DNA from: Sphingomonas insulae
GTDB taxonomy: Bacteria; Pseudomonadota; Alphaproteobacteria; Sphingomonadales; Sphingomonadaceae
Direction: 5' to 3'
Assembly: GCF_010450875.1 (NCBI RefSeq)
Contig: NZ_CP048422.1
Coordinates: 1,953,001 to 2,017,000, forward strand
DNA length: 64,000 bases
How positions within the stretch are numbered: the stretch's first letter is position 1; each line of letters begins with the position of its first letter. Positions 1 to 64,000 of this stretch are shown here, piece by piece. The translations under genes were made by a program, and so were the position numbers. The notes beneath the pieces are model-generated. The model made no database searches. It was not told the DNA's origin and was given only the letters and a program-made list of their open reading frames with translations.

Positions 1-92
1 ACCTAGGTTGCGCCGATTCGTTTCGCCACCTCGCTGCGCGAGCTTCTGTAGGATGATTACCAGTCCCCTCGCTTCTTCCTCCATGGCCAGAC

Positions 93-1298
93 CTATACCG
101 AGGCGAGGCGCCGGCTCGGGCCATAGCTGATGTCCGGATGAAAGAAGGCTAGGTATCTGACGTCGAATTGATTGTGAAAGCCCGCCCGGAACGGCTTGGC
201 TGCGTCGAACGGTATGAAGATTGAGGCGTCCTCTGCGAACACGACGTCGGCGAATTTGGCCGGGTCGTATTCGGAGCGTCCCTTGCGAACGACGTCGAGC
301 TTGAGGAGGTCTGGCCACCAGAACGCATCCTGCCCGAGCCAACCCGCATGCCCTTGGAATTTCGCACCGGCGACGTCATCGATCAACGCTTCCGCTCCGA
401 ATACGATCGCTCGATTCCACGTCGCGATATCCAAAGGATCGCCCAACTCCGGACGCATCAGGAATGGCATGCGCTGTAGCAAGTGGGGAACATCCACTAG
501 AACATTTTGTGGTCCCACCACCGCCCGCGAATACCACTTGGACAAACGCGCTACTGTCGCCGCCATAGCCCTTCGCTTATTGGACTCTATCGCTCGTGCG
601 ACCTCCTTATGTTCCGTCGACTGCATCAGGAATTTTCGAACGCTTAGCTTTTGCAAATCATCCGCGTTCGTCACCTGGTTCGACAAAAAGCCGACCGCCT
701 CATCGCTCAAAGCCGAGACATGTCGCTCCGGAAATTGCAATACATCAAGTATAGGCTGGTCGAATGCATCGAGTAGGCCGGACGTAAGATTTCCGCGGTT
801 GTCGATCACCTTTCCGATATCCGGCCAAGTCCAAGGAGCGAACGTCGCGCCATCCCTTTGTCCGCCCCAGAGAGTTTGCGAACCAATCAGAGACGAGTCG
901 ATGTTGAGATCGGCGAAGCTTTCCAAGTGACCCCGCATCTCAAGGTCGAACATGGCCTTATCGACGAACTGATTCATGACGACCACGAATGCGCAATCGG
1001 AATAAAGCCTAGCCATCCGGGCAAAGCCCTCGCCCGTATGCCGCGCATTCTGCGCATCAATCTCCAAGAGATCGTAGTCGACGACGAGAATGTCGGCTTG
1101 GTCGAATTGCGTTTCGACTTTGTCGGAGCTGCTATTCTCCGAAGTAGGGATACGCGTCAGCAGATTTCGAAATTGGGCGCGAGCATCCTCTATGCGCTCC
1201 ACGTCTACGCCTGAACCAACGGCCTTGGCTATTTGCTTCTGCCAGTCCGCCGCAAGGCTGGGATTGTCGTCGCAAACAGCGATGCGCTTAATGCTCAT
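93..1298 (-). CDS. Receiver-domain-like protein with large uncharacterised C-terminal region
   Basis: This is a 401-residue protein whose N-terminus resembles a response-regulator receiver. A beta strand leads into the acidic pair D10-D11 (CDDN), and a hydrophobic strand ends at D74 (VVDYD), the likely phosphoacceptor. The expected conserved Thr/Ser and Lys are not obvious: the strand VVVMNQF is followed by no clear K. The remaining 250-plus residues match no DNA-binding or enzymatic domain that I recognise. The ATG overlaps the TGA of the upstream GHKL gene by 4 bp (ATGA), so the two are translationally coupled and probably act together. The inferred role is output or partner of that kinase-like protein; its action is unknown. 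A degenerate receiver that binds rather than accepts phosphate is equally possible. Confidence 0.75.
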   Translation of the reverse strand: MSIKRIAVCDDNPSLAADWQKQIAKAVGSGVDVERIEDARAQFRNLLTRIPTSENSSSDKVETQFDQADILVVDYDLLEIDAQNARHTGEGFARMARLYSDCAFVVVMNQFVDKAMFDLEMRGHLESFADLNIDSSLIGSQTLWGGQRDGATFAPWTWPDIGKVIDNRGNLTSGLLDAFDQPILDVLQFPERHVSALSDEAVGFLSNQVTNADDLQKLSVRKFLMQSTEHKEVARAIESNKRRAMAATVARLSKWYSRAVVGPQNVLVDVPHLLQRMPFLMRPELGDPLDIATWNRAIVFGAEALIDDVAGAKFQGHAGWLGQDAFWWPDLLKLDVVRKGRSEYDPAKFADVVFAEDASIFIPFDAAKPFRAGFHNQFDVRYLAFFHPDISYGPSRRLASV

Positions 1299-3553
1299 TC
1301 ACCGCTACTCCAGCTAATTTGAAATGTCGTCGGACCGCCGTCTTCTACGAATCTGACCTGGCATCCGCGCAAGCTTGCGATCATCCGCACGATCGTCAAA
1401 CCAAGACCCATACCGCCCAATCCTAAAGCCGAGCGTTCGGACGACGCCACCTGCCGCCGCCTGAATGGCTCGAAGTAGGTGTGTGAGCTGGGAACGTCTA
1501 TGGGAAGTCCGTTGTTGCTGATGCGCAGCCAACTACTGCGTCCTGTCCGCCCGAACCGGAAGGCAATTCGGGGCTCGTCTATATCAAGCATTGCATTCGC
1601 TGCGTTAACCAACACGTTTTGCAATAGAGCATGCCAATCGGCGAATGTCGCTGGTGGGAAATAGACATGACCGGGAATATCTATTTCCGTGGCTACGCGC
1701 GGCATGAGTGGCTCGGTCGCCCGTATCACCTCCTCGACGACGCTACGGACCTGCAACGCTTCCACGACATCACGGTCTTCCTGGCTTAGCATCGGAGCAA
1801 AGATGCGCCGAGTGGCTTCCAACCGATTGAGCCAAGTGTCGATGTCGCCTGCGACACCCGAAACTTCCGGATCGTCGATCCGGGCCGCAATGGATTTCAG
1901 GCGGCGGACCAATTGACGCCCGAGCCGTATCTCCTTCTTGTTCTCATGTTCCAGGGCGAGGGCGGCCATGCCAGTCGATGCGAGCGAGCCGAGTAGCGAT
2001 CTCTCGGCATCGTCGGCCTCGCTCTGCTTGGCTATCGACGTGCCTAATTCGATGATCTCCGAGGATATATTTCGAATGATCTCGTCATCGGGATATCGGA
2101 TCGTAGCGGTCTGGGCCAGATCCTCAAGACCGGCGACCCTGGCTATGGGCGGCAGCGACGGCCGCACGATCTCTATCATGCGATCGGCACGGATGCGCTG
2201 TCTTGTGGCGTAGTAGTCGATCGACGAGCGTACCGCCTGAGCCAGCTGCTCGAACGCGTCGTTGCCGGCAAGGCGATCGCGCGTGATCAGGATCTTGAGA
2301 TATTCGCCGCTGGTTCGCTGTTCCGACGTAGCTGCGGCGTATTCCGCGCCTGTGTTGATCCTCACCACGCCTAGAATACGGCCCTGCGTCGGCAAATCGT
2401 TTAGGGCACGGCTCGCCTGCAAGCGCGACGGCAGCAGGGTGGACGCCGACTTTCGGTGTGAGTGATCGAACTCGATACCCAACCAGTCGGTTTCCGCTCC
2501 ATAGTAGGGCAACTTGAAGCCGCTATCGTAAAGCGTCACGCCGCCGAACTTTTGGAGATAATCGCGCGCATCCTGAACGGGAACGTTGCCGGGCTGCCTT
2601 CCGACGAAGTCGTAGATGCGGATCTGCCATTGCGCTTCGTGGACGAACCAGTCCGGCCAGGTGTCGAAGTCACGCAGATCCTCGATGGGCCAGCTGTCGT
2701 GCAGGCGCTCGCCGTCCGCGAAGCGTAAATCCACGTCGACGAAATGCCTATCGCCTTCGCTGCGGACGGATCCAACGATCGCAGCGTGCCAGCTGTCGAT
2801 GATCGCGCGCATCTGATTGGAGAACGTGGTGTCGAGGCCAGGGCGATCGGTATCGAAACCGATGGTGAAATCGAGTTCGTCGCTGTCACCGGTGGACCGG
2901 CTTCCCCATCCGGCGAACGGCGATTGCAGGCTCCAGATCTGCCTGCCCAGCAACTTGATATCTTCTTCGGCCCACCCCTGCTTCAATTCCTCCATGATCA
3001 CGGTCGTACCGGTGGCACTTCCACCGGGGTACAATCCGGACCCCGCCGGCTCCGATTTGTACTGCGCCTGCGCGTTCGTCAGCAAGCCAGCCTCTACGGC
3101 CGTGTCCCAATCGACCAGGGCGTGCAATCGCCTGCTCAAGTCCTCTTCCGACGTGGTGACTAACTGCATCCGGTGAGCGAGGAATTGCGCTGATAGGCGA
3201 CCAACGCCTTTCGAACCTGTAGTGGACCGACCGAATTTACGGCTGCGGGTGATCCGCTGCTTGTTTCGGGTGCCGATCGTCATCCAATGTTGCTGGAACT
3301 CGGCTGTGCTCATGCCGTGACCGTTGTCGGACACGGTAATCCTATTACCTTGCAGTCTGATCTGGCAGATCGTGGCGTCTGCGTCGTAAGCGTTTTTAAC
3401 CAATTCGGCGAGCGCCGTATATGGCTGACCCACCAAGCGCTCGCCCAACTCCCGTATGAGAGCGGAGTCTGCCGAAAATGGGAAGGGCTCGTAAGCGGGG
3501 TCTTCCGCTTCGATCGTGAAGTCGTCGACCGTATCGGAGACGTCGATGGTCAC
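1295..3553 (-). CDS. Dual-GHKL ATPase: Hsp90/MORC-like N-terminus plus histidine-kinase-like C-terminus
   Basis: This 752-residue protein carries two separate GHKL ATP-binding modules. The N-terminal one has an N-box with E50 and N54 (ELVKNAYDADA), a DNGHGM motif at 76-81 and a GSKGVG lid motif at 113-118, as in Hsp90/MutL/MORC-type ATPases. The C-terminal one looks like a histidine kinase: an H-box-like LALEHENKK near residue 536, an N-box around 645-650, an F-box (YFEPF) and a G2 box GLGGMGLG at 711-718. The G1 motif reads SNNG, so the usual Asp is Asn. There is no transmembrane segment, so it should be cytosolic. The start is GTG with GAGG about 9 nt upstream. It lies 81 nt downstream of the S24 repressor on the same strand and overlaps its receiver-like partner. 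Whether it phosphorylates that partner is inference. Confidence 0.8.
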   Translation of the reverse strand: MTIDVSDTVDDFTIEAEDPAYEPFPFSADSALIRELGERLVGQPYTALAELVKNAYDADATICQIRLQGNRITVSDNGHGMSTAEFQQHWMTIGTRNKQRITRSRKFGRSTTGSKGVGRLSAQFLAHRMQLVTTSEEDLSRRLHALVDWDTAVEAGLLTNAQAQYKSEPAGSGLYPGGSATGTTVIMEELKQGWAEEDIKLLGRQIWSLQSPFAGWGSRSTGDSDELDFTIGFDTDRPGLDTTFSNQMRAIIDSWHAAIVGSVRSEGDRHFVDVDLRFADGERLHDSWPIEDLRDFDTWPDWFVHEAQWQIRIYDFVGRQPGNVPVQDARDYLQKFGGVTLYDSGFKLPYYGAETDWLGIEFDHSHRKSASTLLPSRLQASRALNDLPTQGRILGVVRINTGAEYAAATSEQRTSGEYLKILITRDRLAGNDAFEQLAQAVRSSIDYYATRQRIRADRMIEIVRPSLPPIARVAGLEDLAQTATIRYPDDEIIRNISSEIIELGTSIAKQSEADDAERSLLGSLASTGMAALALEHENKKEIRLGRQLVRRLKSIAARIDDPEVSGVAGDIDTWLNRLEATRRIFAPMLSQEDRDVVEALQVRSVVEEVIRATEPLMPRVATEIDIPGHVYFPPATFADWHALLQNVLVNAANAMLDIDEPRIAFRFGRTGRSSWLRISNNGLPIDVPSSHTYFEPFRRRQVASSERSALGLGGMGLGLTIVRMIASLRGCQVRFVEDGGPTTFQISWSSGE

Positions 3554-3634
3554 TCCTGATTTACCTCAATCGTTGAGCTCATAAGGCCGTTCGTGATTTG
3601 GGCGATAATTACGTACATTTTTTATGGTTATCAC

Positions 3635-4360
3635 TTAAAAACCCAGCGCCTCGTCCCAGGGCATCACGCGGTGAACGGCGGATACCTGTTCGTTCGGCAC
3701 CTCGAATTCGACCACTGGATTGAACTGACGTAGGACGACGACGCCGGGCCGTCGGCGCACCAGTTGCTTGATGAGGACGTGGCGGATTTCCTCGCCGTCG
3801 AAGGTGGGGCCGCGGAGCTGGACGACGACGTCGTCGCCGACACCGGCTGCGCGGCGGGGGTCGACCAAGACGCGTCGGCCGGAGTCATAGCGCGGTTCCA
3901 TCGAATGGCCCGACACCTCGACGACGTAAAGGTCGGGGCGTCCGGTGACGCCGATCGGCCGCGCCATGAAGTCCATGGGTGCGGACATATGGACTTCCGT
4001 TTGCTCGACCTTCACGACGATCCCATGTTCGTCGCTATATTCTAAGTCCGCGCCCAGCGCGCTCCCATATATCGGCAATGTTTTCGGAAGTCTGCGGAAA
4101 GCCTCCGGCGGTATGCCAGCGACCTCCGGCAAGGTCCGTTCGATTGCCTTTTCACGACCGAGCAGCCAGTCACTCGTCGTTCCTAGATGGTCCGCTATCG
4201 CATCTAGTCTGTCGATTGCGGGCATGTGCCCCTTCTTCACGATATTTCGGATGGCGTCAGGCTGATTGAGCGCCGCCATGGAGATCTCGCGCGCCGACAC
4301 ATTCAGCTCAGACAGCTTGGCCTGGATGCGCTCCTTCAAAATATCAGGTGCTGAACTCAT
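3635..4360 (-). CDS. S24-family (CI/LexA-like) repressor
   Basis: This is a 241-residue phage-type repressor. Residues 1-70 form a helix-turn-helix region, and the C-terminal half is an S24 peptidase fold with the serine in SGHSMEP (Ser153) and the partner lysine in VLIKQL (Lys198), the dyad used for self-cleavage in LexA and lambda CI. An obvious Ala-Gly cleavage site is not visible; the linker has GSALGA near residue 99. I chose the ATG at 4360 because the upstream in-frame extension is Arg/Cys-rich and overlaps the divergent control region. It is transcribed away from the Cro-like gene, with the 16-bp palindrome at 4421-4436 between them. The likely role is maintaining repression of the rightward operon, with induction by the SOS response. 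Confidence 0.9.
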   Translation of the reverse strand: MSSAPDILKERIQAKLSELNVSAREISMAALNQPDAIRNIVKKGHMPAIDRLDAIADHLGTTSDWLLGREKAIERTLPEVAGIPPEAFRRLPKTLPIYGSALGADLEYSDEHGIVVKVEQTEVHMSAPMDFMARPIGVTGRPDLYVVEVSGHSMEPRYDSGRRVLVDPRRAAGVGDDVVVQLRGPTFDGEEIRHVLIKQLVRRRPGVVVLRQFNPVVEFEVPNEQVSAVHRVMPWDEALGF

Positions 4361-4420
4361 GACGCACACTTGCCTTGCCGCACATGCGGTATGCCAGCGG
4401 CAAATACGCCGTTGACAAGA

Positions 4421-4436
4421 GCGTCGTATACGACGC
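4421..4436. promoter_or_regulatory. Perfect 16-bp palindrome between divergent promoters, probable repressor operator
   Basis: GCGTCGTATACGACGC is its own reverse complement. It lies just after TTGACA (4412-4417), a good -35 for the rightward operon; the overlapping TTGTCA serves as a possible -35 on the other strand. An adjacent inverted pair TTGCCG (4375-4380) and CGGCAA (4398-4403) could be a second site. The placement between a CI-like and a Cro-like gene is that of a lysogeny switch. The -10 for the rightward promoter is weak (CAGTAA at 4436-4441), which would make the Cro-like mRNA almost leaderless. Confidence 0.6.
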
Positions 4437-4446
4437 AGTAAGCGGC

Positions 4447-4803
4447 ATGAACGACGCATATGAGAACGCTTTGCGAACTGTCGCTGAGTCGTATGAAGCT
4501 GAAGTTATTCGCTGGGGCGGTAAATCGCTTTCGCGCGTGGCAACAATCGTCGTCAGCAGCGGCGCGTTCTTCACTCGCCTTAAAGCGGGGGCGACGTTCT
4601 CCGTCGCGAACCTCGAAAAATTCAATGCATGGTTCCGTGTCCCGGCAAACTGGCCCGACCGTGTCATCCCTCATGACGCTGCAACGGCACTTATCAGCAT
4701 GGGGCGCCCGCCTGTATCCGATGTCTCTATGACGCACGCTTACCGCAGCGACGACGCATCAGTCGCTTGCGATCGAGTCATCGTTTTGCGGGGGCAGGAA
4801 TGA
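4447..4803 (+). CDS. Cro-like small DNA-binding protein of the prophage switch
   Basis: This 118-residue protein is read divergently from the S24 repressor. The central part (FFTRLKAGATFSVANLEKF) reads as a helix-turn-helix of a kind seen in sphingomonad prophage regulators, where a short protein of this type sits opposite the repressor. An upstream in-frame ATG at 4384 would lie inside the promoter and operator, so the ATG at 4447 is preferred, although it has no good ribosome binding site. The stop overlaps the ATG of the next gene (ATGA). The last 25 residues are hydrophilic and not recognised. The Cro-like assignment rests on position and HTH pattern. Confidence 0.7.
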   Translation: MNDAYENALRTVAESYEAEVIRWGGKSLSRVATIVVSSGAFFTRLKAGATFSVANLEKFNAWFRVPANWPDRVIPHDAATALISMGRPPVSDVSMTHAYRSDDASVACDRVIVLRGQE

Positions 4804-5306
4804 CCAAGGCACGCACCCCCGACAGCTTCGCCGATGCCATGGGCAAGGTTATCGCGCTGATCGGCGCGGCCGAGGCGGCGAATGTCGCCAGCCAAGCGGC
4901 GGGGCGTACCTATGCGGATCGCACCATGTACGAATGGGCGAACCCCGACAGCGGCACCTTGCCCAGCTTGGCCGTCGCGCTGGCGCTTGACACGGCCTAT
5001 CAGCTCGCAGGGGGCGAGGACGCGCCGTTCCGCGACGCCTTTTCCCATCAGCTGGGCATGGCCGTCGACCAGCAGGACGTATGCCGGCGCGAGCTGGTCG
5101 CCGACCAAGTCGAATTGCTCCGCGAATCGGCCGACCTGTCCGCCGCCCTTATCCACGCCGCCCAGCCCGGCGCTTCCCCGCTCGATCATCATCGGGCGCT
5201 GGTCGAGGCGCAGCAGCTCGACGGCGTTCTGCGCCGCATCCGCCGGCGCCTGCCCAAATTCCTTCGCCTCTCCATGCCGGACGGGTCGGGGAGAACCGGG
5301 GTGTGA
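4800..5306 (+). CDS. Phage regulatory CII-like protein
   Basis: This is a 168-residue helical protein. Its N-terminal half (DSFADAMGKVIALIGAAEAA, then a YEWANPDSG segment) resembles the CII-type regulators of P2-like phages (phage_CP76 family), which bind DNA to switch on early or lysogenic transcription. The ATG overlaps the preceding stop, and its own TGA overlaps the GTG of the Ogr-like gene, so it is the second gene of a coupled operon. I recognise the family by pattern only. A general XRE-type regulator is the alternative. Confidence 0.6.
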   Translation: MTKARTPDSFADAMGKVIALIGAAEAANVASQAAGRTYADRTMYEWANPDSGTLPSLAVALALDTAYQLAGGEDAPFRDAFSHQLGMAVDQQDVCRRELVADQVELLRESADLSAALIHAAQPGASPLDHHRALVEAQQLDGVLRRIRRRLPKFLRLSMPDGSGRTGV

Positions 5307-5638
5307 AACAGGTGAAAAAGAGGAAGAACAATTATCCGCCGCGCATACCGGGCATGACGTGCCCGCACTGCGAAACGCGGTCGATCGCCTACGACAGCGT
5401 TAAGATCGACCGGCTGACGCGCGAGATCCGCTATCGCTGCGACGATGTCGATTGCGGGCATGTCTTCGTGGCGCAGCTCGCCGTCGTGCGGACAGTCCAT
5501 TCCAGCAAGCGGCCCAACCCCGCGGTGACGCTGCACGTCGGCCCCTGGGGCAACCGCGCGCCCGCCAACGACGACACCCGCATCCCCGCCAACGACGACA
5601 AGCCCGACGCGGCCGAGATCGCGCCGACGCCGGGCTAA
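5303..5638 (+). CDS. Ogr/Delta-like zinc-finger transcription activator
   Basis: This 111-residue protein has cysteines at 20, 23, 46 and 51, i.e. C-x2-C-x22-C-x4-C. That is exactly the spacing of P2 Ogr and P4 Delta, zinc-binding activators of phage late promoters. The start is GTG, overlapping the previous stop (GTGA) with GGAG upstream. The C-terminus has a repeated PANDD segment and is otherwise disordered. In P2 and its satellites such proteins turn on structural genes with host RNA polymerase. No late genes are visible here, so the target promoters lie elsewhere or are gone. The family call is firm; the target is unknown. Confidence 0.85.
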   Translation: MKQVKKRKNNYPPRIPGMTCPHCETRSIAYDSVKIDRLTREIRYRCDDVDCGHVFVAQLAVVRTVHSSKRPNPAVTLHVGPWGNRAPANDDTRIPANDDKPDAAEIAPTPG

Positions 5639-5750
5639 TCCCACCGCCCTGATCCCCCGCGGCTGACCGCCGCATCCCTTCGCCACCGCACCCCAATCCG
5701 GAAGTCCCCGCTTCCGGCGCCGCCTCCGCCTTGTCCGAAAGGAACGACGC

Positions 5751-6221
5751 ATGATCCACTACACCCTGCCGCCCCGCCGCAGTCCGCGCCTTGCCGGCGC
5801 GATCCATTCCGCGGTGGAGGCGCGCACCTCCACCGCCCCTGTCACCGCCGAACGTTACCTGCGCCTGCGGCGCGAGGCGGCGGGCCTCACCATCCTGCAG
5901 GCCGCGCGCCGCATGTTCGGCAGCGACGACGGCAAGGTGCGGATCGCGGTCGACCTGATCACCGCGCTCGAAACGCCGGGCGTGCGGGCGAAGGTGGGCC
6001 TGACGCTCGACCGGCTATCGCTCGCCTTCAGCTTCGACGCCGACGTGTACCGCCAGCTCGCCCACGACCCCGCCGCCCGCCACCCGCGCGTGTGCTTCGG
6101 CTGCGGGTGCAGCCAGAACGACGCCTGCGTCTCGGCCGACGGCCACGAATGTTGCGCCTGGTCGCCGATCAGCCGCGACGGCGCCGCGATTTGCACGCGC
6201 TGCGCGGGAGATGATCAGTGA
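5751..6221 (+). CDS. Phage-associated protein with C-terminal cysteine-rich domain
   Basis: This 156-residue protein has a helical middle (ERYLRLRREAAGLTILQAA) that could be a helix-turn-helix. Its cysteine cluster at 115, 118, 120, 126, 134, 135, 148 and 151 (CFGCGCSQNDAC, then ECCAW and CTRCA) probably binds zinc. Similar CxxCGC...AC...CxW...CxxC tails occur on small phage-borne alphaproteobacterial proteins. A good ribosome binding site (AAAGGA) precedes the ATG. The stop overlaps the next start (GTGA). The function is unknown; DNA binding is a guess. Confidence 0.7.
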   Translation: MIHYTLPPRRSPRLAGAIHSAVEARTSTAPVTAERYLRLRREAAGLTILQAARRMFGSDDGKVRIAVDLITALETPGVRAKVGLTLDRLSLAFSFDADVYRQLAHDPAARHPRVCFGCGCSQNDACVSADGHECCAWSPISRDGAAICTRCAGDDQ

Positions 6222-6358
6222 CCGCCGGCCGCACCACCGCCCGCCGCTCGCGTCGTTCGCGCGCACTACGGATCCTCGGCATCGCGGTCGCCGCGGTCGC
6301 CGCGCTGATCGTCGGCCTGTTCATGCTCGTCGCCGGCGTCGCCGCGGAGCGCCGCTGA
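6218..6358 (+). CDS. Tiny single-span membrane protein
   Basis: This is a 46-residue ORF with a basic N-terminus (TTARRSRRSR) followed by one hydrophobic segment of about 24 residues. The GTG overlaps the preceding TGA, and its own TGA shares a base with the next ATG (TGATG). That spacing, rather than homology, supports it as a gene. By size and topology it could be a phage membrane peptide such as an antiholin, but no motif proves this. Confidence 0.55.
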   Translation: MTAGRTTARRSRRSRALRILGIAVAAVAALIVGLFMLVAGVAAERR

Positions 6359-6483
6359 TGCGCGCCGTCCTCGACATCGTGGTCTTCGCCGGCGCCGCAT
6401 CGGCCGCGATCGGCACGATCCTCGCGACCGTGGTGCCGCAGCATCGCCGTATCGTCGACCTGCTTGCCATGAGGGGGCTGTAA
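6358..6483 (+). CDS. Tiny hydrophobic protein
   Basis: This is a 41-residue ORF with one hydrophobic stretch (VVFAGAASAAIGTILATVV) and a short basic tail. It is coupled to the genes on both sides by overlapping stop and start codons (TGATG before, TAATG after). Together with the preceding 46-residue ORF it forms a pair of mini membrane proteins. Function is not recognised. Confidence 0.5.
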   Translation: MRAVLDIVVFAGAASAAIGTILATVVPQHRRIVDLLAMRGL

Positions 6484-6698
6484 TGGGGGTTCTCACCGAC
6501 GGCGCGGTCGTAATTTCTTTCCCGATCGCGAAGGTGAAGGTGACGGGCTTTACCAGCGCCGCTGGTGCGCGGGGCGTCACCAAGGTTCGCGTCGATCTTG
6601 AGGTGTCGGATCCGTGGGAGCTGGCGGACCTGATCCGCGATCTCGCCGAGATCCGCGAACATATGGCAGCCACGCGTGCCCCGCGCGTCAACCGGTGA
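6483..6698 (+). CDS. Small hypothetical phage-type protein
   Basis: This 71-residue protein begins with beta-rich sequence (GAVVISFPIAKVKVTGF) and ends with an amphipathic helix (PWELADLIRDLAEIREHM). The ATG shares its first base with the previous TAA. No family is recognised. Composition and gene spacing argue that it is translated. Confidence 0.55.
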   Translation: MGVLTDGAVVISFPIAKVKVTGFTSAAGARGVTKVRVDLEVSDPWELADLIRDLAEIREHMAATRAPRVNR

Positions 6699-6888
6699 GG
6701 CGCCCCATGGCATCGCTCATGGCGACCGCGTCCTCTACCTCGGCGCCGGCCAGCGGCGCGGGCAGCACGGCGACGCCCTGTCTCCCCGCAGGGTCTTCGC
6801 CGGCATCCGATTCGATGACGGCGTCGCTGCCCTGTGCCTCGTCCGCGATCTCCACCCGATCCCCCGCCGACCGCCGCCCATGTGGTGA
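6676..6888 (+). CDS. Small hypothetical protein, overlapping the previous gene
   Basis: This is a 70-residue ORF starting at a GTG inside the end of the previous gene. GDRVLYLGAG, then FAGIRFDDGVAALCLVRDL, has the rhythm of a small beta-barrel (KOW or Tudor-like) fold and looks more natural than the other frames here. The overlap of about 23 bp is longer than usual in this operon, and the start codon is uncertain. I regard it as probably real. Confidence 0.4.
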   Translation: MPRASTGEAPHGIAHGDRVLYLGAGQRRGQHGDALSPRRVFAGIRFDDGVAALCLVRDLHPIPRRPPPMW

Positions 6889-6973
6889 ACCGTCGCCGAC
6901 CCTTGGCGAAGGCAATTCTACAAGAGCCGCCACTGGCGCCGCGGATCGCTCCCCCTCCACGAAAGGGCCCTCC

Positions 6974-7498
6974 ATGACGAACGACACCCCGCCCACCGGC
7001 GACCGCCAGCTTTCCCCCGCTGCGCCCGCCGATGCGGCGACCTGTTCACAAAAATCGGAACACCCTAGCGCGCTGCCAATCGACGTTCGCCGGATCATGG
7101 GCCTCGACACCGCGGCCAAGCTGGTAGGGGCGGGCGATCTCGCCGACGAAATGTGCATCACGCGCCGGGCACTCAGTTACAAGATAAACGGCGAACGCGG
7201 GGCATCCGACGATGACATGCTCGGCGCTGTACGGCTGCTCGAACGCCAGGCGGCAAAGCTGCTCACCCACGCCCACAAGCTACGTGCGATCGTCACCGAC
7301 CCCGTCTCGCAGACGCTCGCCACCCCGCTGCCCGTTCAAATCGCCACCGTCCTCGCGCATTGCGACCTCGTCGAGCGCTTCGGCTACGAGCGGATGGGGC
7401 AAGGGCCAGACGCCTCGCCGCACCTCCTGTCGGCCGCTGCGCGCCGGCTGGCGGCATCGATCATATCCGAAAGCACGAAGACAGGGGCGCAGGGCTGA
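6974..7498 (+). CDS. Hypothetical DNA-binding protein
   Basis: This 174-residue protein has a disordered, Pro/Ala-rich first third and then a segment MCITRRALSYKINGERG that reads as a helix-turn-helix recognition region. The C-terminal half is helical and ends in a basic tail. The ATG chosen follows CCCTCC and starts the part with sensible composition; upstream in-frame sequence is low-complexity. The TGA shares its last base with the next ATG. The regulatory role is inferred. Confidence 0.6.
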   Translation: MTNDTPPTGDRQLSPAAPADAATCSQKSEHPSALPIDVRRIMGLDTAAKLVGAGDLADEMCITRRALSYKINGERGASDDDMLGAVRLLERQAAKLLTHAHKLRAIVTDPVSQTLATPLPVQIATVLAHCDLVERFGYERMGQGPDASPHLLSAAARRLAASIISESTKTGAQG

Positions 7499-7743
7499 TG
7501 CAGCGCGCCACCTTCACGATGAGCCTCCGCGCATTGGAAGTCATCCGCGACGGTGACGCGCGCCTCCTGCTGGCGGCCGACAAGCCGATGTCGGCCGCCG
7601 CCCATTCCGTGATCATCGACAACGTCATCGAGATCGCGCTCGATCTCGCGTCGGCGGTGAAGGCCGCGGCGGCCGGCGACATCGATGCCGCCCGCCGCGC
7701 GATCCTCAGTCTCCGCCTCGACGAGCTGAAGGTCCGGTCATGA
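7498..7743 (+). CDS. Small hypothetical protein
   Basis: This 81-residue, mainly helical, mildly acidic protein has no recognised motif. It is coupled on both sides: its ATG overlaps the preceding TGA, and its own TGA overlaps the next ATG (ATGA). The sequence RALEVIRDGDARLLLAADKP and the following helix suggest a compact soluble fold. No function can be assigned. Confidence 0.6.
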   Translation: MQRATFTMSLRALEVIRDGDARLLLAADKPMSAAAHSVIIDNVIEIALDLASAVKAAAAGDIDAARRAILSLRLDELKVRS

Positions 7744-7916
7744 ACCGCAACCCCGGCTATTGCCCCCGCGAAGCGATCGGCAAGCGCGTCCGCGTGACGC
7801 TCGCCAATGGCATCGTCGTCACATCGCCCGGCTGGCCTGCCGACGGCAAGGGTGCCTGCCGGTGGACGCTACTCGGCCTCCCCCACGACATCGCCGCATT
7901 CGAGGTTAATCCATGA
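7740..7916 (+). CDS. Small hypothetical protein
   Basis: This 58-residue ORF is embedded in the operon by 4-bp overlaps at both ends. The sequence is beta-rich with a basic patch (IGKRVRVTLANGIVVTSPGW) and could form a small nucleic-acid-binding barrel. It is short enough to be missed by automatic gene calling. No family is recognised. Confidence 0.55.
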   Translation: MNRNPGYCPREAIGKRVRVTLANGIVVTSPGWPADGKGACRWTLLGLPHDIAAFEVNP

Positions 7917-8372
7917 GCGCCAGCCGGCTTTCCGCTGCGGCGATCGACTGGAACCAACGCCACATTGCGTTGTGGTCCGCCCTTGCCGACGAACGGCGCG
8001 CGCTAAGCGGTCGTCATGCGCTCAATATCGCGCGCGGCCTCGACGTGGTTGTCAGCGGCATGCGGGCGGCGCTCGGCGCCGACCAGGCGGCCGAGGTTGC
8101 TCCGCCCTCGGCGCCGTCCGTCAAGGCGCAGATCGCCCGGCTTGCGGCCCGTCTCGCCATGTGCCAGCCGGGTTTGTATCCCGGCATCACGAACGTGACG
8201 GGCACCGGCCCGATCATGGACGCGCACTGCGACAATCTGCGCGCGCGCATTGCGGCGCTGCGCGGCGAGCCGCTGCCCGCTGCCCACACCAAAACCCATC
8301 ATCCTGCCGCCGGCCGAAGCGCTGCCTTTCACGACCGGCCCGCAGCTCGACTTGTTCGGAGCAGTCGCATGA
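7913..8372 (+). CDS. Helical phage-type protein, probably read through a one-base shift near 8291
   Basis: From the ATG at 7913 the frame encodes a helical protein (WNQRHIALWSALADERRAL, then SVKAQIARLAARLAMCQPG) up to about residue 126. The same frame then turns Arg/His-rich. In the +1 frame after the AAAA run at 8291-8294 the sequence becomes PIILPPAEALPFTTGPQLDL followed by FGAVA and a TGA at 8370-8372. That stop overlaps the ATG of the next gene exactly as elsewhere in this operon. The PQLDLFG tail fits the bacterial clamp-binding pattern QLxLF. Either one A is extra (error or mutation) or the shift is programmed. Unshifted reading would run to 8521 as 202 residues. Confidence 0.5.
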
Positions 8373-8521
8373 CTGCCAATTTCGACCAGCGCTGCAGGTG
8401 CATCGACTGCTTGGCACTCGACCGCGAACATCCACGCGACGGCTGGCAACAGCGGTTGCCCCTTAGCGAACCGGCGCGCGTGGAATGCGCCGACTATGGC
8501 TCCGGTGAGGACGAATCATGA
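8369..8521 (+). CDS. Small cysteine-containing protein
   Basis: This 50-residue ORF has cysteines clustered at its start (RCRCIDCLALDRE). It overlaps the upstream +1-frame stop and the downstream AlpA-like start by ATGA. Small proteins with this type of CxCxxC patch are common in phage early operons and may bind zinc. If the preceding gene is not frameshifted, this sequence is instead that gene's C-terminus. I favour a separate gene because of the overlap pattern. Confidence 0.5.
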   Translation: MTANFDQRCRCIDCLALDREHPRDGWQQRLPLSEPARVECADYGSGEDES

Positions 8522-8754
8522 AGACCGCCTCGCAACGCAGGCAGGAGGGGCAACCCAGCGCCGGTGGCCGCTTCCTACGGATCAGCGACGTCGTCGCGAC
8601 AGTCGGCCTTAGCCGGGCGACGATCTACCGAATGATCGCCAGCGGCGACTTCCCAAAACAGGTACGACTCACAGCCCAATGCAGCGGCTGGTGGCAGGCA
8701 TCCGTCGACGAATGGACGCGCGCAAAGCTCCTTGCGGCCCAAGATGCCGCGTAG
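8518..8754 (+). CDS. AlpA-family phage regulatory protein
   Basis: This 78-residue protein carries the AlpA/MerR-like winged helix: FLRISDVVATVGLSRATIYR, then MIASGDFPKQVRL and a SVDEWTRAK tail. AlpA proteins activate excision or early genes of prophages and integrative elements and are usually encoded next to the integrase. It is the last gene of this operon, and no integrase follows within the window. The start overlaps the previous stop (ATGA). The family call is reliable from the motif alone. Confidence 0.85.
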   Translation: MKTASQRRQEGQPSAGGRFLRISDVVATVGLSRATIYRMIASGDFPKQVRLTAQCSGWWQASVDEWTRAKLLAAQDAA

Positions 8755-9120
8755 CGCTGGGGGCACCTTAGGGGGCACCGAGCCCAAGCGCATTATCAAG
8801 ATTACGGGGGAAATCATGCCGATAGCGTTAGAAAATCAGCAGAGGCCAGGGGCACCAACCATCCATCCCGCACCGTCGCATCTCGTCCCGCATGGGGCGG
8901 GATTTGCTTTGTTTTAAAGCCGGTTGGGCATCTCACCATCTCTCAAAGTATCGCCATGCAACGCGGAAGATCTGGGATCATTTCGCGGGCGCCATATTTG
9001 TAGTCATTGTCCTGACTGAGGACGAGTGTTGACATCGCCTTTCGCGGTGACCCCGTTTCACAGTTGACTTGTTGGATAATGTTGCTCAGATGTTCTCATC
9101 GCAATGATAGGCGGGGCAAC
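8755..9120. other. Intergenic region between phage-type operon and toxin gene
   Basis: These 366 bp hold the operon terminator and no convincing gene. Just after the AlpA-like stop there is a short direct repeat, GGGGGCACC at 8758-8766 and again from about 8771. TTGACA (9029-9034) and TTGACT (9064-9069) are possible -35 elements for the toxin gene, but neither has a good -10 at 16-18 bp. An element boundary could lie here; no attachment-site duplication was recognised. Confidence 0.4.
8886..8914 (+). terminator. Rho-independent terminator of the phage-type operon
   Basis: TCCCGC at 8886-8891 pairs with GCGGGA at 8897-8902 around a 5-nt loop and is followed by TTTGCTTTGTTTT. It lies about 130 bp after the AlpA-like stop. 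Confidence 0.65.
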
Positions 9121-10218
9121 ATGATCGAAACATCTGACGATAATAGATCGAACGCTTTTTCATCATGGCTGCGAACAGGCAAGCTGCCACCGCCACTCAG
9201 TCCTAACGGTCTGGAACTCAAGTTCAATCCTTGGCACGATCCTAAGAACGGCCGGTTTGCTTTCACCGGCGCGGGACAGCGTTATAGTGCCAGTGGTGCC
9301 GATACGAACAGACGGGCGTCTACTCCTCGCGGTCGCGCCGCGCGCAGGCGGGATCATGATGACGCGCGGACCGCGACACGACCAAAGGTGGATACGGCGC
9401 TTACCGGACCGCTCGCAACGCATCGCCGAAACTCGGCAGCGCGTCCATCGGTCGGGGTGCATCTCAAGCGCTCTTCGGGACCGCGGCTCGCTCATCGACA
9501 AAATCCGGTTACCGAATTCGCCGGTGGTGTCGGCGTAGGACTTTACGCCATGGGCAAGGAAACTGTGGCGGGAATCCATGCTGTGCTGACGACGAATCCG
9601 GCGACCACCGTGAGCAACATCAGCGGCGGGGCAGCAGGCATGATCGATGCCGCTATCGCTGCCGAGGATACGCCCGCTCGTGTTCAGGTCTCCCGCGCGG
9701 CGAGTGCCGTCGCCAACGCGTCAGCGCGGGATATCGGTCATGCCGCGGGGACGGTCGCGGGAAACGTCGCGCTGGCTGCGGTACCGGGAGCGGCGCTGTC
9801 CAAAGCTACCGCATTACGCCGACTTCGCATGGCGAGGCCGCGCACGACCTTTCCGCCGCCGCAAATCGGCTGGGTGAAGGAGGTGACCAAATCGGAAAAG
9901 CCGTGGAAACCCTATAACGACTCAGCGCCCGGCGCGCGCGCCGGCCAGGCACCGACATTGATGCGGACGATGCCTGACGGCTCGAAGCGGCCTGTCAAAT
10001 TCGACGGCTTTCAGGGCGATTACGTGATCGATCGGAAATGGTCGGTGTCCAGCAGACCGCGTTCGAAAGCACAGATCTTGCGGCAGTCGGCGGTGCTGGC
10101 TGAACACCGTCTGTTCGGAGTGTGGGAGGTTCCCACGCCCGTCGTGAAGGTCAAGGCCCTGAAAATTCTTAAAGAACTGAACGTCACCAACATCCATGTA
10201 AAGGTGGTGAAGCCATGA
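9121..10218 (+). CDS. Putative polymorphic toxin with restriction-endonuclease-like C-terminus
   Basis: This 365-residue protein has an N-terminal motif FNPWHDPKNGRFAFTGAGQR (35-54) seen in sphingomonad polymorphic-toxin-like proteins. A basic, low-complexity linker follows. A Gly/Ala-rich segment (about 135-230) of the kind preceding toxin domains comes next. The C-terminal domain (from about 245) has KFDGF (293-297), D300, IDRK (303-306), Q318/Q322 and WEVPT (335-339), matching the layout of Tox-REase-7-like nuclease toxins (D...D/ExK...Q). The ATG at 9121 has GGCGGGG upstream. The stop overlaps the start of the next gene, its likely immunity partner. No secretion signal or apparatus is visible. 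DNA cleavage is inferred. Confidence 0.7.
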   Translation: MIETSDDNRSNAFSSWLRTGKLPPPLSPNGLELKFNPWHDPKNGRFAFTGAGQRYSASGADTNRRASTPRGRAARRRDHDDARTATRPKVDTALTGPLATHRRNSAARPSVGVHLKRSSGPRLAHRQNPVTEFAGGVGVGLYAMGKETVAGIHAVLTTNPATTVSNISGGAAGMIDAAIAAEDTPARVQVSRAASAVANASARDIGHAAGTVAGNVALAAVPGAALSKATALRRLRMARPRTTFPPPQIGWVKEVTKSEKPWKPYNDSAPGARAGQAPTLMRTMPDGSKRPVKFDGFQGDYVIDRKWSVSSRPRSKAQILRQSAVLAEHRLFGVWEVPTPVVKVKALKILKELNVTNIHVKVVKP

Positions 10219-10538
10219 TTGCCATGCAGGTTGCGGAGATACTTGCGGAATATATCCTTTTCCTCGAATTGACCGATGAAGAGGATCTGAACCTCGACAC
10301 TGCCGTCAAGATGATGGAAGCGCTGAACGGTCATTTCGAGGAGATGGACAAGGGGTTTCTTCGCGAGCTGGTGGACGCGTTCGCGATCATCGCAACCCGC
10401 TATAGCGGCGAAGCGCAGGAGGTGGTGCGCAGCATACCCTATGGCTATTATCTCGAAGAGGCGATCGCCGCCGACGACCCGGTCAAGCTCGCCGAACTGG
10501 AAGCGCTGCGCGATGCTCGGGATGCGCAGGAGGATTAG
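10215..10538 (+). CDS. Putative immunity protein of the adjacent toxin
   Basis: This 107-residue, very acidic, helical protein (LELTDEEDLNLDTAVKMMEA; many D/E throughout) begins within the toxin stop codon (ATGA). Small acidic proteins coupled to the 3' end of a nuclease-toxin gene are typically immunity proteins that block the basic active-site face. I do not recognise the specific family. Assignment is by position, charge and size. Confidence 0.65.
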   Translation: MIAMQVAEILAEYILFLELTDEEDLNLDTAVKMMEALNGHFEEMDKGFLRELVDAFAIIATRYSGEAQEVVRSIPYGYYLEEAIAADDPVKLAELEALRDARDAQED

Positions 10539-10576
10539 GGTGTGGGGCGATCGTGACGTCGCATCGCCTCACCGCG

Positions 10577-10915
10577 CTAGAAACCCGCACCATTCACCGG
10601 CCGGCGCGGCAGTTCGCTCCACAGCCCGGGATCGAACATCCTGAGGTTGACGCCCATCCGCGGGTACGCCGCATCGGTCGGCGTCCAGTGCGTCGTGCAG
10701 CCGCAGATGGGACAATGCCACAGGTCGAGCGCGCCATCGCCCTGTCGATAGGCGGTCGCGGCTCCGATCACCGTGACGGCGTCCGGCGCGGGGTAATGCC
10801 ACAGCCCCGCCACGCGCCGGCAGACGGAGCAATTGCACTCCGTCGCTTCCGATGGCGTGTCCGACAGAACGAGCCGAATGCGTCCGCAGTGGCAGGCGCC
10901 GTGATGGTCGGTCAT
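10577..10915 (-). CDS. GFA (glutathione-dependent formaldehyde-activating/CENP-V) family protein
   Basis: This 112-residue protein shows the zinc-binding cysteines of the GFA fold: HGACHCGRIRL, then ECNCSVCRR and WHCPICGCTTHW. The length is normal for the family. Members are often annotated as glutathione S-transferase-like or formaldehyde-activating, but most have no proven substrate. It stands alone, reading toward the toxin/immunity pair, and marks the return to ordinary chromosomal genes. Confidence 0.88.
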   Translation of the reverse strand: MTDHHGACHCGRIRLVLSDTPSEATECNCSVCRRVAGLWHYPAPDAVTVIGAATAYRQGDGALDLWHCPICGCTTHWTPTDAAYPRMGVNLRMFDPGLWSELPRRPVNGAGF

Positions 10916-11106
10916 CCGCAGTATCCTTGTCGGTGGACGATCGAGCAGAATGGATGGTCTCGCCGTATATTACACCGAGCTCCCCCGCGCCGGTCATCAT
11001 TGCAGACGCATGATGTCGTCGTGGCGGGATGCAGGGATGCGATCGATCGCCTGGCATCGCTCTCTCGCGGATGCCGCATCCGTTCGTGCCGCCCCGCGCG
11101 GCCCCG

Positions 11107-11472
11107 CTACTTGCCGCCGTCGCGCCGGGTCAGGGCGGCGACGCAGCTGGCGCGGTCGATGGTGCTGCCGTCGGGTTCGCGCGCGTCGAGATAGGTGACG
11201 CGGGGTGGTTCGCCGCTCTTGGGATAGAGATAGGCATCGAGGACGCAGATCGGCCCGGCGAACTGGAGCTTGCGCGCGGTGCCTTCGCGGATGTCGGCAT
11301 CGGGCTGGCCGAACAGCCGGGTGAGGCCGGCGGCATCCTGGCCGATCACGCGTTCCAGACCGGCGCTGGTATAGGGGACGACGGCACGGTTCGCGACCGG
11401 CGGGGCGATGCCGCCCGGCGCGGCGCAGGCGGTTACCGCCAGGGCCAATCCCGTTGCCGCCAGTGCCTTCAC
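11107..11472 (-). CDS. Small lipoprotein of unknown function
   Basis: This 121-residue protein has a short signal peptide ending in a lipobox (ALAVTAC), so it is predicted to be lipid-anchored. The mature part contains SAGLERVIGQDAAGLTRLFG, resembling the SmpA/OmlA-like repeats of small outer-membrane-associated proteins in sphingomonads, then a beta-rich region (PICVLDAYLYP). The start is GTG, overlapping the stop of the EI24-like gene upstream (GTGA). A role in envelope assembly is a guess. Confidence 0.75.
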   Translation of the reverse strand: MKALAATGLALAVTACAAPGGIAPPVANRAVVPYTSAGLERVIGQDAAGLTRLFGQPDADIREGTARKLQFAGPICVLDAYLYPKSGEPPRVTYLDAREPDGSTIDRASCVAALTRRDGGK

Positions 11473-12158
11473 GTCGTCTTCCCCCTCTGCGATGCATGGA
11501 ACAGGTGCGTCGCCATGGCTGCGCCCAGGATCGGGGCGAACAGATTGAGCCCCGGAACCACGAACAGGCCGGTGCCGGCAAGCCCCAGCACGAACCGCCG
11601 CGCGCGCGTCGCCTTGCGCCAGCCCCGCACCGCCGCATCGCCCATGTGGCGGCTCGCCACCATCTCGCCCAGGTCGCGGCCGAGCAACAGGGCGTTGACC
11701 AGGAAAAAGGCGATCGCCGGTCCGATCGCGGTGAACAGCAGGGCGATATAGACGGGGATCATCAGCAGGTTGATCGCCACGGCACGCAGCACCGATGCCG
11801 TCGCCATGCGCATCGAGCGGGCGAGGCGCACCGGCCGTGCGGCGGCATGGGCGGCGGGATAATGCCGCGCCTCCACCGCCGCGACCACCTCGTCGCCGAA
11901 CAGACCGATGACGGCGATGGCGACGACCCGGAACAGCAGCCACGCGCCCAATAGCAGCAGGACGACCGCCGCCGCGCTCGCCAGACTGCCGCCGAATTCG
12001 ATCCCGACCAGTGCATCGAACGCCGACCGCAGCCCCAGATACAGCGCAGCACCCAAACCGGCGAAGATCGCGAGCGTCACCAGCAGCGATTTGACCAGCA
12101 CGCGCAGGATCGCGCGGTCGCCAAGCTGGCCGATCGACAGGGTGAGGGCACGCAGCAT
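11469..12158 (-). CDS. EI24/CysZ-like integral membrane protein
   Basis: This 229-residue protein has at least four long hydrophobic segments (residues about 20-45, 55-85, 125-160 and 185-220), matching the EI24/CysZ family. CysZ supports sulfate uptake in enterobacteria, but alphaproteobacterial homologues are unproven and no cys genes are near. I use the ATG at 12158 rather than an upstream codon, because the extra N-terminus would precede the first membrane segment with Arg/Pro-rich sequence. It is coupled to the small lipoprotein gene. Confidence 0.75.
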   Translation of the reverse strand: MLRALTLSIGQLGDRAILRVLVKSLLVTLAIFAGLGAALYLGLRSAFDALVGIEFGGSLASAAAVVLLLLGAWLLFRVVAIAVIGLFGDEVVAAVEARHYPAAHAAARPVRLARSMRMATASVLRAVAINLLMIPVYIALLFTAIGPAIAFFLVNALLLGRDLGEMVASRHMGDAAVRGWRKATRARRFVLGLAGTGLFVVPGLNLFAPILGAAMATHLFHASQRGKTT

Positions 12159-12265
12159 GGCGCCGGGTTGGCGGCTGGGTCGCGGCACGTCAACCGCCGG
12201 TACGTTGCACCGCGCCCGCCGCATCTCTAGGGGGTGGCCATATTTTCTTCCGGAGCCACAAACCC

Positions 12266-13264
12266 TTGCCCCAACCCAAATATGACGTGGTCGCGATCGG
12301 CAATGCGATCGTCGACATCCTGAGCCAGGCCGACGATGCCTTCATCGATTCGATCGGCGTCGCCAAGGGATCGATGCAGCTGATGTTCTCGCCGGAGGAT
12401 GCCGACGCGCTCTATGCCAAGATGGGCCCGGGTCGCGAGGTGTCGGGGGGGTCCGCCGCCAATACCGTCGCCGGCATCGCCGCGCTCGGTGGCCGCACGG
12501 CCTTCATCGGCCAGGTCGCCGACGATCAGCTGGGTGAGGTGTTCGCGCACGACATCCGGTCTGCCGGCGTCGCCTTCGACACGGCCGCCCGCCCCGGCCA
12601 GCCGACCACCGCGCGCTGCCTGATCTTCGTGACGCCGGACGGCCAGCGTACGATGAACACCTATCTCGGCGCGTCGCAGTTCCTGCCCGAGGGCGCGCTC
12701 GACCTGTCGGTGATCGAGGATGCGGCGATCCTGTATCTCGAAGGCTATCTGTGGGACCCGGAAGAGCCCCGCGCGGCGATGCGCGCGGCGATCGAGGCGG
12801 CGCGCAAGGCCGGGCGCAAGGTTGCCTTCACCCTGTCCGACGTCTTCTGCATCGGTCGCCACGGCGGCGATTTCCGCAACCTCATCGCCGACGGCCTGAT
12901 CGACATCCTCTTCGCCAACGAGAGCGAACTGGCCGCCCTGGCCGAAACCGACGATTTCGAGGCGGCGGCGGCAAGGCTGTCGGCGCAGGTGCCGACCCTG
13001 GTCGTCACCCGTGGGGCATCGGGCGCCTGCGCGATCCAGCACGGCACGCGTGCAGAGGTGCCGGCCGAACCGATCGCCCAGGTCGTCGACACCACCGGCG
13101 CCGGCGACCTGTTCGCCGCCGGGTTCCTCCACGGCCAGGCGCAGGGCAAGGGGCTGGAGGAATCACTGCGCCTCGGCGCGATCTGCGCGGCAGAGATCAT
13201 CAGCCACTTCGGCGCACGCCCCAACGTCGACATGAAGGCGCTGGCCGCCGCCAAGCTCGGCTGA
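12266..13264 (+). CDS. PfkB-family carbohydrate/nucleoside kinase, adenosine-kinase-like
   Basis: This 332-residue kinase has N-terminal YDVVAIGNAIVDIL, a substrate region SGGSAANTVAGIAALGG, and the PfkB signature DTTGAGDLFAAGFLHG with the catalytic Asp. The overall pattern matches the adenosine-kinase-like proteins common in alphaproteobacteria. It should phosphorylate a nucleoside or sugar with ATP in the cytoplasm. The best start is TTG at 12266, with GGAG about 9 nt upstream; no in-frame ATG gives a full-length N-terminus. It is transcribed alone and followed by a repeat-rich gap. Confidence 0.9.
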   Translation: MPQPKYDVVAIGNAIVDILSQADDAFIDSIGVAKGSMQLMFSPEDADALYAKMGPGREVSGGSAANTVAGIAALGGRTAFIGQVADDQLGEVFAHDIRSAGVAFDTAARPGQPTTARCLIFVTPDGQRTMNTYLGASQFLPEGALDLSVIEDAAILYLEGYLWDPEEPRAAMRAAIEAARKAGRKVAFTLSDVFCIGRHGGDFRNLIADGLIDILFANESELAALAETDDFEAAAARLSAQVPTLVVTRGASGACAIQHGTRAEVPAEPIAQVVDTTGAGDLFAAGFLHGQAQGKGLEESLRLGAICAAEIISHFGARPNVDMKALAAAKLG

Positions 13265-13684
13265 ACCCGTATTCCCTCTCCCGCCGGGAGAGGGAAACGG
13301 CGGTGCGGACGCACAGGAGTGAGGGCAGGGGCGGAACGCCTCGCCTTGTTCGAAAAGGCGCGGAAAAAGCCGGTTCGCGCCTCCCCCTCTCGCGCCCCGG
13401 CTGGTGCCTCAAAATCGTCTGCTGACCCGGTAACCTCAGGTCGTCCACCGGTCGAAACCCTCCGCGCCTCCGCTCCTCCGCGTTAACCCCTCTTCCCGGC
13501 GCCCGTGTTTGCGGTCCCCATGGAAACACGGCGATCCCGCGCCCCGAACCGGGCCAGCGCTTCACGACATCGATACGGGCGAAACCGCACCCAAGCCAGA
13601 AACCCCTTCGCGTCGTCGCGTCTTCGCGCGCACGAAAAAGGCCGGAGGATCGCTCCCCCGGCCCCCGTATCGGCATGTGCCCGA
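13265..13684. other. Repeat-rich intergenic region
   Basis: These 420 bp contain no convincing gene. A perfect 21-bp palindrome lies at 13274-13294, with the tail GTGAGGGCAGGGGCGGAAC soon after, the same element family that interrupts glyS. Two arms of a CTCCGCGTCTCCGCG-type repeat lie near 13460-13488 and 13605-13640, in the same orientation as each other. It separates the convergent PfkB kinase and permease genes. Confidence 0.5.
13274..13294. repeat. Palindromic repeat, CCCTCTCCCG/CGGGAGAGGG
   Basis: Ten bases on each side of a central C pair perfectly. The same core occurs at 33796-33818 and twice in glyS (37131-37266 and 38073-38188), so it is a dispersed REP-like family. Confidence 0.8.
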
Positions 13685-15220
13685 TCAGTGTAGCGGCTTG
13701 GCGACCTCCGGCTGCATCGCGGCGTCATCCACGACATCGGTGATACCGCGCCCGACGTACGAACGACTGCGGCTGTAGCCGAAGTAGATCAGCAGGCCGA
13801 TCACCCCCCAGCCCGGCAGGACCAGGATCGCCAGCAGCGGCAGCGAGAAATACAGGTAGAGGCAGCCGATGATCGCCGCCGGTGCGACGATCCAGATCAG
13901 CGGCGTGCGGAACGGCCGCTTGCGCGTCGGGTCCGTCTTGCGCAGCACCAGCACCGATACCGCCACCATCAGGAAGGCGAACAACGTTCCCGAATTCGAG
14001 TAATCGGCGAGCTTGCCGACCGGCAGGAACGCCGCGGCGAGCGTCGTCGCGATGCCGGTGACGATCGTCACGACGTGCGGCGTCCGGTACTTGGGGTGGA
14101 TCGCGGCGAGCTTAGTCGGCAGCAGGCCGTCGCGGGCCATGGTGAAGAACACGCGGGTCTGGCCGAACATCATCATCAACACGACCGACGGCAACGCCAG
14201 CGTCGCGGCGAGGCCGATCAGATTGCCGATCTGCACCCAGCCTATCGTGCGCAGCACATGGGCGAGCGCTTCACGCGAACACGACAGCGGCTCCAGCGCC
14301 CCGCCGGCGACGATCGCACGGCAGCGGTCGGCGAGTTCCGACGTACCCGGCGACAGCAGGGTGCCGGCGGCATCGCGCACCGGCTGCGCGCCGAGCGGCG
14401 AACCGATCGCGCCCGCCGAGACGAGCAGGTAGAAGATGGTGCAGAAGCCCAGCGAGGCGATCAGGCCGATCGGCACGTTGCGCTGCGGGTTCTTGGTCTC
14501 CTCCGCCGCGGTCGAGACGGCGTCGAAGCCGACATAGGCGAAGAAGATCGATGCCGCGGCCCCGGCCACGCCGGAGAAACCGGTCGGCATCAGCGGCACG
14601 AAATGGTCCATGTTCATCACCGGCAGCGACAGGGCGATGAACAGCGTCAGCGCGGCGACCTTGATGCAGACCAGGATGGCGTTGACGCGGGCGCTTTCGG
14701 TGGTGCCGATCACCAGCAGCCAGGTGACCAGGCCCGAAATCACGACCGCGGGCAGGTTGATGTAGCCGCCGGCGGACGGCCCGTTGACCCATTCCATCGG
14801 CACTTCGATGCCGAGCAGGTTGCGCAACTGCCCGACCATATAGCCGGACCAGCCGACCGCCACCGCGGACGCACCCACCGCATATTCGAGGATCAGCGCC
14901 CAGCCGACCATCCAGGCGAGCAATTCGCCCATGACGGCATAGGTATAGGTGTAGGCGGAGCCGGCGACCGGCACCATCGAGGCGAGCTCGGAATAGCACA
15001 GCGCGGCCACCGCGCAGACGAAGCCGGCGATGATGAACGAGATCATCATGCCCGGTCCCGCCTTTTGCGCGGCTTCGGAGGTGAGGACGAAGATGCCGGT
15101 GCCGATGACGGCGCCGACGCCCAGCATGGTCAGCTGGAACGCTCCGAGCGAGCGATGCAGGCCGCGTTTTTCGGCCGTGGCGAGAATGGCGTCGAGTGGT
15201 TTGACGCGCCCGAATAGCAT
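13685..15220 (-). CDS. APC-superfamily amino acid permease
   Basis: This 511-residue integral membrane transporter has about 12-14 hydrophobic segments. The first helix carries MLGVGAVIGTGIFVLT, the substrate-binding GxG signature of amino-acid/polyamine/organocation transporters. CAT-family features follow (ELASMVPVAGSAYTYTYAVM, then FFAYVGFDAVSTAAEETKNP). It should move an amino acid with protons across the inner membrane. A loop at about 295-330 contains two cysteines (ELADRCRA, SCSREAL). The ATG at 15220 is used because residues upstream are Arg-rich and unlike the family. Substrate is not predictable. Confidence 0.9.
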   Translation of the reverse strand: MLFGRVKPLDAILATAEKRGLHRSLGAFQLTMLGVGAVIGTGIFVLTSEAAQKAGPGMMISFIIAGFVCAVAALCYSELASMVPVAGSAYTYTYAVMGELLAWMVGWALILEYAVGASAVAVGWSGYMVGQLRNLLGIEVPMEWVNGPSAGGYINLPAVVISGLVTWLLVIGTTESARVNAILVCIKVAALTLFIALSLPVMNMDHFVPLMPTGFSGVAGAAASIFFAYVGFDAVSTAAEETKNPQRNVPIGLIASLGFCTIFYLLVSAGAIGSPLGAQPVRDAAGTLLSPGTSELADRCRAIVAGGALEPLSCSREALAHVLRTIGWVQIGNLIGLAATLALPSVVLMMMFGQTRVFFTMARDGLLPTKLAAIHPKYRTPHVVTIVTGIATTLAAAFLPVGKLADYSNSGTLFAFLMVAVSVLVLRKTDPTRKRPFRTPLIWIVAPAAIIGCLYLYFSLPLLAILVLPGWGVIGLLIYFGYSRSRSYVGRGITDVVDDAAMQPEVAKPLH

Positions 15221-15323
15221 TATGATGTATCCCCCCGGATGCGGACGGCCTCTAACGCGCCGCCGCATGGTGAAGCCGACGATGCTAACCGCAAATGGGG
15301 CGGAGGCAATCCCCTATCGTGGC

Positions 15324-15716
15324 TCAGCCGCCCGCCGCCTGGCCGGCGAGCATCGGTCCGAGCGGCCGGCCGCCGAACAGGTGGACGTGCAGGTGCGGCA
15401 CTTCCTGCCCGCCGTGCGCGCCGACGTTGGCGAGGATGCGATACCCCGGCGCGACCAGCTGGTGGTCCCGCGCGACCCGGCCGATGGCGCGGATGAACCC
15501 GGCGATCTCCGCCTCCGACGCGTGCGCGCTGAAGTCATCCCATGACACGTAGCGGCCGCGCGGGATCACCAGGATATGGACGGGGGCAGCCGGCGCGATG
15601 TCGTGGAAGGCGACGGCATGATCGTCCTCGTACACCCGCGTCGACGGGATTTCGCCGCGCAGGATCCGGGCGAAGATGTTCTGGTCGTCATACGGCAGCG
15701 TGGCGTCGATCGGCAT
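15324..15716 (-). CDS. HIT-family protein (histidine triad hydrolase)
   Basis: This 130-residue protein has the histidine triad HLHVHLFGG at 109-117 and the upstream RYVSWDDFS region, as in HINT-type nucleoside phosphoramidases. It hydrolyses AMP linked to small molecules or lysine. The gene follows hisE on the same strand with an 11-bp gap, an arrangement common in alphaproteobacteria, so it is probably co-transcribed with the histidine cluster. Confidence 0.92.
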   Translation of the reverse strand: MPIDATLPYDDQNIFARILRGEIPSTRVYEDDHAVAFHDIAPAAPVHILVIPRGRYVSWDDFSAHASEAEIAGFIRAIGRVARDHQLVAPGYRILANVGAHGGQEVPHLHVHLFGGRPLGPMLAGQAAGG

Positions 15717-15727
15717 GGTCGGATCCT

Positions 15728-16036
15728 CTAGCGGGCGGCTTTTTCGACATGGCCCGACACGCCTTCGCGCCGGACGAGTTCGGCACGGATATCGTCCAGT
15801 CCCAGCCCCGCATCGGCGAGCAGCACGAGCAGGTGGAAGACGAGGTCGGTGGCTTCGGACGCCAGCGTGTCCGGCTCGGCCAGCGCGGCGATCACCGTCT
15901 CGGTCGCTTCCTCGCCGACCTTCTGCGCGATCTTGGCGCGCCCTTTGGCGAACAGGCTGGCGACATATGAGCTGCCGGCATCGGCGGCAACGCGGCGGGC
16001 GTGGATGGTGGCTTCCAGGCGATCGAGCGGGTCCAT
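15728..16036 (-). CDS. hisE: Phosphoribosyl-ATP pyrophosphatase (HisE)
   Basis: This 102-residue enzyme carries the MazG-like all-alpha motif KVGEEATETVIAA, with EExxE ligands for Mg2+, and the helical segment ATDLVFHLLVLLADAGL. It performs the second step of histidine synthesis, hydrolysing phosphoribosyl-ATP to phosphoribosyl-AMP. Length is typical of the stand-alone HisE found in alphaproteobacteria. It lies after hisF and two small genes on the same strand. Confidence 0.95.
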   Translation of the reverse strand: MDPLDRLEATIHARRVAADAGSSYVASLFAKGRAKIAQKVGEEATETVIAALAEPDTLASEATDLVFHLLVLLADAGLGLDDIRAELVRREGVSGHVEKAAR

Positions 16037-16068
16037 GGCGCCCGCTTGGCGCGAGAAGAGGGGAGGGG

Positions 16069-16230
16069 TCAATCCTTCTTCTCGAACCGGCGCCGCATCG
16101 CCCGCCGGACGAGCCACACGCCGCAGGCGGCGACGACGAACAGCGCGACATCGGACAGTTCGGGACCGGTCTTGCGATGGACGACGCCAGAATGCCCGCC
16201 GGCGACCGACAGGATGGTGACGGCGATCAT
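16069..16230 (-). CDS. Small membrane protein within the histidine cluster
   Basis: This 53-residue ORF has two short hydrophobic stretches (IAVTILSVAGG and VALFVVAACGVWLV) and a basic tail RRAMRRRFEKKD. The ATG overlaps the stop of the upstream 124-residue gene (ATGA). It is one of several tiny membrane ORFs in this genome. A link to histidine synthesis is not suggested by the sequence. Confidence 0.6.
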   Translation of the reverse strand: MIAVTILSVAGGHSGVVHRKTGPELSDVALFVVAACGVWLVRRAMRRRFEKKD

Positions 16231-16601
16231 GCCGCCAGCGTCCGATTGTCGGTCGCGACCAGCCAATCGAGCGCGTCGTCGGCCGCATCGAAGATGCACA
16301 GGTACGGCTGGGTCATGAAGCGGCGGACCTGCAACCGCGTGATCGCGCTGGCGGTGACGATCGCGATCCGGCTGGCGCGGTGAAAGGCGCCGAGCCGCCG
16401 GTTGATCGCCTGCGCCGCGTCGACCGGCTGGACGCTGGTGCCGGTCATATCCATGCGCAGGCGATAGCCGGGGCGAAACCCCTCGTCGTGAAAGCGGCGG
16501 ATCAGCTCATTGGCATAGGCGTCGACCGTGGCCCGGTCGAACAGCCCGCTCCACCGGATGTCGATGAGGTTGAGGTCATGGCGGAACACGATCGAATACA
16601 T
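16227..16601 (-). CDS. STAS/SpoIIAA-like small protein
   Basis: This 124-residue soluble protein has alternating strands and helices (IRWSGLFDRATVDAYANEL, YRLRMDMTGTSVQPVDAAQA, SRIAIVTASAITRLQV), resembling SpoIIAA/STAS-like folds. No phosphorylatable serine motif is certain. It is transcribed after hisF and coupled by ATGA to a 53-residue membrane protein, so the two may work together. Function unknown. Confidence 0.65.
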   Translation of the reverse strand: MYSIVFRHDLNLIDIRWSGLFDRATVDAYANELIRRFHDEGFRPGYRLRMDMTGTSVQPVDAAQAINRRLGAFHRASRIAIVTASAITRLQVRRFMTQPYLCIFDAADDALDWLVATDNRTLAA

Positions 16602-16637
16602 GGCCCGCCCATCTAGCGGCGAAGCGTTGCCGAAGCG

Positions 16638-17405
16638 CTAAACGACCGGGCGGCGCACCGGGATGCCCGCCGCGGCGAGCGCGTCGTGCGCATCGGCGAT
16701 GCTCGCCTCGCCGAAGTGGAAGATGGATGCGGCCAGCACCGCGCTGGCATGGCCGTCGCGGATACCGGCGACCAGATCGTCCAGCCCCCCGACGCCGCCG
16801 CTCGCCACCACCGGCACGCTCACCCGGTCGGCGATCGCGCGGACCAGCGCGAGGTCGTAGCCGCTGCGCGTGCCGTCGCGGTCCATCGAGGTGACGAGTA
16901 GTTCGCCCGCCCCGAGTTCGGCGAGGTGGATGGCGTGCGCGACCGCATCGATGCCGGTCGGACGGCGGCCGCCATGGGTGAACACCTCCCACCGCTCGCC
17001 CACCCTGCGGGCATCGACCGAGGCGACGCAGCACTGGCTGCCGAACCGCTCGGCGATATCGGCGACGACCTCGGGCCGGGCCACCGCGGCGGAATTGACC
17101 GCGACCTTGTCGGCGCCCGCCAGCAGCAGCGCGCGGGCATCCTCGGCACCGCGCACCCCGCCGCCAACGGTCAGCGGCATGAAGCACACCGCCGCGGTAC
17201 GCCGCACGACGTCGAGGATCGTGCCGCGCTCCTCGTGGCTGGCCGTGATGTCGAGGAAGCACAATTCGTCGGCGCCGGCGGCGTCATAGGCGCGCGCCTG
17301 CTCCACCGGATCGCCGGCATCGCGCAGCTCGACGAAGTTCACGCCCTTCACCACGCGGCCGTTGGCGACGTCGAGGCACGGGATCACGCGGGCGCGCACG
17401 GTCAT
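16638..17405 (-). CDS. hisF: Imidazole glycerol phosphate synthase cyclase subunit (HisF)
   Basis: This 255-residue TIM-barrel begins [20 protein letters not shown] with the catalytic Asp in CLDV; the second Asp is in [13 protein letters not shown]. With HisH it makes imidazole glycerol phosphate and AICAR from PRFAR and glutamine-derived ammonia. It lies downstream of hisA but is separated from it by a 184-bp stretch carrying an inverted-repeat element, which could affect read-through. Confidence 0.97.
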
Positions 17406-17427
17406 GCTGCGAAGCTCGGGAAAAAGA

Positions 17428-17585
17428 GGTGCTCACGCGGAAACGCGGAGACGCGGAGAAGATAGAAGGATCGAGCCGCACTTGATCGCTGGCGTTCGGA
17501 AGACATGATCCTGCGTCCGGCTACGGGAGGTAACGCGCGCTCCAGGCGCGACGTCTCCGTGCCACCGCGCCTCCGCGTGAACACC
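17428..17585. repeat. Inverted-arm repeat element between hisA and hisF
   Basis: An arm at 17428-17461 (core ACGCGGAGACGCGGAG) is roughly complementary to an arm at 17552-17585 (core CGCGCCTCCGCGTGAAC), identical at most of 34 positions. The centre of about 90 bp is non-coding. The arms match those at 35769-35951 in pattern, so this is a small MITE-like family. Confidence 0.6.
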
Positions 17586-17589
17586 GTCT

Positions 17590-18330
17590 TCACTCTGCCG
17601 CGGCTCGCGCCACGTCCAGCGCCGCGGCCAGATCGAGGCGGCCGTCGTACAACGCGCGGCCGGTGATGACCCCCTCCACCCCGTCGCGGACGTGCAGCGC
17701 CAGCACGTGGATTTCGGCGATGCCCTTCACGCCGCCGCTGGCGATCACCGGGATCGACACCGCCCGCGCCAGATCGACGGTCGCCTCGACGTTGCAGCCC
17801 TTCAGCATCCCGTCGCGACCGACATCGGTGAACAGCAGCGCGGCGACGCCCGCATCCTCGAACCGGCGGGCGAGATCGACCACGCTGGTCGTGGAGACGT
17901 CCGCCCAGCCCTTGGTCGCGACCATGCCGTCGCGTGCGTCCACCGCCACGACGACGCCGCCCGGAAAGTCGCGCGCGACGCCCTTCACGAATTCCGGGTC
18001 GTCCAGCGCGGCGGTGCCGATCACGACCCGCGATACGCCAGCGTCGAACCAGCGTTCGACGCTGGCACGGTTGCGAATGCCGCCACCCAGTTGGACATGC
18101 CCCGGAAAGCGCGCAACGATGCTGCGCACCGCCTCGCCATTGACCGATTCACCGGCGAATGCGCCGTCGAGGTCGACGACGTGCAGATGCTGCGCCCCCG
18201 CCTCGGCGAACAGCATCGCCTGCGCGGCGGGATCGTCGCCATAGACCGTCGCGCGATCCATATCCCCCTCGGCCAGGCGGACGACCTGCCCGCCCTTCAG
18301 GTCGATGGCAGGAAAGACGATGAGGCTCAT
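17590..18330 (-). CDS. hisA: Phosphoribosylformimino-5-aminoimidazole carboxamide ribotide isomerase (HisA)
   Basis: This 246-residue TIM-barrel begins IVFPAIDLKGGQVVRLAEGD with the catalytic Asp in AIDLK; the partner Asp is in FTDVGRDGM. It isomerises ProFAR to PRFAR in histidine synthesis. The ATG at 18330 overlaps the hisH stop (ATGA), so it is preferred over the ATG 9 nt upstream. Expected order hisH-hisA-hisF is kept. Confidence 0.97.
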   Translation of the reverse strand: MSLIVFPAIDLKGGQVVRLAEGDMDRATVYGDDPAAQAMLFAEAGAQHLHVVDLDGAFAGESVNGEAVRSIVARFPGHVQLGGGIRNRASVERWFDAGVSRVVIGTAALDDPEFVKGVARDFPGGVVVAVDARDGMVATKGWADVSTTSVVDLARRFEDAGVAALLFTDVGRDGMLKGCNVEATVDLARAVSIPVIASGGVKGIAEIHVLALHVRDGVEGVITGRALYDGRLDLAAALDVARAAAE

Positions 18331-18968
18331 GGCCGCCACTCCAGGAATTGCGCAAGCATCGCCAGCCCGTAGCGCTGGCTCTTTTCGGGATGGAACTGCA
18401 CGCCCAGCATCGTGTCGCGGGCGATCGCCGCGGTCACCGGGCCGGCATGGTCGCTGGTCGCGATCACGTCCTCGCCCTCATAGGCATAGCTGTGCAGGAA
18501 ATAGGCCTCGCCCGCCGGCACCAGCGGATGGTCGCCGGTCGGCACCACGTCGTTCCAGCCCATGTGCGGGACCTTGGCGTCCCCAAATCCTGGCCCAACT
18601 CCTAGCCCAGATCCCGGCATCATGCCGGGCACCAGCCGCCGCACGCGCCCGCGCACCCAGCCGAGGCCGCGATGCTGGCCCATCTCCTCGCCGACGTCCG
18701 CCATCAGCTGCATGCCGACGCACACGCCCAGGAACGGCGCGCCCTGTTGCCGCACCCGCAGCTCCATGGCCTCGACCATCCCCGGCACGCCGCGCAGCGC
18801 GCCGGCGCAGGCACCGAACGCGCCGACGCCGGGCAGGACGATGCGATCCGCCTTCGCCACCACATCCGGATCGGCAGTGACGGCAAGGTCGCTCGCCCCC
18901 GCCGCCCGCAGCGCGTTTTCGACCGAATGGAGGTTGCCCGCGCCATAATCGATCAGGGCGATGGTCAC
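18327..18968 (-). CDS. hisH: Imidazole glycerol phosphate synthase glutamine amidotransferase subunit (HisH)
   Basis: This 213-residue class I glutaminase begins TIALIDYGAGNLHSVENAL. The nucleophile is the cysteine in GVCVGMQL (Cys83), with His/Glu of the triad in QFHPEKS. It supplies ammonia to HisF. The start is GTG. Residues 114-128 (PGMMPGSGLGVGPGF) just before KVPHMGWN form a Gly/Pro-rich insertion rarely seen in the family; the DNA there has a CCCGGCAT/ATGCCGGG-type palindrome, suggesting a small repeat insertion tolerated in a loop. Confidence 0.96.
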   Translation of the reverse strand: MTIALIDYGAGNLHSVENALRAAGASDLAVTADPDVVAKADRIVLPGVGAFGACAGALRGVPGMVEAMELRVRQQGAPFLGVCVGMQLMADVGEEMGQHRGLGWVRGRVRRLVPGMMPGSGLGVGPGFGDAKVPHMGWNDVVPTGDHPLVPAGEAYFLHSYAYEGEDVIATSDHAGPVTAAIARDTMLGVQFHPEKSQRYGLAMLAQFLEWRP

Positions 18969-18978
18969 GACCGGCGGC

Positions 18979-19299
18979 TCACGACGACAGCAGGTCGGCG
19001 AGCGGGGTGGCCGCCATGCTGGCGGTGAACGGGATGATCTCCGCCGTCGCCAGCCCGCGCGACACGAACGGATCGCGCGCGACCAGCGCTTCCACCTCGG
19101 CCTTGCCGCCGATCGCGATGATGACGCCGCCGGTCCGCGGCTGCTTCCGCCCGGACGCGAGCAGCAGCCCGTTGGCATAGGCATCGCCCAGCCAGTCGAC
19201 ATGGTCGCTCATCGCCGCGTCGATCGCGTCGAGATCGTCGCCATAGGTCAGCGACACGACGCACAGGCTGGTGCCCGGCCGGATGAAACGTTCGCTCAC
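18979..19299 (-). CDS. YciI-like protein
   Basis: This 106-residue protein has a ferredoxin-like YciI/DUF1330-type pattern ([20 protein letters not shown], then [20 protein letters not shown] and PF). YciI proteins are small putative enzymes or dimeric binding proteins. The GTG start overlaps the hisB stop (GTGA), and the gene lies between hisB and hisH, so it is co-transcribed with histidine genes. Its role in the pathway, if any, is unknown. Confidence 0.85.
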
Positions 19300-19883
19300 A
19301 ATACCCCCTTGGTCGACGGGATCGCATCCGCCTTGCGCGGGTCGACCTCGACCGCGGTGCGCAGCGCACGGGCGAGGCCCTTGAACGTCGCTTCGACGAT
19401 ATGGTGGTTGTTGCTGCCGTACAGCGTCTCGACGTGCAGCGTGATGCCGGCGGTCTGGGCGAAGCTGTGGAACCAGTGCTCGATCAATTCGGTATCGAGT
19501 TCGCCGAGGCGCGAGACGGTGAAGGCCGTCTTCCATACCAGCCACGGCCGTCCCGAAATGTCGAGCGCGACGCGGGTCAGCGTTTCGTCCATCGGCGACA
19601 GCGCATCGCCGTAGCGACGGATGCCGCGCTTGTCGCCCAGCGCCTGCGCCACCGCCTGGCCCAGCGCCAGCGCCGAATCCTCGACGGTGTGATGGCCATC
19701 GATGTGCAGGTCGCCGTCGACCTTCAGGTCGATGTCGATCAGGCCGTGGCGGCTGAGCTGTTCGACCATGTGGTCGAGGAAGCCGATGCCGGTGTTGATC
19801 GCATAGACGCCGGTGCCGTCGAGATTGACGGTGACGTCGATCCGCGTTTCGGCGGTGGAGCGGTTGATCGTGGCGGTGCGCAT
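19296..19883 (-). CDS. hisB: Imidazoleglycerol-phosphate dehydratase (HisB)
   Basis: This 195-residue monofunctional enzyme has the metal-binding motifs [14 protein letters not shown] and [14 protein letters not shown] near the start and [17 protein letters not shown] near the end, the two DxHHxxE-type signatures. It dehydrates imidazole glycerol phosphate in histidine synthesis. It is the first gene of the hisB-yciI-hisH-hisA run, reading leftward; the promoter should lie in the gap shared with divergent sspB (19884-19958). Confidence 0.97.
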
Positions 19884-19958
19884 GTCGGCTCGCCCCATAC
19901 GTGGGTCGACCGGCACACACAATCTTGACCGACACCGCCATTGCGCTACCCAAGGGGC

Positions 19959-20444
19959 ATGACCGACGGACTGCCCGATAGCCTGATCCCCTATGACGAG
20001 ATCGTCCAGGAGGCGCTGCGTGCCGTGGTCGGCCGCGTGCTCGGCTCCGTCGCCGAATCGGGCGGGTTGCCCGGCGAACACCATTTCTACATCACCTTCA
20101 AAACGCATGCCCCCGGCGTCGACATCCCGCAGCGCCTGATCGAACGATTCCCGGACGAGATGACGATCGTCCTCCAGAACCGCTATTGGGACCTGCTGGT
20201 CGACGATCGGAAATTCTCGGTCGGCCTCAGCTTCAATCAGGTGCCCTCGAAACTGGTCATCCCCTATTCGGCGATCACCGGCTTCCACGATCCCGCGGTG
20301 AACTTCGAGCTCCGTTTCCAGGCGACCGAGGATCCCAGCGACGGCCCCGAACCGCACGACGAGGCGGAGAACGACGGTCCGGCAGTGACGCCGGCGGCGG
20401 ACGGCTCGAACGTCGTCAGCGTGGACTTCAAGCGGAAGAAATAG
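19959..20444 (+). CDS. sspB: SspB-family ClpXP adaptor
   Basis: This 161-residue protein matches the alphaproteobacterial SspB fold: [37 protein letters not shown], then [20 protein letters not shown]. It tethers SsrA-tagged proteins to ClpXP. The acidic linker and short basic tail ([10 protein letters not shown]) fit the ClpX-binding C-terminus. The ATG has AAGGGG just upstream. It is divergent from hisB and likely monocistronic. Confidence 0.92.
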
Positions 20445-20452
20445 GGAGCGAG

Positions 20453-20474
20453 CGATTTAGCGTATGCTAAATCG
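20453..20474. repeat. Perfect hairpin after sspB
   Basis: CGATTTAGC and GCTAAATCG form a perfect 9-bp stem with a GTAT loop, 9 bp after the sspB stop. There is no T-run, so intrinsic termination is doubtful; a dispersed repeat or Rho-assisted end is possible. A second perfect hairpin (CGTCACGGGA/TCCCGTGACG) follows at 20528-20552. Confidence 0.55.
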
Positions 20475-20570
20475 TGGTCGCACAGCGACGCGAACCGCCG
20501 GCCGGGCTCGGCGCCGCCGAGCTTCGACGTCACGGGATTTACTCCCGTGACGGGGGGCGCACCTTTTCGT

Positions 20571-20667
20571 TCGTCATCCCCGCGCAGGCTGGGATCCATA
20601 GTCGCAACGCTGCCGGGACCCTCGAAGGTTCGCCAGTCTGGATCCCCGCCTGCGCGGGGATGACGAG
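20571..20667. repeat. Inverted-repeat REP-like element upstream of fumC
   Basis: The arm CGTCATCCCCGCGCAGGC (with GGGATCC following) at 20572-20597 is mirrored by GGATCCCCGCCTGCGCGGGG (with ATGACG following) at 20640-20665. This is a widespread proteobacterial intergenic repeat type. It lies between sspB and fumC. Confidence 0.7.
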
Positions 20668-20719
20668 GGTCGGGCAGGGGCCCACGAAACCATCCCTGTT
20701 CCCGCCGGTTCATGCGCGC

Positions 20720-22108
20720 ATGACCACACGCACCGAAACCGATTCGATCGGGCCGATCGAAGTCCCCGCCGACGCCTATTGGGGCGCCCAGACCGAACGC
20801 AGCCTCGAAAACTTTCCCTTCGGCCCCGGCGAGCGGATGCCGATCGGCATCGTCCATGCGCTCGCCATCGTGAAGCGGGCGGCGGCGCGGGTGAACCGGC
20901 ATCACGGCCTTGCCGCCGAAAAGGCCGACGCGATCGAGGCTGCCGCCGCGGAAATGGTCGCTGGCCGGATGGACGATCAATTCCCGCTGGTGATCTGGCA
21001 GACCGGCAGCGGCACGCAATCCAACATGAACGTCAACGAGGTGATCGCCGGCCGCGCCAACGAAGCGCTGTCGGGCACCCGTGGCGGCAAGACGCCGGTT
21101 CACCCCAACGACGACGTCAACCGCGGCCAGTCATCCAACGACAGTTTTCCGACCGCTTTGCACGTCGCCGCCGCGCTGGCCGTGACGCAGCAACTGTACC
21201 CGGCGCTGGACCGCCTACACGATGCGCTGGCCGCCAAGGCGCGCGAATGGGACGCCATCGTCAAGATCGGCCGCACGCATCTTCAGGATGCGACGCCGCT
21301 GACGCTGGGCCAGGAATTTTCCGGCTATGTCCAGCAACTCGCCAATGCGCGCGACCGGATCGAGGGCACGCTGAAGCGCAACATCATGCCGCTCGCCCAG
21401 GGGGGCACCGCGGTCGGTACCGGCCTCAACGCGCCGGCCGGTTTCGCGGAAGCGGTGGCGGCGGAGATCGCCGCGCTCACCGGCCTGCCGTTCGTCACCG
21501 CCCCCAACAAGTTCGAGGCGCTGGCGTCGAACGACGGACTGGTCGACCTGCATGGCACGCTGAACGTGCTGGCCGTCGCCCTGACCAAGATCGCCAACGA
21601 CATCCGCCTGCTCGGCTCCGGCCCGCGCTCGGGCCTCGGCGAACTGGAACTGCCCGCCAACGAACCCGGCAGCTCGATCATGCCGGGCAAGGTCAATCCG
21701 ACGCAGGCGGAGATGCTGACGATGGTCGCCGCACAGGTGATGGGCAACAACGTCGCGGTGACGGTCGGCGGGTTGCAGGGGCATATGGAACTCAACGTCT
21801 TCAAGCCGCTGATCGGCGCCAACGTCCTTCGTTCGATCGCCTTGCTCGCGACCGGCATGCAGAGCTTCGCCGAACGGACCGTCGATGGTCTCAAGGCCAA
21901 TCGGGATCGCATCGCCGCGCTGGTCGAACAGTCGCTGATGCTCGTCACTGCGCTGGCGCCCGACGTCGGCTACGACAATGCCGCCAAGATCGCCAAGCAC
22001 GCGCTCCAGCATGGTCAGACCCTGAAGCAGGCCGGGCTGGAACTCGGGCTCGTCGATGAAGCGACGTTCGACCGGCTGGTCCGCCCGGAAACGATGATCG
22101 GGCGCTAG
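20720..22108 (+). CDS. fumC: Class II fumarate hydratase (FumC)
   Basis: This 462-residue enzyme has the superfamily signature [13 protein letters not shown] and the catalytic regions [16 protein letters not shown] and [16 protein letters not shown]. It interconverts fumarate and malate in the TCA cycle as an iron-independent tetramer. The ATG at 20720 gives the usual length; upstream in-frame codons run into the repeat element. No partner gene is coupled to it. Confidence 0.96.
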
Positions 22109-22179
22109 GTACGGCGCCGTAACGAGGAACTTCCCGCCGGTTGGCGCGCTTCGATGGACCACACCGCAAGGGGCATGAT

Positions 22180-22392
22180 GTGAGCACAACGACCACGGGC
22201 GCGCTGATCGGCGCGGCGATCGATTCGATCTCGGGCGACGATGGCGTCGCGGACGGCGCCATCGTCGGGGCGGTCACCGCCAATGTGCTCAAGATCGTGC
22301 TGCCGCTCGCCGTCACCTATGCGGTGGGCTGGGCCGTCCTGCGCGGGGCGGCGGAACTCAAGGACCAGGTTTTCGGAAAGGTAGAATCATGA
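22180..22392 (+). CDS. Small membrane protein
   Basis: This 70-residue protein has a Gly/Ala-rich start (TTTTGALIGAAIDSISGDDG) and a hydrophobic segment (VLKIVLPLAVTYAVGWAVL). The GTG at 22180 is chosen because AAGGGG lies 9-10 nt upstream and an intervening ATG ATG reads straight into TGA. It overlaps the next gene by ATGA. No function is known; the pair may form a small membrane complex. Confidence 0.65.
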   Translation: MSTTTTGALIGAAIDSISGDDGVADGAIVGAVTANVLKIVLPLAVTYAVGWAVLRGAAELKDQVFGKVES

Positions 22393-22589
22393 TCGGACGC
22401 ATTCTGGGCGCACTTGTCGGCCGCGAAATCGATCGGCGTGACGGGCAGGGCGGGTTGAATGGCGCTGCGATCGGTGCGCTCTCCGTCGGCGCGATGCGGC
22501 GGATGGGGCCGCTCGGCCTGCTGCTCGGCGGCGGCTATGTGGCCAAGAAGGCCTATGACCGCCGTCGTCAGGCGCGGGGCGAGATCTAG
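22389..22589 (+). CDS. Small glycine-rich membrane-associated protein
   Basis: This 66-residue protein with G-rich helices (GLNGAAIGALSVGAMRRMG, then LGLLLGGGYVAKKAYD) and basic ends resembles DUF-type glycine-zipper mini proteins. It is coupled to the upstream 70-residue gene. Its stop TAG overlaps the stop of the convergent DUF2585 gene, leaving no room for a terminator. Confidence 0.65.
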   Translation: MIGRILGALVGREIDRRDGQGGLNGAAIGALSVGAMRRMGPLGLLLGGGYVAKKAYDRRRQARGEI

Positions 22590-23187
22590 CCCGCCTGCCA
22601 CGACCTGATCGCATCGACCGGCGCAACGAGCATGATGACGTCGAGCGTCAGATTGTCGCGAATCGCCGCCAGGGCGATCAGTTCCAGGGCAAACGCCAGC
22701 CCGACGCCCGCCCGCCGCGGCAGGCTTCGGGCAAGCGCGAACCCCAGCATCATCGCGGCGATGTCGCTGATAGAATTCAGCACGCTGTCGCCTGCATACC
22801 CCAAGCCATGGTGACGCTGCGGTAGCGATCGATGATGATCGGCGAATTTTCGAGGATTTCCCACGCCGCCTCGACCATCACCGCGACGACCAGCCGGCCA
22901 TTCCACGGCCAGCGCGGCAGCGCGAATCGGGTGATGGCGTAGAACAGCAGGCCATGGACGACATGGCTCAACGTGTACCAGTCGGCGATCTGCTGGCTGT
23001 TCTGGTCGGACTGAACGGCACCGTGCCACAGGGCGACATGCCCGCACGGACAGATCGCGGAGCGGCCCATGGCGAGCAGGATCGCCGCCGTGACGATCAG
23101 GACCAGCGCGATCGACCACGCACTTTTCGCGGCCAGCCGCCCGCCAATGCTTGACGCCCGCCCCGCCCAGACGCCACTAGCGCGCAT
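22586..23187 (-). pseudogene. DUF2585 (UPF0314) membrane protein, disrupted by a one-base loss
   Basis: Reading leftward, one frame gives CPCGHVALWHGAVQSDQNSQ, then QIADWYTLSHVVHGLLFYAI and ILENSPIIIDRYRSVTMA before ending at TGA. The correct continuation, GYAGDSVLNSISD to LTLDVIMLVAPVDAIRSWQA, lies in the next frame. One missing base (most simply a T) near 22799-22806 explains both, restoring MALGYAGDSVLNS. So the gene is either a recent pseudogene or an assembly error. The start overlaps the divergent gmk start. Several membrane segments are predicted; function unknown. Confidence 0.75.
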
Positions 23188-23851
23188 GTCGTCGTCGCTC
23201 CCCACCGATCCGCACAACTTCCGTCGTCGCGGCGTCCTGTTCGTGCTGTCTTCGCCGTCGGGCGCGGGCAAGTCCACCATCGCCCGCAAATTGCTGGCCG
23301 ACGAACCCGAACTGGCGATGTCCGTGTCGGCGACGACGCGGTCGATGCGGCCGGGCGAGGTCGACGGCAAGGACTATCATTTCGTCGATCTGGAGGAATT
23401 TCGCCGGATGGTGGCGAATGACGAATTCCTCGAATGGGCGCACGTCTTCAATCACCGCTACGGCACGCCCCGCGCGCAGGTCGAGGAGATGCTGGCGGCG
23501 GGCAAGGACGTGCTGTTCGACATCGACTGGCAGGGTGCGCAGCAGCTGTTCCAGATCGCCGGCGGCGACGTGGTGCGGGTGTTCATCTTTCCGCCGTCGA
23601 TGGAGGAGCTGCGTTCGCGGCTGACCAACCGCAACACTGATTCGGCCGAGGTGATCGACGCCCGGATGGCGCGCGCCGCCAACGAGGTGAGCCATTGGGA
23701 CGGCTATGACTATGTGCTGGTCAACGACGACGTCGAGGAGTGTTTCGCGGGCGTGAAGACGATCCTGGCCGCCGAGCGGCTGAAGCGGTCGCGCCAGACC
23801 GGCCTGATCGGCTTCATCCGCAAGCTGACGCGCGTGGCGGGAACGCACTGA
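23186..23851 (+). CDS. gmk: Guanylate kinase
   Basis: This 221-residue kinase has the P-loop SSPSGAGKSTIARKLL, the GMP-binding SVSATTRSMRPGEVDGKDYH and the DIDWQGAQQL motif. It phosphorylates GMP to GDP using ATP. The ATG at 23186 begins a short hydrophilic leader before VLFVLSSPSG. This start overlaps in opposite directions with the best start of the DUF2585 gene, so the two genes must share or abut promoters. Confidence 0.96.
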   Translation: MSSSLPTDPHNFRRRGVLFVLSSPSGAGKSTIARKLLADEPELAMSVSATTRSMRPGEVDGKDYHFVDLEEFRRMVANDEFLEWAHVFNHRYGTPRAQVEEMLAAGKDVLFDIDWQGAQQLFQIAGGDVVRVFIFPPSMEELRSRLTNRNTDSAEVIDARMARAANEVSHWDGYDYVLVNDDVEECFAGVKTILAAERLKRSRQTGLIGFIRKLTRVAGTH

Positions 23852-23894
23852 TCGCAGGGCAGGGACCGGCGGGCCGGCGGGCGAGCGTTCGGGC

Positions 23895-24581
23895 CTAGCG
23901 CTCCAGCGCCGCCAGGAACGCCGACGCCGCGTCGAATTCGCGCCGCTTGTTCGCAAGCGCCTGCGCCGCCAGCGCGTCCGCGCCCCATAGCTCGGCCTGC
24001 CAATCCTCGTCGACATTGGCCGCGGCCCACAGACGATCGCCATCGCCGGCCCGTTCGATCAGCGCGAGCGCCAGTATCAGTGACCCGGTGATCGTCACCA
24101 CCGGCGACAGCCCCGCCAGCCGGAATGCGTCCAGCGCCGCCACCGCCTCGCCCAGCCGCGCCAGCGTCGTCGCCGGCTGCGCGCGGTGCATGATCCCGGC
24201 GGTCGTTTCGAAATGCACGTCGTAGCGCGCCCGCGCCCACGCCAGCCACGGGTCCCACGCCGCCTGCTGGCGCGCTATCAACGGATCGGGCGATTGCGCG
24301 TGATAATAGAGCAGATCGCTCTCGCCATAAGCGGCAAGGCCGGTGGCGAAGGCCGCAGGGTCGGGCGCGATCCGGTCGATCGCCGCATTGGCAAGGCCGG
24401 TCAGCGGCATCGCCCGCGGGTCGATCATCTCCGGCACCGCGCGCCATTCCGCCGCGACCAGCGTCGCGAGCGCATCGGTGGGCAAGGCCAGTGGCACCCG
24501 GCCGGGGGTGCGCACCGGCCGCCCGTCCAGCGTCACCACGCGATCGCCGTCCACGGCGACCTCCGTCCAGAACCGCTTCAT
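23895..24581 (-). CDS. ATP12-family F1-ATPase assembly chaperone
   Basis: This 228-residue protein has the ATP12 pattern: KRFWTEVAVDGDRVVTLDGR, VRTPGRVPLALPT, and EWRAVPEMIDPRAMPLTGLA. Mitochondrial ATP12 (ATPAF2) binds the F1 alpha subunit during assembly; alphaproteobacteria encode a homologue. It is the last gene of a leftward group (crcB, RluA-type, HAD, small membrane protein, ATP12) joined mostly by overlaps. That grouping is common in sphingomonads. Confidence 0.92.
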   Translation of the reverse strand: MKRFWTEVAVDGDRVVTLDGRPVRTPGRVPLALPTDALATLVAAEWRAVPEMIDPRAMPLTGLANAAIDRIAPDPAAFATGLAAYGESDLLYYHAQSPDPLIARQQAAWDPWLAWARARYDVHFETTAGIMHRAQPATTLARLGEAVAALDAFRLAGLSPVVTITGSLILALALIERAGDGDRLWAAANVDEDWQAELWGADALAAQALANKRREFDAASAFLAALER

Positions 24582-24799
24582 GGCTGCGGCGGCGTCCGCC
24601 AGCGATGCGCCAGGCTGGCGGGGACGATCGCGACCACCGCCAGCGCCGACAGCGTGATCGCGACGCCCAGCACCTTCACCGGCCAGTCGTGCGCCCGTGC
24701 CGCCAGCACCAGCCCGAACACCGCGCCGGCACTGCCGACGATGCGGCTGCCCACCATCCCCAGCCAGCGCCGGCGGGCGAGCGCGTCGTCGCGGCTCAT
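24578..24799 (-). CDS. Small membrane protein upstream of the ATP12 gene
   Basis: This 73-residue protein has two hydrophobic segments (about 14-30 and 40-62) and a basic N-terminus. It overlaps both the HAD gene upstream and the ATP12 gene downstream by 4 bp, so it is part of the same operon. No family is recognised. Confidence 0.75.
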   Translation of the reverse strand: MSRDDALARRRWLGMVGSRIVGSAGAVFGLVLAARAHDWPVKVLGVAITLSALAVVAIVPASLAHRWRTPPQP

Positions 24800-25449
24800 G
24801 CGAGCAGTCCCGGCAAGGCGGCGACCCGGTCGGCCACGACGTCGGCCCCGCCGTCGACCAGATCGTGCACGTCGTGATAGCCCCAGGCGACGCCGACCGC
24901 GCGCGCTCCCGCCGCCTTGCCCATCGCCATGTCGAAACTGGTATCGCCGATCATCGCCGTCATGTGGGGCAGGGCGCCCGCCTCGTCCATCGCCGCCAGC
25001 AGCATCGCCGGGTCGGGCTTCGACGGATGCCGATCGGCGGTCTGCAAGGTAACGAAGCGATCGGTCAGCCCGTGATGGTCGAGGATGTGCGCCAGCCCGC
25101 GGTCCGACTTGCCGGTCGCGACGCCCAATAGCCAGCCGTCGTCGGCCAGCGTCCGCAGCACGTCGGCGATCCCGTCGAACAGCGGCTCTTCGGCCAGCGC
25201 GTTGCTGGTGCGCAGGCGGTGGAACGCGTCCTTATAGTCGGCGGCCATCGCGCGATGCTGCGCATCGTCCGCATCCGGCAGCAGCGCGCGCACCGCCTCG
25301 ACCAGGCTCAGCCCGACGATACGGCGGATGGCGGCACGCGGCGGCGAAGGCAGGGCCGCGCGGGCGAACGTGTCCTCCATCGCGCGGCAGATGTTGACCT
25401 GGCTGTCGACGAGCGTCCCGTCGCAGTCGAACACGGCGAGGCGCTTCAT
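24796..25449 (-). CDS. HAD-family phosphatase, phosphoglycolate-phosphatase-like
   Basis: This 217-residue hydrolase has motif I FDCDGTLVDS, motif II in GVATGKSDRG, a lysine in HPSKPDP, and motif IV MIGDTSFDM. The Gph-type subclass hydrolyses small phosphate esters such as phosphoglycolate; the exact substrate is not evident. It lies between the RluA-type gene (8-bp gap) and a small membrane protein (overlap). Confidence 0.9.
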   Translation of the reverse strand: MKRLAVFDCDGTLVDSQVNICRAMEDTFARAALPSPPRAAIRRIVGLSLVEAVRALLPDADDAQHRAMAADYKDAFHRLRTSNALAEEPLFDGIADVLRTLADDGWLLGVATGKSDRGLAHILDHHGLTDRFVTLQTADRHPSKPDPAMLLAAMDEAGALPHMTAMIGDTSFDMAMGKAAGARAVGVAWGYHDVHDLVDGGADVVADRVAALPGLLA

Positions 25450-25456
25450 CCGTGCA

Positions 25457-26593
25457 TCAATCCTTCGCGCCGCGCCGGCGCCGCTCGCCGCGATGTTCCT
25501 TGCGCATCGACTTGGCGTGCGCCTTGGCGCGCTGCTTCAGCACGGCCTTGGGCGGCGGACCCTTGGTCGCCTCCTCGAACGGCATCGCATCACCCCTCGC
25601 CTCGTCGAACCCCAGCGTGGACAGGCTCTCGGCGAAATGCGTCGGCAGGGCCGCCGTCTCGTCGATGCTGCCGCCGTCGGGATGGTCGACGCGGATGCGG
25701 CGCGCATGCAGGTGCATCTTGCGGCTGATCCCGCCGGTCAGGAACGCCGCCGCGCCGCCATATTTGCCGTCGCCGACGATCGGATGGCCGATCGCCGCCA
25801 TGTGCACGCGCAGCTGATGGGTGCGGCCGGTGAACGGTTGCAGCTCGACCCAGGCGCAGCGGTTGCCGGCGCGCTCGATCACGCGATAGCGGGTGCGGGC
25901 GGCCTGGCCGTTCTCCTCGTCGACGTGCATCTTTTCGCCGCCGGTGCCGGGCTGCTTGCCGATCGGCAAATCGATGACGCCGTCCTCGATCGACGGCACG
26001 TCGACGATCAGCGCCCAGTAGATCTTGCGCGCGGTCCGGCCTGAAAACGCCTTGGCGAAAAAGCCCGCGGCACGGCTGGTCCGCGCCACCAGCAGCGCGC
26101 CCGACGTATCCTTGTCCAGGCGGTGGACCAGCTTCGGTCGGCCCTCCGCTTCATATTGCAAGCCGTCGAGCAGACCGTCGACATGGTCGAACGTCTTGGT
26201 GCCGCCCTGCGTGGCGAGGCCGGGCGGCTTGTTGAGGACGAGGGCCTGCAGATCCTTGTGGATCACCATCTCACGCGCGAAGGCGATCTGGTCCTCGCTC
26301 AGCGGGGGGCGTTCGCGCTTCGGGCGGGCGACGATCGCGCCGGCCTCGTCCTTGATTTCGGGTTCGGGCGGCGGCACGCGCAGCGTCTGGCCCGCCTTGA
26401 TCCGGTCGCCCGGCGTCGCGCGCGATCCATCGACGCGCAACTGGCCGGTGCGCGCCCATTTGGCGACGGTGGTGAAGCTCGTCTCGGGCAGGTGCCGCTT
26501 GAACCAGCGATCCAGGCGGATACCGTCGTCGTCATAGCCGACGTTGAACTGGCGGATGCCCTGGTCCCGGCCGCTCTTTTCGTCGTCGCTCAT
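25457..26593 (-). CDS. RluA-family rRNA pseudouridine synthase (RluC/D-like)
   Basis: This 378-residue protein starts with an S4-like RNA-binding region (RLDRWFKRHLPETSFTTVAK), followed by the synthase core with VHRLDKDTSGALLVARTS. The Asp in RLDKDTSG is the catalytic residue. The C-terminus is a basic tail rich in K/R ([20 protein letters not shown]). It should modify uridines of 23S rRNA. The ATG overlaps the crcB stop (ATGA). Confidence 0.92.
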   Translation of the reverse strand: MSDDEKSGRDQGIRQFNVGYDDDGIRLDRWFKRHLPETSFTTVAKWARTGQLRVDGSRATPGDRIKAGQTLRVPPPEPEIKDEAGAIVARPKRERPPLSEDQIAFAREMVIHKDLQALVLNKPPGLATQGGTKTFDHVDGLLDGLQYEAEGRPKLVHRLDKDTSGALLVARTSRAAGFFAKAFSGRTARKIYWALIVDVPSIEDGVIDLPIGKQPGTGGEKMHVDEENGQAARTRYRVIERAGNRCAWVELQPFTGRTHQLRVHMAAIGHPIVGDGKYGGAAAFLTGGISRKMHLHARRIRVDHPDGGSIDETAALPTHFAESLSTLGFDEARGDAMPFEEATKGPPPKAVLKQRAKAHAKSMRKEHRGERRRRGAKD

Positions 26594-26973
26594 GCCAGCG
26601 TCCCCCCGGTGCGGGTTATCATCAAGCCGGCGAACACCGCCGCGATCGAACCGACGACCGACAGCGCCGCATAGCCGACGGCACTGGCGACGGCGCCGCG
26701 TTCGATCATGACGACGACATCGAGGCTGAACGAGGAAAAGGTGGTGAATCCGCCGAGCACGCCGACCCCGGCGAACAGCCGCCACGCCTCGCCGGTCCCG
26801 GCGGCGCGGGCGAGGGCACCGACCAGTGCGCCCATCAGCAGCCCGCCGATCAGGTTGACGGCGAGCGTACCGTAGGGAAAGTCCGGGCCGAACAGCGATA
26901 GCGTGGCGCGGCCGATGAGATAGCGTGCGCCGCTACCCAGGGCCCCGCCGATCATGACGAAAACAAGAGGCAT
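26590..26973 (-). CDS. crcB: CrcB/Fluc fluoride channel
   Basis: This 127-residue protein has four hydrophobic segments and the family motifs GGALGSGARYLIG, GTLAVNLIGG and GGFTTFSSFSLD, with the conserved Phe/Ser/Thr of the fluoride pore. It exports fluoride as an inverted dimer. I saw no fluoride riboswitch signature in the short upstream gap. It heads the leftward operon with the RluA-type gene. Confidence 0.95.
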   Translation of the reverse strand: MPLVFVMIGGALGSGARYLIGRATLSLFGPDFPYGTLAVNLIGGLLMGALVGALARAAGTGEAWRLFAGVGVLGGFTTFSSFSLDVVVMIERGAVASAVGYAALSVVGSIAAVFAGLMITRTGGTLA

Positions 26974-27036
26974 GGCCCCGCCCTAGAGCAAGAACGTCCG
27001 CAGGGGAATGCAGCCCGGGTTGCGGATGGCGGGGCG

Positions 27037-28164
27037 CTAGCGGAGCAGTCCGGCCGCCCGCAGCGCATCGTCGATGACGGCGGCGACGCCGCTGCTATCC
27101 CGCCGTGCCGACGGTTCGGGCTGTAGCCGCTGCGGTTCGGGCTGCAATCGCCGGGGTTCGCGCGGCGACCGCTGCGCTTCGTCCCGTACGGGTGCATCGG
27201 CGGGCGCGGGCGCGATGCCCCAGAAAGCGGCGATCCGTCGGGTGGAGGAGATGCCGACGTCCAGCATGAACGCGCCGGCCGTGCCGCCTGCCTCCGCGCC
27301 GCGGGTCGCGATCGGCGTGCCGTGGCCCATGCCGGCGATGCGATGATCCTCGATCACCGGTCGCCCGGCGGCATCGCGCCACACCCGATACGCATCGCCG
27401 CCGGCCGACCTCCGCTCGGTCGGTGCGTCGTCGACGCCATGCAGCACACGCCATTGCGTCAGGATCGCCTCGGCATTCGCATCCTGCACCGTCGCATCCG
27501 AATCGCCGTGCCAGACCGACAGCGTCGGCCAGCCGCCACGATGCGCCGACGCATCGCGCACCAGCGTGCCGAGCGACGCGGCATCCGGCATGCCCTGGCC
27601 CCGCATGCGCTCCATCGCCTGCATTACGCCGCTCGCCGTACCGTAAGGCAGGCCGCCGATGATCGCGCCACCCGCAAAGACCTCGGGATATTGCGCCAGC
27701 ATCACCGCGGTCATCGCACCGCCCGCGGACAGGCCGTTGACGAATACCCGTGCCGGATCGATGGCGTGGGCATCGATCATCGCCGCGATCATCTCGCGGA
27801 TCGACTGCGCCTCGCCATGGTCGCGGCTGACGTCCTCGGGCGCGAACCAGTTGAAGCAGCGATTGGGGTTGTTGGCGCTCTTCTGTTCGGGGAACAGCAG
27901 CACGAAACCCTGTTCGTCCGCCAGCCGCGACCATCCGGACCCCGTATCGTAGCCGGCCGCATTCTGCGTACAGCCATGCAGCACGACGACCAGCGCCGGC
28001 CGCGCTTGCAGCGACGACGGGACATAGATGCGCGCGCGCAGGTTACCCGGATTGCGGCCGAAGCCTTCCAGATCGCTCAGCCGGTCGATCCCGGCCGCAA
28101 CCGCCGGGGTTGGCATGCCGCGTCCGGCCGCCAGGCGACTGAGGGTTTCGGACAATCGTGGCAT
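27037..28164 (-). CDS. PHB-depolymerase-type (LpqC-like) alpha/beta hydrolase
   Basis: This 375-residue esterase has the oxyanion region VVLHGCTQNAAGYD, the nucleophile elbow GLSAGGAM, and a C-terminal GMGHGTPI histidine. It matches the PHB depolymerase/feruloyl-esterase-like family (ESTHER LpqC). No clear signal peptide is seen at the ATG at 28164. The C-terminal tail has a repeated RLQPEP segment and is probably disordered. Substrate is likely a polyester or acyl ester; not determined. Confidence 0.88.
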   Translation of the reverse strand: MPRLSETLSRLAAGRGMPTPAVAAGIDRLSDLEGFGRNPGNLRARIYVPSSLQARPALVVVLHGCTQNAAGYDTGSGWSRLADEQGFVLLFPEQKSANNPNRCFNWFAPEDVSRDHGEAQSIREMIAAMIDAHAIDPARVFVNGLSAGGAMTAVMLAQYPEVFAGGAIIGGLPYGTASGVMQAMERMRGQGMPDAASLGTLVRDASAHRGGWPTLSVWHGDSDATVQDANAEAILTQWRVLHGVDDAPTERRSAGGDAYRVWRDAAGRPVIEDHRIAGMGHGTPIATRGAEAGGTAGAFMLDVGISSTRRIAAFWGIAPAPADAPVRDEAQRSPREPRRLQPEPQRLQPEPSARRDSSGVAAVIDDALRAAGLLR

Positions 28165-28328
28165 GCGCGCACTCCGCAGATCGAGCAGGGCATATCCGGC
28201 AGGATCGCCGGCGGATCGCCTATGCTGCAATGCACAATATGGGGTCGCGGCAGGGGTTGGCAAGCGGCCATCCGCGCCCGGACAGGACAGTCGTGCTGCC
28301 CTGGATCAAGCCGAACGTGTGTTCGCGA

Positions 28329-29051
28329 TCAGCGAACCAGCAGGTCGACGTCGCTGCCGCCCGCGGGATTGGCGGTAGCGTACAGCACATAGGCCGCATC
28401 GCCGCGCGTACCGCCCAGCACGTGCATCGCGCCCGATGCCTGATGTTCGGCCGAATAGCCCGCCCGGCTGACGCGGGCATTATACCAGTCGAGGATGCGG
28501 CCGACCGGCGCGCCGCTGGTGAAACTGACGACACGCAACCCGCATGCATCGTTACCCGCGGCCTCGCGCACCCGCGCGTCGGGGTAGAGCGGCACATCGG
28601 CGGGCAGGCGGTTGGCCCAGCCGGCGGAATAGCTGACGCGCTGCGTGCAGGTCGCATCGCCCGACTGGCGGGACGCCAGTTCACCCAGCGTCAGCGCACC
28701 ATCCGCCTTGCGACATTCCGGGCAATCCTTGCGGGCGGCGGGCACCGCCTTCAGGTCGGCGGCCGTCACGCGGTCGTCGCGCACCGGATCGGTGGGAATG
28801 GACAGCGGATCGGGTCTGCTCGGCGGCCGCACGACATTCGTGTTGGCGCTTTGCGTCAGCGCCGGATCGACCATGATCTGGTCGTGCAACGCAGCGGTCA
28901 GGGCCGGGTCGCGCTGGTTGTCCGCGCCGGACGCCTGCGTGGCGCCGGTCAATTCCTTGTCCAGGCTGTCGAGGTCCTGCTGCGATGCCGGTTGCTTGCT
29001 GCACGCCGCCAGCAGGAGGACGGACAGGAGGAGGGCGCGATTCGTCGTCAC
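28329..29051 (-). CDS. Lipoprotein of unknown function
   Basis: This 240-residue protein has a signal peptide with lipobox LLLAACS, a long disordered linker (residues 22-100), a pair of cysteines (DCPECR) and a C-terminal globular domain (RLPADVPLYPDARVREAAGN, then GRILDWYNARVSRAGY). The YN..A...GY pattern resembles lipid-anchored sphingomonad proteins of unknown function. No partner genes are evident. Confidence 0.75.
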   Translation of the reverse strand: MTTNRALLLSVLLLAACSKQPASQQDLDSLDKELTGATQASGADNQRDPALTAALHDQIMVDPALTQSANTNVVRPPSRPDPLSIPTDPVRDDRVTAADLKAVPAARKDCPECRKADGALTLGELASRQSGDATCTQRVSYSAGWANRLPADVPLYPDARVREAAGNDACGLRVVSFTSGAPVGRILDWYNARVSRAGYSAEHQASGAMHVLGGTRGDAAYVLYATANPAGGSDVDLLVR

Positions 29052-29160
29052 CCCCCGATCATGGCGCAGCCGTCGTTAAGGTGCCATCGGCGTTGATGGT
29101 TAACCCAATGTCACAATCCGGCGGCTTGTCCCGCTGCGAGACAGGACCCATGTTGCCCGC

Positions 29161-29382
29161 ATGCTCAATATCGTTTCCGTCGCGATCGGCCTCGTCACCC
29201 TGGTGCTGGGCCTCGTCGCGTTCATTCCCCTGCTCGGCTGGATGAACTGGCTGGTCATACCGATCGGCATCGTCGGGGCCGCGGTGGGCGCCATGTCGTC
29301 GTCCAACGGCGGGCGCAATCTCAACTTGGTGCTGATCGTGATCTTCGCGATCCGCCTCAGCCTCGGCGGCGGCATCTTCTGA
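29161..29382 (+). CDS. Small membrane protein
   Basis: This 73-residue protein is almost entirely hydrophobic, with three membrane stretches (IVSVAIGLVTLVLGLVAF, LVIPIGIVGAAVGAM, VLIVIFAIRLSLGGG). Such short proteins are common in sphingomonads, with no assigned role. A strong hairpin terminator follows directly. Confidence 0.75.
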   Translation: MLNIVSVAIGLVTLVLGLVAFIPLLGWMNWLVIPIGIVGAAVGAMSSSNGGRNLNLVLIVIFAIRLSLGGGIF

Positions 29383-29390
29383 TAATATGA

Positions 29391-29418
29391 CGAGGCCCGG
29401 CGTCGCCGCCGGGCCTCG
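29391..29418. terminator. Bidirectional intrinsic terminator
   Basis: CGAGGCCCGGCG (29391-29402) pairs perfectly with CGCCGGGCCTCG (29407-29418) around a TCGC loop, followed by CTTTCC. It sits between the convergent 73-residue membrane protein and the RcnB-like gene. Confidence 0.8.
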
Positions 29419-29452
29419 CTTTCCATATACTCTGTGCCGACTCTGCCGTCGA

Positions 29453-30043
29453 TCAGCGGCAGGTCACCTGACCCCGGTCGATCGCATTGCCCAGCAACGC
29501 GCCGCCACCGGCGCCGACCAGCGTGCCGAGCAGCCGCGAACCGCCGCCGGCGATCACGTTGCCCAGCGCACCACCGGCGAGGCCGCCGACGATCAGGCCC
29601 GTGGTGCCGTCGTTGCGCCGGCAATAATAGCGACCGTTGTTACCGCGGTAGATGCGGTCGTTGCGGCCCAGCTGGCGCGTCTGGTAATAGCGTCCGTCGC
29701 GATAATATTGGTCGGCGAAATAGCCGCGCTGGCCTCGCGGCAGGCGATTATAGTCGTAGTTGCGGTACTGCCGCCAATCGTTGCGCCGATCCTGGCGGAT
29801 GTCGCGAAGATCGCCGCGGCGATCCTGACGGGCATCGCGCACCTGGTCGCGATATTCGCGACGGGCATCGCGGACGTCGCGCCGTGAATCGGCATTGCGC
29901 AGGTCGCGGCGATAATCCTGGCGGGCGTCGCGCACCTCGCCACGATATTCGCGATTGGCCTCGCGCCGGGTGTCCTGCGCCGCGGCAGGGATCGCTGCAA
30001 AGGTCGTCGCCGCCAATGCGGCGGACAGGATGGCGATACGCAT
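29453..30043 (-). CDS. Exported Arg/Asp-repeat protein with glycine-zipper C-terminus
   Basis: This 196-residue protein has a cleavable signal peptide (to AIPAAAQ), then a region of repeated RDxRxxRRD-type segments (REYRGEVRDARQDYRRDLRN), a YYRDGRYYQTRQ segment and a C-terminal glycine-zipper (GGLAGGALGNVIAGGGSRLL). RcnB-like and glycine-zipper 2TM proteins of the periplasm look like this. It probably sits in the periplasm or outer membrane; role unknown. Confidence 0.8.
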   Translation of the reverse strand: MRIAILSAALAATTFAAIPAAAQDTRREANREYRGEVRDARQDYRRDLRNADSRRDVRDARREYRDQVRDARQDRRGDLRDIRQDRRNDWRQYRNYDYNRLPRGQRGYFADQYYRDGRYYQTRQLGRNDRIYRGNNGRYYCRRNDGTTGLIVGGLAGGALGNVIAGGGSRLLGTLVGAGGGALLGNAIDRGQVTCR

Positions 30044-30148
30044 GCGTCTGGCTCCTTATTTTGTGATTGTAGAACCAGCGGACGGCCCGCCGGGTTGCGT
30101 GAACGACAAACTACGTCGCGTTCACACATCCGACAGGCCGTCTTCGCT

Positions 30149-30574
30149 TCAGCCGAACGTCGTATCCAGCGTGATGTCGCAGTTCAGCACCTTCGACACC
30201 GGGCAGCCGGCCTTCGCCTCGTTCGCGATCCGCTCGAATTCCGCCTCATCCAGGCCTTCGACATGACCGGTCAGCGTCAGCGCCGATTTGGTGATGGTGA
30301 AACCGTCGCCATCCTTGTCCAGCGTCACCTTCGCGTCGGTCTTCAGATTGCCCTGCGCGTGACCCGCACCGGCCAGCGCGAAGCTGAGCGCCATCGTGAA
30401 GCAGCTGGCATGCGCGGCGGCGATCAGCTCTTCCGGGTTGGTGCCGGGGCCATCCTCGAAACGGGTGCCGAATCCGTAATTGTTGTTCGACAGGACGCCC
30501 GACTGCGTCGTGACCTTGCCTTTGCCGTCCTTGCCGAGACCATCGTAGCTTGCCGAAGCGCTGCGGGTGACCAT
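30149..30574 (-). CDS. osmC: OsmC-family peroxiredoxin
   Basis: This 141-residue protein has the two reactive cysteines of OsmC/Ohr proteins, in AAHASCFTMAL and AKAGCPVSKVL. The N-terminus (RSASASYDGLGKDGKGKVTT) and NPEELIAAAHASC are typical of the OsmC branch. It reduces organic hydroperoxides with thiol donors. The ATG at 30574 is used; upstream in-frame sequence is unlike the family. Confidence 0.92.
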   Translation of the reverse strand: MVTRSASASYDGLGKDGKGKVTTQSGVLSNNNYGFGTRFEDGPGTNPEELIAAAHASCFTMALSFALAGAGHAQGNLKTDAKVTLDKDGDGFTITKSALTLTGHVEGLDEAEFERIANEAKAGCPVSKVLNCDITLDTTFG

Positions 30575-30614
30575 GTGTCGATAACTCCTGTGGGTTGCGG
30601 ACGCCATACGCAGC

Positions 30615-30650
30615 AAGGGCGCCCCGAGTTTCCTCGGAACGCCCTTTTCT
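30615..30650. terminator. Hairpin between glycine-zipper gene and osmC
   Basis: AAGGGCG (30615-30621) pairs with CGCCCTT (30640-30646), with an inner CCGAG/CTCGG stem. The T-run lies on the plus-strand side, whereas the neighbouring genes read leftward, so orientation is not ideal. Confidence 0.4.
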
Positions 30651-30669
30651 GACCTAAATCGCCGGTCGA

Positions 30670-30975
30670 TCAGCGGCAGCGACGCTTGCCACCGCGATCG
30701 ATCTCACGGCCAAGCAGGCCACCGGCGACCGCGCCGCCCAGCGTGCCGACCGTACGATCGCCGCGCGTGTCGATCGTGCGACCCAGCAATGCGCCGCCGA
30801 CGGCACCGACCACGGCGCCCGTCGTGCCGTCCGGCTTGCGACAACGGACGCGGCCGCGATTGTCGCGCCACTCGCGATACTTGTAACGCTGCGCGCCGGC
30901 CTGCGACACCGGGACCACCATGGTGGCGGGCAGGACCATTGCGGCACAACCTATGGCGAGCATCAACTTACGCAT
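30670..30975 (-). CDS. Exported glycine-zipper 2TM-domain protein
   Basis: This 101-residue protein has a signal peptide (LAIGCAAMVLPATMVVPVSQ), a basic segment RYKYREWRDNRGRVRCRKPD, then the glycine-zipper GAVVGAVGGALLGRTIDTRG repeated as GTLGGAVAGGLLGREIDRGG. Its C-terminal half is closely parallel to that of the gene at 29453-30043, so the two may be paralogues. A surface-antigen-like outer-membrane role is possible. Confidence 0.8.
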   Translation of the reverse strand: MRKLMLAIGCAAMVLPATMVVPVSQAGAQRYKYREWRDNRGRVRCRKPDGTTGAVVGAVGGALLGRTIDTRGDRTVGTLGGAVAGGLLGREIDRGGKRRCR

Positions 30976-31059
30976 AAAATCACTCCCGTTCTCGAAACTT
31001 GTGATGTGCTAACGTCGGTCAACATAACGCGGTTGCATGAACCTGAAATAACGTTCCGT

Positions 31060-31203
31060 TCAGGGAACGATCGGTGGTTCGGGTGGCCGCGTCTCACCCC
31101 GTTTCCGATAGTGATTGGCGATCAGCGTCGCTCCCAGCAGAAAGCCGCCGGGGGCGAGCAGGACGACGGCGGCAAGGCCGATCTGGCTTTTGGTGATACG
31201 CAT
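31060..31203 (-). CDS. Short single-span membrane protein
   Basis: This is a 47-residue ORF with one hydrophobic segment (IGLAAVVLLAPGGFLLGATL) and a proline-rich tail (RPPEPPIVP). The length falls below usual calling limits, but the composition (positive N-terminus, one span, hydrophilic tail) is coherent. Function unknown. Confidence 0.55.
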   Translation of the reverse strand: MRITKSQIGLAAVVLLAPGGFLLGATLIANHYRKRGETRPPEPPIVP

Positions 31204-31246
31204 CGGCGATGCATGTAAGGCGCGCCGGTGAACGCCGGCTTGCGGA

Positions 31247-31564
31247 TCAGAACGGCATCTTCAAATGCAGCATCGCGCGTGGGGCGCTCTGACCGTTCGG
31301 CAGCGTCCCCTGCTCGGCGGCGGCGGACATGCGGATCGATCCGATCAGGCCTGTCTCGGCGCGAAGCGGGCGGGCGGCATGGCGATCGGTGTCGATCGGG
31401 CCCAGTCGATCCGCGCCGCGGGCGCGGGCGCACACGACGATGTCGCCGCCGGCATCGGGTTCGCCGCAGGGCGTGGCCACCGGCGTGGGTTTGACCGGGC
31501 GCAGTTCGGGCGGGATCGGCGGGCCGGATATCGCCTGCATCGCCATCATCATCGCCAGCCGCAT
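31247..31564 (-). CDS. Small hypothetical protein
   Basis: This 105-residue protein has a hydrophobic Met-rich start (MRLAMMMAMQAIS), which could be a signal sequence, and a segment GGDIVVCARARGADRLGP that recurs in short exported sphingomonad proteins of unknown role. No catalytic motif is seen. Confidence 0.6.
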   Translation of the reverse strand: MRLAMMMAMQAISGPPIPPELRPVKPTPVATPCGEPDAGGDIVVCARARGADRLGPIDTDRHAARPLRAETGLIGSIRMSAAAEQGTLPNGQSAPRAMLHLKMPF

Positions 31565-31621
31565 CGCAACCCCTCCCGATGCCGCCAGCGTGGCGACGGA
31601 TTGCGGCGCTGCGAAGGCGGA

Positions 31622-32224
31622 TCAGCGATAGTTGAAGCTGATGCTGATCCGCTCGCCCTTGGCGGCATTGGGAACCACCTCGTGTCGCAGCCAGCTTTCC
31701 CACAGGAACACGCTGCCCGGCTTCGGTTCGGCATAGACGAAGGTGGCGTGATCCTCGCCGGCATCGGCGCGGCGCATCGGCGCGGCCATCATCATCGGCA
31801 GTCGCGGATCCTCCAGCTTCAGCGCCCCCGCGCCCGGCGGCGTCGCGACATAGATCGTCCCGCTCACCGCGCTGTGCGGATGGATATGGCCCGAATGATT
31901 GCCGCCCGGCTTCAGGACGTTGACCCACAGGCTGTCCAGTTTCAGCCTGCGCCCGCCAAGGTCGAACGCGCATGCGTCCGCAAAGCGCGCGACATGCTTG
32001 TTGAGCAGCCTCACCAGATCGGCAAACCGCGGATCGCGCGACGGCAGGTCGTTGAGCGATGCGTAGGAGGTATAGCCGCGATAGCCATGCGCCTTCGACC
32101 AGGCGACGCCCGCCCGATCCTGCCTGGCGAGGTCGAGGCACGCGTCCGCCAGCTCGTCCAGCAGCGCCGCATCGCCCAGATCGTCCTCGTAGAAGCGTGT
32201 TGCGAACAGGGTTCGGATCGTCAT
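31622..32224 (-). CDS. TIGR02466-type putative 2-oxoglutarate/Fe(II) oxygenase
   Basis: This 200-residue protein begins TIRTLFATRFYEDDLGDAA, as in the TIGR02466 family. Likely iron ligands are in GHIHPHSAVSG (HxH...) and the distal histidine in SWLRHEVVPN, followed by an arginine-type anchor (GERISISFNYR). The family belongs to the 2OG oxygenase superfamily and its substrate is unknown. I use the ATG at 32224; the pth stop lies 15 bp upstream. Confidence 0.82.
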   Translation of the reverse strand: MTIRTLFATRFYEDDLGDAALLDELADACLDLARQDRAGVAWSKAHGYRGYTSYASLNDLPSRDPRFADLVRLLNKHVARFADACAFDLGGRRLKLDSLWVNVLKPGGNHSGHIHPHSAVSGTIYVATPPGAGALKLEDPRLPMMMAAPMRRADAGEDHATFVYAEPKPGSVFLWESWLRHEVVPNAAKGERISISFNYR

Positions 32225-32238
32225 GCCGTCAACCTTTC

Positions 32239-32805
32239 TCAAGCCAGCCGCATGGCGACATCGTTCATGAACCGCACGTCGTCCCCCGCGGCGAGCCAGC
32301 CCGCCTCCGCGCCGATCGCACCCAGCATGTCGGCCAGCGGGTCCAGCTCTGCCTTGGCGTAATTGCCCAGCACGTAACCGGTCACGCGATCCTTGTGCCC
32401 CGGATGGCCGATGCCGATCCGCACCCGGCGGAATTCCGGGCCCAGATGCTGGTCGGTCGACCGCAGCCCGTTATGCCCCGCGGTCCCGCCGCCACGCTTC
32501 ACCTTCACCTTGAACGGCGCGAGGTCCAGCTCGTCGTGGAACACGGTCAGCGCGTCCGGCCCCAGTTTGTAGAACCGCAACGCCTCGCCGATCGCGCGAC
32601 CGCTCTCGTTCATGAACGTCGCGGGCTTCAACAGCAGGATTTTGTCGCTGCCGATCCGCCCCTCCTGCGTCCACCCCTGGAACTGCTTTTTCACCGGTGC
32701 AAAGCCGTGCATGTCGGCGATCAGGTCGAGCGCCATGAACCCGACGTTGTGGCGGTGCATGGCATATTGCGGCCCCGGATTGCCGAGCCCGGCCCAGATC
32801 TGCAT
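32239..32805 (-). CDS. pth: Peptidyl-tRNA hydrolase
   Basis: This 188-residue enzyme has WAGLGNPGPQYAMHRHNVGF with the catalytic His, KPATFMNESG, and HDELDLAPFKVKVKRGGGTA followed by GHNGL. It recycles peptidyl-tRNA released from ribosomes. It lies downstream of rplY on the same strand, the classic rplY-pth pair, with a repeat-bearing gap of 145 bp. Confidence 0.96.
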   Translation of the reverse strand: MQIWAGLGNPGPQYAMHRHNVGFMALDLIADMHGFAPVKKQFQGWTQEGRIGSDKILLLKPATFMNESGRAIGEALRFYKLGPDALTVFHDELDLAPFKVKVKRGGGTAGHNGLRSTDQHLGPEFRRVRIGIGHPGHKDRVTGYVLGNYAKAELDPLADMLGAIGAEAGWLAAGDDVRFMNDVAMRLA

Positions 32806-32825
32806 GGCGTGGTATCCTCCTTCTT

Positions 32826-32856
32826 CGTCGCCCCGGACGTGTTCCGGGGTGACGGG
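32826..32856. repeat. Short palindromic repeat between rplY and pth
   Basis: CCCCGGA and TCCGGGG flank a CGTGT loop. A similar CCCGGACGTGTTCCGGG core occurs at about 41250, so this is another dispersed family. Confidence 0.6.
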
Positions 32857-32950
32857 GGTGGGGCGTCCGTCGGAACCATAAACAAAAAGGGCAGGGGAGC
32901 GTCGCCGCTGCCCTGCCCCCTGTCCGACGCCGCCGCAGCGGCACCGCCCC

Positions 32951-33646
32951 TTACTTCTTCTGGGGGGTGATCTTGTCGTCGTCGTTGTCGTCGTCGTTCG
33001 GCTCGACGGCGGCCTCGTCCTCGGCAGCAGCCTCGGCAGCCTGCGTCTCGGCGACTTCGGCGTCGAGCGCCTCGTCCTGCGCGGTCGGCACCGTCGGCGG
33101 CACGATCGTCGCGATCGCGAAGTCGCGGTCGTCGATCGCGGGCTTGGCGCCCTTCGGCAGCGTCACGTCGCTGATGTGGATCGAATCGCCGATTTCCTTG
33201 CCCTTCAGCGAAATCGTGATCTCGCTGGGGATGTCGGCGGCATCGACGATCAGCTCGATCTCGTGGCGCGTGATGTTCAGCACGCCATTGCCGCGCTTGA
33301 TGCCGGGGGCGTCGTCTTCGTCGGCGAACACGACGGGGACGGCCACGGTCACCTCGGTGTGCTCACCGATGCGCAGGAAGTCGACGTGCACCGGACGATC
33401 GGTGACGGGATGGAACGTCACGTCCTTCGGCAGCGTGCGCTCGCCGGAGACCATGATGACGGAATTCATGAAGTGACCGGTCATCAGCGCCTTCATCAGC
33501 GCCTTTTCCTCGAGATGGATCGAGGTCGGTTCCTTGTTCTGGCCGTAGATCACGGCGGGGACGCGGCCGTCACGACGCAGCGCCCGGGAGGCTCCCTTGC
33601 CAACCCGGTCGCGCGTCTCGGCTGCGAGCGTAATGGTGTCGCTCAT
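32951..33646 (-). CDS. rplY: 50S ribosomal protein L25/general stress protein Ctc
   Basis: This 231-residue protein has the L25 domain ([31 protein letters not shown]) and the CTC C-terminal beta domain ([19 protein letters not shown]). It binds 5S rRNA. The tail is long, Glu/Asp-rich and ends [15 protein letters not shown], probably disordered. The pairing with pth downstream is typical. Confidence 0.95.
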
Positions 33647-33795
33647 GCAGATAACCTTCCGAAACGTGCTTAAGTGTCTTTCCGCGCCACGCCTCCAGGG
33701 ATGACCATGACCGGAAGCGGGGGCGCTTAGCGGACGGGGGCGGAAAAGGCAACCGGCTGGCCCGTCCTCACCCTTCGCCGGCTTCGCCGTCTTAT

Positions 33796-33818
33796 CCCCT
33801 CTCCCGGAGGGAGAGGGG
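33796..33818. repeat. Palindromic repeat CCCCTCTCCC/GGGAGAGGGG with GTGA-GGCAG tail
   Basis: The palindrome is followed by GCGCGCCAGCGCCGAGGGGT and a GTGACGGCAGGAGCGA tail, the same layout as the elements inside glyS. It lies between rplY and the TraB/GumN gene. Confidence 0.7.
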
Positions 33819-33862
33819 AGAGGCGCGCCAGCGCCGAGGGGTGACGGCAGGAGCGACCCGCC

Positions 33863-34777
33863 TCAATACCGCACCCGCTCCGCCTTCACCCCCATCTTCG
33901 CCAGATACGCCTGCACCGAATCCGGTCCGGCCAGATGCCCCGCGCCCACCGCGATGAACACCGTCCCCGGCCGGGCCATCCGCTGCTTGATCCACGTCGC
34001 CCAGCGCGCGTTGCGGTCGGTCAGCAGCACCTTGGCGACCTCGGGCGAACTCTTCAGCTCGTCGTTCATCTCGCGTGCCAGCGCGTCGGGGTCGCCGCGC
34101 GCCCATTCATCGACCATCGCCGCCATCTGCTTGGGTAACGAGGGCAGTTCGTCCACCGTGCTCTCCAAGAACTGCAATTGTGCCGCGTCCGACAGGCTGC
34201 CGAAGAACCCCAGCTGCTGCTCGGGCGTCTCCAGCCCCGTCAGCGGCTTGTGCGCCTGCTTCGCCGCGGCGGTGATGACCTCCTCCGGCCCGTTGGTGCT
34301 GTCATATCCCAGCTTCGACAGCGGCGCGACCGACAGCTGCGTCGCCGCCAGCCATGGCTTGTACCGGTCCAGCGCATCCGCCGGCAGGCCAAGGTCGGTC
34401 ACCGCCCTGGTGAACGCCGCCCGCTTGGCGGCGGGCAGGCGCTGCGTCAGCGGCGGGGTGCCCGGCGCCGCGACCCCGGTCGCCTGCACCAGCCCCTGCA
34501 TCGTCGCAGGATCGGGCATCACGATCTCCAGCTTCACCTCGTCCGACCGGTCGAACGCGGTCTTCACCGCCTCGTCGAACCACGTCAGGCCGGGCTTGAG
34601 CACGTGGATCGTGCCGAACAGATACACCGTCGTGTCCTTGTGCTTCACCACCCACAAAGCAGGGTCGGCATCGTTCGGTGCGGCGGCGGCGGGCGCCTTG
34701 GCGGGCTGCTCCGCGCAGGCGGGCAGGCCCAGGCAGAGCGCGATGGCCGACAAGGCGGCGCCGAATGTTCGTATCAT
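33863..34777 (-). CDS. TraB/GumN-family lipoprotein
   Basis: This 304-residue protein has a signal peptide with lipobox-like LGLPAC, then the TraB/GumN pattern WVVKHKDTTVYLFGTIHVLK with the conserved GTIH histidine, GLETPEQQL, and a C-terminal VFIAVGAGHLAGPDSV. The family is proposed to be metal-dependent (EreA/TIKI-like fold). Its substrate here is unknown. It is divergent from glyQ. Confidence 0.88.
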   Translation of the reverse strand: MIRTFGAALSAIALCLGLPACAEQPAKAPAAAAPNDADPALWVVKHKDTTVYLFGTIHVLKPGLTWFDEAVKTAFDRSDEVKLEIVMPDPATMQGLVQATGVAAPGTPPLTQRLPAAKRAAFTRAVTDLGLPADALDRYKPWLAATQLSVAPLSKLGYDSTNGPEEVITAAAKQAHKPLTGLETPEQQLGFFGSLSDAAQLQFLESTVDELPSLPKQMAAMVDEWARGDPDALAREMNDELKSSPEVAKVLLTDRNARWATWIKQRMARPGTVFIAVGAGHLAGPDSVQAYLAKMGVKAERVRY

Positions 34778-34872
34778 GCGGGTGACTGTCCGATCGTGAA
34801 GCTTCGCGATGAGGTAATGCGGCGCCGCACCACTTGCTAGACGCCGCCTCATCCGCCAAAGCCGCTCGGGCC

Positions 34873-35742
34873 ATGGCCGCCACACCGCTTTCCTTCCAGA
34901 AGATGATCCTGACGCTCCACGATTACTGGAGCGACCGGGGCTGCGTGATCCTCCAGCCGTACGACATGGAAATGGGCGCCGGCACCTTCCACCCCGCCAC
35001 CACGCTGCGCGCGCTGGGGCCGGATGCGTGGAATGCCGCCTTCGTCCAGCCCTGCCGCCGGCCGACCGACGGCCGCTATGGCGAAAATCCCAATCGCCTC
35101 CAGCATTACTACCAGTATCAGGTGATCCTGAAGCCCTCGCCGGCCGATCTGCAGGACCTGTACCTCGGCAGCCTGGCGGCGATCGGCGTCGACATGACCC
35201 GCCACGACATCCGCTTCGTCGAGGACGATTGGGAGTCGCCGACGCTGGGCGCCTGGGGCCTCGGCTGGGAAGTCTGGTGCGACGGCATGGAGGTGACGCA
35301 ATTCACCTATTTCCAGCAGATGGGCGGTTTCGACATGAAGCCCGTCGCGGGCGAGCTCACCTACGGGCTGGAACGGCTGGCGATGTACATCCAGGACGTC
35401 GACAACGTCTACGATCTCAAGTTCAACGACAATGGCGTGACCTACGGCGACGTCTTCCTCGAAAACGAACGCCAGATGTCGAAGTGGAACTTCGAGGTCG
35501 CCGACACCGCCACGCTGTTCGACGCGTTCAGAAAGGCGGCGGCGGAATGCGAGAACAGCCTCGCCGCCGGTCTGCCGATCCCGGCGTACGAACAGGCGAT
35601 CAAGGCCAGCCACACCTTCAACCTGCTCCAGGCGCGCGGCGTCATCTCGGTGGCCGAACGCCAGGCCTACATCGGCCGCGTCCGCGACCTCGCCAAGGGC
35701 GCCTGCGGCGCCTGGATGGAGAAGAACGGATGGGCGGCGTGA
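34873..35742 (+). CDS. glyQ: Glycyl-tRNA synthetase alpha subunit
   Basis: This 289-residue subunit has [20 protein letters not shown], then [20 protein letters not shown], and [20 protein letters not shown], the catalytic core of the alpha2beta2 enzyme. It charges tRNA-Gly with the GlyS subunit. The ATG at 34873 matches the usual N-terminus. A 238-bp repeat-bearing gap, unusual in length, separates it from glyS. Confidence 0.96.
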
Positions 35743-35768
35743 GATCCGTTCGAGTAAGAGAAGGGGTG

Positions 35769-35951
35769 TTCGCGCAGAGGCGCAGAGACGCAGAGAAGAG
35801 GGGGTGTTTGACCACCTCGCTCTCGGCTGTCTCCAACCAGCCCTATCGGAATTGCGTGTATCCGAAGCGCCTGCGGCGTTTCGGATCACGGTCGTCGCAG
35901 GCGCGGTCCGACACATCTTTTCTTCTCGGCGTCTCTGCGCCTCTGCGCGAA
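35769..35951. repeat. Inverted-arm repeat element between glyQ and glyS
   Basis: A 31-bp arm at 35769-35799 (core GCAGAGGCGCAGAGACGC) is the reverse complement of the arm at 35921-35951 with one mismatch. The centre of about 120 bp has no gene. Arms resemble those between hisA and hisF. The element ends 29 bp before the glyS ATG. Confidence 0.75.
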
Positions 35952-35980
35952 CCAATCCCTTCCTTCTTCGGCGCTGCACG

Positions 35981-38461
35981 ATGACCGACTTTCTCCTCGA
36001 ACTCCGCTCCGAAGAAATCCCCGCGCGCATGCAGGACAAGGCGCGCGACGATCTCGCCCGCCTGTTCGCCGCCGAACTGGCGAAGGCCGGGCTGCAGGCC
36101 GCCGAACTCGTCACCTACGCCACCCCGCGCCGTCTGGCGCTGATCGCGCGCGACCTGCCGGCCGAAACGCAGGCCGTGTCCGAGGAATTGAAGGGCCCCA
36201 AGGCAAGTGCCCCGCCGCAGGCGCTCGAAGGGTTCCTCAGGAAAACCGGCCTGACGCGCGACCAACTGACCGAGCGCGACGGCACCCTCTACGCCATCAC
36301 GAACAAGCCCGGCGAGCCGACCGTGCAGGTCTTGCACAACGCGATCCAGACGATCGTGCACAAGTTTCCATGGCCTAAATCGATGCGCTGGGGGCACGGC
36401 TCGTTGCGCACCACCTCGCTGCGCTGGGTTCGCCCGCTCCAAGGCGTCGTCGCGCTGTTCGGGGACCAGCTCGTCCCCGGCAAGATCGAACTCCAGCCGG
36501 GCACGGGGCAGGGCGGCGCGATCGAATTCGGTGCCGCCACGCTCGGCCACCGCTTTCATCACCCCGGCCCGATCACCATCGGGTCGGCGGCGGATTACGT
36601 CGAGAAGCTGCGCGCCTGCCACGTGATCGTCGACCAGGACGAACGCCGCACGCTGATCCGCGACCGCGCCACCGCGCTCGCCGCCGAGGCAGGGCTGGTG
36701 CTGGTCGAGGATGAGGGGCTGGTCGCCGAAAACGCCGGCCTCGCCGAATGGCCGGTGCCGCTACTCGGTCGTTTCGACGCCGAATTCCTCACCGTCCCGC
36801 CCGAGGTGATCCAGCTCACCGCGCGCGTGAACCAGAAGTATTTCGTCTGCCGCGACGGCGATGGTGCGTTGGCCAACGCCTTCGTCTGCACCGCGAACAT
36901 CGAGGCGAGCGACGGCGGCGCCAAGATCGTCGAGGGCAATCGCAAGGTCCTCGCCGCCCGCCTCTCCGATGCCCGCTTCTTCTACGACACCGATCTGAAG
37001 ACGCCGCTCGAGGAGCAGGCCACAAAGCTTTCCAACATCGTCTTCCACGAAAAGCTCGGCACGGTGGCCGACAAGGTCGACCGCGTCGCCAAACTGGCAA
37101 GGTGGCTGGTCGAGGAAGGCATCGTTTCCTCCCCTCTCCCGCCGGGAGAGGGGCAAGGCGCGTTAGCGCCGCGGGGTGAGGGCAGGGGCGAGACGCCGGT
37201 CGGGTCGCCCTCCCCATCCCACCCGGCTGCGCCGGGCGGGTCCCTCCCTCTCCCGCCGGGAGAGGGCATGTCGCTTGCTGACATGGCCGAACGCGCCGCG
37301 CGCCTCGCCAAGGCGGACCTCGTCACCGGCATGGTCGGCGAATTTCCCGAACTACAGGGCCTGATGGGCGGCTATTACGCCGCCGCGCAGGGCGAACCCC
37401 GCGAAGTCGCCGACGCGATCCGCGATCACTACAAGCCGGTCGGGCAGGGTGACGAGGTCCCGACAGCGCCGGTTACGGTGGCGGTGTCGCTGGCGGATAA
37501 GCTGGATACGCTAGCCCAGTTCTTCGCTATTGGCGATAAACCGACAGGGTCCAAAGATCCTTTCGCGTTACGTCGGGCTGCGTTGGGCATACTTCGGATC
37601 ATCGAGGCAAATGATATCCGTGCGAAGCTGTTGCCGGTGAGCAGAATGGCGTTAGGGATGCGTCTTCTGCAGCCCTTGCCTTCCGCCGAAGCAGCTCGTG
37701 CGGTCAGGCAAGCACTGATGTTTGGTGAATTGGCCAACGACACTTCAGGTAAGTTCTCTGAGGCTTTTGGGGCAATTAATGCTCTCGAAAAAACACGCGG
37801 GCGAGCGGAGTTTGAGGAGGCGTTCTCAAACGTCTGGCCCTTGGCAGCCGAGCTCCTCGACTTTTTTGCCGACCGTCTCAAGGTCCAGCAACGCGAAGCC
37901 GGAGTCCGCCACGACCTGATCGATGCGGTGTTCGCGCTCGGCGGCGAGGACGACCTCGTCCGCCTGCTCGCCCGCGTTCGTGCATTGCAAGCCTTCGTCA
38001 CCACCGAGGACGGCAAAAACCTTCTCGCCGGCTACAAGCGCGCCGCCAACATCCTGAAGAAGGAGGGCTATTCCCCTCTCCCATCGGGAGAGGGGCAAGG
38101 CGCGCCAGCGCCGCGGGGTGAGGGCAGGGGCGAGGCGGGTGGCGAGCCTCACCCTTCCGCGCCTTCGACGCTCCCGGATGGGAGAGGGATTTCGCTGTCC
38201 TACACGCCCGAAACCGCAGAAGCTGGCCTCGTCGCCGCGCTCGATTCGGCCGAACCCGCCGCCGCCGCGGCGGTGGGTCGGGAGGATTTCGAACGCGCGA
38301 TGGCGGCGCTCGCATCCCTGCGCGCGCCGATCGATGCGTTCTTTGACAATGTGACCGTCAACGATCCCGACGCGGACAAGCGCGCGGCCCGGCTGGCGCT
38401 GCTCGCGCGCGTCCGCGCCGCGGTGCATACCGTCGCCGACTTTTCGAAAATCGAGGGGTAG
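35981..38461 (+). CDS. glyS: Glycyl-tRNA synthetase beta subunit with two in-frame repeat insertions
   Basis: This 826-residue protein is longer than the usual 690 or so. The family regions are intact: FLLELRSEEIPARMQDKARD, MRWGHGSLRTTSLRWVRPLQ, DLVTGMVGEFPELQGLMGGY and AELLDFFADRLKVQQREAGV. Residues about 384-429 ([20 protein letters not shown] and on) and 698-736 (SPLPSGEGQGAPAPRGEGRG and on) are translated palindromic repeats inserted without breaking the frame. Residues about 500-630 are encoded by visibly lower-GC, differently chosen codons than the flanks. It should still be functional, because the insertions fall between conserved blocks. Confidence 0.95.
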   Translation: MTDFLLELRSEEIPARMQDKARDDLARLFAAELAKAGLQAAELVTYATPRRLALIARDLPAETQAVSEELKGPKASAPPQALEGFLRKTGLTRDQLTERDGTLYAITNKPGEPTVQVLHNAIQTIVHKFPWPKSMRWGHGSLRTTSLRWVRPLQGVVALFGDQLVPGKIELQPGTGQGGAIEFGAATLGHRFHHPGPITIGSAADYVEKLRACHVIVDQDERRTLIRDRATALAAEAGLVLVEDEGLVAENAGLAEWPVPLLGRFDAEFLTVPPEVIQLTARVNQKYFVCRDGDGALANAFVCTANIEASDGGAKIVEGNRKVLAARLSDARFFYDTDLKTPLEEQATKLSNIVFHEKLGTVADKVDRVAKLARWLVEEGIVSSPLPPGEGQGALAPRGEGRGETPVGSPSPSHPAAPGGSLPLPPGEGMSLADMAERAARLAKADLVTGMVGEFPELQGLMGGYYAAAQGEPREVADAIRDHYKPVGQGDEVPTAPVTVAVSLADKLDTLAQFFAIGDKPTGSKDPFALRRAALGILRIIEANDIRAKLLPVSRMALGMRLLQPLPSAEAARAVRQALMFGELANDTSGKFSEAFGAINALEKTRGRAEFEEAFSNVWPLAAELLDFFADRLKVQQREAGVRHDLIDAVFALGGEDDLVRLLARVRALQAFVTTEDGKNLLAGYKRAANILKKEGYSPLPSGEGQGAPAPRGEGRGEAGGEPHPSAPSTLPDGRGISLSYTPETAEAGLVAALDSAEPAAAAAVGREDFERAMAALASLRAPIDAFFDNVTVNDPDADKRAARLALLARVRAAVHTVADFSKIEG
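37131..37266. repeat. Palindromic repeat element inserted in glyS (copy 1)
   Basis: The copy begins with CCCCTCTCCCG/CGGGAGAGGGG (37131-37153), continues with AAGGCGCGTTAGCGCCGCGG and a GTGAGGGCAGGGGCGAG tail, and ends with a second palindrome at 37246-37266. So it is a two-ended element of about 136 bp translated as Pro/Gly/Glu-rich sequence. Confidence 0.85.
38073..38188. repeat. Palindromic repeat element inserted in glyS (copy 2)
   Basis: CCCCTCTCCCATCGGGAGAG with GGG (38073-38095) starts the copy; GGCGCGCCAGCGCCGCGGGG and GTGAGGGCAGGGGCGAG follow, and it ends with CTCCCGGATGGGAGAGGG (38171-38188). Its layout matches copy 1, and it is also in frame. Confidence 0.85.
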
Positions 38462-38475
38462 CGGAACAACCCCCA

Positions 38476-38501
38476 CGTAGCGTCAACTTCGGCAACTTCC
38501 G
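38476..38501. repeat. 26-bp dispersed repeat, copy upstream of ppdK
   Basis: CGTAGCGTCAACTTCGGCAA followed by CTTCCG recurs, reverse-complemented with one mismatch, at 61350-61375 upstream of rpsA. It may be a regulatory site or the end of a mobile repeat. Confidence 0.55.
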
Positions 38502-38563
38502 AACGTCCGGTATGCTTCCTTCCTCCCCGGGACAGGCATTCGAACCTAGCTCAAGGACCAGCG

Positions 38564-41221
38564 ATGACCCAATACGTGTACCGTTTCGGTGGCGGCGTTT
38601 CGGACGGCGGAAAGGGCGACAAGAACCTGCTCGGCGGCAAGGGGTCGAACCTCGCCGAAATGGCGTCGATCGGCCTGCCGGTGCCGCCGGGCTTCACGAT
38701 CAGCACCGCGATGTGCACGACCTATTACGAGGAAGGCGAGCAATTCCCGCAGTCGCTGCGTGATGAGGTTGCGGCAGGAATTGAACATATCGAAGGGATT
38801 ACGGGCAAGACCTTCGGCGATGCGGCAAATCCGCTGCTGGTGTCGGTCCGCTCCGGCGCCCGCGTGTCGATGCCGGGCATGATGGACACCGTCCTCAACC
38901 TCGGTCTCAACGATGCGACCGTCGAGGGGCTCAGCGCGAAGTCCGGCGACGAACGCTTCGCCTGGGACAGCTATCGCCGCTTCATCCAGATGTACGCCGA
39001 CGTCGTACTCGAACTCGACCACGGCGCGTTCGAGGAAGCGCTGGAGATCGCCAAGGAAGACAACGGCTTCACGCTCGATACCGAGCTGACCGCCGCTGAT
39101 CTCAAAAAGCTGGTCGCCGAATATAAGGGCCTGGTCGAACAGGAATGGGGCAAGCCCTTCCCGCAGGATGTCCACGACCAATTGTGGGGCGCGGTCGGCG
39201 CGGTGTTCGGATCGTGGCAGTCGGAACGCGCCAAGGTCTATCGCCGCCTGAACGACATCCCCGCCGACTGGGGCACCGCGGTCAACGTCCAGGCGATGGT
39301 CTTCGGCAACATGGGCGACACGTCCGCGACCGGCGTCGCCTTCACCCGCGATCCGGCCAAGGGCGACCGCGCCTATTACGGCGAATTCCTCATCAATGCG
39401 CAGGGCGAGGACGTCGTCGCCGGCATCCGCACGCCGCAATATCTCACCAAGACCGCGCGCGAGGAAGCCGGCGCCAAGCCTGCCTCGATGGAAGAGGCGA
39501 TGCCGGAGGTCTATGCCGAGCTGGCTGCCGTGTTCGACCGGCTCGAAACGCATTACCGCGACATGCAGGACATCGAGTTCACGGTCGAACAGACCAAGCT
39601 CTGGATGCTCCAGACCCGCTCGGGCAAGCGCACCGCCAAGGCGGCGCTGAAGATCGCGGTCGACATGGCGAACGAAGGGCTCATCACCCGGAACGAAGCG
39701 ATCCTGCGCGTCGACCCGATGGCGCTCGACCAGCTGCTCCACCCGACGCTCGATCCCAACGCCCCGCGCGACGTCATCGCCAAGGGCCTGCCCGCCAGCC
39801 CCGGCGCCGCCTCGGGCACCGTCGTGTTCGACGCCGACACCGCCGAAAAGCGCAACGCGGCGGGCGACAAGGTCATCCTGGTCCGCACCGAAACCAGCCC
39901 CGAGGACATCCACGGGATGCACGCCGCACAGGGGATCCTCACCGCTCGCGGCGGCATGACCAGCCACGCCGCGGTCGTCGCGCGTGGCATGGGCCGCCCG
40001 TGCGTGTCCGGTGCCGGATCGCTGTCGATCTCGGCGAAGGACAAGGTGATGAAGGTGGCGGGTCGCGAAATCCGCGAAGGCGACACGATCACCATCGACG
40101 GCGCCAGCGGCGAGGTGATGTTCGGGGAGGTCGCGACCGTCCAGCCCGAACTCGCCGGCGATTTCGGCACGCTGATGGAATGGGCCGACGGGGTGCGCCG
40201 CCTGAAGGTGCGCGCCAACGCCGAAACCCCGCTCGACTGCCAGACCGCGCGCGATTTCGGCGCGGAAGGCGTCGGCCTGTGCCGAACCGAGCATATGTTC
40301 TTCGACGCCGACCGCATCACCGCGGTTCGCCAGATGATCCTCGCCACCGACGAAGCCGGCCGCCGCACCGCGCTGGAGCGTCTGCTCCCCGCCCAGCGCA
40401 GCGACTTCGCCGCGATCTTCGAGGTGATGGCCGGCCTGCCGGTAACGGTGCGGCTGCTCGACCCGCCGCTGCACGAATTCTTGCCGCACGAGGAAAACGA
40501 CTTCGCCGAAGTCGCGACCGCGGCGGGGAGCGACATCGACGTGCTGAAGCGCCGCGCCGCCGAACTGCATGAATTTAACCCGATGCTGGGCCACCGTGGC
40601 TGCCGCCTCGGCGTCACCTATCCTGAAATCTACGAAACGCAGGCCCGCGCCATCTTCGAAGCGGCGATCGACGTCGCCGAAAAGTCCGGCGCCGCGCCCA
40701 TCCCCGAAGTGATGATCCCGCTGGTCGCGACCAAGCGTGAACTCGACCTGATGAAGGCGGTGGTCGACAAGGCGGCGCAGGTGGTGTTCGCCGAACGCGG
40801 CAAGACCATCGAATATCTCGTCGGCACGATGATCGAACTCCCCCGCGCCGCGCTGAAGGCGGGCGAGATCGCCGAGACCGGCGAATTCTTCTCGTTCGGT
40901 ACCAACGACCTGACGCAGACGACGCTGGGCGTCAGCCGCGACGATGCGGCGCGCTTCCTCGGCGCCTATGTCGAGCAGGGCATCTATGCCAAGGACCCGT
41001 TCGTCAGCCTCGATATCGAAGGGGTGGGCGAATTGGTGCAGATGGCGGCCGACCGCGGTCGCGCGACCCGGCCGGACATCAAGCTCGGCATCTGCGGCGA
41101 ACACGGCGGCGACCCGGCGAGCATCGCCTTCTGCGAAAAGGTCGGCTTGGACTACGTCTCCGCCAGCCCGTATCGCGTGCCGATCGCACGGCTCGCGGCG
41201 GCGCAGGCGGCGCTGAAGTAG
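38564..41221 (+). CDS. ppdK: Pyruvate, phosphate dikinase
   Basis: This 885-residue enzyme begins YVYRFGGGVSDGGKGDKNLL with an ATP-grasp N-terminal domain. The phosphorylatable histidine is in GGMTSHAAVVARGMGRPCVS, and the C-terminal PEP-binding barrel has LGICGEHGGDPASIAF with its catalytic cysteine. It interconverts pyruvate, ATP and phosphate with PEP, AMP and diphosphate. It is transcribed alone about 100 bp after glyS. Confidence 0.97.
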   Translation: MTQYVYRFGGGVSDGGKGDKNLLGGKGSNLAEMASIGLPVPPGFTISTAMCTTYYEEGEQFPQSLRDEVAAGIEHIEGITGKTFGDAANPLLVSVRSGARVSMPGMMDTVLNLGLNDATVEGLSAKSGDERFAWDSYRRFIQMYADVVLELDHGAFEEALEIAKEDNGFTLDTELTAADLKKLVAEYKGLVEQEWGKPFPQDVHDQLWGAVGAVFGSWQSERAKVYRRLNDIPADWGTAVNVQAMVFGNMGDTSATGVAFTRDPAKGDRAYYGEFLINAQGEDVVAGIRTPQYLTKTAREEAGAKPASMEEAMPEVYAELAAVFDRLETHYRDMQDIEFTVEQTKLWMLQTRSGKRTAKAALKIAVDMANEGLITRNEAILRVDPMALDQLLHPTLDPNAPRDVIAKGLPASPGAASGTVVFDADTAEKRNAAGDKVILVRTETSPEDIHGMHAAQGILTARGGMTSHAAVVARGMGRPCVSGAGSLSISAKDKVMKVAGREIREGDTITIDGASGEVMFGEVATVQPELAGDFGTLMEWADGVRRLKVRANAETPLDCQTARDFGAEGVGLCRTEHMFFDADRITAVRQMILATDEAGRRTALERLLPAQRSDFAAIFEVMAGLPVTVRLLDPPLHEFLPHEENDFAEVATAAGSDIDVLKRRAAELHEFNPMLGHRGCRLGVTYPEIYETQARAIFEAAIDVAEKSGAAPIPEVMIPLVATKRELDLMKAVVDKAAQVVFAERGKTIEYLVGTMIELPRAALKAGEIAETGEFFSFGTNDLTQTTLGVSRDDAARFLGAYVEQGIYAKDPFVSLDIEGVGELVQMAADRGRATRPDIKLGICGEHGGDPASIAFCEKVGLDYVSASPYRVPIARLAAAQAALK

Positions 41222-41242
41222 ACAGACGCTACCCCAAACCCT

Positions 41243-41352
41243 CCGTCATCCCGGACGTGTTCCGGGATCCACCGGGCGGCAGGCGCATCGGCTAGAGCCT
41301 CTTGCGGTTCGCTTGCTGACGAGTGGACCCCGGAATACGTCGGGGGTGACGG
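41243..41352. repeat. Inverted-repeat REP-like element between ppdK and scoA
   Basis: CGTCATCCCGGACGTGTTCC (then GGGATCC) at the left is imperfectly mirrored by GTGGACCCCGGAATACGTCG (then GGGGTGACGG) at the right. The core resembles the short palindrome at 32826-32856. Confidence 0.6.
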
Positions 41353-41435
41353 AGCAGGACGAGGGTTCGACCAAGATTGACGCTACGGCGACAGCCCCGC
41401 TATCGCCGCGGCAACGATATGGAGAGTGACGGGCG

Positions 41436-42167
41436 ATGAAGAAGCTCTACCCAGACGCGGCCGCGGCGCTCGAGGGCCTGCTGCACGACGGCATGACGAT
41501 CTGCGCCGGCGGCTTCGGCCTGTGCGGCATTCCGGAACGCCTGATCGACGCCATCCAGGCGTCGGGCGTCAAGGATCTTACCATCGCCAGCAACAATGCC
41601 GGTATTGATGGCGAAGGGCTCGGCAAGCTGCTGCGCACCCGGCAGGTCAGGAAGATGATCTCGAGCTACGTCGGCGAGAACAAGGAATTCGAGCGCCAGT
41701 ATCTCAGCGGCGAACTCGAGGTCGAATTCTGTCCGCAGGGTACGCTGGCCGAACGCTGCCGGGCAGGGGGGGCGGGCATCCCCGGCTTCTACACGAAGAC
41801 CGGCGTCGGCACGCTGGTGGCCGAGGGCAAGGAGGTGAAGACCTTCGACGGGCAGGAATACATCCTCGAACGCGGCATCCGCTCGGACATCAGCATCATC
41901 AAGGGGTGGAAGGCGGACGAGAGCGGCAACCTGGTCTTCCGAAAGACCGCGCGCAACTTCAACCAGCCGATGGCGACCGCGGGCAAGGTCTGCATCGCCG
42001 AGGTCGAGGAAGTCGTGCCCGTCGGCGCCCTCGACCCCGATCACATCCATCTGCCCGGCGTCTATGTGAAGCGGATGATCGTCGGCGCGCCCTACGACAA
42101 GAAGATCGAATTCCGCACCGTTCGCGAACGCACCCCGCGACAGGTCGCGGAGCAGGCGGGCGCGTGA
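41436..42167 (+). CDS. scoA: 3-oxoacid CoA-transferase subunit A
   Basis: This 243-residue subunit has DGMTICAGGFGLCGIPERLI and GAGIPGFYTKTGVGTLVAEG, as in ScoA/AtoD-type CoA transferases that activate acetoacetate with succinyl-CoA. Together with ScoB it forms the active enzyme. Unusually, a phosphatase gene overlaps its end and separates it from scoB. Confidence 0.95.
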   Translation: MKKLYPDAAAALEGLLHDGMTICAGGFGLCGIPERLIDAIQASGVKDLTIASNNAGIDGEGLGKLLRTRQVRKMISSYVGENKEFERQYLSGELEVEFCPQGTLAERCRAGGAGIPGFYTKTGVGTLVAEGKEVKTFDGQEYILERGIRSDISIIKGWKADESGNLVFRKTARNFNQPMATAGKVCIAEVEEVVPVGALDPDHIHLPGVYVKRMIVGAPYDKKIEFRTVRERTPRQVAEQAGA

Positions 42168-43120
42168 TCCGGCAAGCGACCGCCTTGCTGGTCGGCGCGG
42201 CCTTGCTTGCCGGCTGCGGCCCGACCCGCACGTCGCGCGTCGGCCGCCTGCCCGCGCCGGGGCGGACCTATACCGCCGATGGCAAGGTGGTCCGCGTCAC
42301 CGGGATGAAGGCGCTGCCCGCCCCCGATGGCAGCATGCCCGCTCCGGCAGGCGCCAGCCCGGTGCCGCCGCAATTCCAGTTCCTCTATGGCTCCGCCGAG
42401 GCTGCGGCACTCAGCCGCCAGGCCTACAGCGCGCTCGTCGCCTACGCCCGCTATCGCAAGGCGGCCGGGGATGGACTGGTGTTGGCACCGAACGCGACGC
42501 TCGCCGCGCCGCAATGGGTCGGCTGCGCCGAAAAGCCGCGTGCGGCGGTATTCGATGCCGACGAAACCGCGGTGCTCAACCTGGGGGTGGAGGCATTGGC
42601 CGCCCGCAACCCGGCTGCGCCCTTCGATACGGCGCAATGGGCGCGCTGGGAACGCACCGGTGCCGCTGCGACCGCGCCGGTTCCCGGAGCCGTCGAGGCC
42701 TTCGCCGCCCTCCGTTCCGCGGGGATCGCGGTCATCGTCAACAGCAATCGCAGCCTCGCCAATGCCGCCGGCACGATCGCCGGCCTGAAGGCGGCGGGAC
42801 TGGGCGACTTCACGCTCGGCAGCGACCTGTTCCTGCGCGATGGTCCCGGCGGCAAGGATGCCCGCCGTACCGCAATCGCCGCGCGATATTGCGTCGTGGC
42901 GATGGCCGGCGACCAGCTCGGCGATTTCAGCGACCTGTTCAATGCCATTCCGTCTGCCGCCGATCGCCGCCGCGTCGCCGATACCGGTGCGGTCGCGAAC
43001 CTGTGGGGCAACGGCTGGTTCGTCCTTCCCAACCCCGTCTACGGCACGGCGCTGAAGGGCAACTTCGACGAGGTTTTCCCGACCGGCAAACGCTGGACCG
43101 ACACGCAAGGAGAGAAATAG
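42164..43120 (+). CDS. HAD-family acid phosphatase lipoprotein
   Basis: This 318-residue protein has a signal peptide with lipobox LLAGCG and the HAD nucleophile motif [14 protein letters not shown], with VIVNSNRS as motif II. It matches the class of lipid-anchored acid phosphatases related to e(P4). It probably dephosphorylates nucleotides or other esters in the periplasm. The GTG start overlaps the scoA stop, and the gene ends 1 bp before scoB, an odd position between two subunits of one enzyme. Confidence 0.88.
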
Positions 43121-43121
43121 C

Positions 43122-43757
43122 ATGGCGTGGGACCGCAACCAGATGGCCGCGCGCGCCGCGCAGGAATTGCGCGACGGCTATTACGTCAACCTCGGTATCG
43201 GCATTCCGACGTTGGTGGCGAACAACATCCCGGCGGGCATGACGGTAACGCTGCAATCCGAAAACGGCATGCTCGGCATCGGCCCGTTTCCGTACGACGA
43301 CGAGGTCGATGCCGATCTCATCAACGCCGGCAAGCAGACGATCAGCGAGCTGCCGCAATCGGCCTATTTCGGCAGCGAACAGAGTTTCGCGATGATCCGC
43401 GGCGGCCACATCGACCTGACCGTCCTCGGCGCGATGGAAGTCAGCGAGGGCGGCGACATCGCCAACTGGATGATCCCGGGCAAGATGATCAAGGGCATGG
43501 GCGGCGCGATGGACCTCGTCGCCGGGGTCAAGCAGATCATCGTCGTGATGGATCACAATGCCAAGGACGGCAGCCCGAAGTTCATTCCGTCCTGCTCGTT
43601 GCCGCTGACCGGCAAGAACGTCGTCGACATGATCGTCACCGATCTCGGCGTGTTCCGCCGTACCGATCATCAGGCGCCGTTCAAGCTGATCGAGGTCGCA
43701 CCTGGCGTGACCGCTGACGAGATTGCCGCGAAAACCACCGCCCGATATACCAGCTAG
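43122..43757 (+). CDS. scoB: 3-oxoacid CoA-transferase subunit B
   Basis: This 211-residue subunit has [20 protein letters not shown] and [17 protein letters not shown], where the Glu of SENGMLG forms the CoA thioester intermediate. It pairs with ScoA. It is the last gene of the operon scoA-phosphatase-scoB. A 291-bp gap follows in which I see no gene. Confidence 0.96.
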
Positions 43758-44048
43758 GTGGTGGCGAGGCTTGCTACGTGCGACGATGGCGCTCGACGCC
43801 GTCGATCGCGCTCATCCGTACGGTAAAACCGGGTTTGTTCGCGTATTGGGTGCCCTAGGGGCAAGGTCGGCGCATTGCAGCGGATCGGATAGCGGTCAAA
43901 GTGTTTGCGCACGCTGCCGGGGGCCTTCCGCAGCGCGCCGTCGAACAACAATGTCTTAAGACCGCAAATGAAGGGCGGTGCGGTCGAGGGCAATTTTCTG
44001 ACACTCCGCCTCGACCTTCGCGCAGCTTTCGGTTAACGCGCCCGCATC

Positions 44049-45488
44049 ATGGCTACCAGACCGCAAACCCTGTATGAGAAGATCTGGGCGGCGCATGTCG
44101 TCGAACGGCGCGACGATGGCACCTGCCTAATCTATATCGATCGTCACCTCGTTCATGAAGTGACCAGCCCGCAGGCGTTCGAGGGCCTGCGTGTCGCGGG
44201 CCGCCGGGTGCGCCGGCCGGAACTGACGCTTGCCGTCCCCGACCATAATCTGCCGACGACGCCGCGGGTCGACGCTGCCGGCCGGCTCTTGCCGATCGAG
44301 GATCCGGAGAGTGCGCAGCAACTCGACGCCCTCCGCCGCAACACCAGCGAATTCGGTATCGACTATATCGACGCCACCGCGGCGGAGCAGGGCATCGTCC
44401 ACGTCGTCGGTCCGGAACTGGGTTTCACGCTGCCCGGCACGACGCTCGTCTGCGGTGACAGCCATACCTCCACCCACGGCGCCTTGGGTGCGCTGGCGTT
44501 CGGCATCGGCACTAGCGAGGTCGAGCATGTGCTGGCAACGCAGACGTTGCTGCTCAGCCAGTCGAAGACGATGGAAGTGCGCGTCGACGGCACTTTGGGT
44601 TTCGGCGTTAGTCCGAAGGATGTGATTCTGGCGATAATGGGCCGCATCGGCGCCGCAGGTGGCAGCGGCCATGTCATCGAATATACCGGCGACGTCATGC
44701 GCGCCATGTCGATCGAGGGGCGGATGACCGTCGCGAACATGTCGATCGAGGGCGGCGCGCGTGCCGGACTGTTCGCGCCCGATGCCCTGACCTTCGCTTA
44801 TCTGAAGGGCCGTCCGATGGTTCCGCAAGGCGCGGCATGGGATGCTGCCGTCGCATGGTGGCGCAGCCTCGCCACCGATCCGGGCGCAACCTACGACAAG
44901 GTCGTAACGCTCGACGCCACCGACATCGCGCCGGCCTTGACGTGGGGGACGAGCCCTGAGGACGTCGTGCCGATCACCGGCGTCGTGCCGACGCCGGATA
45001 GCTTCGCCGATCCGTCGAAGCGCGCCGCCGCGCAGCGCAGCCTCGATTACATGGGGCTGACCCCCGGTACCGCGATGCAGGACGTCGCGGTCCAGCACGT
45101 CTTCATCGGCAGCTGCACGAACAGCCGGATCGAGGATCTGCGTGCCGCGGCTGCGGTCGCCGATGGCCGCCGTGTCGCCGATGGCGTGCGGGCGATGGTG
45201 GTGCCCGGCTCCGGCCTCGTGAAACGGCAGGCGGAGGCCGAAGGGCTCGACCGCGTGTTTGTGGAGGCGGGCTTCGAATGGCGTGAACCGGGGTGTTCGA
45301 TGTGCCTTGCCATGAACCCCGACAAGGTGCCTGCGGGGGAGCGGTGCGCGTCCACGTCGAACCGGAATTTCGTGGGTCGACAAGGTCCTGGCGCACGGAC
45401 ACACCTGTTGTCGCCAGCGATGGCGGCGGCCGCGGCGGTGACCGGGCGGCTCGCCGACGTTCGTGACTTGATGGGAGCAAGGCTATGA
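44049..45488 (+). CDS. leuC: 3-isopropylmalate dehydratase large subunit
   Basis: This 479-residue aconitase-family subunit has the cluster-binding cysteines in [16 protein letters not shown] and [13 protein letters not shown], with [12 protein letters not shown] earlier. It converts 2-isopropylmalate to 3-isopropylmalate with LeuD in leucine synthesis. A 35-residue ORF overlaps its end. No attenuator-like leader was recognised upstream. Confidence 0.97.
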
Positions 45489-45592
45489 AGAAGGTACTGG
45501 TATTGCTGGTGGCCGGCGCGATGATGAGTGGCGTCGCCGCGTATGTGGCTGGTGCGCGCGTGCTCGCCAACCCGGTCAAGACGCAGCGCTGA
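45485..45592 (+). CDS. Tiny membrane protein between leuC and leuD
   Basis: This is a 35-residue [23 protein letters not shown], then a short polar tail. The ATG overlaps the leuC TGA (ATGA), and leuD begins 7 bp after its stop, so it is certainly within the transcript. It reads as a signal anchor. Function unknown, but the exact fit between two subunit genes supports translation. Confidence 0.6.
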
Positions 45593-45599
45593 TCCCGCA

Positions 45600-46229
45600 A
45601 TGCAGCCCGTCACGACCGTCAGCGGTACGGCATACCCCTGGGGTGCCAAGAATATCGACACCGACATCATCATCCCCGCGCATTGGCTGAAAACCATTAC
45701 GCGCACGGGGCTGTCGCGTGGCGCGTTCGAAACGGTGCGGGCGCAACCGGGCAATGTCTTCGACGATCCCCGCTATGCAGGTGCGCCGATCCTTATCGCC
45801 GGTGACAATTTCGGCTGTGGTTCCAGTCGGGAACACGCCGCCTGGGCCCTTGCCGATATGGGCGTGCGGGCGGTGATCGCACCGAGCTTTTCGGACATTT
45901 TCTCGGGCAATGCGTTCAAGAACGGCATCGTGCCCGTCGTACTACCGCAGGCGGCGGTGGACCGGCTAGTCGACGTCGCCAAGGACCAGACGATTGCCGT
46001 CGACCTGGAAACGATGACCGTTACCACCCCGTTTCAGGATCGCTTCAGCTTCGAACTCGACGCATTCCGCCGCCAATGCCTGATGCAGGGGCTGGACGAG
46101 ATCGGGCTAACGATGGCAAAGGATACCGCGATTTCGAAATTCGAGGGCGCGGTGGATCGGAACCGCCCCTGGATCGGGAGCAGGAGCGGATATGCGAGCA
46201 TTGCTGTCAACGACGCCGGGCGGACCTGA
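45600..46229 (+). CDS. leuD: 3-isopropylmalate dehydratase small subunit
   Basis: This 209-residue swivel domain has [20 protein letters not shown] and [17 protein letters not shown], the substrate-binding signatures of LeuD. It partners LeuC. Its end overlaps the start of the quinone oxidoreductase gene by 38 bp, which is longer than the 4-bp overlaps seen elsewhere. Confidence 0.96.
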
Positions 46230-47190
46230 AACACTAGAACTTACCGAGTTGCCCGATCCGGCACCTGTCAAGGGGCAGGTCCTGATCGATGTGAAGGCCT
46301 GCGCGATCAATTATCCCGATGTATTGATCATCGAGGACAAATATCAATTCAAGCCGCAACGCCCGTTTGCACCCGGCGGCGAGATCGCCGGCATCATCGC
46401 GGCGCTGGGCGAGGGCGTCACCGACTGGCAGGTGGGCGATAGGGTGATGGGCGTGATCGGTCACGGCGGCCTCGCCACGAAGATCGCGACTGAACCGCAG
46501 CGCCTGTACCGACTGCCGGAGGAGCGCAGCTTTGCCGAGGGCGCGGCGCTGATCCTTACTTATGGCACCACCATCCATGCCCTGCTCGACCGCGGGCATT
46601 TGAAGGCGGGGCAATCGCTGCTGGTGTTAGGTGCTGCCGGCGGCGTCGGCCTTGCGGCAATCGAGCTCGGCAAGGCTTACGGCGCGCATGTGGTCGCGGC
46701 TGTCTCGTCCGATGACAAAGCGGCGGCGGCAAAGGCGGCTGGCGCCGATGAGACGATTATCTATGGCCGCGCACCGTTCGATAAAGACCAGTCCAAGGCG
46801 CTGGCGGAGCAGTTCAAGGCGTCGGGCGGTCGCGGCGGCTTCGACGTCATCTACGATCCCGTCGGCGGCGACTATGCGGAGCCGGCACTACGCTCGATCG
46901 CATGGGAAGGGCGCTATCTGGTCGTAGGGTTTCCTGCGGGGATACCCAAATTGCCTCTAAACCTCACGCTACTGAAAAGCTGCGACGTGTGCGGCGTCTT
47001 CTGGGGCGCCTTCGCGGCGCGTGACCCTGAGGCAAACAAAAGTCACGTCAACGAGTTATTCCGCCTGTGGCGGGATCGATCGATCGCGCCGAATGTGACT
47101 GAGACATTCTCTTTCGAACGGGGAGGCGATGCTATCACCAGGATGGCGGCGCGAGCCGCCATCGGAAAATTGGTCGTGACCGTAGGCTAG
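46192..47190 (+). CDS. NADPH:quinone oxidoreductase (zinc-free MDR family)
   Basis: This 332-residue protein has [20 protein letters not shown], the quinone-reductase motif region, and the nucleotide-binding [20 protein letters not shown]. It lacks the zinc-ligand cysteines of alcohol dehydrogenases. It should reduce quinones or enones with NADPH in the cytoplasm. The start ATG is preceded by GGAG and lies within the leuD 3' end, so it is part of the leu operon. Confidence 0.9.
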
Positions 47191-47193
47191 GCT

Positions 47194-47337
47194 TCAGCGC
47201 ATCGCGAAAAATGTCGCCAATATCATTGCCCACAATAACAGCGAAATGGCCGTTCCGATCATGACGCCTGTCAGCGGCGGAACGCGATCGGCGGTCGGTG
47301 GTGCATGGAAGCCGACGGCGGCATTGGTTTTCAGCAT
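47194..47337 (-). CDS. Small single-span membrane protein
   Basis: This 47-residue ORF, convergent with the oxidoreductase gene, has a hydrophilic N-terminus (KTNAAVGFHAPPTADRVPP) and one membrane span (GVMIGTAISLLLWAMILATF). Length and layout match other small sphingomonad membrane proteins. It starts with an ATG preceded by GAGGAGATGG a few bases upstream. Confidence 0.55.
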   Translation of the reverse strand: MLKTNAAVGFHAPPTADRVPPLTGVMIGTAISLLLWAMILATFFAMR

Positions 47338-47532
47338 CGTCCATCTCCTCGGGCGTCGTTCAATGCGCCTCTGATACTATCTCACCACAGATATAAAGGT
47401 TCCGTAAAGTCCTTTTCCGACATACCGGATTATGGAAAATGCCGTATTTGTCGACCGCGGATGAGCACGTTGCGCCGACGGGGGCCTGCACCTATGTGAC
47501 GAGCCTACGCAGCGCTGGGGGTGAAATCGGCC

Positions 47533-47856
47533 ATGACGATGTATGACGATCGCGGACAGGCCGAAGAAAACCACATGGCACGGGCCGAAGAGATGGCGTT
47601 TCGGGTGACGGCACGGCGCAATCGCCTGCTCGGCCAATGGGCCGCGATACAGATGGGACTGACGCCCGAGGAAACCGATGCTTATGCGAAGGCAGTGGTT
47701 CAGGCCGATTTCGAAGAGGCAGGCGATGAAGACGTCGTGCGGAAACTTTTCGGCGATCTGACCGCCGCAGGTGTGAACACCGACGATGCCGCCGTCCGCC
47801 GCGCTCTTGCCGAAAAGGCGATTGAGGCGCGGCGCCAACTGATGCAGTCGGAGTAA
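47533..47856 (+). CDS. DUF1476 protein (ATP synthase zeta-type inhibitor)
   Basis: This 107-residue helical protein matches the alphaproteobacterial DUF1476 family: TMYDDRGQAEENHMARAEEM, AFRVTARRNRLLGQWAA and DFEEAGDEDVVRKLFGDL. In Paracoccus this is the zeta subunit that inhibits ATP hydrolysis by F1. I chose the ATG giving the usual short N-terminus. It is the first of three closely spaced genes with bolA and grxD. Confidence 0.88.
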   Translation: MTMYDDRGQAEENHMARAEEMAFRVTARRNRLLGQWAAIQMGLTPEETDAYAKAVVQADFEEAGDEDVVRKLFGDLTAAGVNTDDAAVRRALAEKAIEARRQLMQSE

Positions 47857-47861
47857 ACGCG

Positions 47862-48092
47862 ATGCCGATGGCTGCCGACGATATCATCGCGCTGATCCGT
47901 GCCGCGATTCCCGATGCCGACGTCCAGATCACCGATCTCGCTGGCGATGGCGACCATTATGCCGCACGCGTCGTGTCGGCCAGTTTTGCCGGCCTGCCCC
48001 TCCGCAAGCAACATCAGGCGGTCTATGCGGCGCTGGGGCATCGGATGGGCGGAGAATTGCACGCGCTGCAACTTAAGACCGCAGCCGCTTGA
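47862..48092 (+). CDS. bolA: BolA-family protein
   Basis: This 76-residue protein has the BolA/YrbA pattern ITDLAGDGDHYAARVVSASF and LPLRKQHQAVYAALG, with the conserved His of RKQHQ. BolA partners monothiol glutaredoxins in iron-sulfur trafficking and iron sensing. It lies directly before grxD. Confidence 0.92.
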   Translation: MPMAADDIIALIRAAIPDADVQITDLAGDGDHYAARVVSASFAGLPLRKQHQAVYAALGHRMGGELHALQLKTAAA

Positions 48093-48103
48093 GGAAGATG
48101 ACT

Positions 48104-48430
48104 ATGACCGACGATACAAACGCCCGGATCGACGCCGTCGTGAAGAACAATCCCGTCGTGCTGTTCATGAAAGGCAGTCCGTTGTTTCCGCAATGCGGCT
48201 TCTCGAGCCGTGCGGTGGCGATTCTCGACCATCTCAATGTCGAATATGAGAGTGTCGATGTGTTGCAGGATCAGGGTATCCGTCAGGGCATCAAGGCCTA
48301 TTCGGACTGGCCGACGATCCCGCAGCTCTATGCCAATGGTGAGTTCGTCGGCGGATCGGATATCATGATGGAAATGTACGAGAGCGGTGAATTGGCGACC
48401 CTGCTCAAGCGCGATACGACTGCCGGCTGA
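48104..48430 (+). CDS. grxD: Monothiol glutaredoxin, Grx4/GrxD type
   Basis: This 108-residue protein has the CGFS active site in FPQCGFSSRAVAIL, with KGSP before and WPTIPQLYANGEFVGGSDI after. It binds a bridging 2Fe-2S cluster with glutathione, often with BolA. The ATG at 48104 has GAGG at the right distance; an ATG 6 nt upstream is too close to it. Confidence 0.93.
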   Translation: MTDDTNARIDAVVKNNPVVLFMKGSPLFPQCGFSSRAVAILDHLNVEYESVDVLQDQGIRQGIKAYSDWPTIPQLYANGEFVGGSDIMMEMYESGELATLLKRDTTAG

Positions 48431-48444
48431 GCTAGACCGTCGCA

Positions 48445-49692
48445 ATGCTGATGACGCATGGCGGCGGGTGCGATCGGCGTCCGCTGCTGGTCTGTGATCT
48501 GACGCAGAGCTATTCGACGACGGGCGGTGGTGGCATCAGTACGTATTTGCGTGAAAAGCGCGATTACGTGCTGGGTCACACGCCGCATCACCTGTTGCAG
48601 ATCGTGCCGGGTGACGCCGACAGGGTGTCGGTCAACGGCCGTCATATTTTTGCCGAGGTGGCGGCTGATCCGGTTCGTGGCAGCCCCAATTATCGTTTCA
48701 TCCTTCGGGTAGCGGCCGTTCGCCGTCTGCTGGCGGAATATCAGCCCGATATCATCGAATCGCTATGTCCGTGGGTGCTGCCCTGGACAGCCATTCGTCA
48801 TCGGCGTGCGTTTCCTGCCACTGCGCTGGTGGCCGGCTATCGTACCGATTTCCCAAATGCGCATGTCGATCGGGTGGCTGGCGCGCTGTTCGGACCGATG
48901 GGCAAGTTATTCTACTGGCTGAGCCTCGGCTACGCGGAGATCACCTACCGCGAGTTCGATCGCGTCTACACGCTGGGTGACGAGGCGCGCGAGACATTGC
49001 GTCGACGCGGCATCACGAGAACCGACGTGCTACCGTTGGGTGTGGATACGCAGTTGTTCCACCCGACGCGCCGCGATTCAAATTATCGAAGTTCGATCGG
49101 TCTGCCCGGCAGCGGGCCGTTGTTAATCTATGCCGGACGGATCGACAACGAAAAGCGGGCAGACCGGCTCGTGGCGATGATGCGCCAATTGCCACAGGAT
49201 TTGGGCGCGGCATTGGTGATGATCGGCGACGGCAAGCTGAAGGCGTCCTTGCAAAACGACGCGGCCGATCTACCCATCGCATTCACCGGATTTGAAACCG
49301 ACCGTTCCAGTCTCGCCAAGGCTTTGGCATCGGCGGACTTGTACGTGTCCGCGATGGCCGACGAAACCTTTGGCATCTCGATCATCGAGGCACAGGCATC
49401 CGGGTTGCCGGTGGTCGGCGTTGCGGGTGGCGCTATGCCAGCGCGCGTACCAACGGAGATAGGGCGGCTTGGCCCTGTCGATGACGTCGCAACGATGGCC
49501 GCGAACGTCATGCACCTATGGCAAGGCGACCTTGCCGCGATGCGTGTGTCTGCGCGGGCGCATGTTGAACGCCACTTCAGCTGGCAGCGAACGTTTGAGC
49601 AGTTGTTCGACGGGATTTACCCGCAAGCCCTGGCCTGTGCGGCGGCTCGGGTAGAGGCTAAATCGTCTCGGCGGATGGCTGCGATCGGGTAG
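48445..49692 (+). CDS. GT4-type glycosyltransferase
   Basis: This 415-residue enzyme has the N-terminal DLTQSYSTTGGGGISTYLRE and a C-terminal GT-B nucleotide-sugar domain (LLIYAGRIDNEKRADRLVAM, then SADLYVSAMADETFGISIIE and AQASGLPVVG with the conserved E). It should transfer a sugar, possibly mannose, to a lipid or glycan. No polysaccharide cluster is near. It follows grxD by 14 bp and may be co-transcribed. Confidence 0.9.
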   Translation: MLMTHGGGCDRRPLLVCDLTQSYSTTGGGGISTYLREKRDYVLGHTPHHLLQIVPGDADRVSVNGRHIFAEVAADPVRGSPNYRFILRVAAVRRLLAEYQPDIIESLCPWVLPWTAIRHRRAFPATALVAGYRTDFPNAHVDRVAGALFGPMGKLFYWLSLGYAEITYREFDRVYTLGDEARETLRRRGITRTDVLPLGVDTQLFHPTRRDSNYRSSIGLPGSGPLLIYAGRIDNEKRADRLVAMMRQLPQDLGAALVMIGDGKLKASLQNDAADLPIAFTGFETDRSSLAKALASADLYVSAMADETFGISIIEAQASGLPVVGVAGGAMPARVPTEIGRLGPVDDVATMAANVMHLWQGDLAAMRVSARAHVERHFSWQRTFEQLFDGIYPQALACAAARVEAKSSRRMAAIG

Positions 49693-49994
49693 GCCGGGTG
49701 CGGGTGGGCTGCGCGAGACCGAAGGGGAACTGCAGACCCACCCTGCTGAAGCGTCGAAACGCTCGGCTGCTGACCATACTGCAGACTTTGTGCCACATGC
49801 GCGAAATCGCGGAATTCCGCCACCATCTCGGTTAACGTCGCGTTTTGCGAGGTTGCACCTGTAAACGATGCCGACAGCGTTCCTCACGCCCCTGCCGAAA
49901 TAAGCCAAGTGGTCATAATACCTCGCTGCAATTCCCCATTGACTACGGACGTAATCACGATGATTACAGGCGTAGTCGATATAGGAGCTGAGGT
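49693..49994. other. Intergenic region upstream of blaI-like gene
   Basis: These 302 bp hold the promoter and operator of the BlaI/BlaR1 pair at the right end (49939-49977). The rest contains no convincing gene on either strand. Confidence 0.5.
49939..49977 (+). promoter_or_regulatory. Promoter with nested-dyad BlaI-type operator
   Basis: TTGACT (49939-49944) and GATTAC (49962-49967) are spaced by 17 bp. Overlapping them is a nested symmetry centred on 49959: GTAATCA-CGA-TGATTAC (49951-49967) inside GACTAC (49941-49946) and GTAGTC (49972-49977). The TGATTAC and GTAGTC halves resemble the TAC/GTA half-sites of BlaI/MecI operators. Autorepression by the next gene product is the likely use. Confidence 0.75.
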
Positions 49995-50363
49995 ATGGCC
50001 GAACGTATCAGTGATGCCGAACATGCCGTGATGGAGGTATTGTGGGACGAGGCGCCGCTAACCGCACAGGACGTGGCGGAGCGGGTCGACCCAGCCCGGG
50101 GGTGGAGCGCCAACACGGTCAAGACATTGCTTGGTCGGTTGCTCGCCAAGGCCGCCATCACCCATCAGGAGGACGGCCGCCGCTATCTCTATCGACCCCT
50201 GGTTGCGCGGGATGATTACGTATCGGGCGAATCGAAACGGCTGATCGATCGCCTGTTCGGCGGCAAGCTGACCCCGCTGGTAGCGCATCTTGCCGAACGG
50301 GATGAACTCACTGCGCAGGATATCGCCGAGATCGAGGCGTTGCTGAAGGATCTGAAGCAATGA
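49995..50363 (+). CDS. blaI: BlaI/MecI/CopY-family repressor
   Basis: This 122-residue winged-helix repressor has ISDAEHAVMEVLWDEAPLTA, GWSANTVKTLLGRLLAKAAI and the cleavage/dimer region LFGGKLTPLVAHLAERDELT. It should bind the nested dyad just upstream. Its stop overlaps the BlaR1-like start, the usual coupling. The gene is paired with a peptidase sensor rather than a beta-lactamase. Confidence 0.93.
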   Translation: MAERISDAEHAVMEVLWDEAPLTAQDVAERVDPARGWSANTVKTLLGRLLAKAAITHQEDGRRYLYRPLVARDDYVSGESKRLIDRLFGGKLTPLVAHLAERDELTAQDIAEIEALLKDLKQ

Positions 50364-51880
50364 CCGCGTGGCTGATCGAAACGCTGATCGCCTCCACCGT
50401 ATTGATGCTAACCGTGCTGCTGGCGCGGGGCAGGGTACGCGATGCGTTCGGGCCCCAGGTCGCCTATGCATTGTGGGCGTTGCCGGCTCTGCGCTTGGCG
50501 TTGCCGCCGCTGCCAGACGCTTGGCGGCAAGCGGCCATTACCCCGTTGTCGGGTGTCGGCGAGACAATCACGATTCTGGTCGTCGATAGTCGGGCCGATA
50601 CGGCCACCATGGGGGCCGGATCATTGCCCTCCGTTGCCATGGTCGTCGCCGGACTTTGGGCTGCCGGTGCGCTCGGCTTTCTCTTGTGGCATCTGACCAG
50701 CCACACCCGCTTCTGCCGCCGTCTGCTGGGATCTGCCGCGGCGATCGAGCAGGTGAGGGGCGTGCATGTGATCGCCAGCGACGCAGCGACCGGGCCGCTC
50801 GCCTTCGGCGTGCTGCGACGCTACGTCGCCTTTCCGCTGGACTTCGCGGACCGCTACGACGCCGATGAGCGCGAACTGGCGCTGGCGCATGAGATCGGAC
50901 ACCATCAGCGCGGCGATCTGATCGCCAATTGGATCGCGCTCGCGGTGTTGGCGGTCCATTGGTTCAATCCGATCGCGTGGCGCGCTTTCCGGGCGTTCCG
51001 GGCTGACCAGGAACTTGCCAACGACGCCCGCGTGCTTGCCGGGCGATCAACGATCGATCGTCACGCCTATGCATGCGCCATCGTCAAGGCAGCGCACGGC
51101 GGCGCCGTGTCCGCCGCCTGCCATCTTCATACCGTCGATGATCTGAAAGGGAGAATTCGCATGTTGTCCACCTCGAAACATTCGCGACGTCGTCTTGCCA
51201 CCGGCGGGGTGATCGTCTCCACGCTCGTGCTTGCCGGCCTTGGCCTGACCGCGTCCGGCACCAGTGCTGCCGCCGCGCTGAGCGGTAAGGTGGGCAACAC
51301 GCTGGGGGTCGACCTTCAGACAGTGCCGCAGGCACCGAGCGTTCCGACAGCGCCGCCGGCACCGGGCAAGGTCATGGTCCCGCAGCCGCCGGAGGCTCCA
51401 CAGCCACCGCTTGCCGACAAACCGATCAAGCGTGTCGTCGTTAATCGGATCGGCAAGGACGGCAATGTGAGCACTTACACATCGGCGCCCGATGGCAGTT
51501 TCGATGACAAGGGCATCCAGCAAATGGTCGATCGGTCGATGAAGATGGTGCCCGAGGTGACCGAGCGGAATTGCAGCACCGGCAAGGACGGTGGCCCAAA
51601 AGACGTCGTGGTCAACGCCGCCAGGGGCGAGAAGCGCATGATCGTGATCTGCGCCAACCGCATTGAAGCCATGGTTACGGCCGGCAACGCCGCAGCGATC
51701 AATGTCGAACAGATCCGCCGCAATGCCATGCAAACGGCATTGGCCAGCGTGCAGGCGTCGCGTGCCGACATCGCCGGCAACCGCAGCATGAACGATGCGG
51801 ATCGCAAGGAAGCATTGGCCGAAATGGATCAGGCGCTGGCCGAGCTGAGGACCAAGATGACTTCGCCCGACAAGGATTAA
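50360..51880 (+). CDS. BlaR1/MecR1-like M56 peptidase
   Basis: This 506-residue membrane protein has N-terminal spans (AWLIETLIASTVLMLTVLLA; SVAMVVAGLWAAGALGFLLW) and the M56 zinc motif LALAHEIGHHQRGD with HEIGH at 177-181. A further span lies near residue 290. The C-terminus is not the penicillin-binding sensor domain of classical BlaR1 but a Pro-rich and coiled region (PQAPSVPTAPPAPGKVMVPQ on). It probably cleaves the BlaI-like repressor on an unknown signal. Confidence 0.88.
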   Translation: MTAWLIETLIASTVLMLTVLLARGRVRDAFGPQVAYALWALPALRLALPPLPDAWRQAAITPLSGVGETITILVVDSRADTATMGAGSLPSVAMVVAGLWAAGALGFLLWHLTSHTRFCRRLLGSAAAIEQVRGVHVIASDAATGPLAFGVLRRYVAFPLDFADRYDADERELALAHEIGHHQRGDLIANWIALAVLAVHWFNPIAWRAFRAFRADQELANDARVLAGRSTIDRHAYACAIVKAAHGGAVSAACHLHTVDDLKGRIRMLSTSKHSRRRLATGGVIVSTLVLAGLGLTASGTSAAAALSGKVGNTLGVDLQTVPQAPSVPTAPPAPGKVMVPQPPEAPQPPLADKPIKRVVVNRIGKDGNVSTYTSAPDGSFDDKGIQQMVDRSMKMVPEVTERNCSTGKDGGPKDVVVNAARGEKRMIVICANRIEAMVTAGNAAAINVEQIRRNAMQTALASVQASRADIAGNRSMNDADRKEALAEMDQALAELRTKMTSPDKD

Positions 51881-51975
51881 ATCGGGTCTGCCGACGTGTT
51901 TCCCGACCTCCTCCGCCGTCTGCCGGGGGAGGTCGCCTCTTGCACTGCCGCGCGCATCGGGCCACATCGCTGGCA

Positions 51976-52842
51976 ATGGCTGAGCACCCGACCGGCATTC
52001 CCATCCAGCTCGAGCCGCTCGTCACACGGGTGCTCGCCAACAATCCTTCGCCCTACACGAGCAGCGGTACCCAGACGCACATCGTGGGCGATCGCGATCT
52101 TGCCATCATCGATCCGGGTCCGGATGATGACGCGCACACCGAAGCACTGCTTCGGGCAGTTGGTGGTCGACCGGTGCGGGCGATCGTGATCACCCATCAC
52201 CATCGCGATCACAGTCCCGGCAGCAGGCCGCTCGCGGCCGCGACCGGCGCGCCGATCGTTGGCGCCGTCGCTGAGCATGTCGCCAGCGACAGCCTGCGCT
52301 TGGATGCGGCATTCGATGCGGACTACGCGCCCGACGAGGTATTGCGGGATGGCGACAGCGTCTCCGGCGATGGCTGGACGCTGGCAGCCGTCGCGACGCC
52401 GGGTCACACGTCCAATCATCTCGCCTTTGCATTGCCCGAGACGAAAGCGTTGTTCTCGGGCGACCATGTGATGGGATGGGCGACGAGCGTCATCTCGCCG
52501 CCCGATGGCGACATGGAGCACTATATGAAGAGCCTGGAAAAGCTGCTCGGCCGCGACGATCGCGTCTATTACCCTGGTCACGGCGAGGCGGTGGACAATC
52601 CGCAGCGGCTGGTGCGCGGCATGCTGGGCCATCGCAAGCAGCGCGAAGGACAGATACTGCGCCTGCTACGTGAAAGGCCGATGGCGCTCGGGCTGCTGAC
52701 GACGCGCATGTATGCGGGGATCGATCCGCGCCTCATACCGGCGGCGGAACGCTCGGTGCTCGCCCACCTGTACGATCTACGTGGAAGGGCGCTCGTCCAT
52801 GAGGAGCGCGACGTTTGGCAGATGACGGGGCAAGCCGCGTGA
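51976..52842 (+). CDS. Metallo-beta-lactamase-fold hydrolase (RNase Z/LACTB2-like)
   Basis: This 288-residue protein has THHHRDHSPG with the zinc-binding HxHxDH pattern, ATPGHTSNHL and FSGDHVMGW. The long C-terminal helix region (MLGHRKQREGQILRLLRERP) matches the LACTB2/beta-lactamase-like family, which hydrolyses RNA or thioesters rather than beta-lactams. It follows the BlaI/BlaR1 pair, so whether it is under that control is open. Confidence 0.88.
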   Translation: MAEHPTGIPIQLEPLVTRVLANNPSPYTSSGTQTHIVGDRDLAIIDPGPDDDAHTEALLRAVGGRPVRAIVITHHHRDHSPGSRPLAAATGAPIVGAVAEHVASDSLRLDAAFDADYAPDEVLRDGDSVSGDGWTLAAVATPGHTSNHLAFALPETKALFSGDHVMGWATSVISPPDGDMEHYMKSLEKLLGRDDRVYYPGHGEAVDNPQRLVRGMLGHRKQREGQILRLLRERPMALGLLTTRMYAGIDPRLIPAAERSVLAHLYDLRGRALVHEERDVWQMTGQAA

Positions 52843-53567
52843 ACGAGTCAGCTCAACCGCTCTCGCCGCCGACAAAATCGTCAATGGGGTCTTTTCTTGG
52901 CAAAACGGCAGGCGTCATAATCCTGATGGGCCTTGCCGTGCTCGTCGGCTTGTGGGGGGTGCAGCGTTACGTCGAACGGCGACTGTCGCCCGATCCGACC
53001 ACCGTCGCCAGCGCGAGCCTTGAAGGATTGCGCGAACAGAACCGCCTGTCGGCCTTCGCCGCGCGGTTCGTCGCGGTGAGTACGTCGCGCCAGTCGCAAC
53101 TGGGGTTGTCGACAGAGAAGACGCTCATCATGCCGGGGCTGGTCCGCTATGAGGTCGACCTCGGGAAACTGACGCAGCGCGACGTCGCATGGGATGCGGA
53201 CAAGCGAGTGCTGTCGGTTCGCCTTCCGGCGATCGAACTGGACGGCCCCCAAGTCGATCTGACCGCGATCCGCGAATACGGCACCGGCGGTATCCTTTCG
53301 CGGCTGACCGACGCCGATAGCCGGCTCGATACGGCCAATCGCCGAGCCGGGCAGGCGGAGCTCGTCCGACAGGCGCGGGATGCGACGCCGATGAAGCTCG
53401 CCAGGGATGCGACGCGTCGTGCAGTCGAAAGCAGCTTCGCGATGCCCCTTCGTGCGGCCGGGATCGACGCGACGGTCAAGGTGAGTTTTGCCGACGATCC
53501 GACCGCATCCACCGAGCGCTGGGATGCCAGTCGCTCGCTTGAAGAGGTTCTGGGCAACGCACGTTGA
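52839..53567 (+). CDS. DUF4230 membrane-anchored protein
   Basis: This 242-residue protein has one N-terminal span (TAGVIILMGLAVLVGLWGVQ) and a periplasmic domain with SAFAARFVAVSTSRQSQLGL, then LIMPGLVRYEVDLGKLTQRD, the DUF4230 pattern. The GTG start overlaps the MBL stop (GTGA). Function unknown. Confidence 0.82.
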   Translation: MNESAQPLSPPTKSSMGSFLGKTAGVIILMGLAVLVGLWGVQRYVERRLSPDPTTVASASLEGLREQNRLSAFAARFVAVSTSRQSQLGLSTEKTLIMPGLVRYEVDLGKLTQRDVAWDADKRVLSVRLPAIELDGPQVDLTAIREYGTGGILSRLTDADSRLDTANRRAGQAELVRQARDATPMKLARDATRRAVESSFAMPLRAAGIDATVKVSFADDPTASTERWDASRSLEEVLGNAR

Positions 53568-53598
53568 GCGGGGCGTTACAATCGCCTATCGAGGGCTC

Positions 53599-54606
53599 AT
53601 GGAACTGACGAACAGCTTTGCCGGGCTAGACCTGCGCGCCGAAATCGAGCGCCTCCGCAAGGAGCGTAATGCGGTAATCCTGGCGCATTATTACCAGAAG
53701 CCGGAATTGCAGGACCTCGCCGACTTCGTCGGTGACAGCCTCGATCTCAGCCGCAAAGCGCAGGCTACCGATGCCGATGTCATCGCCTTTTGCGGTGTGC
53801 GCTTCATGGCGGAAACGGCAAAAATCCTCAGCCCGGACAAGATCGTGGTGCTGCCCGATATGGATGCCGGCTGCTCACTGGAGGACAGCTGCCCGCCGGA
53901 GCAGTTTGCCGCCTTCCGCGCCGCCCATCCCGATCATATCGCGCTGACCTACATCAACTGCTCGACGGAGGTGAAGGCACTGTCCGACGTGATCGTCACA
54001 TCGTCATCGGTCGAAACGATCCTCGCGCAGCTGCCGCGCGACCAAAAAATCATCTTTGGCCCTGACCGCAATCTTGGCGGATATCTGCAGCGCAAGACAG
54101 GACGCGAGCTCTTGCTGTGGCCCGGCGTGTGCATCGTACACGAGGCGTTCAGCGAAACCGAACTGCTGAAGCTCAAGGAGCAACATCCCGGTGCACCGGT
54201 GGCGGCTCACCCCGAATGTCCGGCGGTGATTCTGGATCATGCGGATTATGTCGGCTCGACGCGCGGCATCTTGGAATTCGCCAATGCGATGTCGGGTGAA
54301 ACGCTGATCGTCGCGACGGAACCGCACATCATCCACCAGATGGAAAAGGCGATGCCGACAAAACGCTTCATCGGTGCGCCGGGTGCCGACGGCAACTGCA
54401 ATTGCAATATCTGCCCCTATATGGCGCTCAACACCATGGAAAAGCTCTACATAGCGCTTCGCGACCTGACGCCGCGGATCGAAATCGATGAAGCATTGCG
54501 GATCAAGGCAAAGAAGAGCCTGGATTCCATGTTGGCGATGGCGTCGGCGACGGTCGGACAGGGCGATCTGGGGCCGGTCCGCGCCGTGGCGGTGACGGGG
54601 GACTGA
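53599..54606 (+). CDS. nadA: Quinolinate synthase A
   Basis: This 335-residue enzyme has NAVILAHYYQKPELQDLADF, the substrate region FCGVRFMAETAKILSPDK and cluster cysteines in DMDAGCSLEDSCP, AAHPECP and NCNCNICPYMALNT. It makes quinolinate from iminoaspartate and DHAP with a 4Fe-4S cluster. NadC follows, but no nadB is visible in the window. The start is the ATG after CGAGGGCTC. Confidence 0.96.
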   Translation: MELTNSFAGLDLRAEIERLRKERNAVILAHYYQKPELQDLADFVGDSLDLSRKAQATDADVIAFCGVRFMAETAKILSPDKIVVLPDMDAGCSLEDSCPPEQFAAFRAAHPDHIALTYINCSTEVKALSDVIVTSSSVETILAQLPRDQKIIFGPDRNLGGYLQRKTGRELLLWPGVCIVHEAFSETELLKLKEQHPGAPVAAHPECPAVILDHADYVGSTRGILEFANAMSGETLIVATEPHIIHQMEKAMPTKRFIGAPGADGNCNCNICPYMALNTMEKLYIALRDLTPRIEIDEALRIKAKKSLDSMLAMASATVGQGDLGPVRAVAVTGD

Positions 54607-54615
54607 GGCGCCCAA

Positions 54616-54765
54616 TCAACTGGGCGCGGTCGCTCCCGTCTGCGCCAGCAGGTTACGCGCCTCATCGATATGGATCGCGACCATCGTCAGGTCCAGCCGG
54701 TCGGCGGTCTCCAAGGCGGTGGTCAACAGACGATGCAGTTCGGCGACGGCCGCGTGTTCATCCAT
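54616..54765 (-). CDS. Small helical protein between nadA and nadC
   Basis: This 49-residue ORF (DEHAAVAELHRLLTTALETA, then DRLDLTMVAIHIDEARNLL) lies opposite the nad genes. AGGA is 9 nt before the chosen ATG; a longer form starting at 54801 has no ribosome binding site. Similar short helical proteins occur in other sphingomonads. Function unknown. Confidence 0.6.
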   Translation of the reverse strand: MDEHAAVAELHRLLTTALETADRLDLTMVAIHIDEARNLLAQTGATAPS

Positions 54766-54843
54766 CTTCGTCAATCCTACTGATCTGGACGCCGTACTCA
54801 TGACCACAGGTACACCAATGACTGGTCTTGGTTTGGTATACAA

Positions 54844-55692
54844 ATGAAGCGCTTTTTGCTACCGCATTTTGATGTCGATGGGTTCGTCTCGACGACACTC
54901 GCCGAGGATTTGGGCGATGGAGGGGACATCACATCTGCGGCTGTCATACCTGCCGAGGCGCGCTTCACCGGCGTGATGGACACCCGCGAGGACATCGTCG
55001 TCGCCGGTCTGGGATTGGCAGCGGCGTTCTTTCGCAAGCTCGATCCGGACGTCGTCATTGAGCCGCTGGCGGAAGACGGTGAGCAAGTGGCGGCTGGGAC
55101 GGCGCTGCTCCGATTGCGAGGCCGGGCGCGTGCGATGCTGACAGCGGAGCGGTCTGCGCTCAACACGGTCCAGCACCTTTCCGGCATAGCGACCCTGACG
55201 CGAACCTATGTCGATGCGATCGCCGGGACAGGAGCGATCCTGCTGGATACGCGCAAGACCATCCCCGGTCTTCGTGCGTTGGAAAAATATGCGACGGCGA
55301 CGGGCGGGGCGCACAACCACCGTATGGGCCTTTGGGACGCGGCGATGATCAAGGACAATCATGTCGCGGTGGCCGGTGGCATCGCGGCGGCGGTGTCGCG
55401 TGCGGTTGCGGCGGGCATCGAGCGGATTATCGTCGAGGTCGATCGGTTGGACCAGATCGAACCTGCGCTGGGTGCCGGCGCCACGCACCTGCTTCTCGAC
55501 AACATGGCCCCCACGACGCTGCGCGAGGGGGTTGGCATGGTTGCCGGTCGCGTGCCGACCGAGGCGTCGGGCGGCGTTCGCCTAGAGACGATTCGTGCCA
55601 TCGCCGAAAGTGGCGTTAGCTATGTGTCGGTGGGCAGGCTGACCCAATCGGCACCGGCGGCCGATATCGGCCTGGATTTCACGATAGAGTGA
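54844..55692 (+). CDS. nadC: Nicotinate-nucleotide pyrophosphorylase (carboxylating)
   Basis: This 282-residue enzyme has AEDLGDGGDITSAAVIPAEA, LDTRKTIPGLRALEKYATAT and GGAHNHRMGLWDAAMIKDNH, the quinolinate and PRPP binding motifs. It turns quinolinate into nicotinate mononucleotide. It continues NAD synthesis after nadA, with a small opposite-strand gene between. Confidence 0.96.
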   Translation: MKRFLLPHFDVDGFVSTTLAEDLGDGGDITSAAVIPAEARFTGVMDTREDIVVAGLGLAAAFFRKLDPDVVIEPLAEDGEQVAAGTALLRLRGRARAMLTAERSALNTVQHLSGIATLTRTYVDAIAGTGAILLDTRKTIPGLRALEKYATATGGAHNHRMGLWDAAMIKDNHVAVAGGIAAAVSRAVAAGIERIIVEVDRLDQIEPALGAGATHLLLDNMAPTTLREGVGMVAGRVPTEASGGVRLETIRAIAESGVSYVSVGRLTQSAPAADIGLDFTIE

Positions 55693-55755
55693 TCGGTGTG
55701 GCTTGCGTAGCACCCGAGCGAGGCTACCCTGTCAGCCTGTTCAGAGGGGAGCATC

Positions 55756-56202
55756 ATGATCAAGCCGCCATCGATCGTGCGATTCGAGCAATTTTACTGG
55801 GCCTCCATTGTTCTGGGCCTCATCAACACCGGGCTTAACTGGAACGCCTCGCAAGCTGCGCTTGCTGCCAATCCGATGCTGGCGAACGCGACGTGGTTTC
55901 TGCCGGCGGTGCAGGTGGTCGGTCTGGTGATCGCGGTACTGCTGTGGTTCTTCATCGTTCGTCGACCGAGTGTGATCGCCAAGTGGGTGCAAGTCGTCTT
56001 CGCCGCGTTCGGTGCCTTCGGCGTATTGTCCGCGCTATTCCTGGTCGCATCGGCGCGATCGCCGATTGGCGCGCAGGTGATCGTCGGCTTGATCGCCAAC
56101 ATCCTGTACATTGCGGCAGCGGTCATGCTGTTCAAGGCGGACGCCAAAGCATGGTTCGGCGAAGGACTGGGCGATGATGACCTTGAGGCGCCGCGGGTAT
56201 GA
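55756..56202 (+). CDS. Four-span membrane protein of unknown function
   Basis: This 148-residue protein has four hydrophobic helices (FYWASIVLGLINTGLNW; FLPAVQVVGLVIAVLLWFFI; VQVVFAAFGAFGVLSALFLV; VIVGLIANILYIAAAVMLF). Its stop overlaps the RNase T2 start (ATGA). No catalytic motif. Such short four-helix proteins are common next to secreted enzymes. Confidence 0.75.
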   Translation: MIKPPSIVRFEQFYWASIVLGLINTGLNWNASQAALAANPMLANATWFLPAVQVVGLVIAVLLWFFIVRRPSVIAKWVQVVFAAFGAFGVLSALFLVASARSPIGAQVIVGLIANILYIAAAVMLFKADAKAWFGEGLGDDDLEAPRV

Positions 56203-56917
56203 TCGGGCGTTTCATTGCCGCCGCGGCGGCGCTTGCCTTGCCGGTGGCTGCACGGGCACAGGCGTATCAATGTTCGACGCCGGCGAGCGTCGATCGCCCG
56301 CGGCCCGATTTGCCGAGCGAGCGCCAGCCGCAACGGCGATTGCTGGTCGGCAGCTACACGCTGGCGATCACCTGGGCACCGCAATATTGCCGCGATAACG
56401 GAAGCGACGCTTCGGCGCGGTTTCAATGCAGGGGCGGCAACCGTTTCGGTTTCACGCTGCACGGCCTGTGGCCCGACGGAATGGGGGATCAATGGCCGCA
56501 ATATTGCAAGGCGACCCCGTTGCTGCCCCGTGCCGTCGTTCAGCGCAACATCTGCGCCACGCCATCCGCGCAATTGTTGCAGCACGAATGGGCGAAGCAC
56601 GGCACGTGCATGGCGGGCTATCGTCCCGATACCTACTTCGCGCGATCGACAGGGCTGTACGGCAAGCTGCGCTATCCCGACATGGACGCGCTGTCGCGGG
56701 CACCGCTGACCGCCGGGGATTTGCAGAGGCGATGTCCCGATCGAATCCGGGGCTGGGCGCGGATATGATGCGGGTCACCGCCAATCGTCAGGGGTGGCTG
56801 GACGAAGTCTGGATCTGCCTCGACAAGGCGTTCCGCTATCGTCGCTGTCCCGCTCACCAAGGAGGGCTGGCGACCACGTCTAGCCTGAAGATCTGGCGCG
56901 GCGGACGACTGGGATAA
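56199..56917 (+). pseudogene. Secreted ribonuclease T2, disrupted by a one-base loss
   Basis: The protein has a signal peptide (to ARAQ) and both catalytic segments: FTLHGLWP (His88) and LLQHEWAKHGTC (His129, Glu130, His134). After LTAGDLQ the frame goes off at about 56718-56728 and ends at 56768. In the next frame the rest appears, EAMSRSNPGLGADMMRVTAN then EVWICLDKAFRYRRCP, including late cysteines. One missing base accounts for it. A truncated but active-site-intact enzyme, a true pseudogene or an assembly error are all possible. Confidence 0.75.
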
Positions 56918-56933
56918 CGCCAACGGGCCGGCG

Positions 56934-57359
56934 TTATCCGACGATCGTTGCGGTCGCCGGATGATGCCGATCCAGATGCTTGCGGATGATGCGCAGATTG
57001 CGGGTGTTGGAGCGGAAGAAGAAATCGGGGACCGCACCGACGAACGGCACGAGACCGAGCGCCCAGTCGATGCCGACGTTGCCGAACATCCGCGCCATCT
57101 GCAGCTTCGACATGCCGAGGTTGCGCGCTTCCCACACCAGCCACGATCCGATCAGCGCGGCGAGCGTGGTGCCGATGACCGGCACCAGATCGAGCAGCAC
57201 ATCCATGCCGACCTTGCGGTTCGTGCCGGGGATCGTGAACAGGCCTTCCATCACCCGCTCCATCGCTTCCAGCCGGATGCGCACCGAGGCGGCGTCACGC
57301 CCGATCGGCAGCGAGTCGAGCAAGGGGCGGGTGTGCAGGGGTTGGGGGCGTGAGTTCAT
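56934..57359 (-). CDS. DUF4112 membrane protein
   Basis: This 141-residue protein has IPGTNRKVGMDVLLDLVPVI, GTTLAALIGSWLVWEARNLG and GNVGIDWALGLVPFVGAVPD followed by FFFRSNTRN, the DUF4112 signature. Two membrane spans are likely. The start is 5 bp after the stop of the solute-binding protein gene upstream, so they are co-transcribed. Confidence 0.88.
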   Translation of the reverse strand: MNSRPQPLHTRPLLDSLPIGRDAASVRIRLEAMERVMEGLFTIPGTNRKVGMDVLLDLVPVIGTTLAALIGSWLVWEARNLGMSKLQMARMFGNVGIDWALGLVPFVGAVPDFFFRSNTRNLRIIRKHLDRHHPATATIVG

Positions 57360-57364
57360 GCGCT

Positions 57365-58800
57365 TTATCTGGTGTCGTCGCGCAGCCGGTTCAACGGGTG
57401 CCAGGCCCGGGTGTTCGGCCGCCATTGCCGCAGTCGCAACGCTACCAACGACCAGCGTAGCGGCCGCGCGATCGGGATGAAGGCGGTATCGACGGCAAGG
57501 GCGGCATCGGCGGCGGCGATCAGTCGTGCACGTTCGGTGAGTGTCGGCGCGTCGCGCGCGGCGATCAGCGCGTCGCGGGCCTCGTCACCGCAGACGGCGC
57601 AGGCATTCGCGAGATACCAGCGCGCGCTGTCGTAGGGGGCAATTTGGTCGACCAGTCGCAGGTCGGCATCGTCCGCCATGCCGACGCGTTGTGGGGTGAT
57701 GCCGGCCGCCATCAGCGAGGCGGCAACCTGCGCATACAGGACGGTCGCGCCCGGTCCGGAGGGCAGCGCGATCCGCAAGCGGACGGGATCGCCATAAGCG
57801 GCGACGCGGGTTCTGGCCTGTTCGCGGCGCTGGTCGGGCGTCAGCAACGACCAGCCTGGAAGGGCGGGGGCACCGTGGAATCCAGGGTCTCCGGCAGGAT
57901 GCGCTCCGCCGGCTCCCATCCCTGCATCACCGCATTGGTGACGGCGATCCGATCGATCGCACCGCTGATCGCCGCGCGGTTCTGCGCGTCTGCCAGGAAG
58001 CCGTCCCGGTGCAGGATGGCGAATCCGAAGAGGCCGGCGGCGGGATCGATGCGCACGTTCGCTGGAGCGACGGACGCCAGCGCGACCAGCGGCCAGTCGG
58101 CAAAGGTGCCACCGGCAACGAAATCCGAATCGCGAGCGGCGAAGCGGACGATGGCGCGCGCCGCACGCTCCCCGATCAACCGGACGTCCTGTTCGGGGCG
58201 GGTTGTACGCTGATCCTCGGGATCGGCGCGATTGGGATCGAAGGCGGGACGCAGCAGTAGGCTTCGCTTGCCCTCCTGCACGATACGGAGCGGCCCCGTA
58301 CCACCGGCACCGTTGCGCCACAGGGTGAGTTCGGGCTGGGCGAACAGCTTCAACAGGTCGGGACGGGGGCGGCGCAGACGCACTTCGATGACCTGCGGCG
58401 TCATCGTGACGATTTCGTCGATCGCGGTCAGGAAGGGGGCGAGCGCGTTGCGCGATCCGCCCGCCAACTGCCGCCGCAACTGCGCGACGACCTGTTCCGC
58501 CTCGACCCGGCTGCCGTCGCGCCATCGAGCCTCGCGCAGCCGGAAGATGTAGCTCGTGCCCTCGTCGATCACGATCCAGCGTTCGGCGAGTCCCGGTTCG
58601 ATCTGTCCGTTGGCGTCGAAGCGCACCAGGCCCTGGGCGGTGGCATCGAGCAGCAGGCGCGCCGCAGTGTCGGGACGGCCGCGGGCCGGATCGGCGAGCC
58701 TGGGTGCGCCACCGATCGCGCTGACGACGACCGGACCCGAATCCGGGCGCTGGTTGCAACCGGTCAGAATCGGCAGCGCGACGCCGAGCAGCAGCGCGAT
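57365..58800 (-). pseudogene. Oligopeptide-type ABC substrate-binding lipoprotein, disrupted by a one-base loss
   Basis: Reading leftward, a lipobox-like IALLLGVALPILTGC starts a solute-binding domain (SBP family 5: EPGLAERWIVIDEGTSYIFR, then LREARWRDGSRVEAEQVV). The frame fails at a C5 run (57866-57870 on the plus strand) and stops. Adding one C restores VPPALPGWSLLTPDQRREQA and the C-terminal half to 57365. No ATG/GTG/TTG in frame gives a clean start after the tRNA; the first codon near 58800 is ATC. So the 5' end may also be altered. Confidence 0.65.
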
Positions 58801-58883
58801 GGTGCGGACGGCGGGACTCGAACCCGCACTCCAGGGGAAGCCGATTTTAAGTCGGCTGCGTCTACCGGTTTCGCCACGTCCGC
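58800..58883 (-). tRNA. tRNA-Leu (UAA)
   Basis: Acceptor GCGGACG (from 58883) pairs with CGTCCGC. The anticodon stem-loop GCCGA-CTTAAAA-TCGGC gives anticodon UAA. A T-arm GCGGG-TTCGAGT-CCCGC follows a variable region TTCCCCTGGAGT. Discriminator A is followed by encoded CCA (58802-58800), whose A is the first base of the neighbouring lipoprotein frame. The tRNA reads the same way as that gene. Confidence 0.92.
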
Positions 58884-58946
58884 GCACGTGCGCACGACAA
58901 GCCCACCCCGGGCGGGGCGTCAAGCGGTTATGGCCGCCATCCGTGG

Positions 58947-59225
58947 TCAGACGTTGAGGCGCGCGCGCATTTCCTTGCCCGGCTTGAAATAGGGAACGCG
59001 CTTGGCGTCGACATCGACCGTCTCGCCGGTGCGTGGATTGCGGCCGACGCGTGCATCGCGCGCGCGGGTGGAAAAGGCGCCGAAGCCGCGCAGTTCGACC
59101 CGGCCGTTGGCCGCCAGTCGACGCGCGATCTCATCGAAGAACGTCGAGACGATCGCCTCGACATCATGGGCTGCCAGCCCTGGATTCAGATCGCACACTT
59201 TTTGAACGAGTTCAGATCGGATCAT
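58947..59225 (-). CDS. ihfB: Integration host factor beta subunit
   Basis: This 92-residue DNA-bending protein has [39 protein letters not shown] and the DNA-arm tip [20 protein letters not shown]. It pairs with IhfA. It lies downstream of rpsA on the same strand, the conserved order, with the rpsA terminator between. Confidence 0.95.
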
Positions 59226-59305
59226 CGCAAGCTCCCCCGGGCTGATGCAACGAGAACTTGATAAAGATCAATCGCGACCAAGTATAGGTCCGAATCGTAA
59301 CTGGT

Positions 59306-59346
59306 CCAAAAAAGATGAGGGGCCGTCACAAGGGTGTAACGGCCCC
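59306..59346 (-). terminator. Intrinsic terminator after rpsA
   Basis: On the minus strand GGGGCCGT (59346-59339) pairs with ACGGCCCC (59326-59319), followed by TCATCTTTTTTGG. It starts 9 bp after the rpsA stop. Confidence 0.8.
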
Positions 59347-59354
59347 GGCATCCC

Positions 59355-61073
59355 TTACTTCTTCTCGGCGTCCGAACGGGCCTTGAGAGCCTCGCCCAGG
59401 ATGTTGCCGAGGGTCGCGCCCGAGTCGGACGAACCGTACTGGGCCACGGCCTGCTTCTCTTCGGAGATCTGCATCGCCTTGATCGAGAAGGTCGGCTTCT
59501 TCGAACGGTCGAAGCCGGTCACCATTGCGTCGAACTTCTGGCCGACCTGGAAACGCTCCGGACGCTGCTCGTCGCGATCGCGACCCAGATCCGTACGCTT
59601 GATGAAGCCGGTCGCGCCATCGTCGCCCTGCTGCACTTCGAGGCCCGCGTCGCGGACTTCGAGAACGGTCACGGTGACGATCGCGTTCTTGTTCAGCTTG
59701 TCGCCAGCCGCCGCGATGCCGCCGGCCGAAGGCCCGCCACGCTCGAGCTGCTTCATGCCGAGGCTGATGCGCTCCTTCTCGGCGTCGATGTCGAGCACGA
59801 CGGCCTGCACCGTCTCGCCCTTGCGGTGCAGGTTGAGGGCGTCCTCACCCGACACGCCCCAGGCGATGTCCGACATGTGGACCATGCCGTCGACGTCGTT
59901 GTCCAGACCGATGAACAGGCCGAATTCGGTCGCGTTCTTGACTTCGCCCTCGACGGTCGAACCGATCGGATGGGCGGCGGCGAACGCTTCCCACGGATTG
60001 TTCTGCGCCTGCTTGAGGCCGAGGCTGATGCGACGCTTGTCCTCGTCGACCTCGAGCACCACAACATCGACTTCCTGCGACGTGCTGACGATCTTGCCCG
60101 GATGGACGTTCTTCTTGGTCCAGGACATTTCCGACACGTGGACGAGGCCCTCGATGCCCGCTTCCAGCTCGACGAACGCACCATATTCGGTGATGTTCGT
60201 GACGCGGCCCGACAGCTTGGCGCCGATCGGATACTTGGCCGATGCGCCGTCCCACGGATCCGACTCGAGCTGCTTCATGCCGAGGCTGATGCGCTGCGTA
60301 TCCTTGTTGATGCGGATGATCTGCACCTTCACCGTGTCACCGATGTTGATCATCTCGGACGGGTGATTGACACGCTTGTAGCTGAGGTCGGTGACGTGGA
60401 GCAGGCCATCGATGCCGCCCAGGTCGACGAACGCACCGTAATCGGTGATGTTCTTGACGACGCCGTCGATGATCTGGCCCTCGGCCAGGCTCTGGATCAG
60501 GCCCGAACGCTGCTCGGCGCGGGTCTCTTCCAGCACGGCGCGGCGGCTGACGACGATGTTGCCGCGCTTGCGGTCCATCTTCAGGATCTGGAACGGCTGG
60601 GGGATGTCCATCAGCGGCGTGACGTCACGCACCGGACGGATATCGACCTGGCTGCCCGGCAGGAACGCGACGGCGCCCGACAGGTCGACGGTGAAGCCGC
60701 CCTTGACGCGGCCGAAGATGACGCCCTCGACGCGGGCGGTCTTGCTGAATTCGAGTTCGAGCTTGTCCCAGGCGGCTTCGCGGCGGGCGCGGTCGCGGCT
60801 GAGCATCGCTTCGCCGTGCATGTTTTCGACACGGTCGACATAGACTTCGACTTCGTCGCCGACGTTCAGCTCGGCCTTCTGGCCCGGTGCGGCGAATTCG
60901 CGCAGCGGCACGCGGCCTTCGGACTTCAGACCGACGTCGATGACGGCCATGTCGTTTTCGATCGCGGTGACGGTGCCGTGCACCACGCGGCCCTCGAAGC
61001 TGTCGGCACCGCCGAACATGTCATCGAGCATCGCGGCGAAATCGTCGCGGGTAGGAGTGGGCTGGGTAGCCAT
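59355..61073 (-). CDS. rpsA: 30S ribosomal protein S1
   Basis: This 572-residue protein has six S1 domains; repeats are visible as ITDYGAFVDLGGIDGLLHVT, ITEYGAFVELEAGIEGLVHV and ATEFGLFIGLDNDVDGMVHM. It recruits structured mRNAs to the ribosome. The C-terminus (GNILGEALKARSDAEKK) matches alphaproteobacterial S1. It is in the cmk-rpsA-ihfB arrangement but separated from cmk by about 800 bp. Confidence 0.97.
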   Translation of the reverse strand: MATQPTPTRDDFAAMLDDMFGGADSFEGRVVHGTVTAIENDMAVIDVGLKSEGRVPLREFAAPGQKAELNVGDEVEVYVDRVENMHGEAMLSRDRARREAAWDKLELEFSKTARVEGVIFGRVKGGFTVDLSGAVAFLPGSQVDIRPVRDVTPLMDIPQPFQILKMDRKRGNIVVSRRAVLEETRAEQRSGLIQSLAEGQIIDGVVKNITDYGAFVDLGGIDGLLHVTDLSYKRVNHPSEMINIGDTVKVQIIRINKDTQRISLGMKQLESDPWDGASAKYPIGAKLSGRVTNITEYGAFVELEAGIEGLVHVSEMSWTKKNVHPGKIVSTSQEVDVVVLEVDEDKRRISLGLKQAQNNPWEAFAAAHPIGSTVEGEVKNATEFGLFIGLDNDVDGMVHMSDIAWGVSGEDALNLHRKGETVQAVVLDIDAEKERISLGMKQLERGGPSAGGIAAAGDKLNKNAIVTVTVLEVRDAGLEVQQGDDGATGFIKRTDLGRDRDEQRPERFQVGQKFDAMVTGFDRSKKPTFSIKAMQISEEKQAVAQYGSSDSGATLGNILGEALKARSDAEKK

Positions 61074-61584
61074 AGGGTTAGAGTGTCCTCAGGTTTAACT
61101 GTTTCCGGCCAAGCGGTTGGATCCGCTGGTCTTGGCTGAAAACGCCGCGGCGACCCCATGCCGGTCGCGGCATCCGTTGAACCGGGCAACACGGAGGAAT
61201 ACGATGCGCTTCATGCGAAAAGGGCGCGAGCGGGCAGGCCGGTCGCGCCATCCTCCGCCAGCCATGGCTCGCGGGACAGGGCACGCCTAGGCGAAAACGC
61301 GCGTTTTGGCAAGGTGATGGGGAAGGCGCGATTCGCGGCGTGGCGGCCGCGGAAGTTGCCGAAGTTGACACTACGTCCCGCCCGAAACCGCCCCCGCACC
61401 GGTCCGCCGGACGAAGGGCGGGGCGAGGGTGCGGCGTCATGGGGGGACGATGGCAGATTGGCGGTGTGTAGGACAGCTGGGATGTGCGGTGGTGGGGGCG
61501 CCTAACATCGGACATTCCGGTCCCGCCCAGAAGCAGACCTAGCGAGGGGTAGACCTCTACCCTGAAAGCAGACATTCTGCTGAC
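61074..61584. other. Intergenic region upstream of rpsA
   Basis: These 511 bp carry the rpsA leader and no clear gene. A 26-bp dispersed repeat lies at 61350-61375, and near 61500-61580 short CAGACATTC/GGACATTCCGG-type segments recur. The stretch lies between divergent rpsA and the 82-residue membrane protein. Confidence 0.5.
61350..61375. repeat. 26-bp dispersed repeat, copy upstream of rpsA
   Basis: CGGAAGTTGCCGAAGTTGAC followed by ACTACG is the reverse complement of 38476-38501 with one mismatch. Confidence 0.55.
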
Positions 61585-61833
61585 ATGACCAACGGGCCTT
61601 CGCAGATCAAGTTGCGGCTGTTCCGGCTCGTTGCCGCCGTTTGGTTGGGAACCGCTATCCCGATTTTCTTGCTTAGTGCCTTCCTTTTGGAAGTCCCTCT
61701 CTGGCCAACGTTCAGTAACAAAAGCACGCCGGAGGGGATAGGGCTATGGGCGGTAATCGCGGCGTGGTTTTACATCACACCAGTGGCGTTGCTCGTCATC
61801 GGACGTCGCTTGAACGGACGGTCCGCTTCTTGA
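61585..61833 (+). CDS. Two-span small membrane protein
   Basis: This 82-residue protein has spans at LVAAVWLGTAIPIFLLSAFL and WAVIAAWFYITPVALLVIG. Its codons are less GC-biased than its neighbours', and it sits, oppositely oriented, between cmk and rpsA, which are normally adjacent. It may be a recent insertion. Function unknown. Confidence 0.65.
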   Translation: MTNGPSQIKLRLFRLVAAVWLGTAIPIFLLSAFLLEVPLWPTFSNKSTPEGIGLWAVIAAWFYITPVALLVIGRRLNGRSAS

Positions 61834-61884
61834 GGCGGACGGCCCAGAGCAGACGGGCAGCTCCCCTCCCAAGAATATCCCCGT

Positions 61885-62517
61885 CTATTCCGCCGCCTTC
61901 GCGCGCCGCGCGTCGACCAGCGCGACGGCTTTCTGCACGCTCGCCTCGATCGACAGGAAGCTGGTGTCGAGCAGCGCCGCGTCCGGGGCCATGACCAGCG
62001 GGGCGGTGGAGCGGCCGCTGTCTCGGGCGTCGCGGGCGCGGATGTCGGCGAGGACCTTGTCGAAGCTGACCGGGGAACCGTGGGCCTGCAGTTCCTTGTG
62101 GCGGCGCTGGGCGCGGATCTGGGGGGTGGCTTTGACGAACAGCTTGGCGTCGGCGTCGGGGGCGATCACGCTGCCGATATCGCGGCCGTCGAGGACGGCG
62201 CCGCCGTCCTGCCGGGCGAAGCGCTTCTGGCGTTGCAGCAATGCGGCGCGGACGAGCGGATGGGCGGAGACGATCGAGGCGAGTTGGCCGATCTCATCGC
62301 TGCGCAGGGCGGGATCGGCGAGCAGCGCATCGTCGAAGTCGCAGGCGGCGACCGCATCGGCCTCCCGCGCAGGGTCCAGATCGAGGCGGCGGACGGTGAG
62401 CGCGACGGCACGGTAGAGCAGGCCGGTATCGAGGTGAGGCAGGCCGTAATGCCGCGCGAGCGCCTTGGCGATGGTGCCCTTTCCCGATGCGGCCGGGCCG
62501 TCCACGGCGATGATCAT
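61885..62517 (-). CDS. cmk: Cytidylate kinase
   Basis: This 210-residue kinase has the P-loop AVDGPAASGKGTIAKALARH, the CMP-binding DTGLLYRAVA and DGRDIGSVIAPDADAKLFV. It phosphorylates CMP and dCMP. The ATG overlaps the aroA stop (ATGA). Confidence 0.97.
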   Translation of the reverse strand: MIIAVDGPAASGKGTIAKALARHYGLPHLDTGLLYRAVALTVRRLDLDPAREADAVAACDFDDALLADPALRSDEIGQLASIVSAHPLVRAALLQRQKRFARQDGGAVLDGRDIGSVIAPDADAKLFVKATPQIRAQRRHKELQAHGSPVSFDKVLADIRARDARDSGRSTAPLVMAPDAALLDTSFLSIEASVQKAVALVDARRAKAAE

Positions 62518-63869
62518 GCTGCCCCCGTAAGCTCGTCAAGCGATTGATAGAACACGGGATAGCTGGTCGCCACCGGGCCTATGTCGTCGATCGTGATCGG
62601 CCGGGCGGCATGAAGTCCAGCGACGGTCATGCTCATTGCGATGCGATGATCGAGTTTCGAGGCGATGCGAATGTCGGGAGTGGCGGGGCCGGGGATGGCA
62701 TCGCCGCCGGTGCCGGTGATCGCGAGGCCGTCCTCATATTCCTCGCAAGGGACGCCGCAGGCCTCGAGCGCGTCCTTCATCGCGGCGATGCGGTCGGATT
62801 CCTTGACGCGCAGTTCGTGCGCGCCGCGGGCGACGGTGCGGCCCTTCGCGAAGGCGGCGGCGACGAACAGGACGGGATATTCGTCGATCATGCTCGGCGC
62901 GAGGTCGGGCGGCACGTCGATCGCGGTGAGGGGGGCGTGGCGGACGCGGAGGTCGGCGACGGGTTCGCCGCCGACGGTGCGGGGGTCGAGTTCGGTGATG
63001 TCGGCGCCCATCAGGCGCAGCGCCGCGATCAGGCCGGCGCGGGTGACGTTGAGGCCGACGTTGCGCACGACGATGTCGGAGCCGGGGACGATAGAGGCGG
63101 CGACCAGCCAGAAGGCGGCGGACGAGGGGTCGCCGGGGACGGTGATCGTCTGCGGCTTCAGTTCGGCCTCGCCGGTAATGGAGATCATGCGGCCTTCGTC
63201 GGTCTCCTCGACGGTTATGGCGGCGCCGAAGCCGCGCAGCATCCGCTCGCTGTGGTCGCGCGTCGCGACGGGTTCATGCACGCGGGTGATGCCGGGGGTG
63301 TTGAGGCCGGCGAGCAGTATCGCCGACTTCACCTGTGCCGAGGCGACGGGCAGCGTGTAGGTGATCGGCACGGCGGGGCAGAGGCCGCGCACCATCAGCG
63401 GCAATTTGCCCCCCGGGCTGGCGGTGATGTCCGCGCCCATCCGGCTGAGCGGATCGATGACGCGGCCCATCGGCCGGCCCGACAGCGAGGCATCGCCGGT
63501 GAAGGTCGCGGTGATCGGGTGGCTGGCGACGAGGCCCATGAGCAACCGCGTGGAGGTGCCGCTGTTGCCCATCTCCAGCGCGGTGGCGGGTTGCAGCAGT
63601 CCGCCGACGCCGACGCCGTCGACCCGCCAGATGCCCCCGGATGCATCGCCGCCGGTACGCTCGATCGTCGCACCCATCGCGCGGAGCGCGGCGGCGGTGG
63701 CGAGCACGTCCTCGCCCTCCAGCAGGCCGGTGATGTGGCTGGTGCCGACCGCGAGCGCGGAGAACATGAGCGAGCGATGGCTGATCGACTTGTCGCCGGG
63801 GACCTGGATCGTGCCGGTGAGCGCGCCGCGCGGGACGATGCTCAATTCCTGGGGAAGGGGGTGCGCCAT
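62514..63869 (-). CDS. aroA: 3-phosphoshikimate 1-carboxyvinyltransferase (EPSP synthase)
   Basis: This 451-residue enzyme has QVPGDKSISHRSLMFSALAV, the signature GNSGTSTRLLMGL, and RVKESDRIAAM near the C-terminus. It joins PEP to shikimate 3-phosphate in aromatic synthesis. The ATG at 63869 starts MAHPLPQEL; upstream in-frame sequence is not family-like. It heads the leftward aroA-cmk group and is divergent from the TIGR02300-type gene. Confidence 0.96.
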   Translation of the reverse strand: MAHPLPQELSIVPRGALTGTIQVPGDKSISHRSLMFSALAVGTSHITGLLEGEDVLATAAALRAMGATIERTGGDASGGIWRVDGVGVGGLLQPATALEMGNSGTSTRLLMGLVASHPITATFTGDASLSGRPMGRVIDPLSRMGADITASPGGKLPLMVRGLCPAVPITYTLPVASAQVKSAILLAGLNTPGITRVHEPVATRDHSERMLRGFGAAITVEETDEGRMISITGEAELKPQTITVPGDPSSAAFWLVAASIVPGSDIVVRNVGLNVTRAGLIAALRLMGADITELDPRTVGGEPVADLRVRHAPLTAIDVPPDLAPSMIDEYPVLFVAAAFAKGRTVARGAHELRVKESDRIAAMKDALEACGVPCEEYEDGLAITGTGGDAIPGPATPDIRIASKLDHRIAMSMTVAGLHAARPITIDDIGPVATSYPVFYQSLDELTGAA

Positions 63870-63978
63870 GGGTCGGGGGCTTTGACAGCCACCTTGCGCT
63901 ATGGCAAGGCGCCGCCCACCTCTCGGGCTAAGGGCGACTTTAGCCTGCGACACCCAATTCCGAAAGGCACACCACGGC

Positions 63979-64000
63979 ATGATCAAGCCGGAATGGGGCA
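63979..64000 (+). CDS. TIGR02300-type (FYDLN acid domain) protein, first codons only
   Basis: Only MIKPEWG is present before the window ends. The start M[IV]KPEWG is characteristic of the small TIGR02300/FYDLN family, which in sphingomonads is commonly found divergent from aroA. An AAAGG ribosome binding site precedes the ATG. The rest lies outside. Confidence 0.6.

What the first reader, a model, noticed from the sequence alone, without database searches (positions are those of the whole stretch)
93..3553. Two-gene system: dual-GHKL ATPase coupled to a receiver-like protein, beside a prophage-type repressor
Seen: one protein contains both an Hsp90/MORC-type ATPase module (ELVKNAYDADA, DNGHGM, GSKGVG) and a histidine-kinase-type module (H-box-like EHENKK, GLGGMGLG), with no membrane segment. 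A receiver-like partner overlaps it by 4 bp. Both lie downstream of, and on the same strand as, an S24 repressor, the place where temperate phages often carry lysogeny-expressed genes including exclusion functions. Inference: a cytosolic sensing/defence or conversion system in which an Hsp90-like clamp regulates phosphotransfer. I do not recognise it as a described system.
Basis: partly seen in the sequence, partly recalled or inferred. Interest (0 to 1): 0.78.

Follow-up and report, generated by a model that had tools for sequence, protein, structure and literature searches.

The report
Three-gene kinase cassette beside DNA modifiers
A prophage carries a soluble double-ATPase kinase, a receiver-like partner and a third protein of unknown fold that travel as one cassette with enzymes that chemically mark DNA, which suggests an untested immune module that reads 'self' marks through a kinase relay instead of an ordinary cutting enzyme.

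Summary
The pair is real, but it opens a five-gene operon cut by the window edge: kinase (HK), receiver-like protein (RR), an unnamed 235-aa protein (X), a C5 DNA methyltransferase and Vsr, inside a predicted prophage. The kind is partly known: Bellieny-Rabelo 2021 (PMC8011034) described HATPase_c_3 + HEF_HK + HATPase_c kinases paired with Response_reg_2 beside C5 methylases and Vsr. Here HEF_HK scores below cut-off, Response_reg_2 does not match, and the HK tree separates the lineages. New here: (1) X follows RR in 24 of 25 close loci (the 25th contig ends), and a comparable third gene in 59 sister-lineage loci; searches begun from that third gene gave four further HK-RR-X loci of four. (2) Modification partners change: C5 methylase (25/25 close loci), Eco57I-type methylase (52/59 sister loci), Dnd or Ssp phosphorothioation (5/59, plus one). 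(3) In three prophages the triad lies with a methylase between integrase-like and cI-like genes, an interval published as a defence hotspot in a P2-related phage group. Best reading: the triad fills the restriction slot of modification-based defence, switched by a kinase-receiver pair. Function, effector and phosphotransfer are untested; the window-type receiver lacks canonical residues.

The parts
1295..3553 (-). HK: 752-aa protein, N-terminal paraMORC/Hsp90-like GHKL ATPase plus C-terminal histidine-kinase module
   Evidence: NCBIfam N-terminal match to BbrUII/HgiDII restriction enzymes E 1.2e-23
3107..3418 (-). HATPase_c_3 domain of HK (residues 46-149; E50 at 3404-3406)
   Evidence: E50 invariant 99/99
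1946..1948 (-). H536, putative phospho-accepting histidine of HK
   Evidence: invariant 99/99; HEF_HK match sub-threshold, 13.5 bits and 16.8 bits against cut-off 24.1
1313..1633 (-). HATPase_c domain of HK (residues 641-747)
93..1298 (-). RR: 401-aa receiver-like protein with a C-terminal region of unknown fold
1077..1079 (-). D74, putative phosphorylated aspartate of RR
   Evidence: invariant in 19 of 19 aligned clade A RRs (A8); D10 and D11 also 19/19; N109 stands in the T/S position in 19/19 and no Lys is among the invariant or nearly invariant columns
1..84 (-). first 28 codons of X, third gene of the cassette (235 aa; whole gene G000 C4:1952377-1953084, mostly left of the window)
   Evidence: no Pfam or NCBIfam match better than E 0.04 in 23 members; model pLDDT 88; best PDB fold match E 0.24
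3635..4360 (-). S24-type phage repressor, co-directional, 81 bp upstream of the HK start (start codon inferred)

Best explanation
The window carries the first genes of a mobile modification-coupled immune cassette. The methyltransferase (in relatives: an Eco57I-type methylase or a phosphorothioation enzyme set) marks resident DNA. The triad HK-RR-X stands where a restriction enzyme, DndFGH or SspE would stand. Proposed action: the paraMORC ATPase part of HK, related to MutL and to GHKL-containing restriction enzymes, engages DNA and reports lack of the self mark; nucleotide-driven clamping switches on the C-terminal kinase, which phosphorylates H536 and passes the phosphate to D74 of RR; phospho-RR then acts with X to stop the invader, by attacking its DNA or by arresting the host. 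SHOWN by computation: the domain make-up, conserved catalytic residues, the recurrent HK-RR-X order, the change of modification partner, the prophage location. INFERRED: mark sensing by the paraMORC part, phosphotransfer, RR-X as effector, and the defence outcome.
For: Recurrent triad: clade A (close to P0001) RR in 25/25 loci (broken into two ORFs in L009 and L023), X in 24/25; L032 ends 284 bases after RR. Clade B: 59 loci with RR and X_B matches, in the order HK-RR-X on one strand and adjacent in 57/59 by a strict rule (the other two, L054 and L062, have over-long or broken ORFs). Searches begun from X_B rather than HK hit 2/398 and 3/395 genomes; one of the five is L078 again, and the other four all have HK-RR-X in order and X at most 33% identical to X of the earlier loci. 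DNA-modification partner: C5 MTase within 6 kb in 25/25 clade A loci (17 of them within 500 bp), 8 of which also have an Eco57I-type MTase; Eco57I-type MTase in 52/59 clade B loci, 48 of them within 500 bp (PF07669 in 51/51 of the cluster); DndCDE in L046, L089 and, about 9 kb away, L078; SspBCD in L079, L072; X-first loci: three Eco57I-type, one SspBCD. In L046 the genes between two recombinase-like genes are DndC-D-E-HK-RR-X (ORFs of 110 aa or more; recombinase names by eye). L102, L105 and L109 have, between an integrase-like and a cI-like gene, MTase-HK-RR-X plus at most two small unidentified ORFs (names by eye); PMC9122126 (passages) reports the cI/integrase interval of a P2-related Vibrionaceae phage as a defence hotspot. 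E50 and H536 invariant in 99/99. The best-scoring NCBIfam model for the N-terminus is a restriction enzyme family.
Against: No activity is shown anywhere. No nuclease or toxin domain was recognised in HK, RR or X. The window-type receiver has N in place of T/S (19/19) and no conserved Lys column, so phosphotransfer may be lost in clade A, although clade B keeps S/T in 29/32. Homology of X (clade A) and X_B (clade B) is not proven: hhalign probability 6.8% and 2.3%; the A7 score 25.1 beat 30 of 30 column shuffles, but the A11 score 22.4 was exceeded by 1 of 30. No PADLOC model matches P0002, the window X, one further clade A RR, one clade B RR or two clade B X proteins that were scanned. 8 of 25 clade A loci have both methylase types, so the partner is not strictly tied to the clade. 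L040 and L103 show no modification gene on the sequence held. That L102, L105 and L109 belong to the published phage group was not tested.
Confidence: 0.55

Rival explanations
1. Regulatory two-component system: HK-RR adjusts expression or activity of a neighbouring restriction-modification system, as PMC8011034 speculated.
For: Kinase-receiver architecture; R-M neighbourhoods in that paper; no effector domain recognised in the triad.
Against: The prophage cassettes L102, L105, L109 hold a methylase and the triad but no recognised restriction gene to regulate (maps read by eye, small ORFs not identified). Partners change from methylases to Dnd and Ssp. A third gene is kept with HK and RR.
Confidence: 0.2
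2. ATP-dependent restriction complex without phosphotransfer: the paraMORC part drives a clamp, the kinase-like part only dimerises, and RR or X is a nuclease of unrecognised type.
For: N-terminal kinship to BbrUII/HgiDII restriction enzymes; degenerate receiver in clade A; invariant R-x-E and H-x3-H-x-Q in X, 20/20; VcSduA, a GHKL ATPase-nuclease, restricts phages (PMC12137116, passages).
Against: H536 is kept in 99/99 and the C-terminal ATP-site residues N646 and N650 in 98/99 homologues, which a mere dimeriser would not need. RR model matches receivers; X model matches no known fold.
Confidence: 0.15
3. Epigenetic housekeeping or repair: the operon coordinates methylation with Vsr-type mismatch repair or chromosome conformation, not immunity.
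For: Vsr in 17/25 clade A loci (in L008 and L031 the Vsr match is in the same ORF as the C5 methylase match); MutL-like ATPase.
Against: Vsr in only 2/59 clade B loci; sporadic distribution and carriage by plasmids and predicted viral contigs.
Confidence: 0.07

Closest known systems
HEF_HK / Response_reg_2 two-component-like pair (PF19191/PF19192; PMC8011034)
   Same: HATPase_c_3 + histidine-kinase module + HATPase_c, soluble; adjacent receiver-like gene; C5 methylase and Vsr neighbours.
   Different: Window HK is below the HEF_HK cut-off; no Response_reg_2 match; separated in the HK tree. The four Response_reg_2 loci fetched have HKs of 979-993 aa (three of four; the fourth is a 490-aa piece) and no gene matching either X profile, whereas this lineage carries X.
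paraMORC GHKL ATPases of R-M neighbourhoods (Iyer 2008, PMC2292703, passages)
   Same: N-terminal GHKL ATPase; C5 methylase and Vsr neighbourhoods.
   Different: C-terminal kinase module, receiver and X; no helicase gene was identified in the window operon.
BbrUII/HgiDII restriction enzymes (NCBIfam NF050001)
   Same: N-terminal ATPase region, residues 29-204, E 1.2e-23.
   Different: 83.6 bits against a cut-off of 550: only positions 6-181 of 659 match.
PT-sensing effectors (DndFGH, SspE, DndI; PMC11662687 abstract; other abstracts in the listing)
   Same: Occupy the effector slot beside Dnd/Ssp modification genes; in DndI modified self DNA stimulates an ATPase.
   Different: No kinase-receiver relay was mentioned in the abstracts and passages read; sequence kinship was not tested.

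Membership tests
HEF_HK / Response_reg_2 pair (2021) | PF19191 HEF_HK over cut-off in the kinase | tested here: not met
   13.5 bits, 16.8 bits; cut-off 24.1
HEF_HK / Response_reg_2 pair (2021) | PF19192 Response_reg_2 in the partner | tested here: not met
   not among matches of P0002 at E <= 1 nor in G000 at E <= 0.001; 0 of 32 clade B RRs at E <= 0.1
HEF_HK / Response_reg_2 pair (2021) | HATPase_c_3 + kinase module + HATPase_c, adjacent partner, R-M neighbours | tested here: met
Canonical two-component system | H-box His and kinase ATP-site residues | tested here: met
   H536 in 99/99; N646 and N650 each in 98/99
Canonical two-component system | Receiver acidic pair, Asp, T/S and Lys | tested here: not met
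   D10, D11, D74 in 19/19, but N109 in place of T/S in 19/19 and no conserved Lys column
Canonical two-component system | His-to-Asp phosphotransfer | not testable with these tools
   needs biochemistry
Type II restriction-modification | DNA methyltransferase | tested here: met
   PF00145 E 7.3e-48
Type II restriction-modification | Cognate restriction endonuclease | tested here: inconclusive
   none recognised in HK, RR, X; Vsr present; X or RR could be an unrecognised one
MZA system | MzaB over cut-off | tested here: not met
   24.2 bits against 850
Detocs (recalled, no call) | kinase-receiver relay to a purine-nucleoside-phosphorylase-type effector | not tested
   recalled only

The most novel reading that the evidence does not exclude
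HK-RR-X is a general plug-in immune effector that reads the presence or absence of self DNA marks of unlike chemistry (C5-methyl, Eco57I-type methyl, phosphorothioate) and fires through a His-Asp relay: innate immunity in which self/non-self discrimination on DNA is transduced by kinase signalling, with X as a new effector fold.
Probability: 0.35. Interest if true: 0.87.

Novelty: new variant of a known kind. Interest (0 to 1): 0.68.

Why it matters
Restriction systems are normally pictured as a marker enzyme plus a cutter. Here a kinase-receiver pair with a third, unclassified protein occupies the cutter's slot beside several kinds of marker enzyme. If it is immune, it links DNA marks to phosphotransfer signalling, gives a function to a family described in 2021 without one, and offers a third gene that makes the hypothesis directly testable as a four- or five-gene clone.

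Tried and rejected
Two-gene system: rejected, X and a modification partner recur. Filing it simply as HEF_HK/Response_reg_2: rejected by the two Pfam tests and the tree. Exclusive C5-only link for clade A: rejected, 8 of 25 loci also carry an Eco57I-type methylase, and in those eight the C5 match is weaker (1e-12 to 1e-23). Vsr as the obligatory effector: rejected, 17/25 and 2/59. Fold of X: Foldseek against PDB and BFVD gave no match at or below E 1e-3; best 0.24 and 9e-3. X of the two clades as proven homologues: left open. An X-profile search of viral contigs could not run for lack of conserved stretches.

Rows dropped or uneven: the genome scan kept the best 80 of 116 relatives. Of 129 loci with an HK match, 25 were classed clade A and 59 clade B; 45 are in neither: the window's own copy twice (L014, L015), loci whose HK is at a contig end or a fragment (such as L018, L098, L053, L076, L083), and relatives without a match to the X profiles. 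Only 13 of these X-less relatives, chosen by hand, and 3 of the 4 Response_reg_2 loci are in the tree. L018 is in the tree but not in the 25 neighbourhood loci; L009 is in the neighbourhood set but not the tree (broken HK); L062 is left out of the tree (short HK). Six clade A RRs are not in A8 (L008, L009, L023, L025, L026, L033). L101/L108 and L080/L112 are identical pairs in the tree and L056-L058 are near copies, so clade B counts are not 59 independent events. The tree is a quick one (SH-aLRT only); L107 is a long branch. Clade B was defined by presence of X_B among loci fetched by HK; the X-first searches were the control for this.
Full report
1. The observation. The window is G000 C4:1953001-2017000. 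HK (1295-3553, minus) and RR (93-1298, minus) are as described, overlapping by 4 bp. HK has HATPase_c_3 and HATPase_c well over cut-off; its highest 19-residue hydropathy is 1.57. RR has no Pfam match better than E 0.1; its predicted structure (pLDDT 90, pTM 0.88) is best matched by receiver domains, with modest E-values (best 5e-3).

2. What lies beyond the window edge. The same strand continues to the left with three genes: X (235 aa, C4:1952377-1953084, starting 8 bp after the RR stop, at window 84), a C5 DNA methyltransferase (PF00145 E 7.3e-48; C4:1951268-1952368 from its first plausible ATG) and Vsr (PF03852 E 8.6e-31; C4:1950813-1951268). X was at first hidden by a false N-terminal extension of the methyltransferase frame. 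To the left stand genes that I read by eye as phage tail genes (no family search); to the right is the S24 repressor. 10,457 of 10,457 bases compared are identical to part of a 38,905-bp IMG/VR viral contig, so the operon lies within a predicted prophage. A weak integrase-like match (22 bits, cut-off 27.1) lies at C4:1923697, about 30 kb left.

3. Relatives. A scan of one genome per species (84,980 species) and a viral-contig scan with the HK gave 80 loci (the best 80 of 116 relatives) and 42 loci; six of the 99 plasmid records with an HK match were read with their annotation. Of 129 loci with an HK match, 25 form clade A (close to P0001), 59 clade B, and 45 were set aside (reasons in Tried and rejected). 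All 25 clade A loci have an RR homologue next to HK (in two, L009 and L023, broken into two ORFs), and 24 of 25 have X after it; the remaining one, L032, ends 284 bases after the RR. Clade B loci have a receiver-like gene of about 360 aa and a third gene of about 250 aa (59 loci with both); the order HK-RR-X, adjacent and on one strand, holds in 57 of 59 by a strict rule. RR profiles of the two clades are related (hhalign probability 97.4%, E 1.5e-11). The X profiles share position, size and a motif ([RH]-x-[ED], then H-x3-H-x-Q in most) but are not provably homologous. E50 and H536 are invariant in the 99 HKs aligned.

4. Place in the family tree. In a tree of 99 HKs, clade A is one side of a branch with support 100; clades A and B together (83 rows) are separated with support 100 from the Response_reg_2-type kinases (3 rows) and 13 hand-picked X-less relatives. 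The published Response_reg_2 family was found in 4 of 376 class genomes. Those four regions have an HK-like gene (one only a 490-aa piece), a C5 methylase match in three of four (L145 begins at its contig start), and no gene that the X profiles match at E <= 0.01.

5. Modification partners. With profiles for C5 and Eco57I-type methylases: clade A has C5 in 25/25 and Eco57I-type in 8/25; clade B has Eco57I-type in 52/59 and C5 in 1/59. The C5 gene is within 500 bp of the triad in 17 of 25 clade A loci, the Eco57I-type gene in 48 of 52 clade B loci. Of the seven clade B loci with neither, five form one Bacteroidota clade and carry phosphorothioation genes instead: L046 and L089 DndCDE, L078 a DndB/DpdB-like gene and DndCDE about 9 kb away, L079 and L072 SspBCD (L046, L078, L079, L072 by PADLOC, L089 and L154 by phmmer against L046). 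The other two are at contig edges: L040 ends 60 bases after X, with no such gene among the ORFs of the 6.9 kb before HK, and L103 begins within HK. In L046 the order is DndC-DndD-DndE-HK-RR-X; in L079 SspB-SspC-SspD-HK-RR-X.

6. A control for how the loci were found. Starting from the third gene (profile A7) in 398 Pseudomonadota and 395 Bacteroidota genomes gave 2 and 3 hits (phylum names from the tree's labels for these lineages, the genomes themselves being unnamed). One is L078 again. The other four all have HK-RR-X in order and a modification partner: Eco57I-type methylase in three (L157, which also has a C5 match, L163, L164) and SspBCD in one (L162). Their X proteins are at most 33% identical to those of earlier loci in the best hits shown, so they are not re-finds.

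7. Mobile setting. L102, L105 and L109 show an integrase-like gene, then methylase-HK-RR-X, then a cI-like repressor on the other strand; L102 has one small ORF between integrase and methylase and one between X and cI, L109 one between X and cI (gene names and 'P2-like' by eye). PMC9122126 (passages read) reports the interval between cI and integrase of a P2-related Vibrionaceae phage as a defence hotspot; that these three belong to that phage group was not tested. In the window's prophage the operon is likewise beside the repressor and co-directional with it.

8. Mechanism. The most economical reading of a unit that (i) keeps HK, RR and a third gene together, (ii) is found with DNA-marking systems of unlike chemistry, and (iii) in the three prophage cassettes has no recognised nuclease, is that the triad is the effector half of modification-based defence. 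HK's N-terminal ATPase resembles MutL and GHKL restriction enzymes, so it is the likely DNA-facing sensor; the kinase half and RR form the switch; RR's C-terminal region and X are candidates for the effector. The relay is inferred. In the window's own clade the receiver has lost the T/S position and shows no conserved Lys, while clade B keeps S/T in 29/32, so a phosphorylation-independent switch is possible in clade A.

9. What is known. PMC8011034 (abstract, introduction, results and discussion read) described the two domain families, the triple-domain kinase architecture, the C5 methylase and Vsr association and the paraMORC link, and offered a regulatory role; it mentions unnamed neighbouring orthologous groups, and I saw no third component proposed in the parts read. 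PMC2292703 (passages) described paraMORCs in R-M neighbourhoods. PMC12137116 (passages) shows that a GHKL ATPase-nuclease restricts phages. PMC10853773 (passages) has no occurrence of MORC, GHKL, receiver, Hsp90 or two-component. PMC12839542 (passages) gave nothing on this pair. My searches for a tested function, a third gene or a Dnd/Ssp link of this pair showed none in the lists seen; the lists were cut (20 of 561; 15 of 31), and the library holds open-licence PMC papers only.

10. Verdict. The new content is the third component and the change of DNA-modification partner. Interest 0.68; new variant of a known kind.

Noticed in passing
L110, L111, L114, L116, L118-L123 (viral contigs): Dual-GHKL kinases of about 700-795 aa followed by a 443-465-aa partner (one BLAST cluster of 10) and no match to the X profiles: apparently another variant of the same kind in predicted viruses.
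   Followed up: partly
L113, L134-L136 (viral contigs): Kinase followed by two small proteins of about 210-225 and 184-214 aa (third genes form their own cluster of 4): a shorter three-gene form.
   Followed up: no
L046:1717-12401: A compact island: resolvase-like gene, DndC-DndD-DndE, HK-RR-X, then a tyrosine-recombinase-like gene (both by eye), with no DndFGH among the ORFs between them.
   Followed up: partly
L072:4271-6823: An 850-aa ORF of unknown nature lies between SspC and HK, and SspD lies after X, so the triad is inserted within the Ssp cluster.
   Followed up: no
L008:5095-6759 and L031:7977-9662: One ORF matches both the C5 methylase and Vsr: possible methylase-Vsr fusions.
   Followed up: no
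X residues 180-198 (G000 C4:1952377-1953084): The window's X has a strongly hydrophobic stretch (19-residue hydropathy 1.95) inside a long helix of the model (185-211); membrane contact is not excluded.
   Followed up: no
G000 C4:2561104-2561403: A second strong HATPase_c_3 match in the genome (48.9 bits, 627-aa frame), probably MutL (guess, not tested).
   Followed up: no
X model m64bd4aca559e: A confidently predicted fold (pLDDT 88, pTM 0.88) with no Foldseek match in PDB or BFVD at or below E 1e-3: possibly a new fold.
   Followed up: partly
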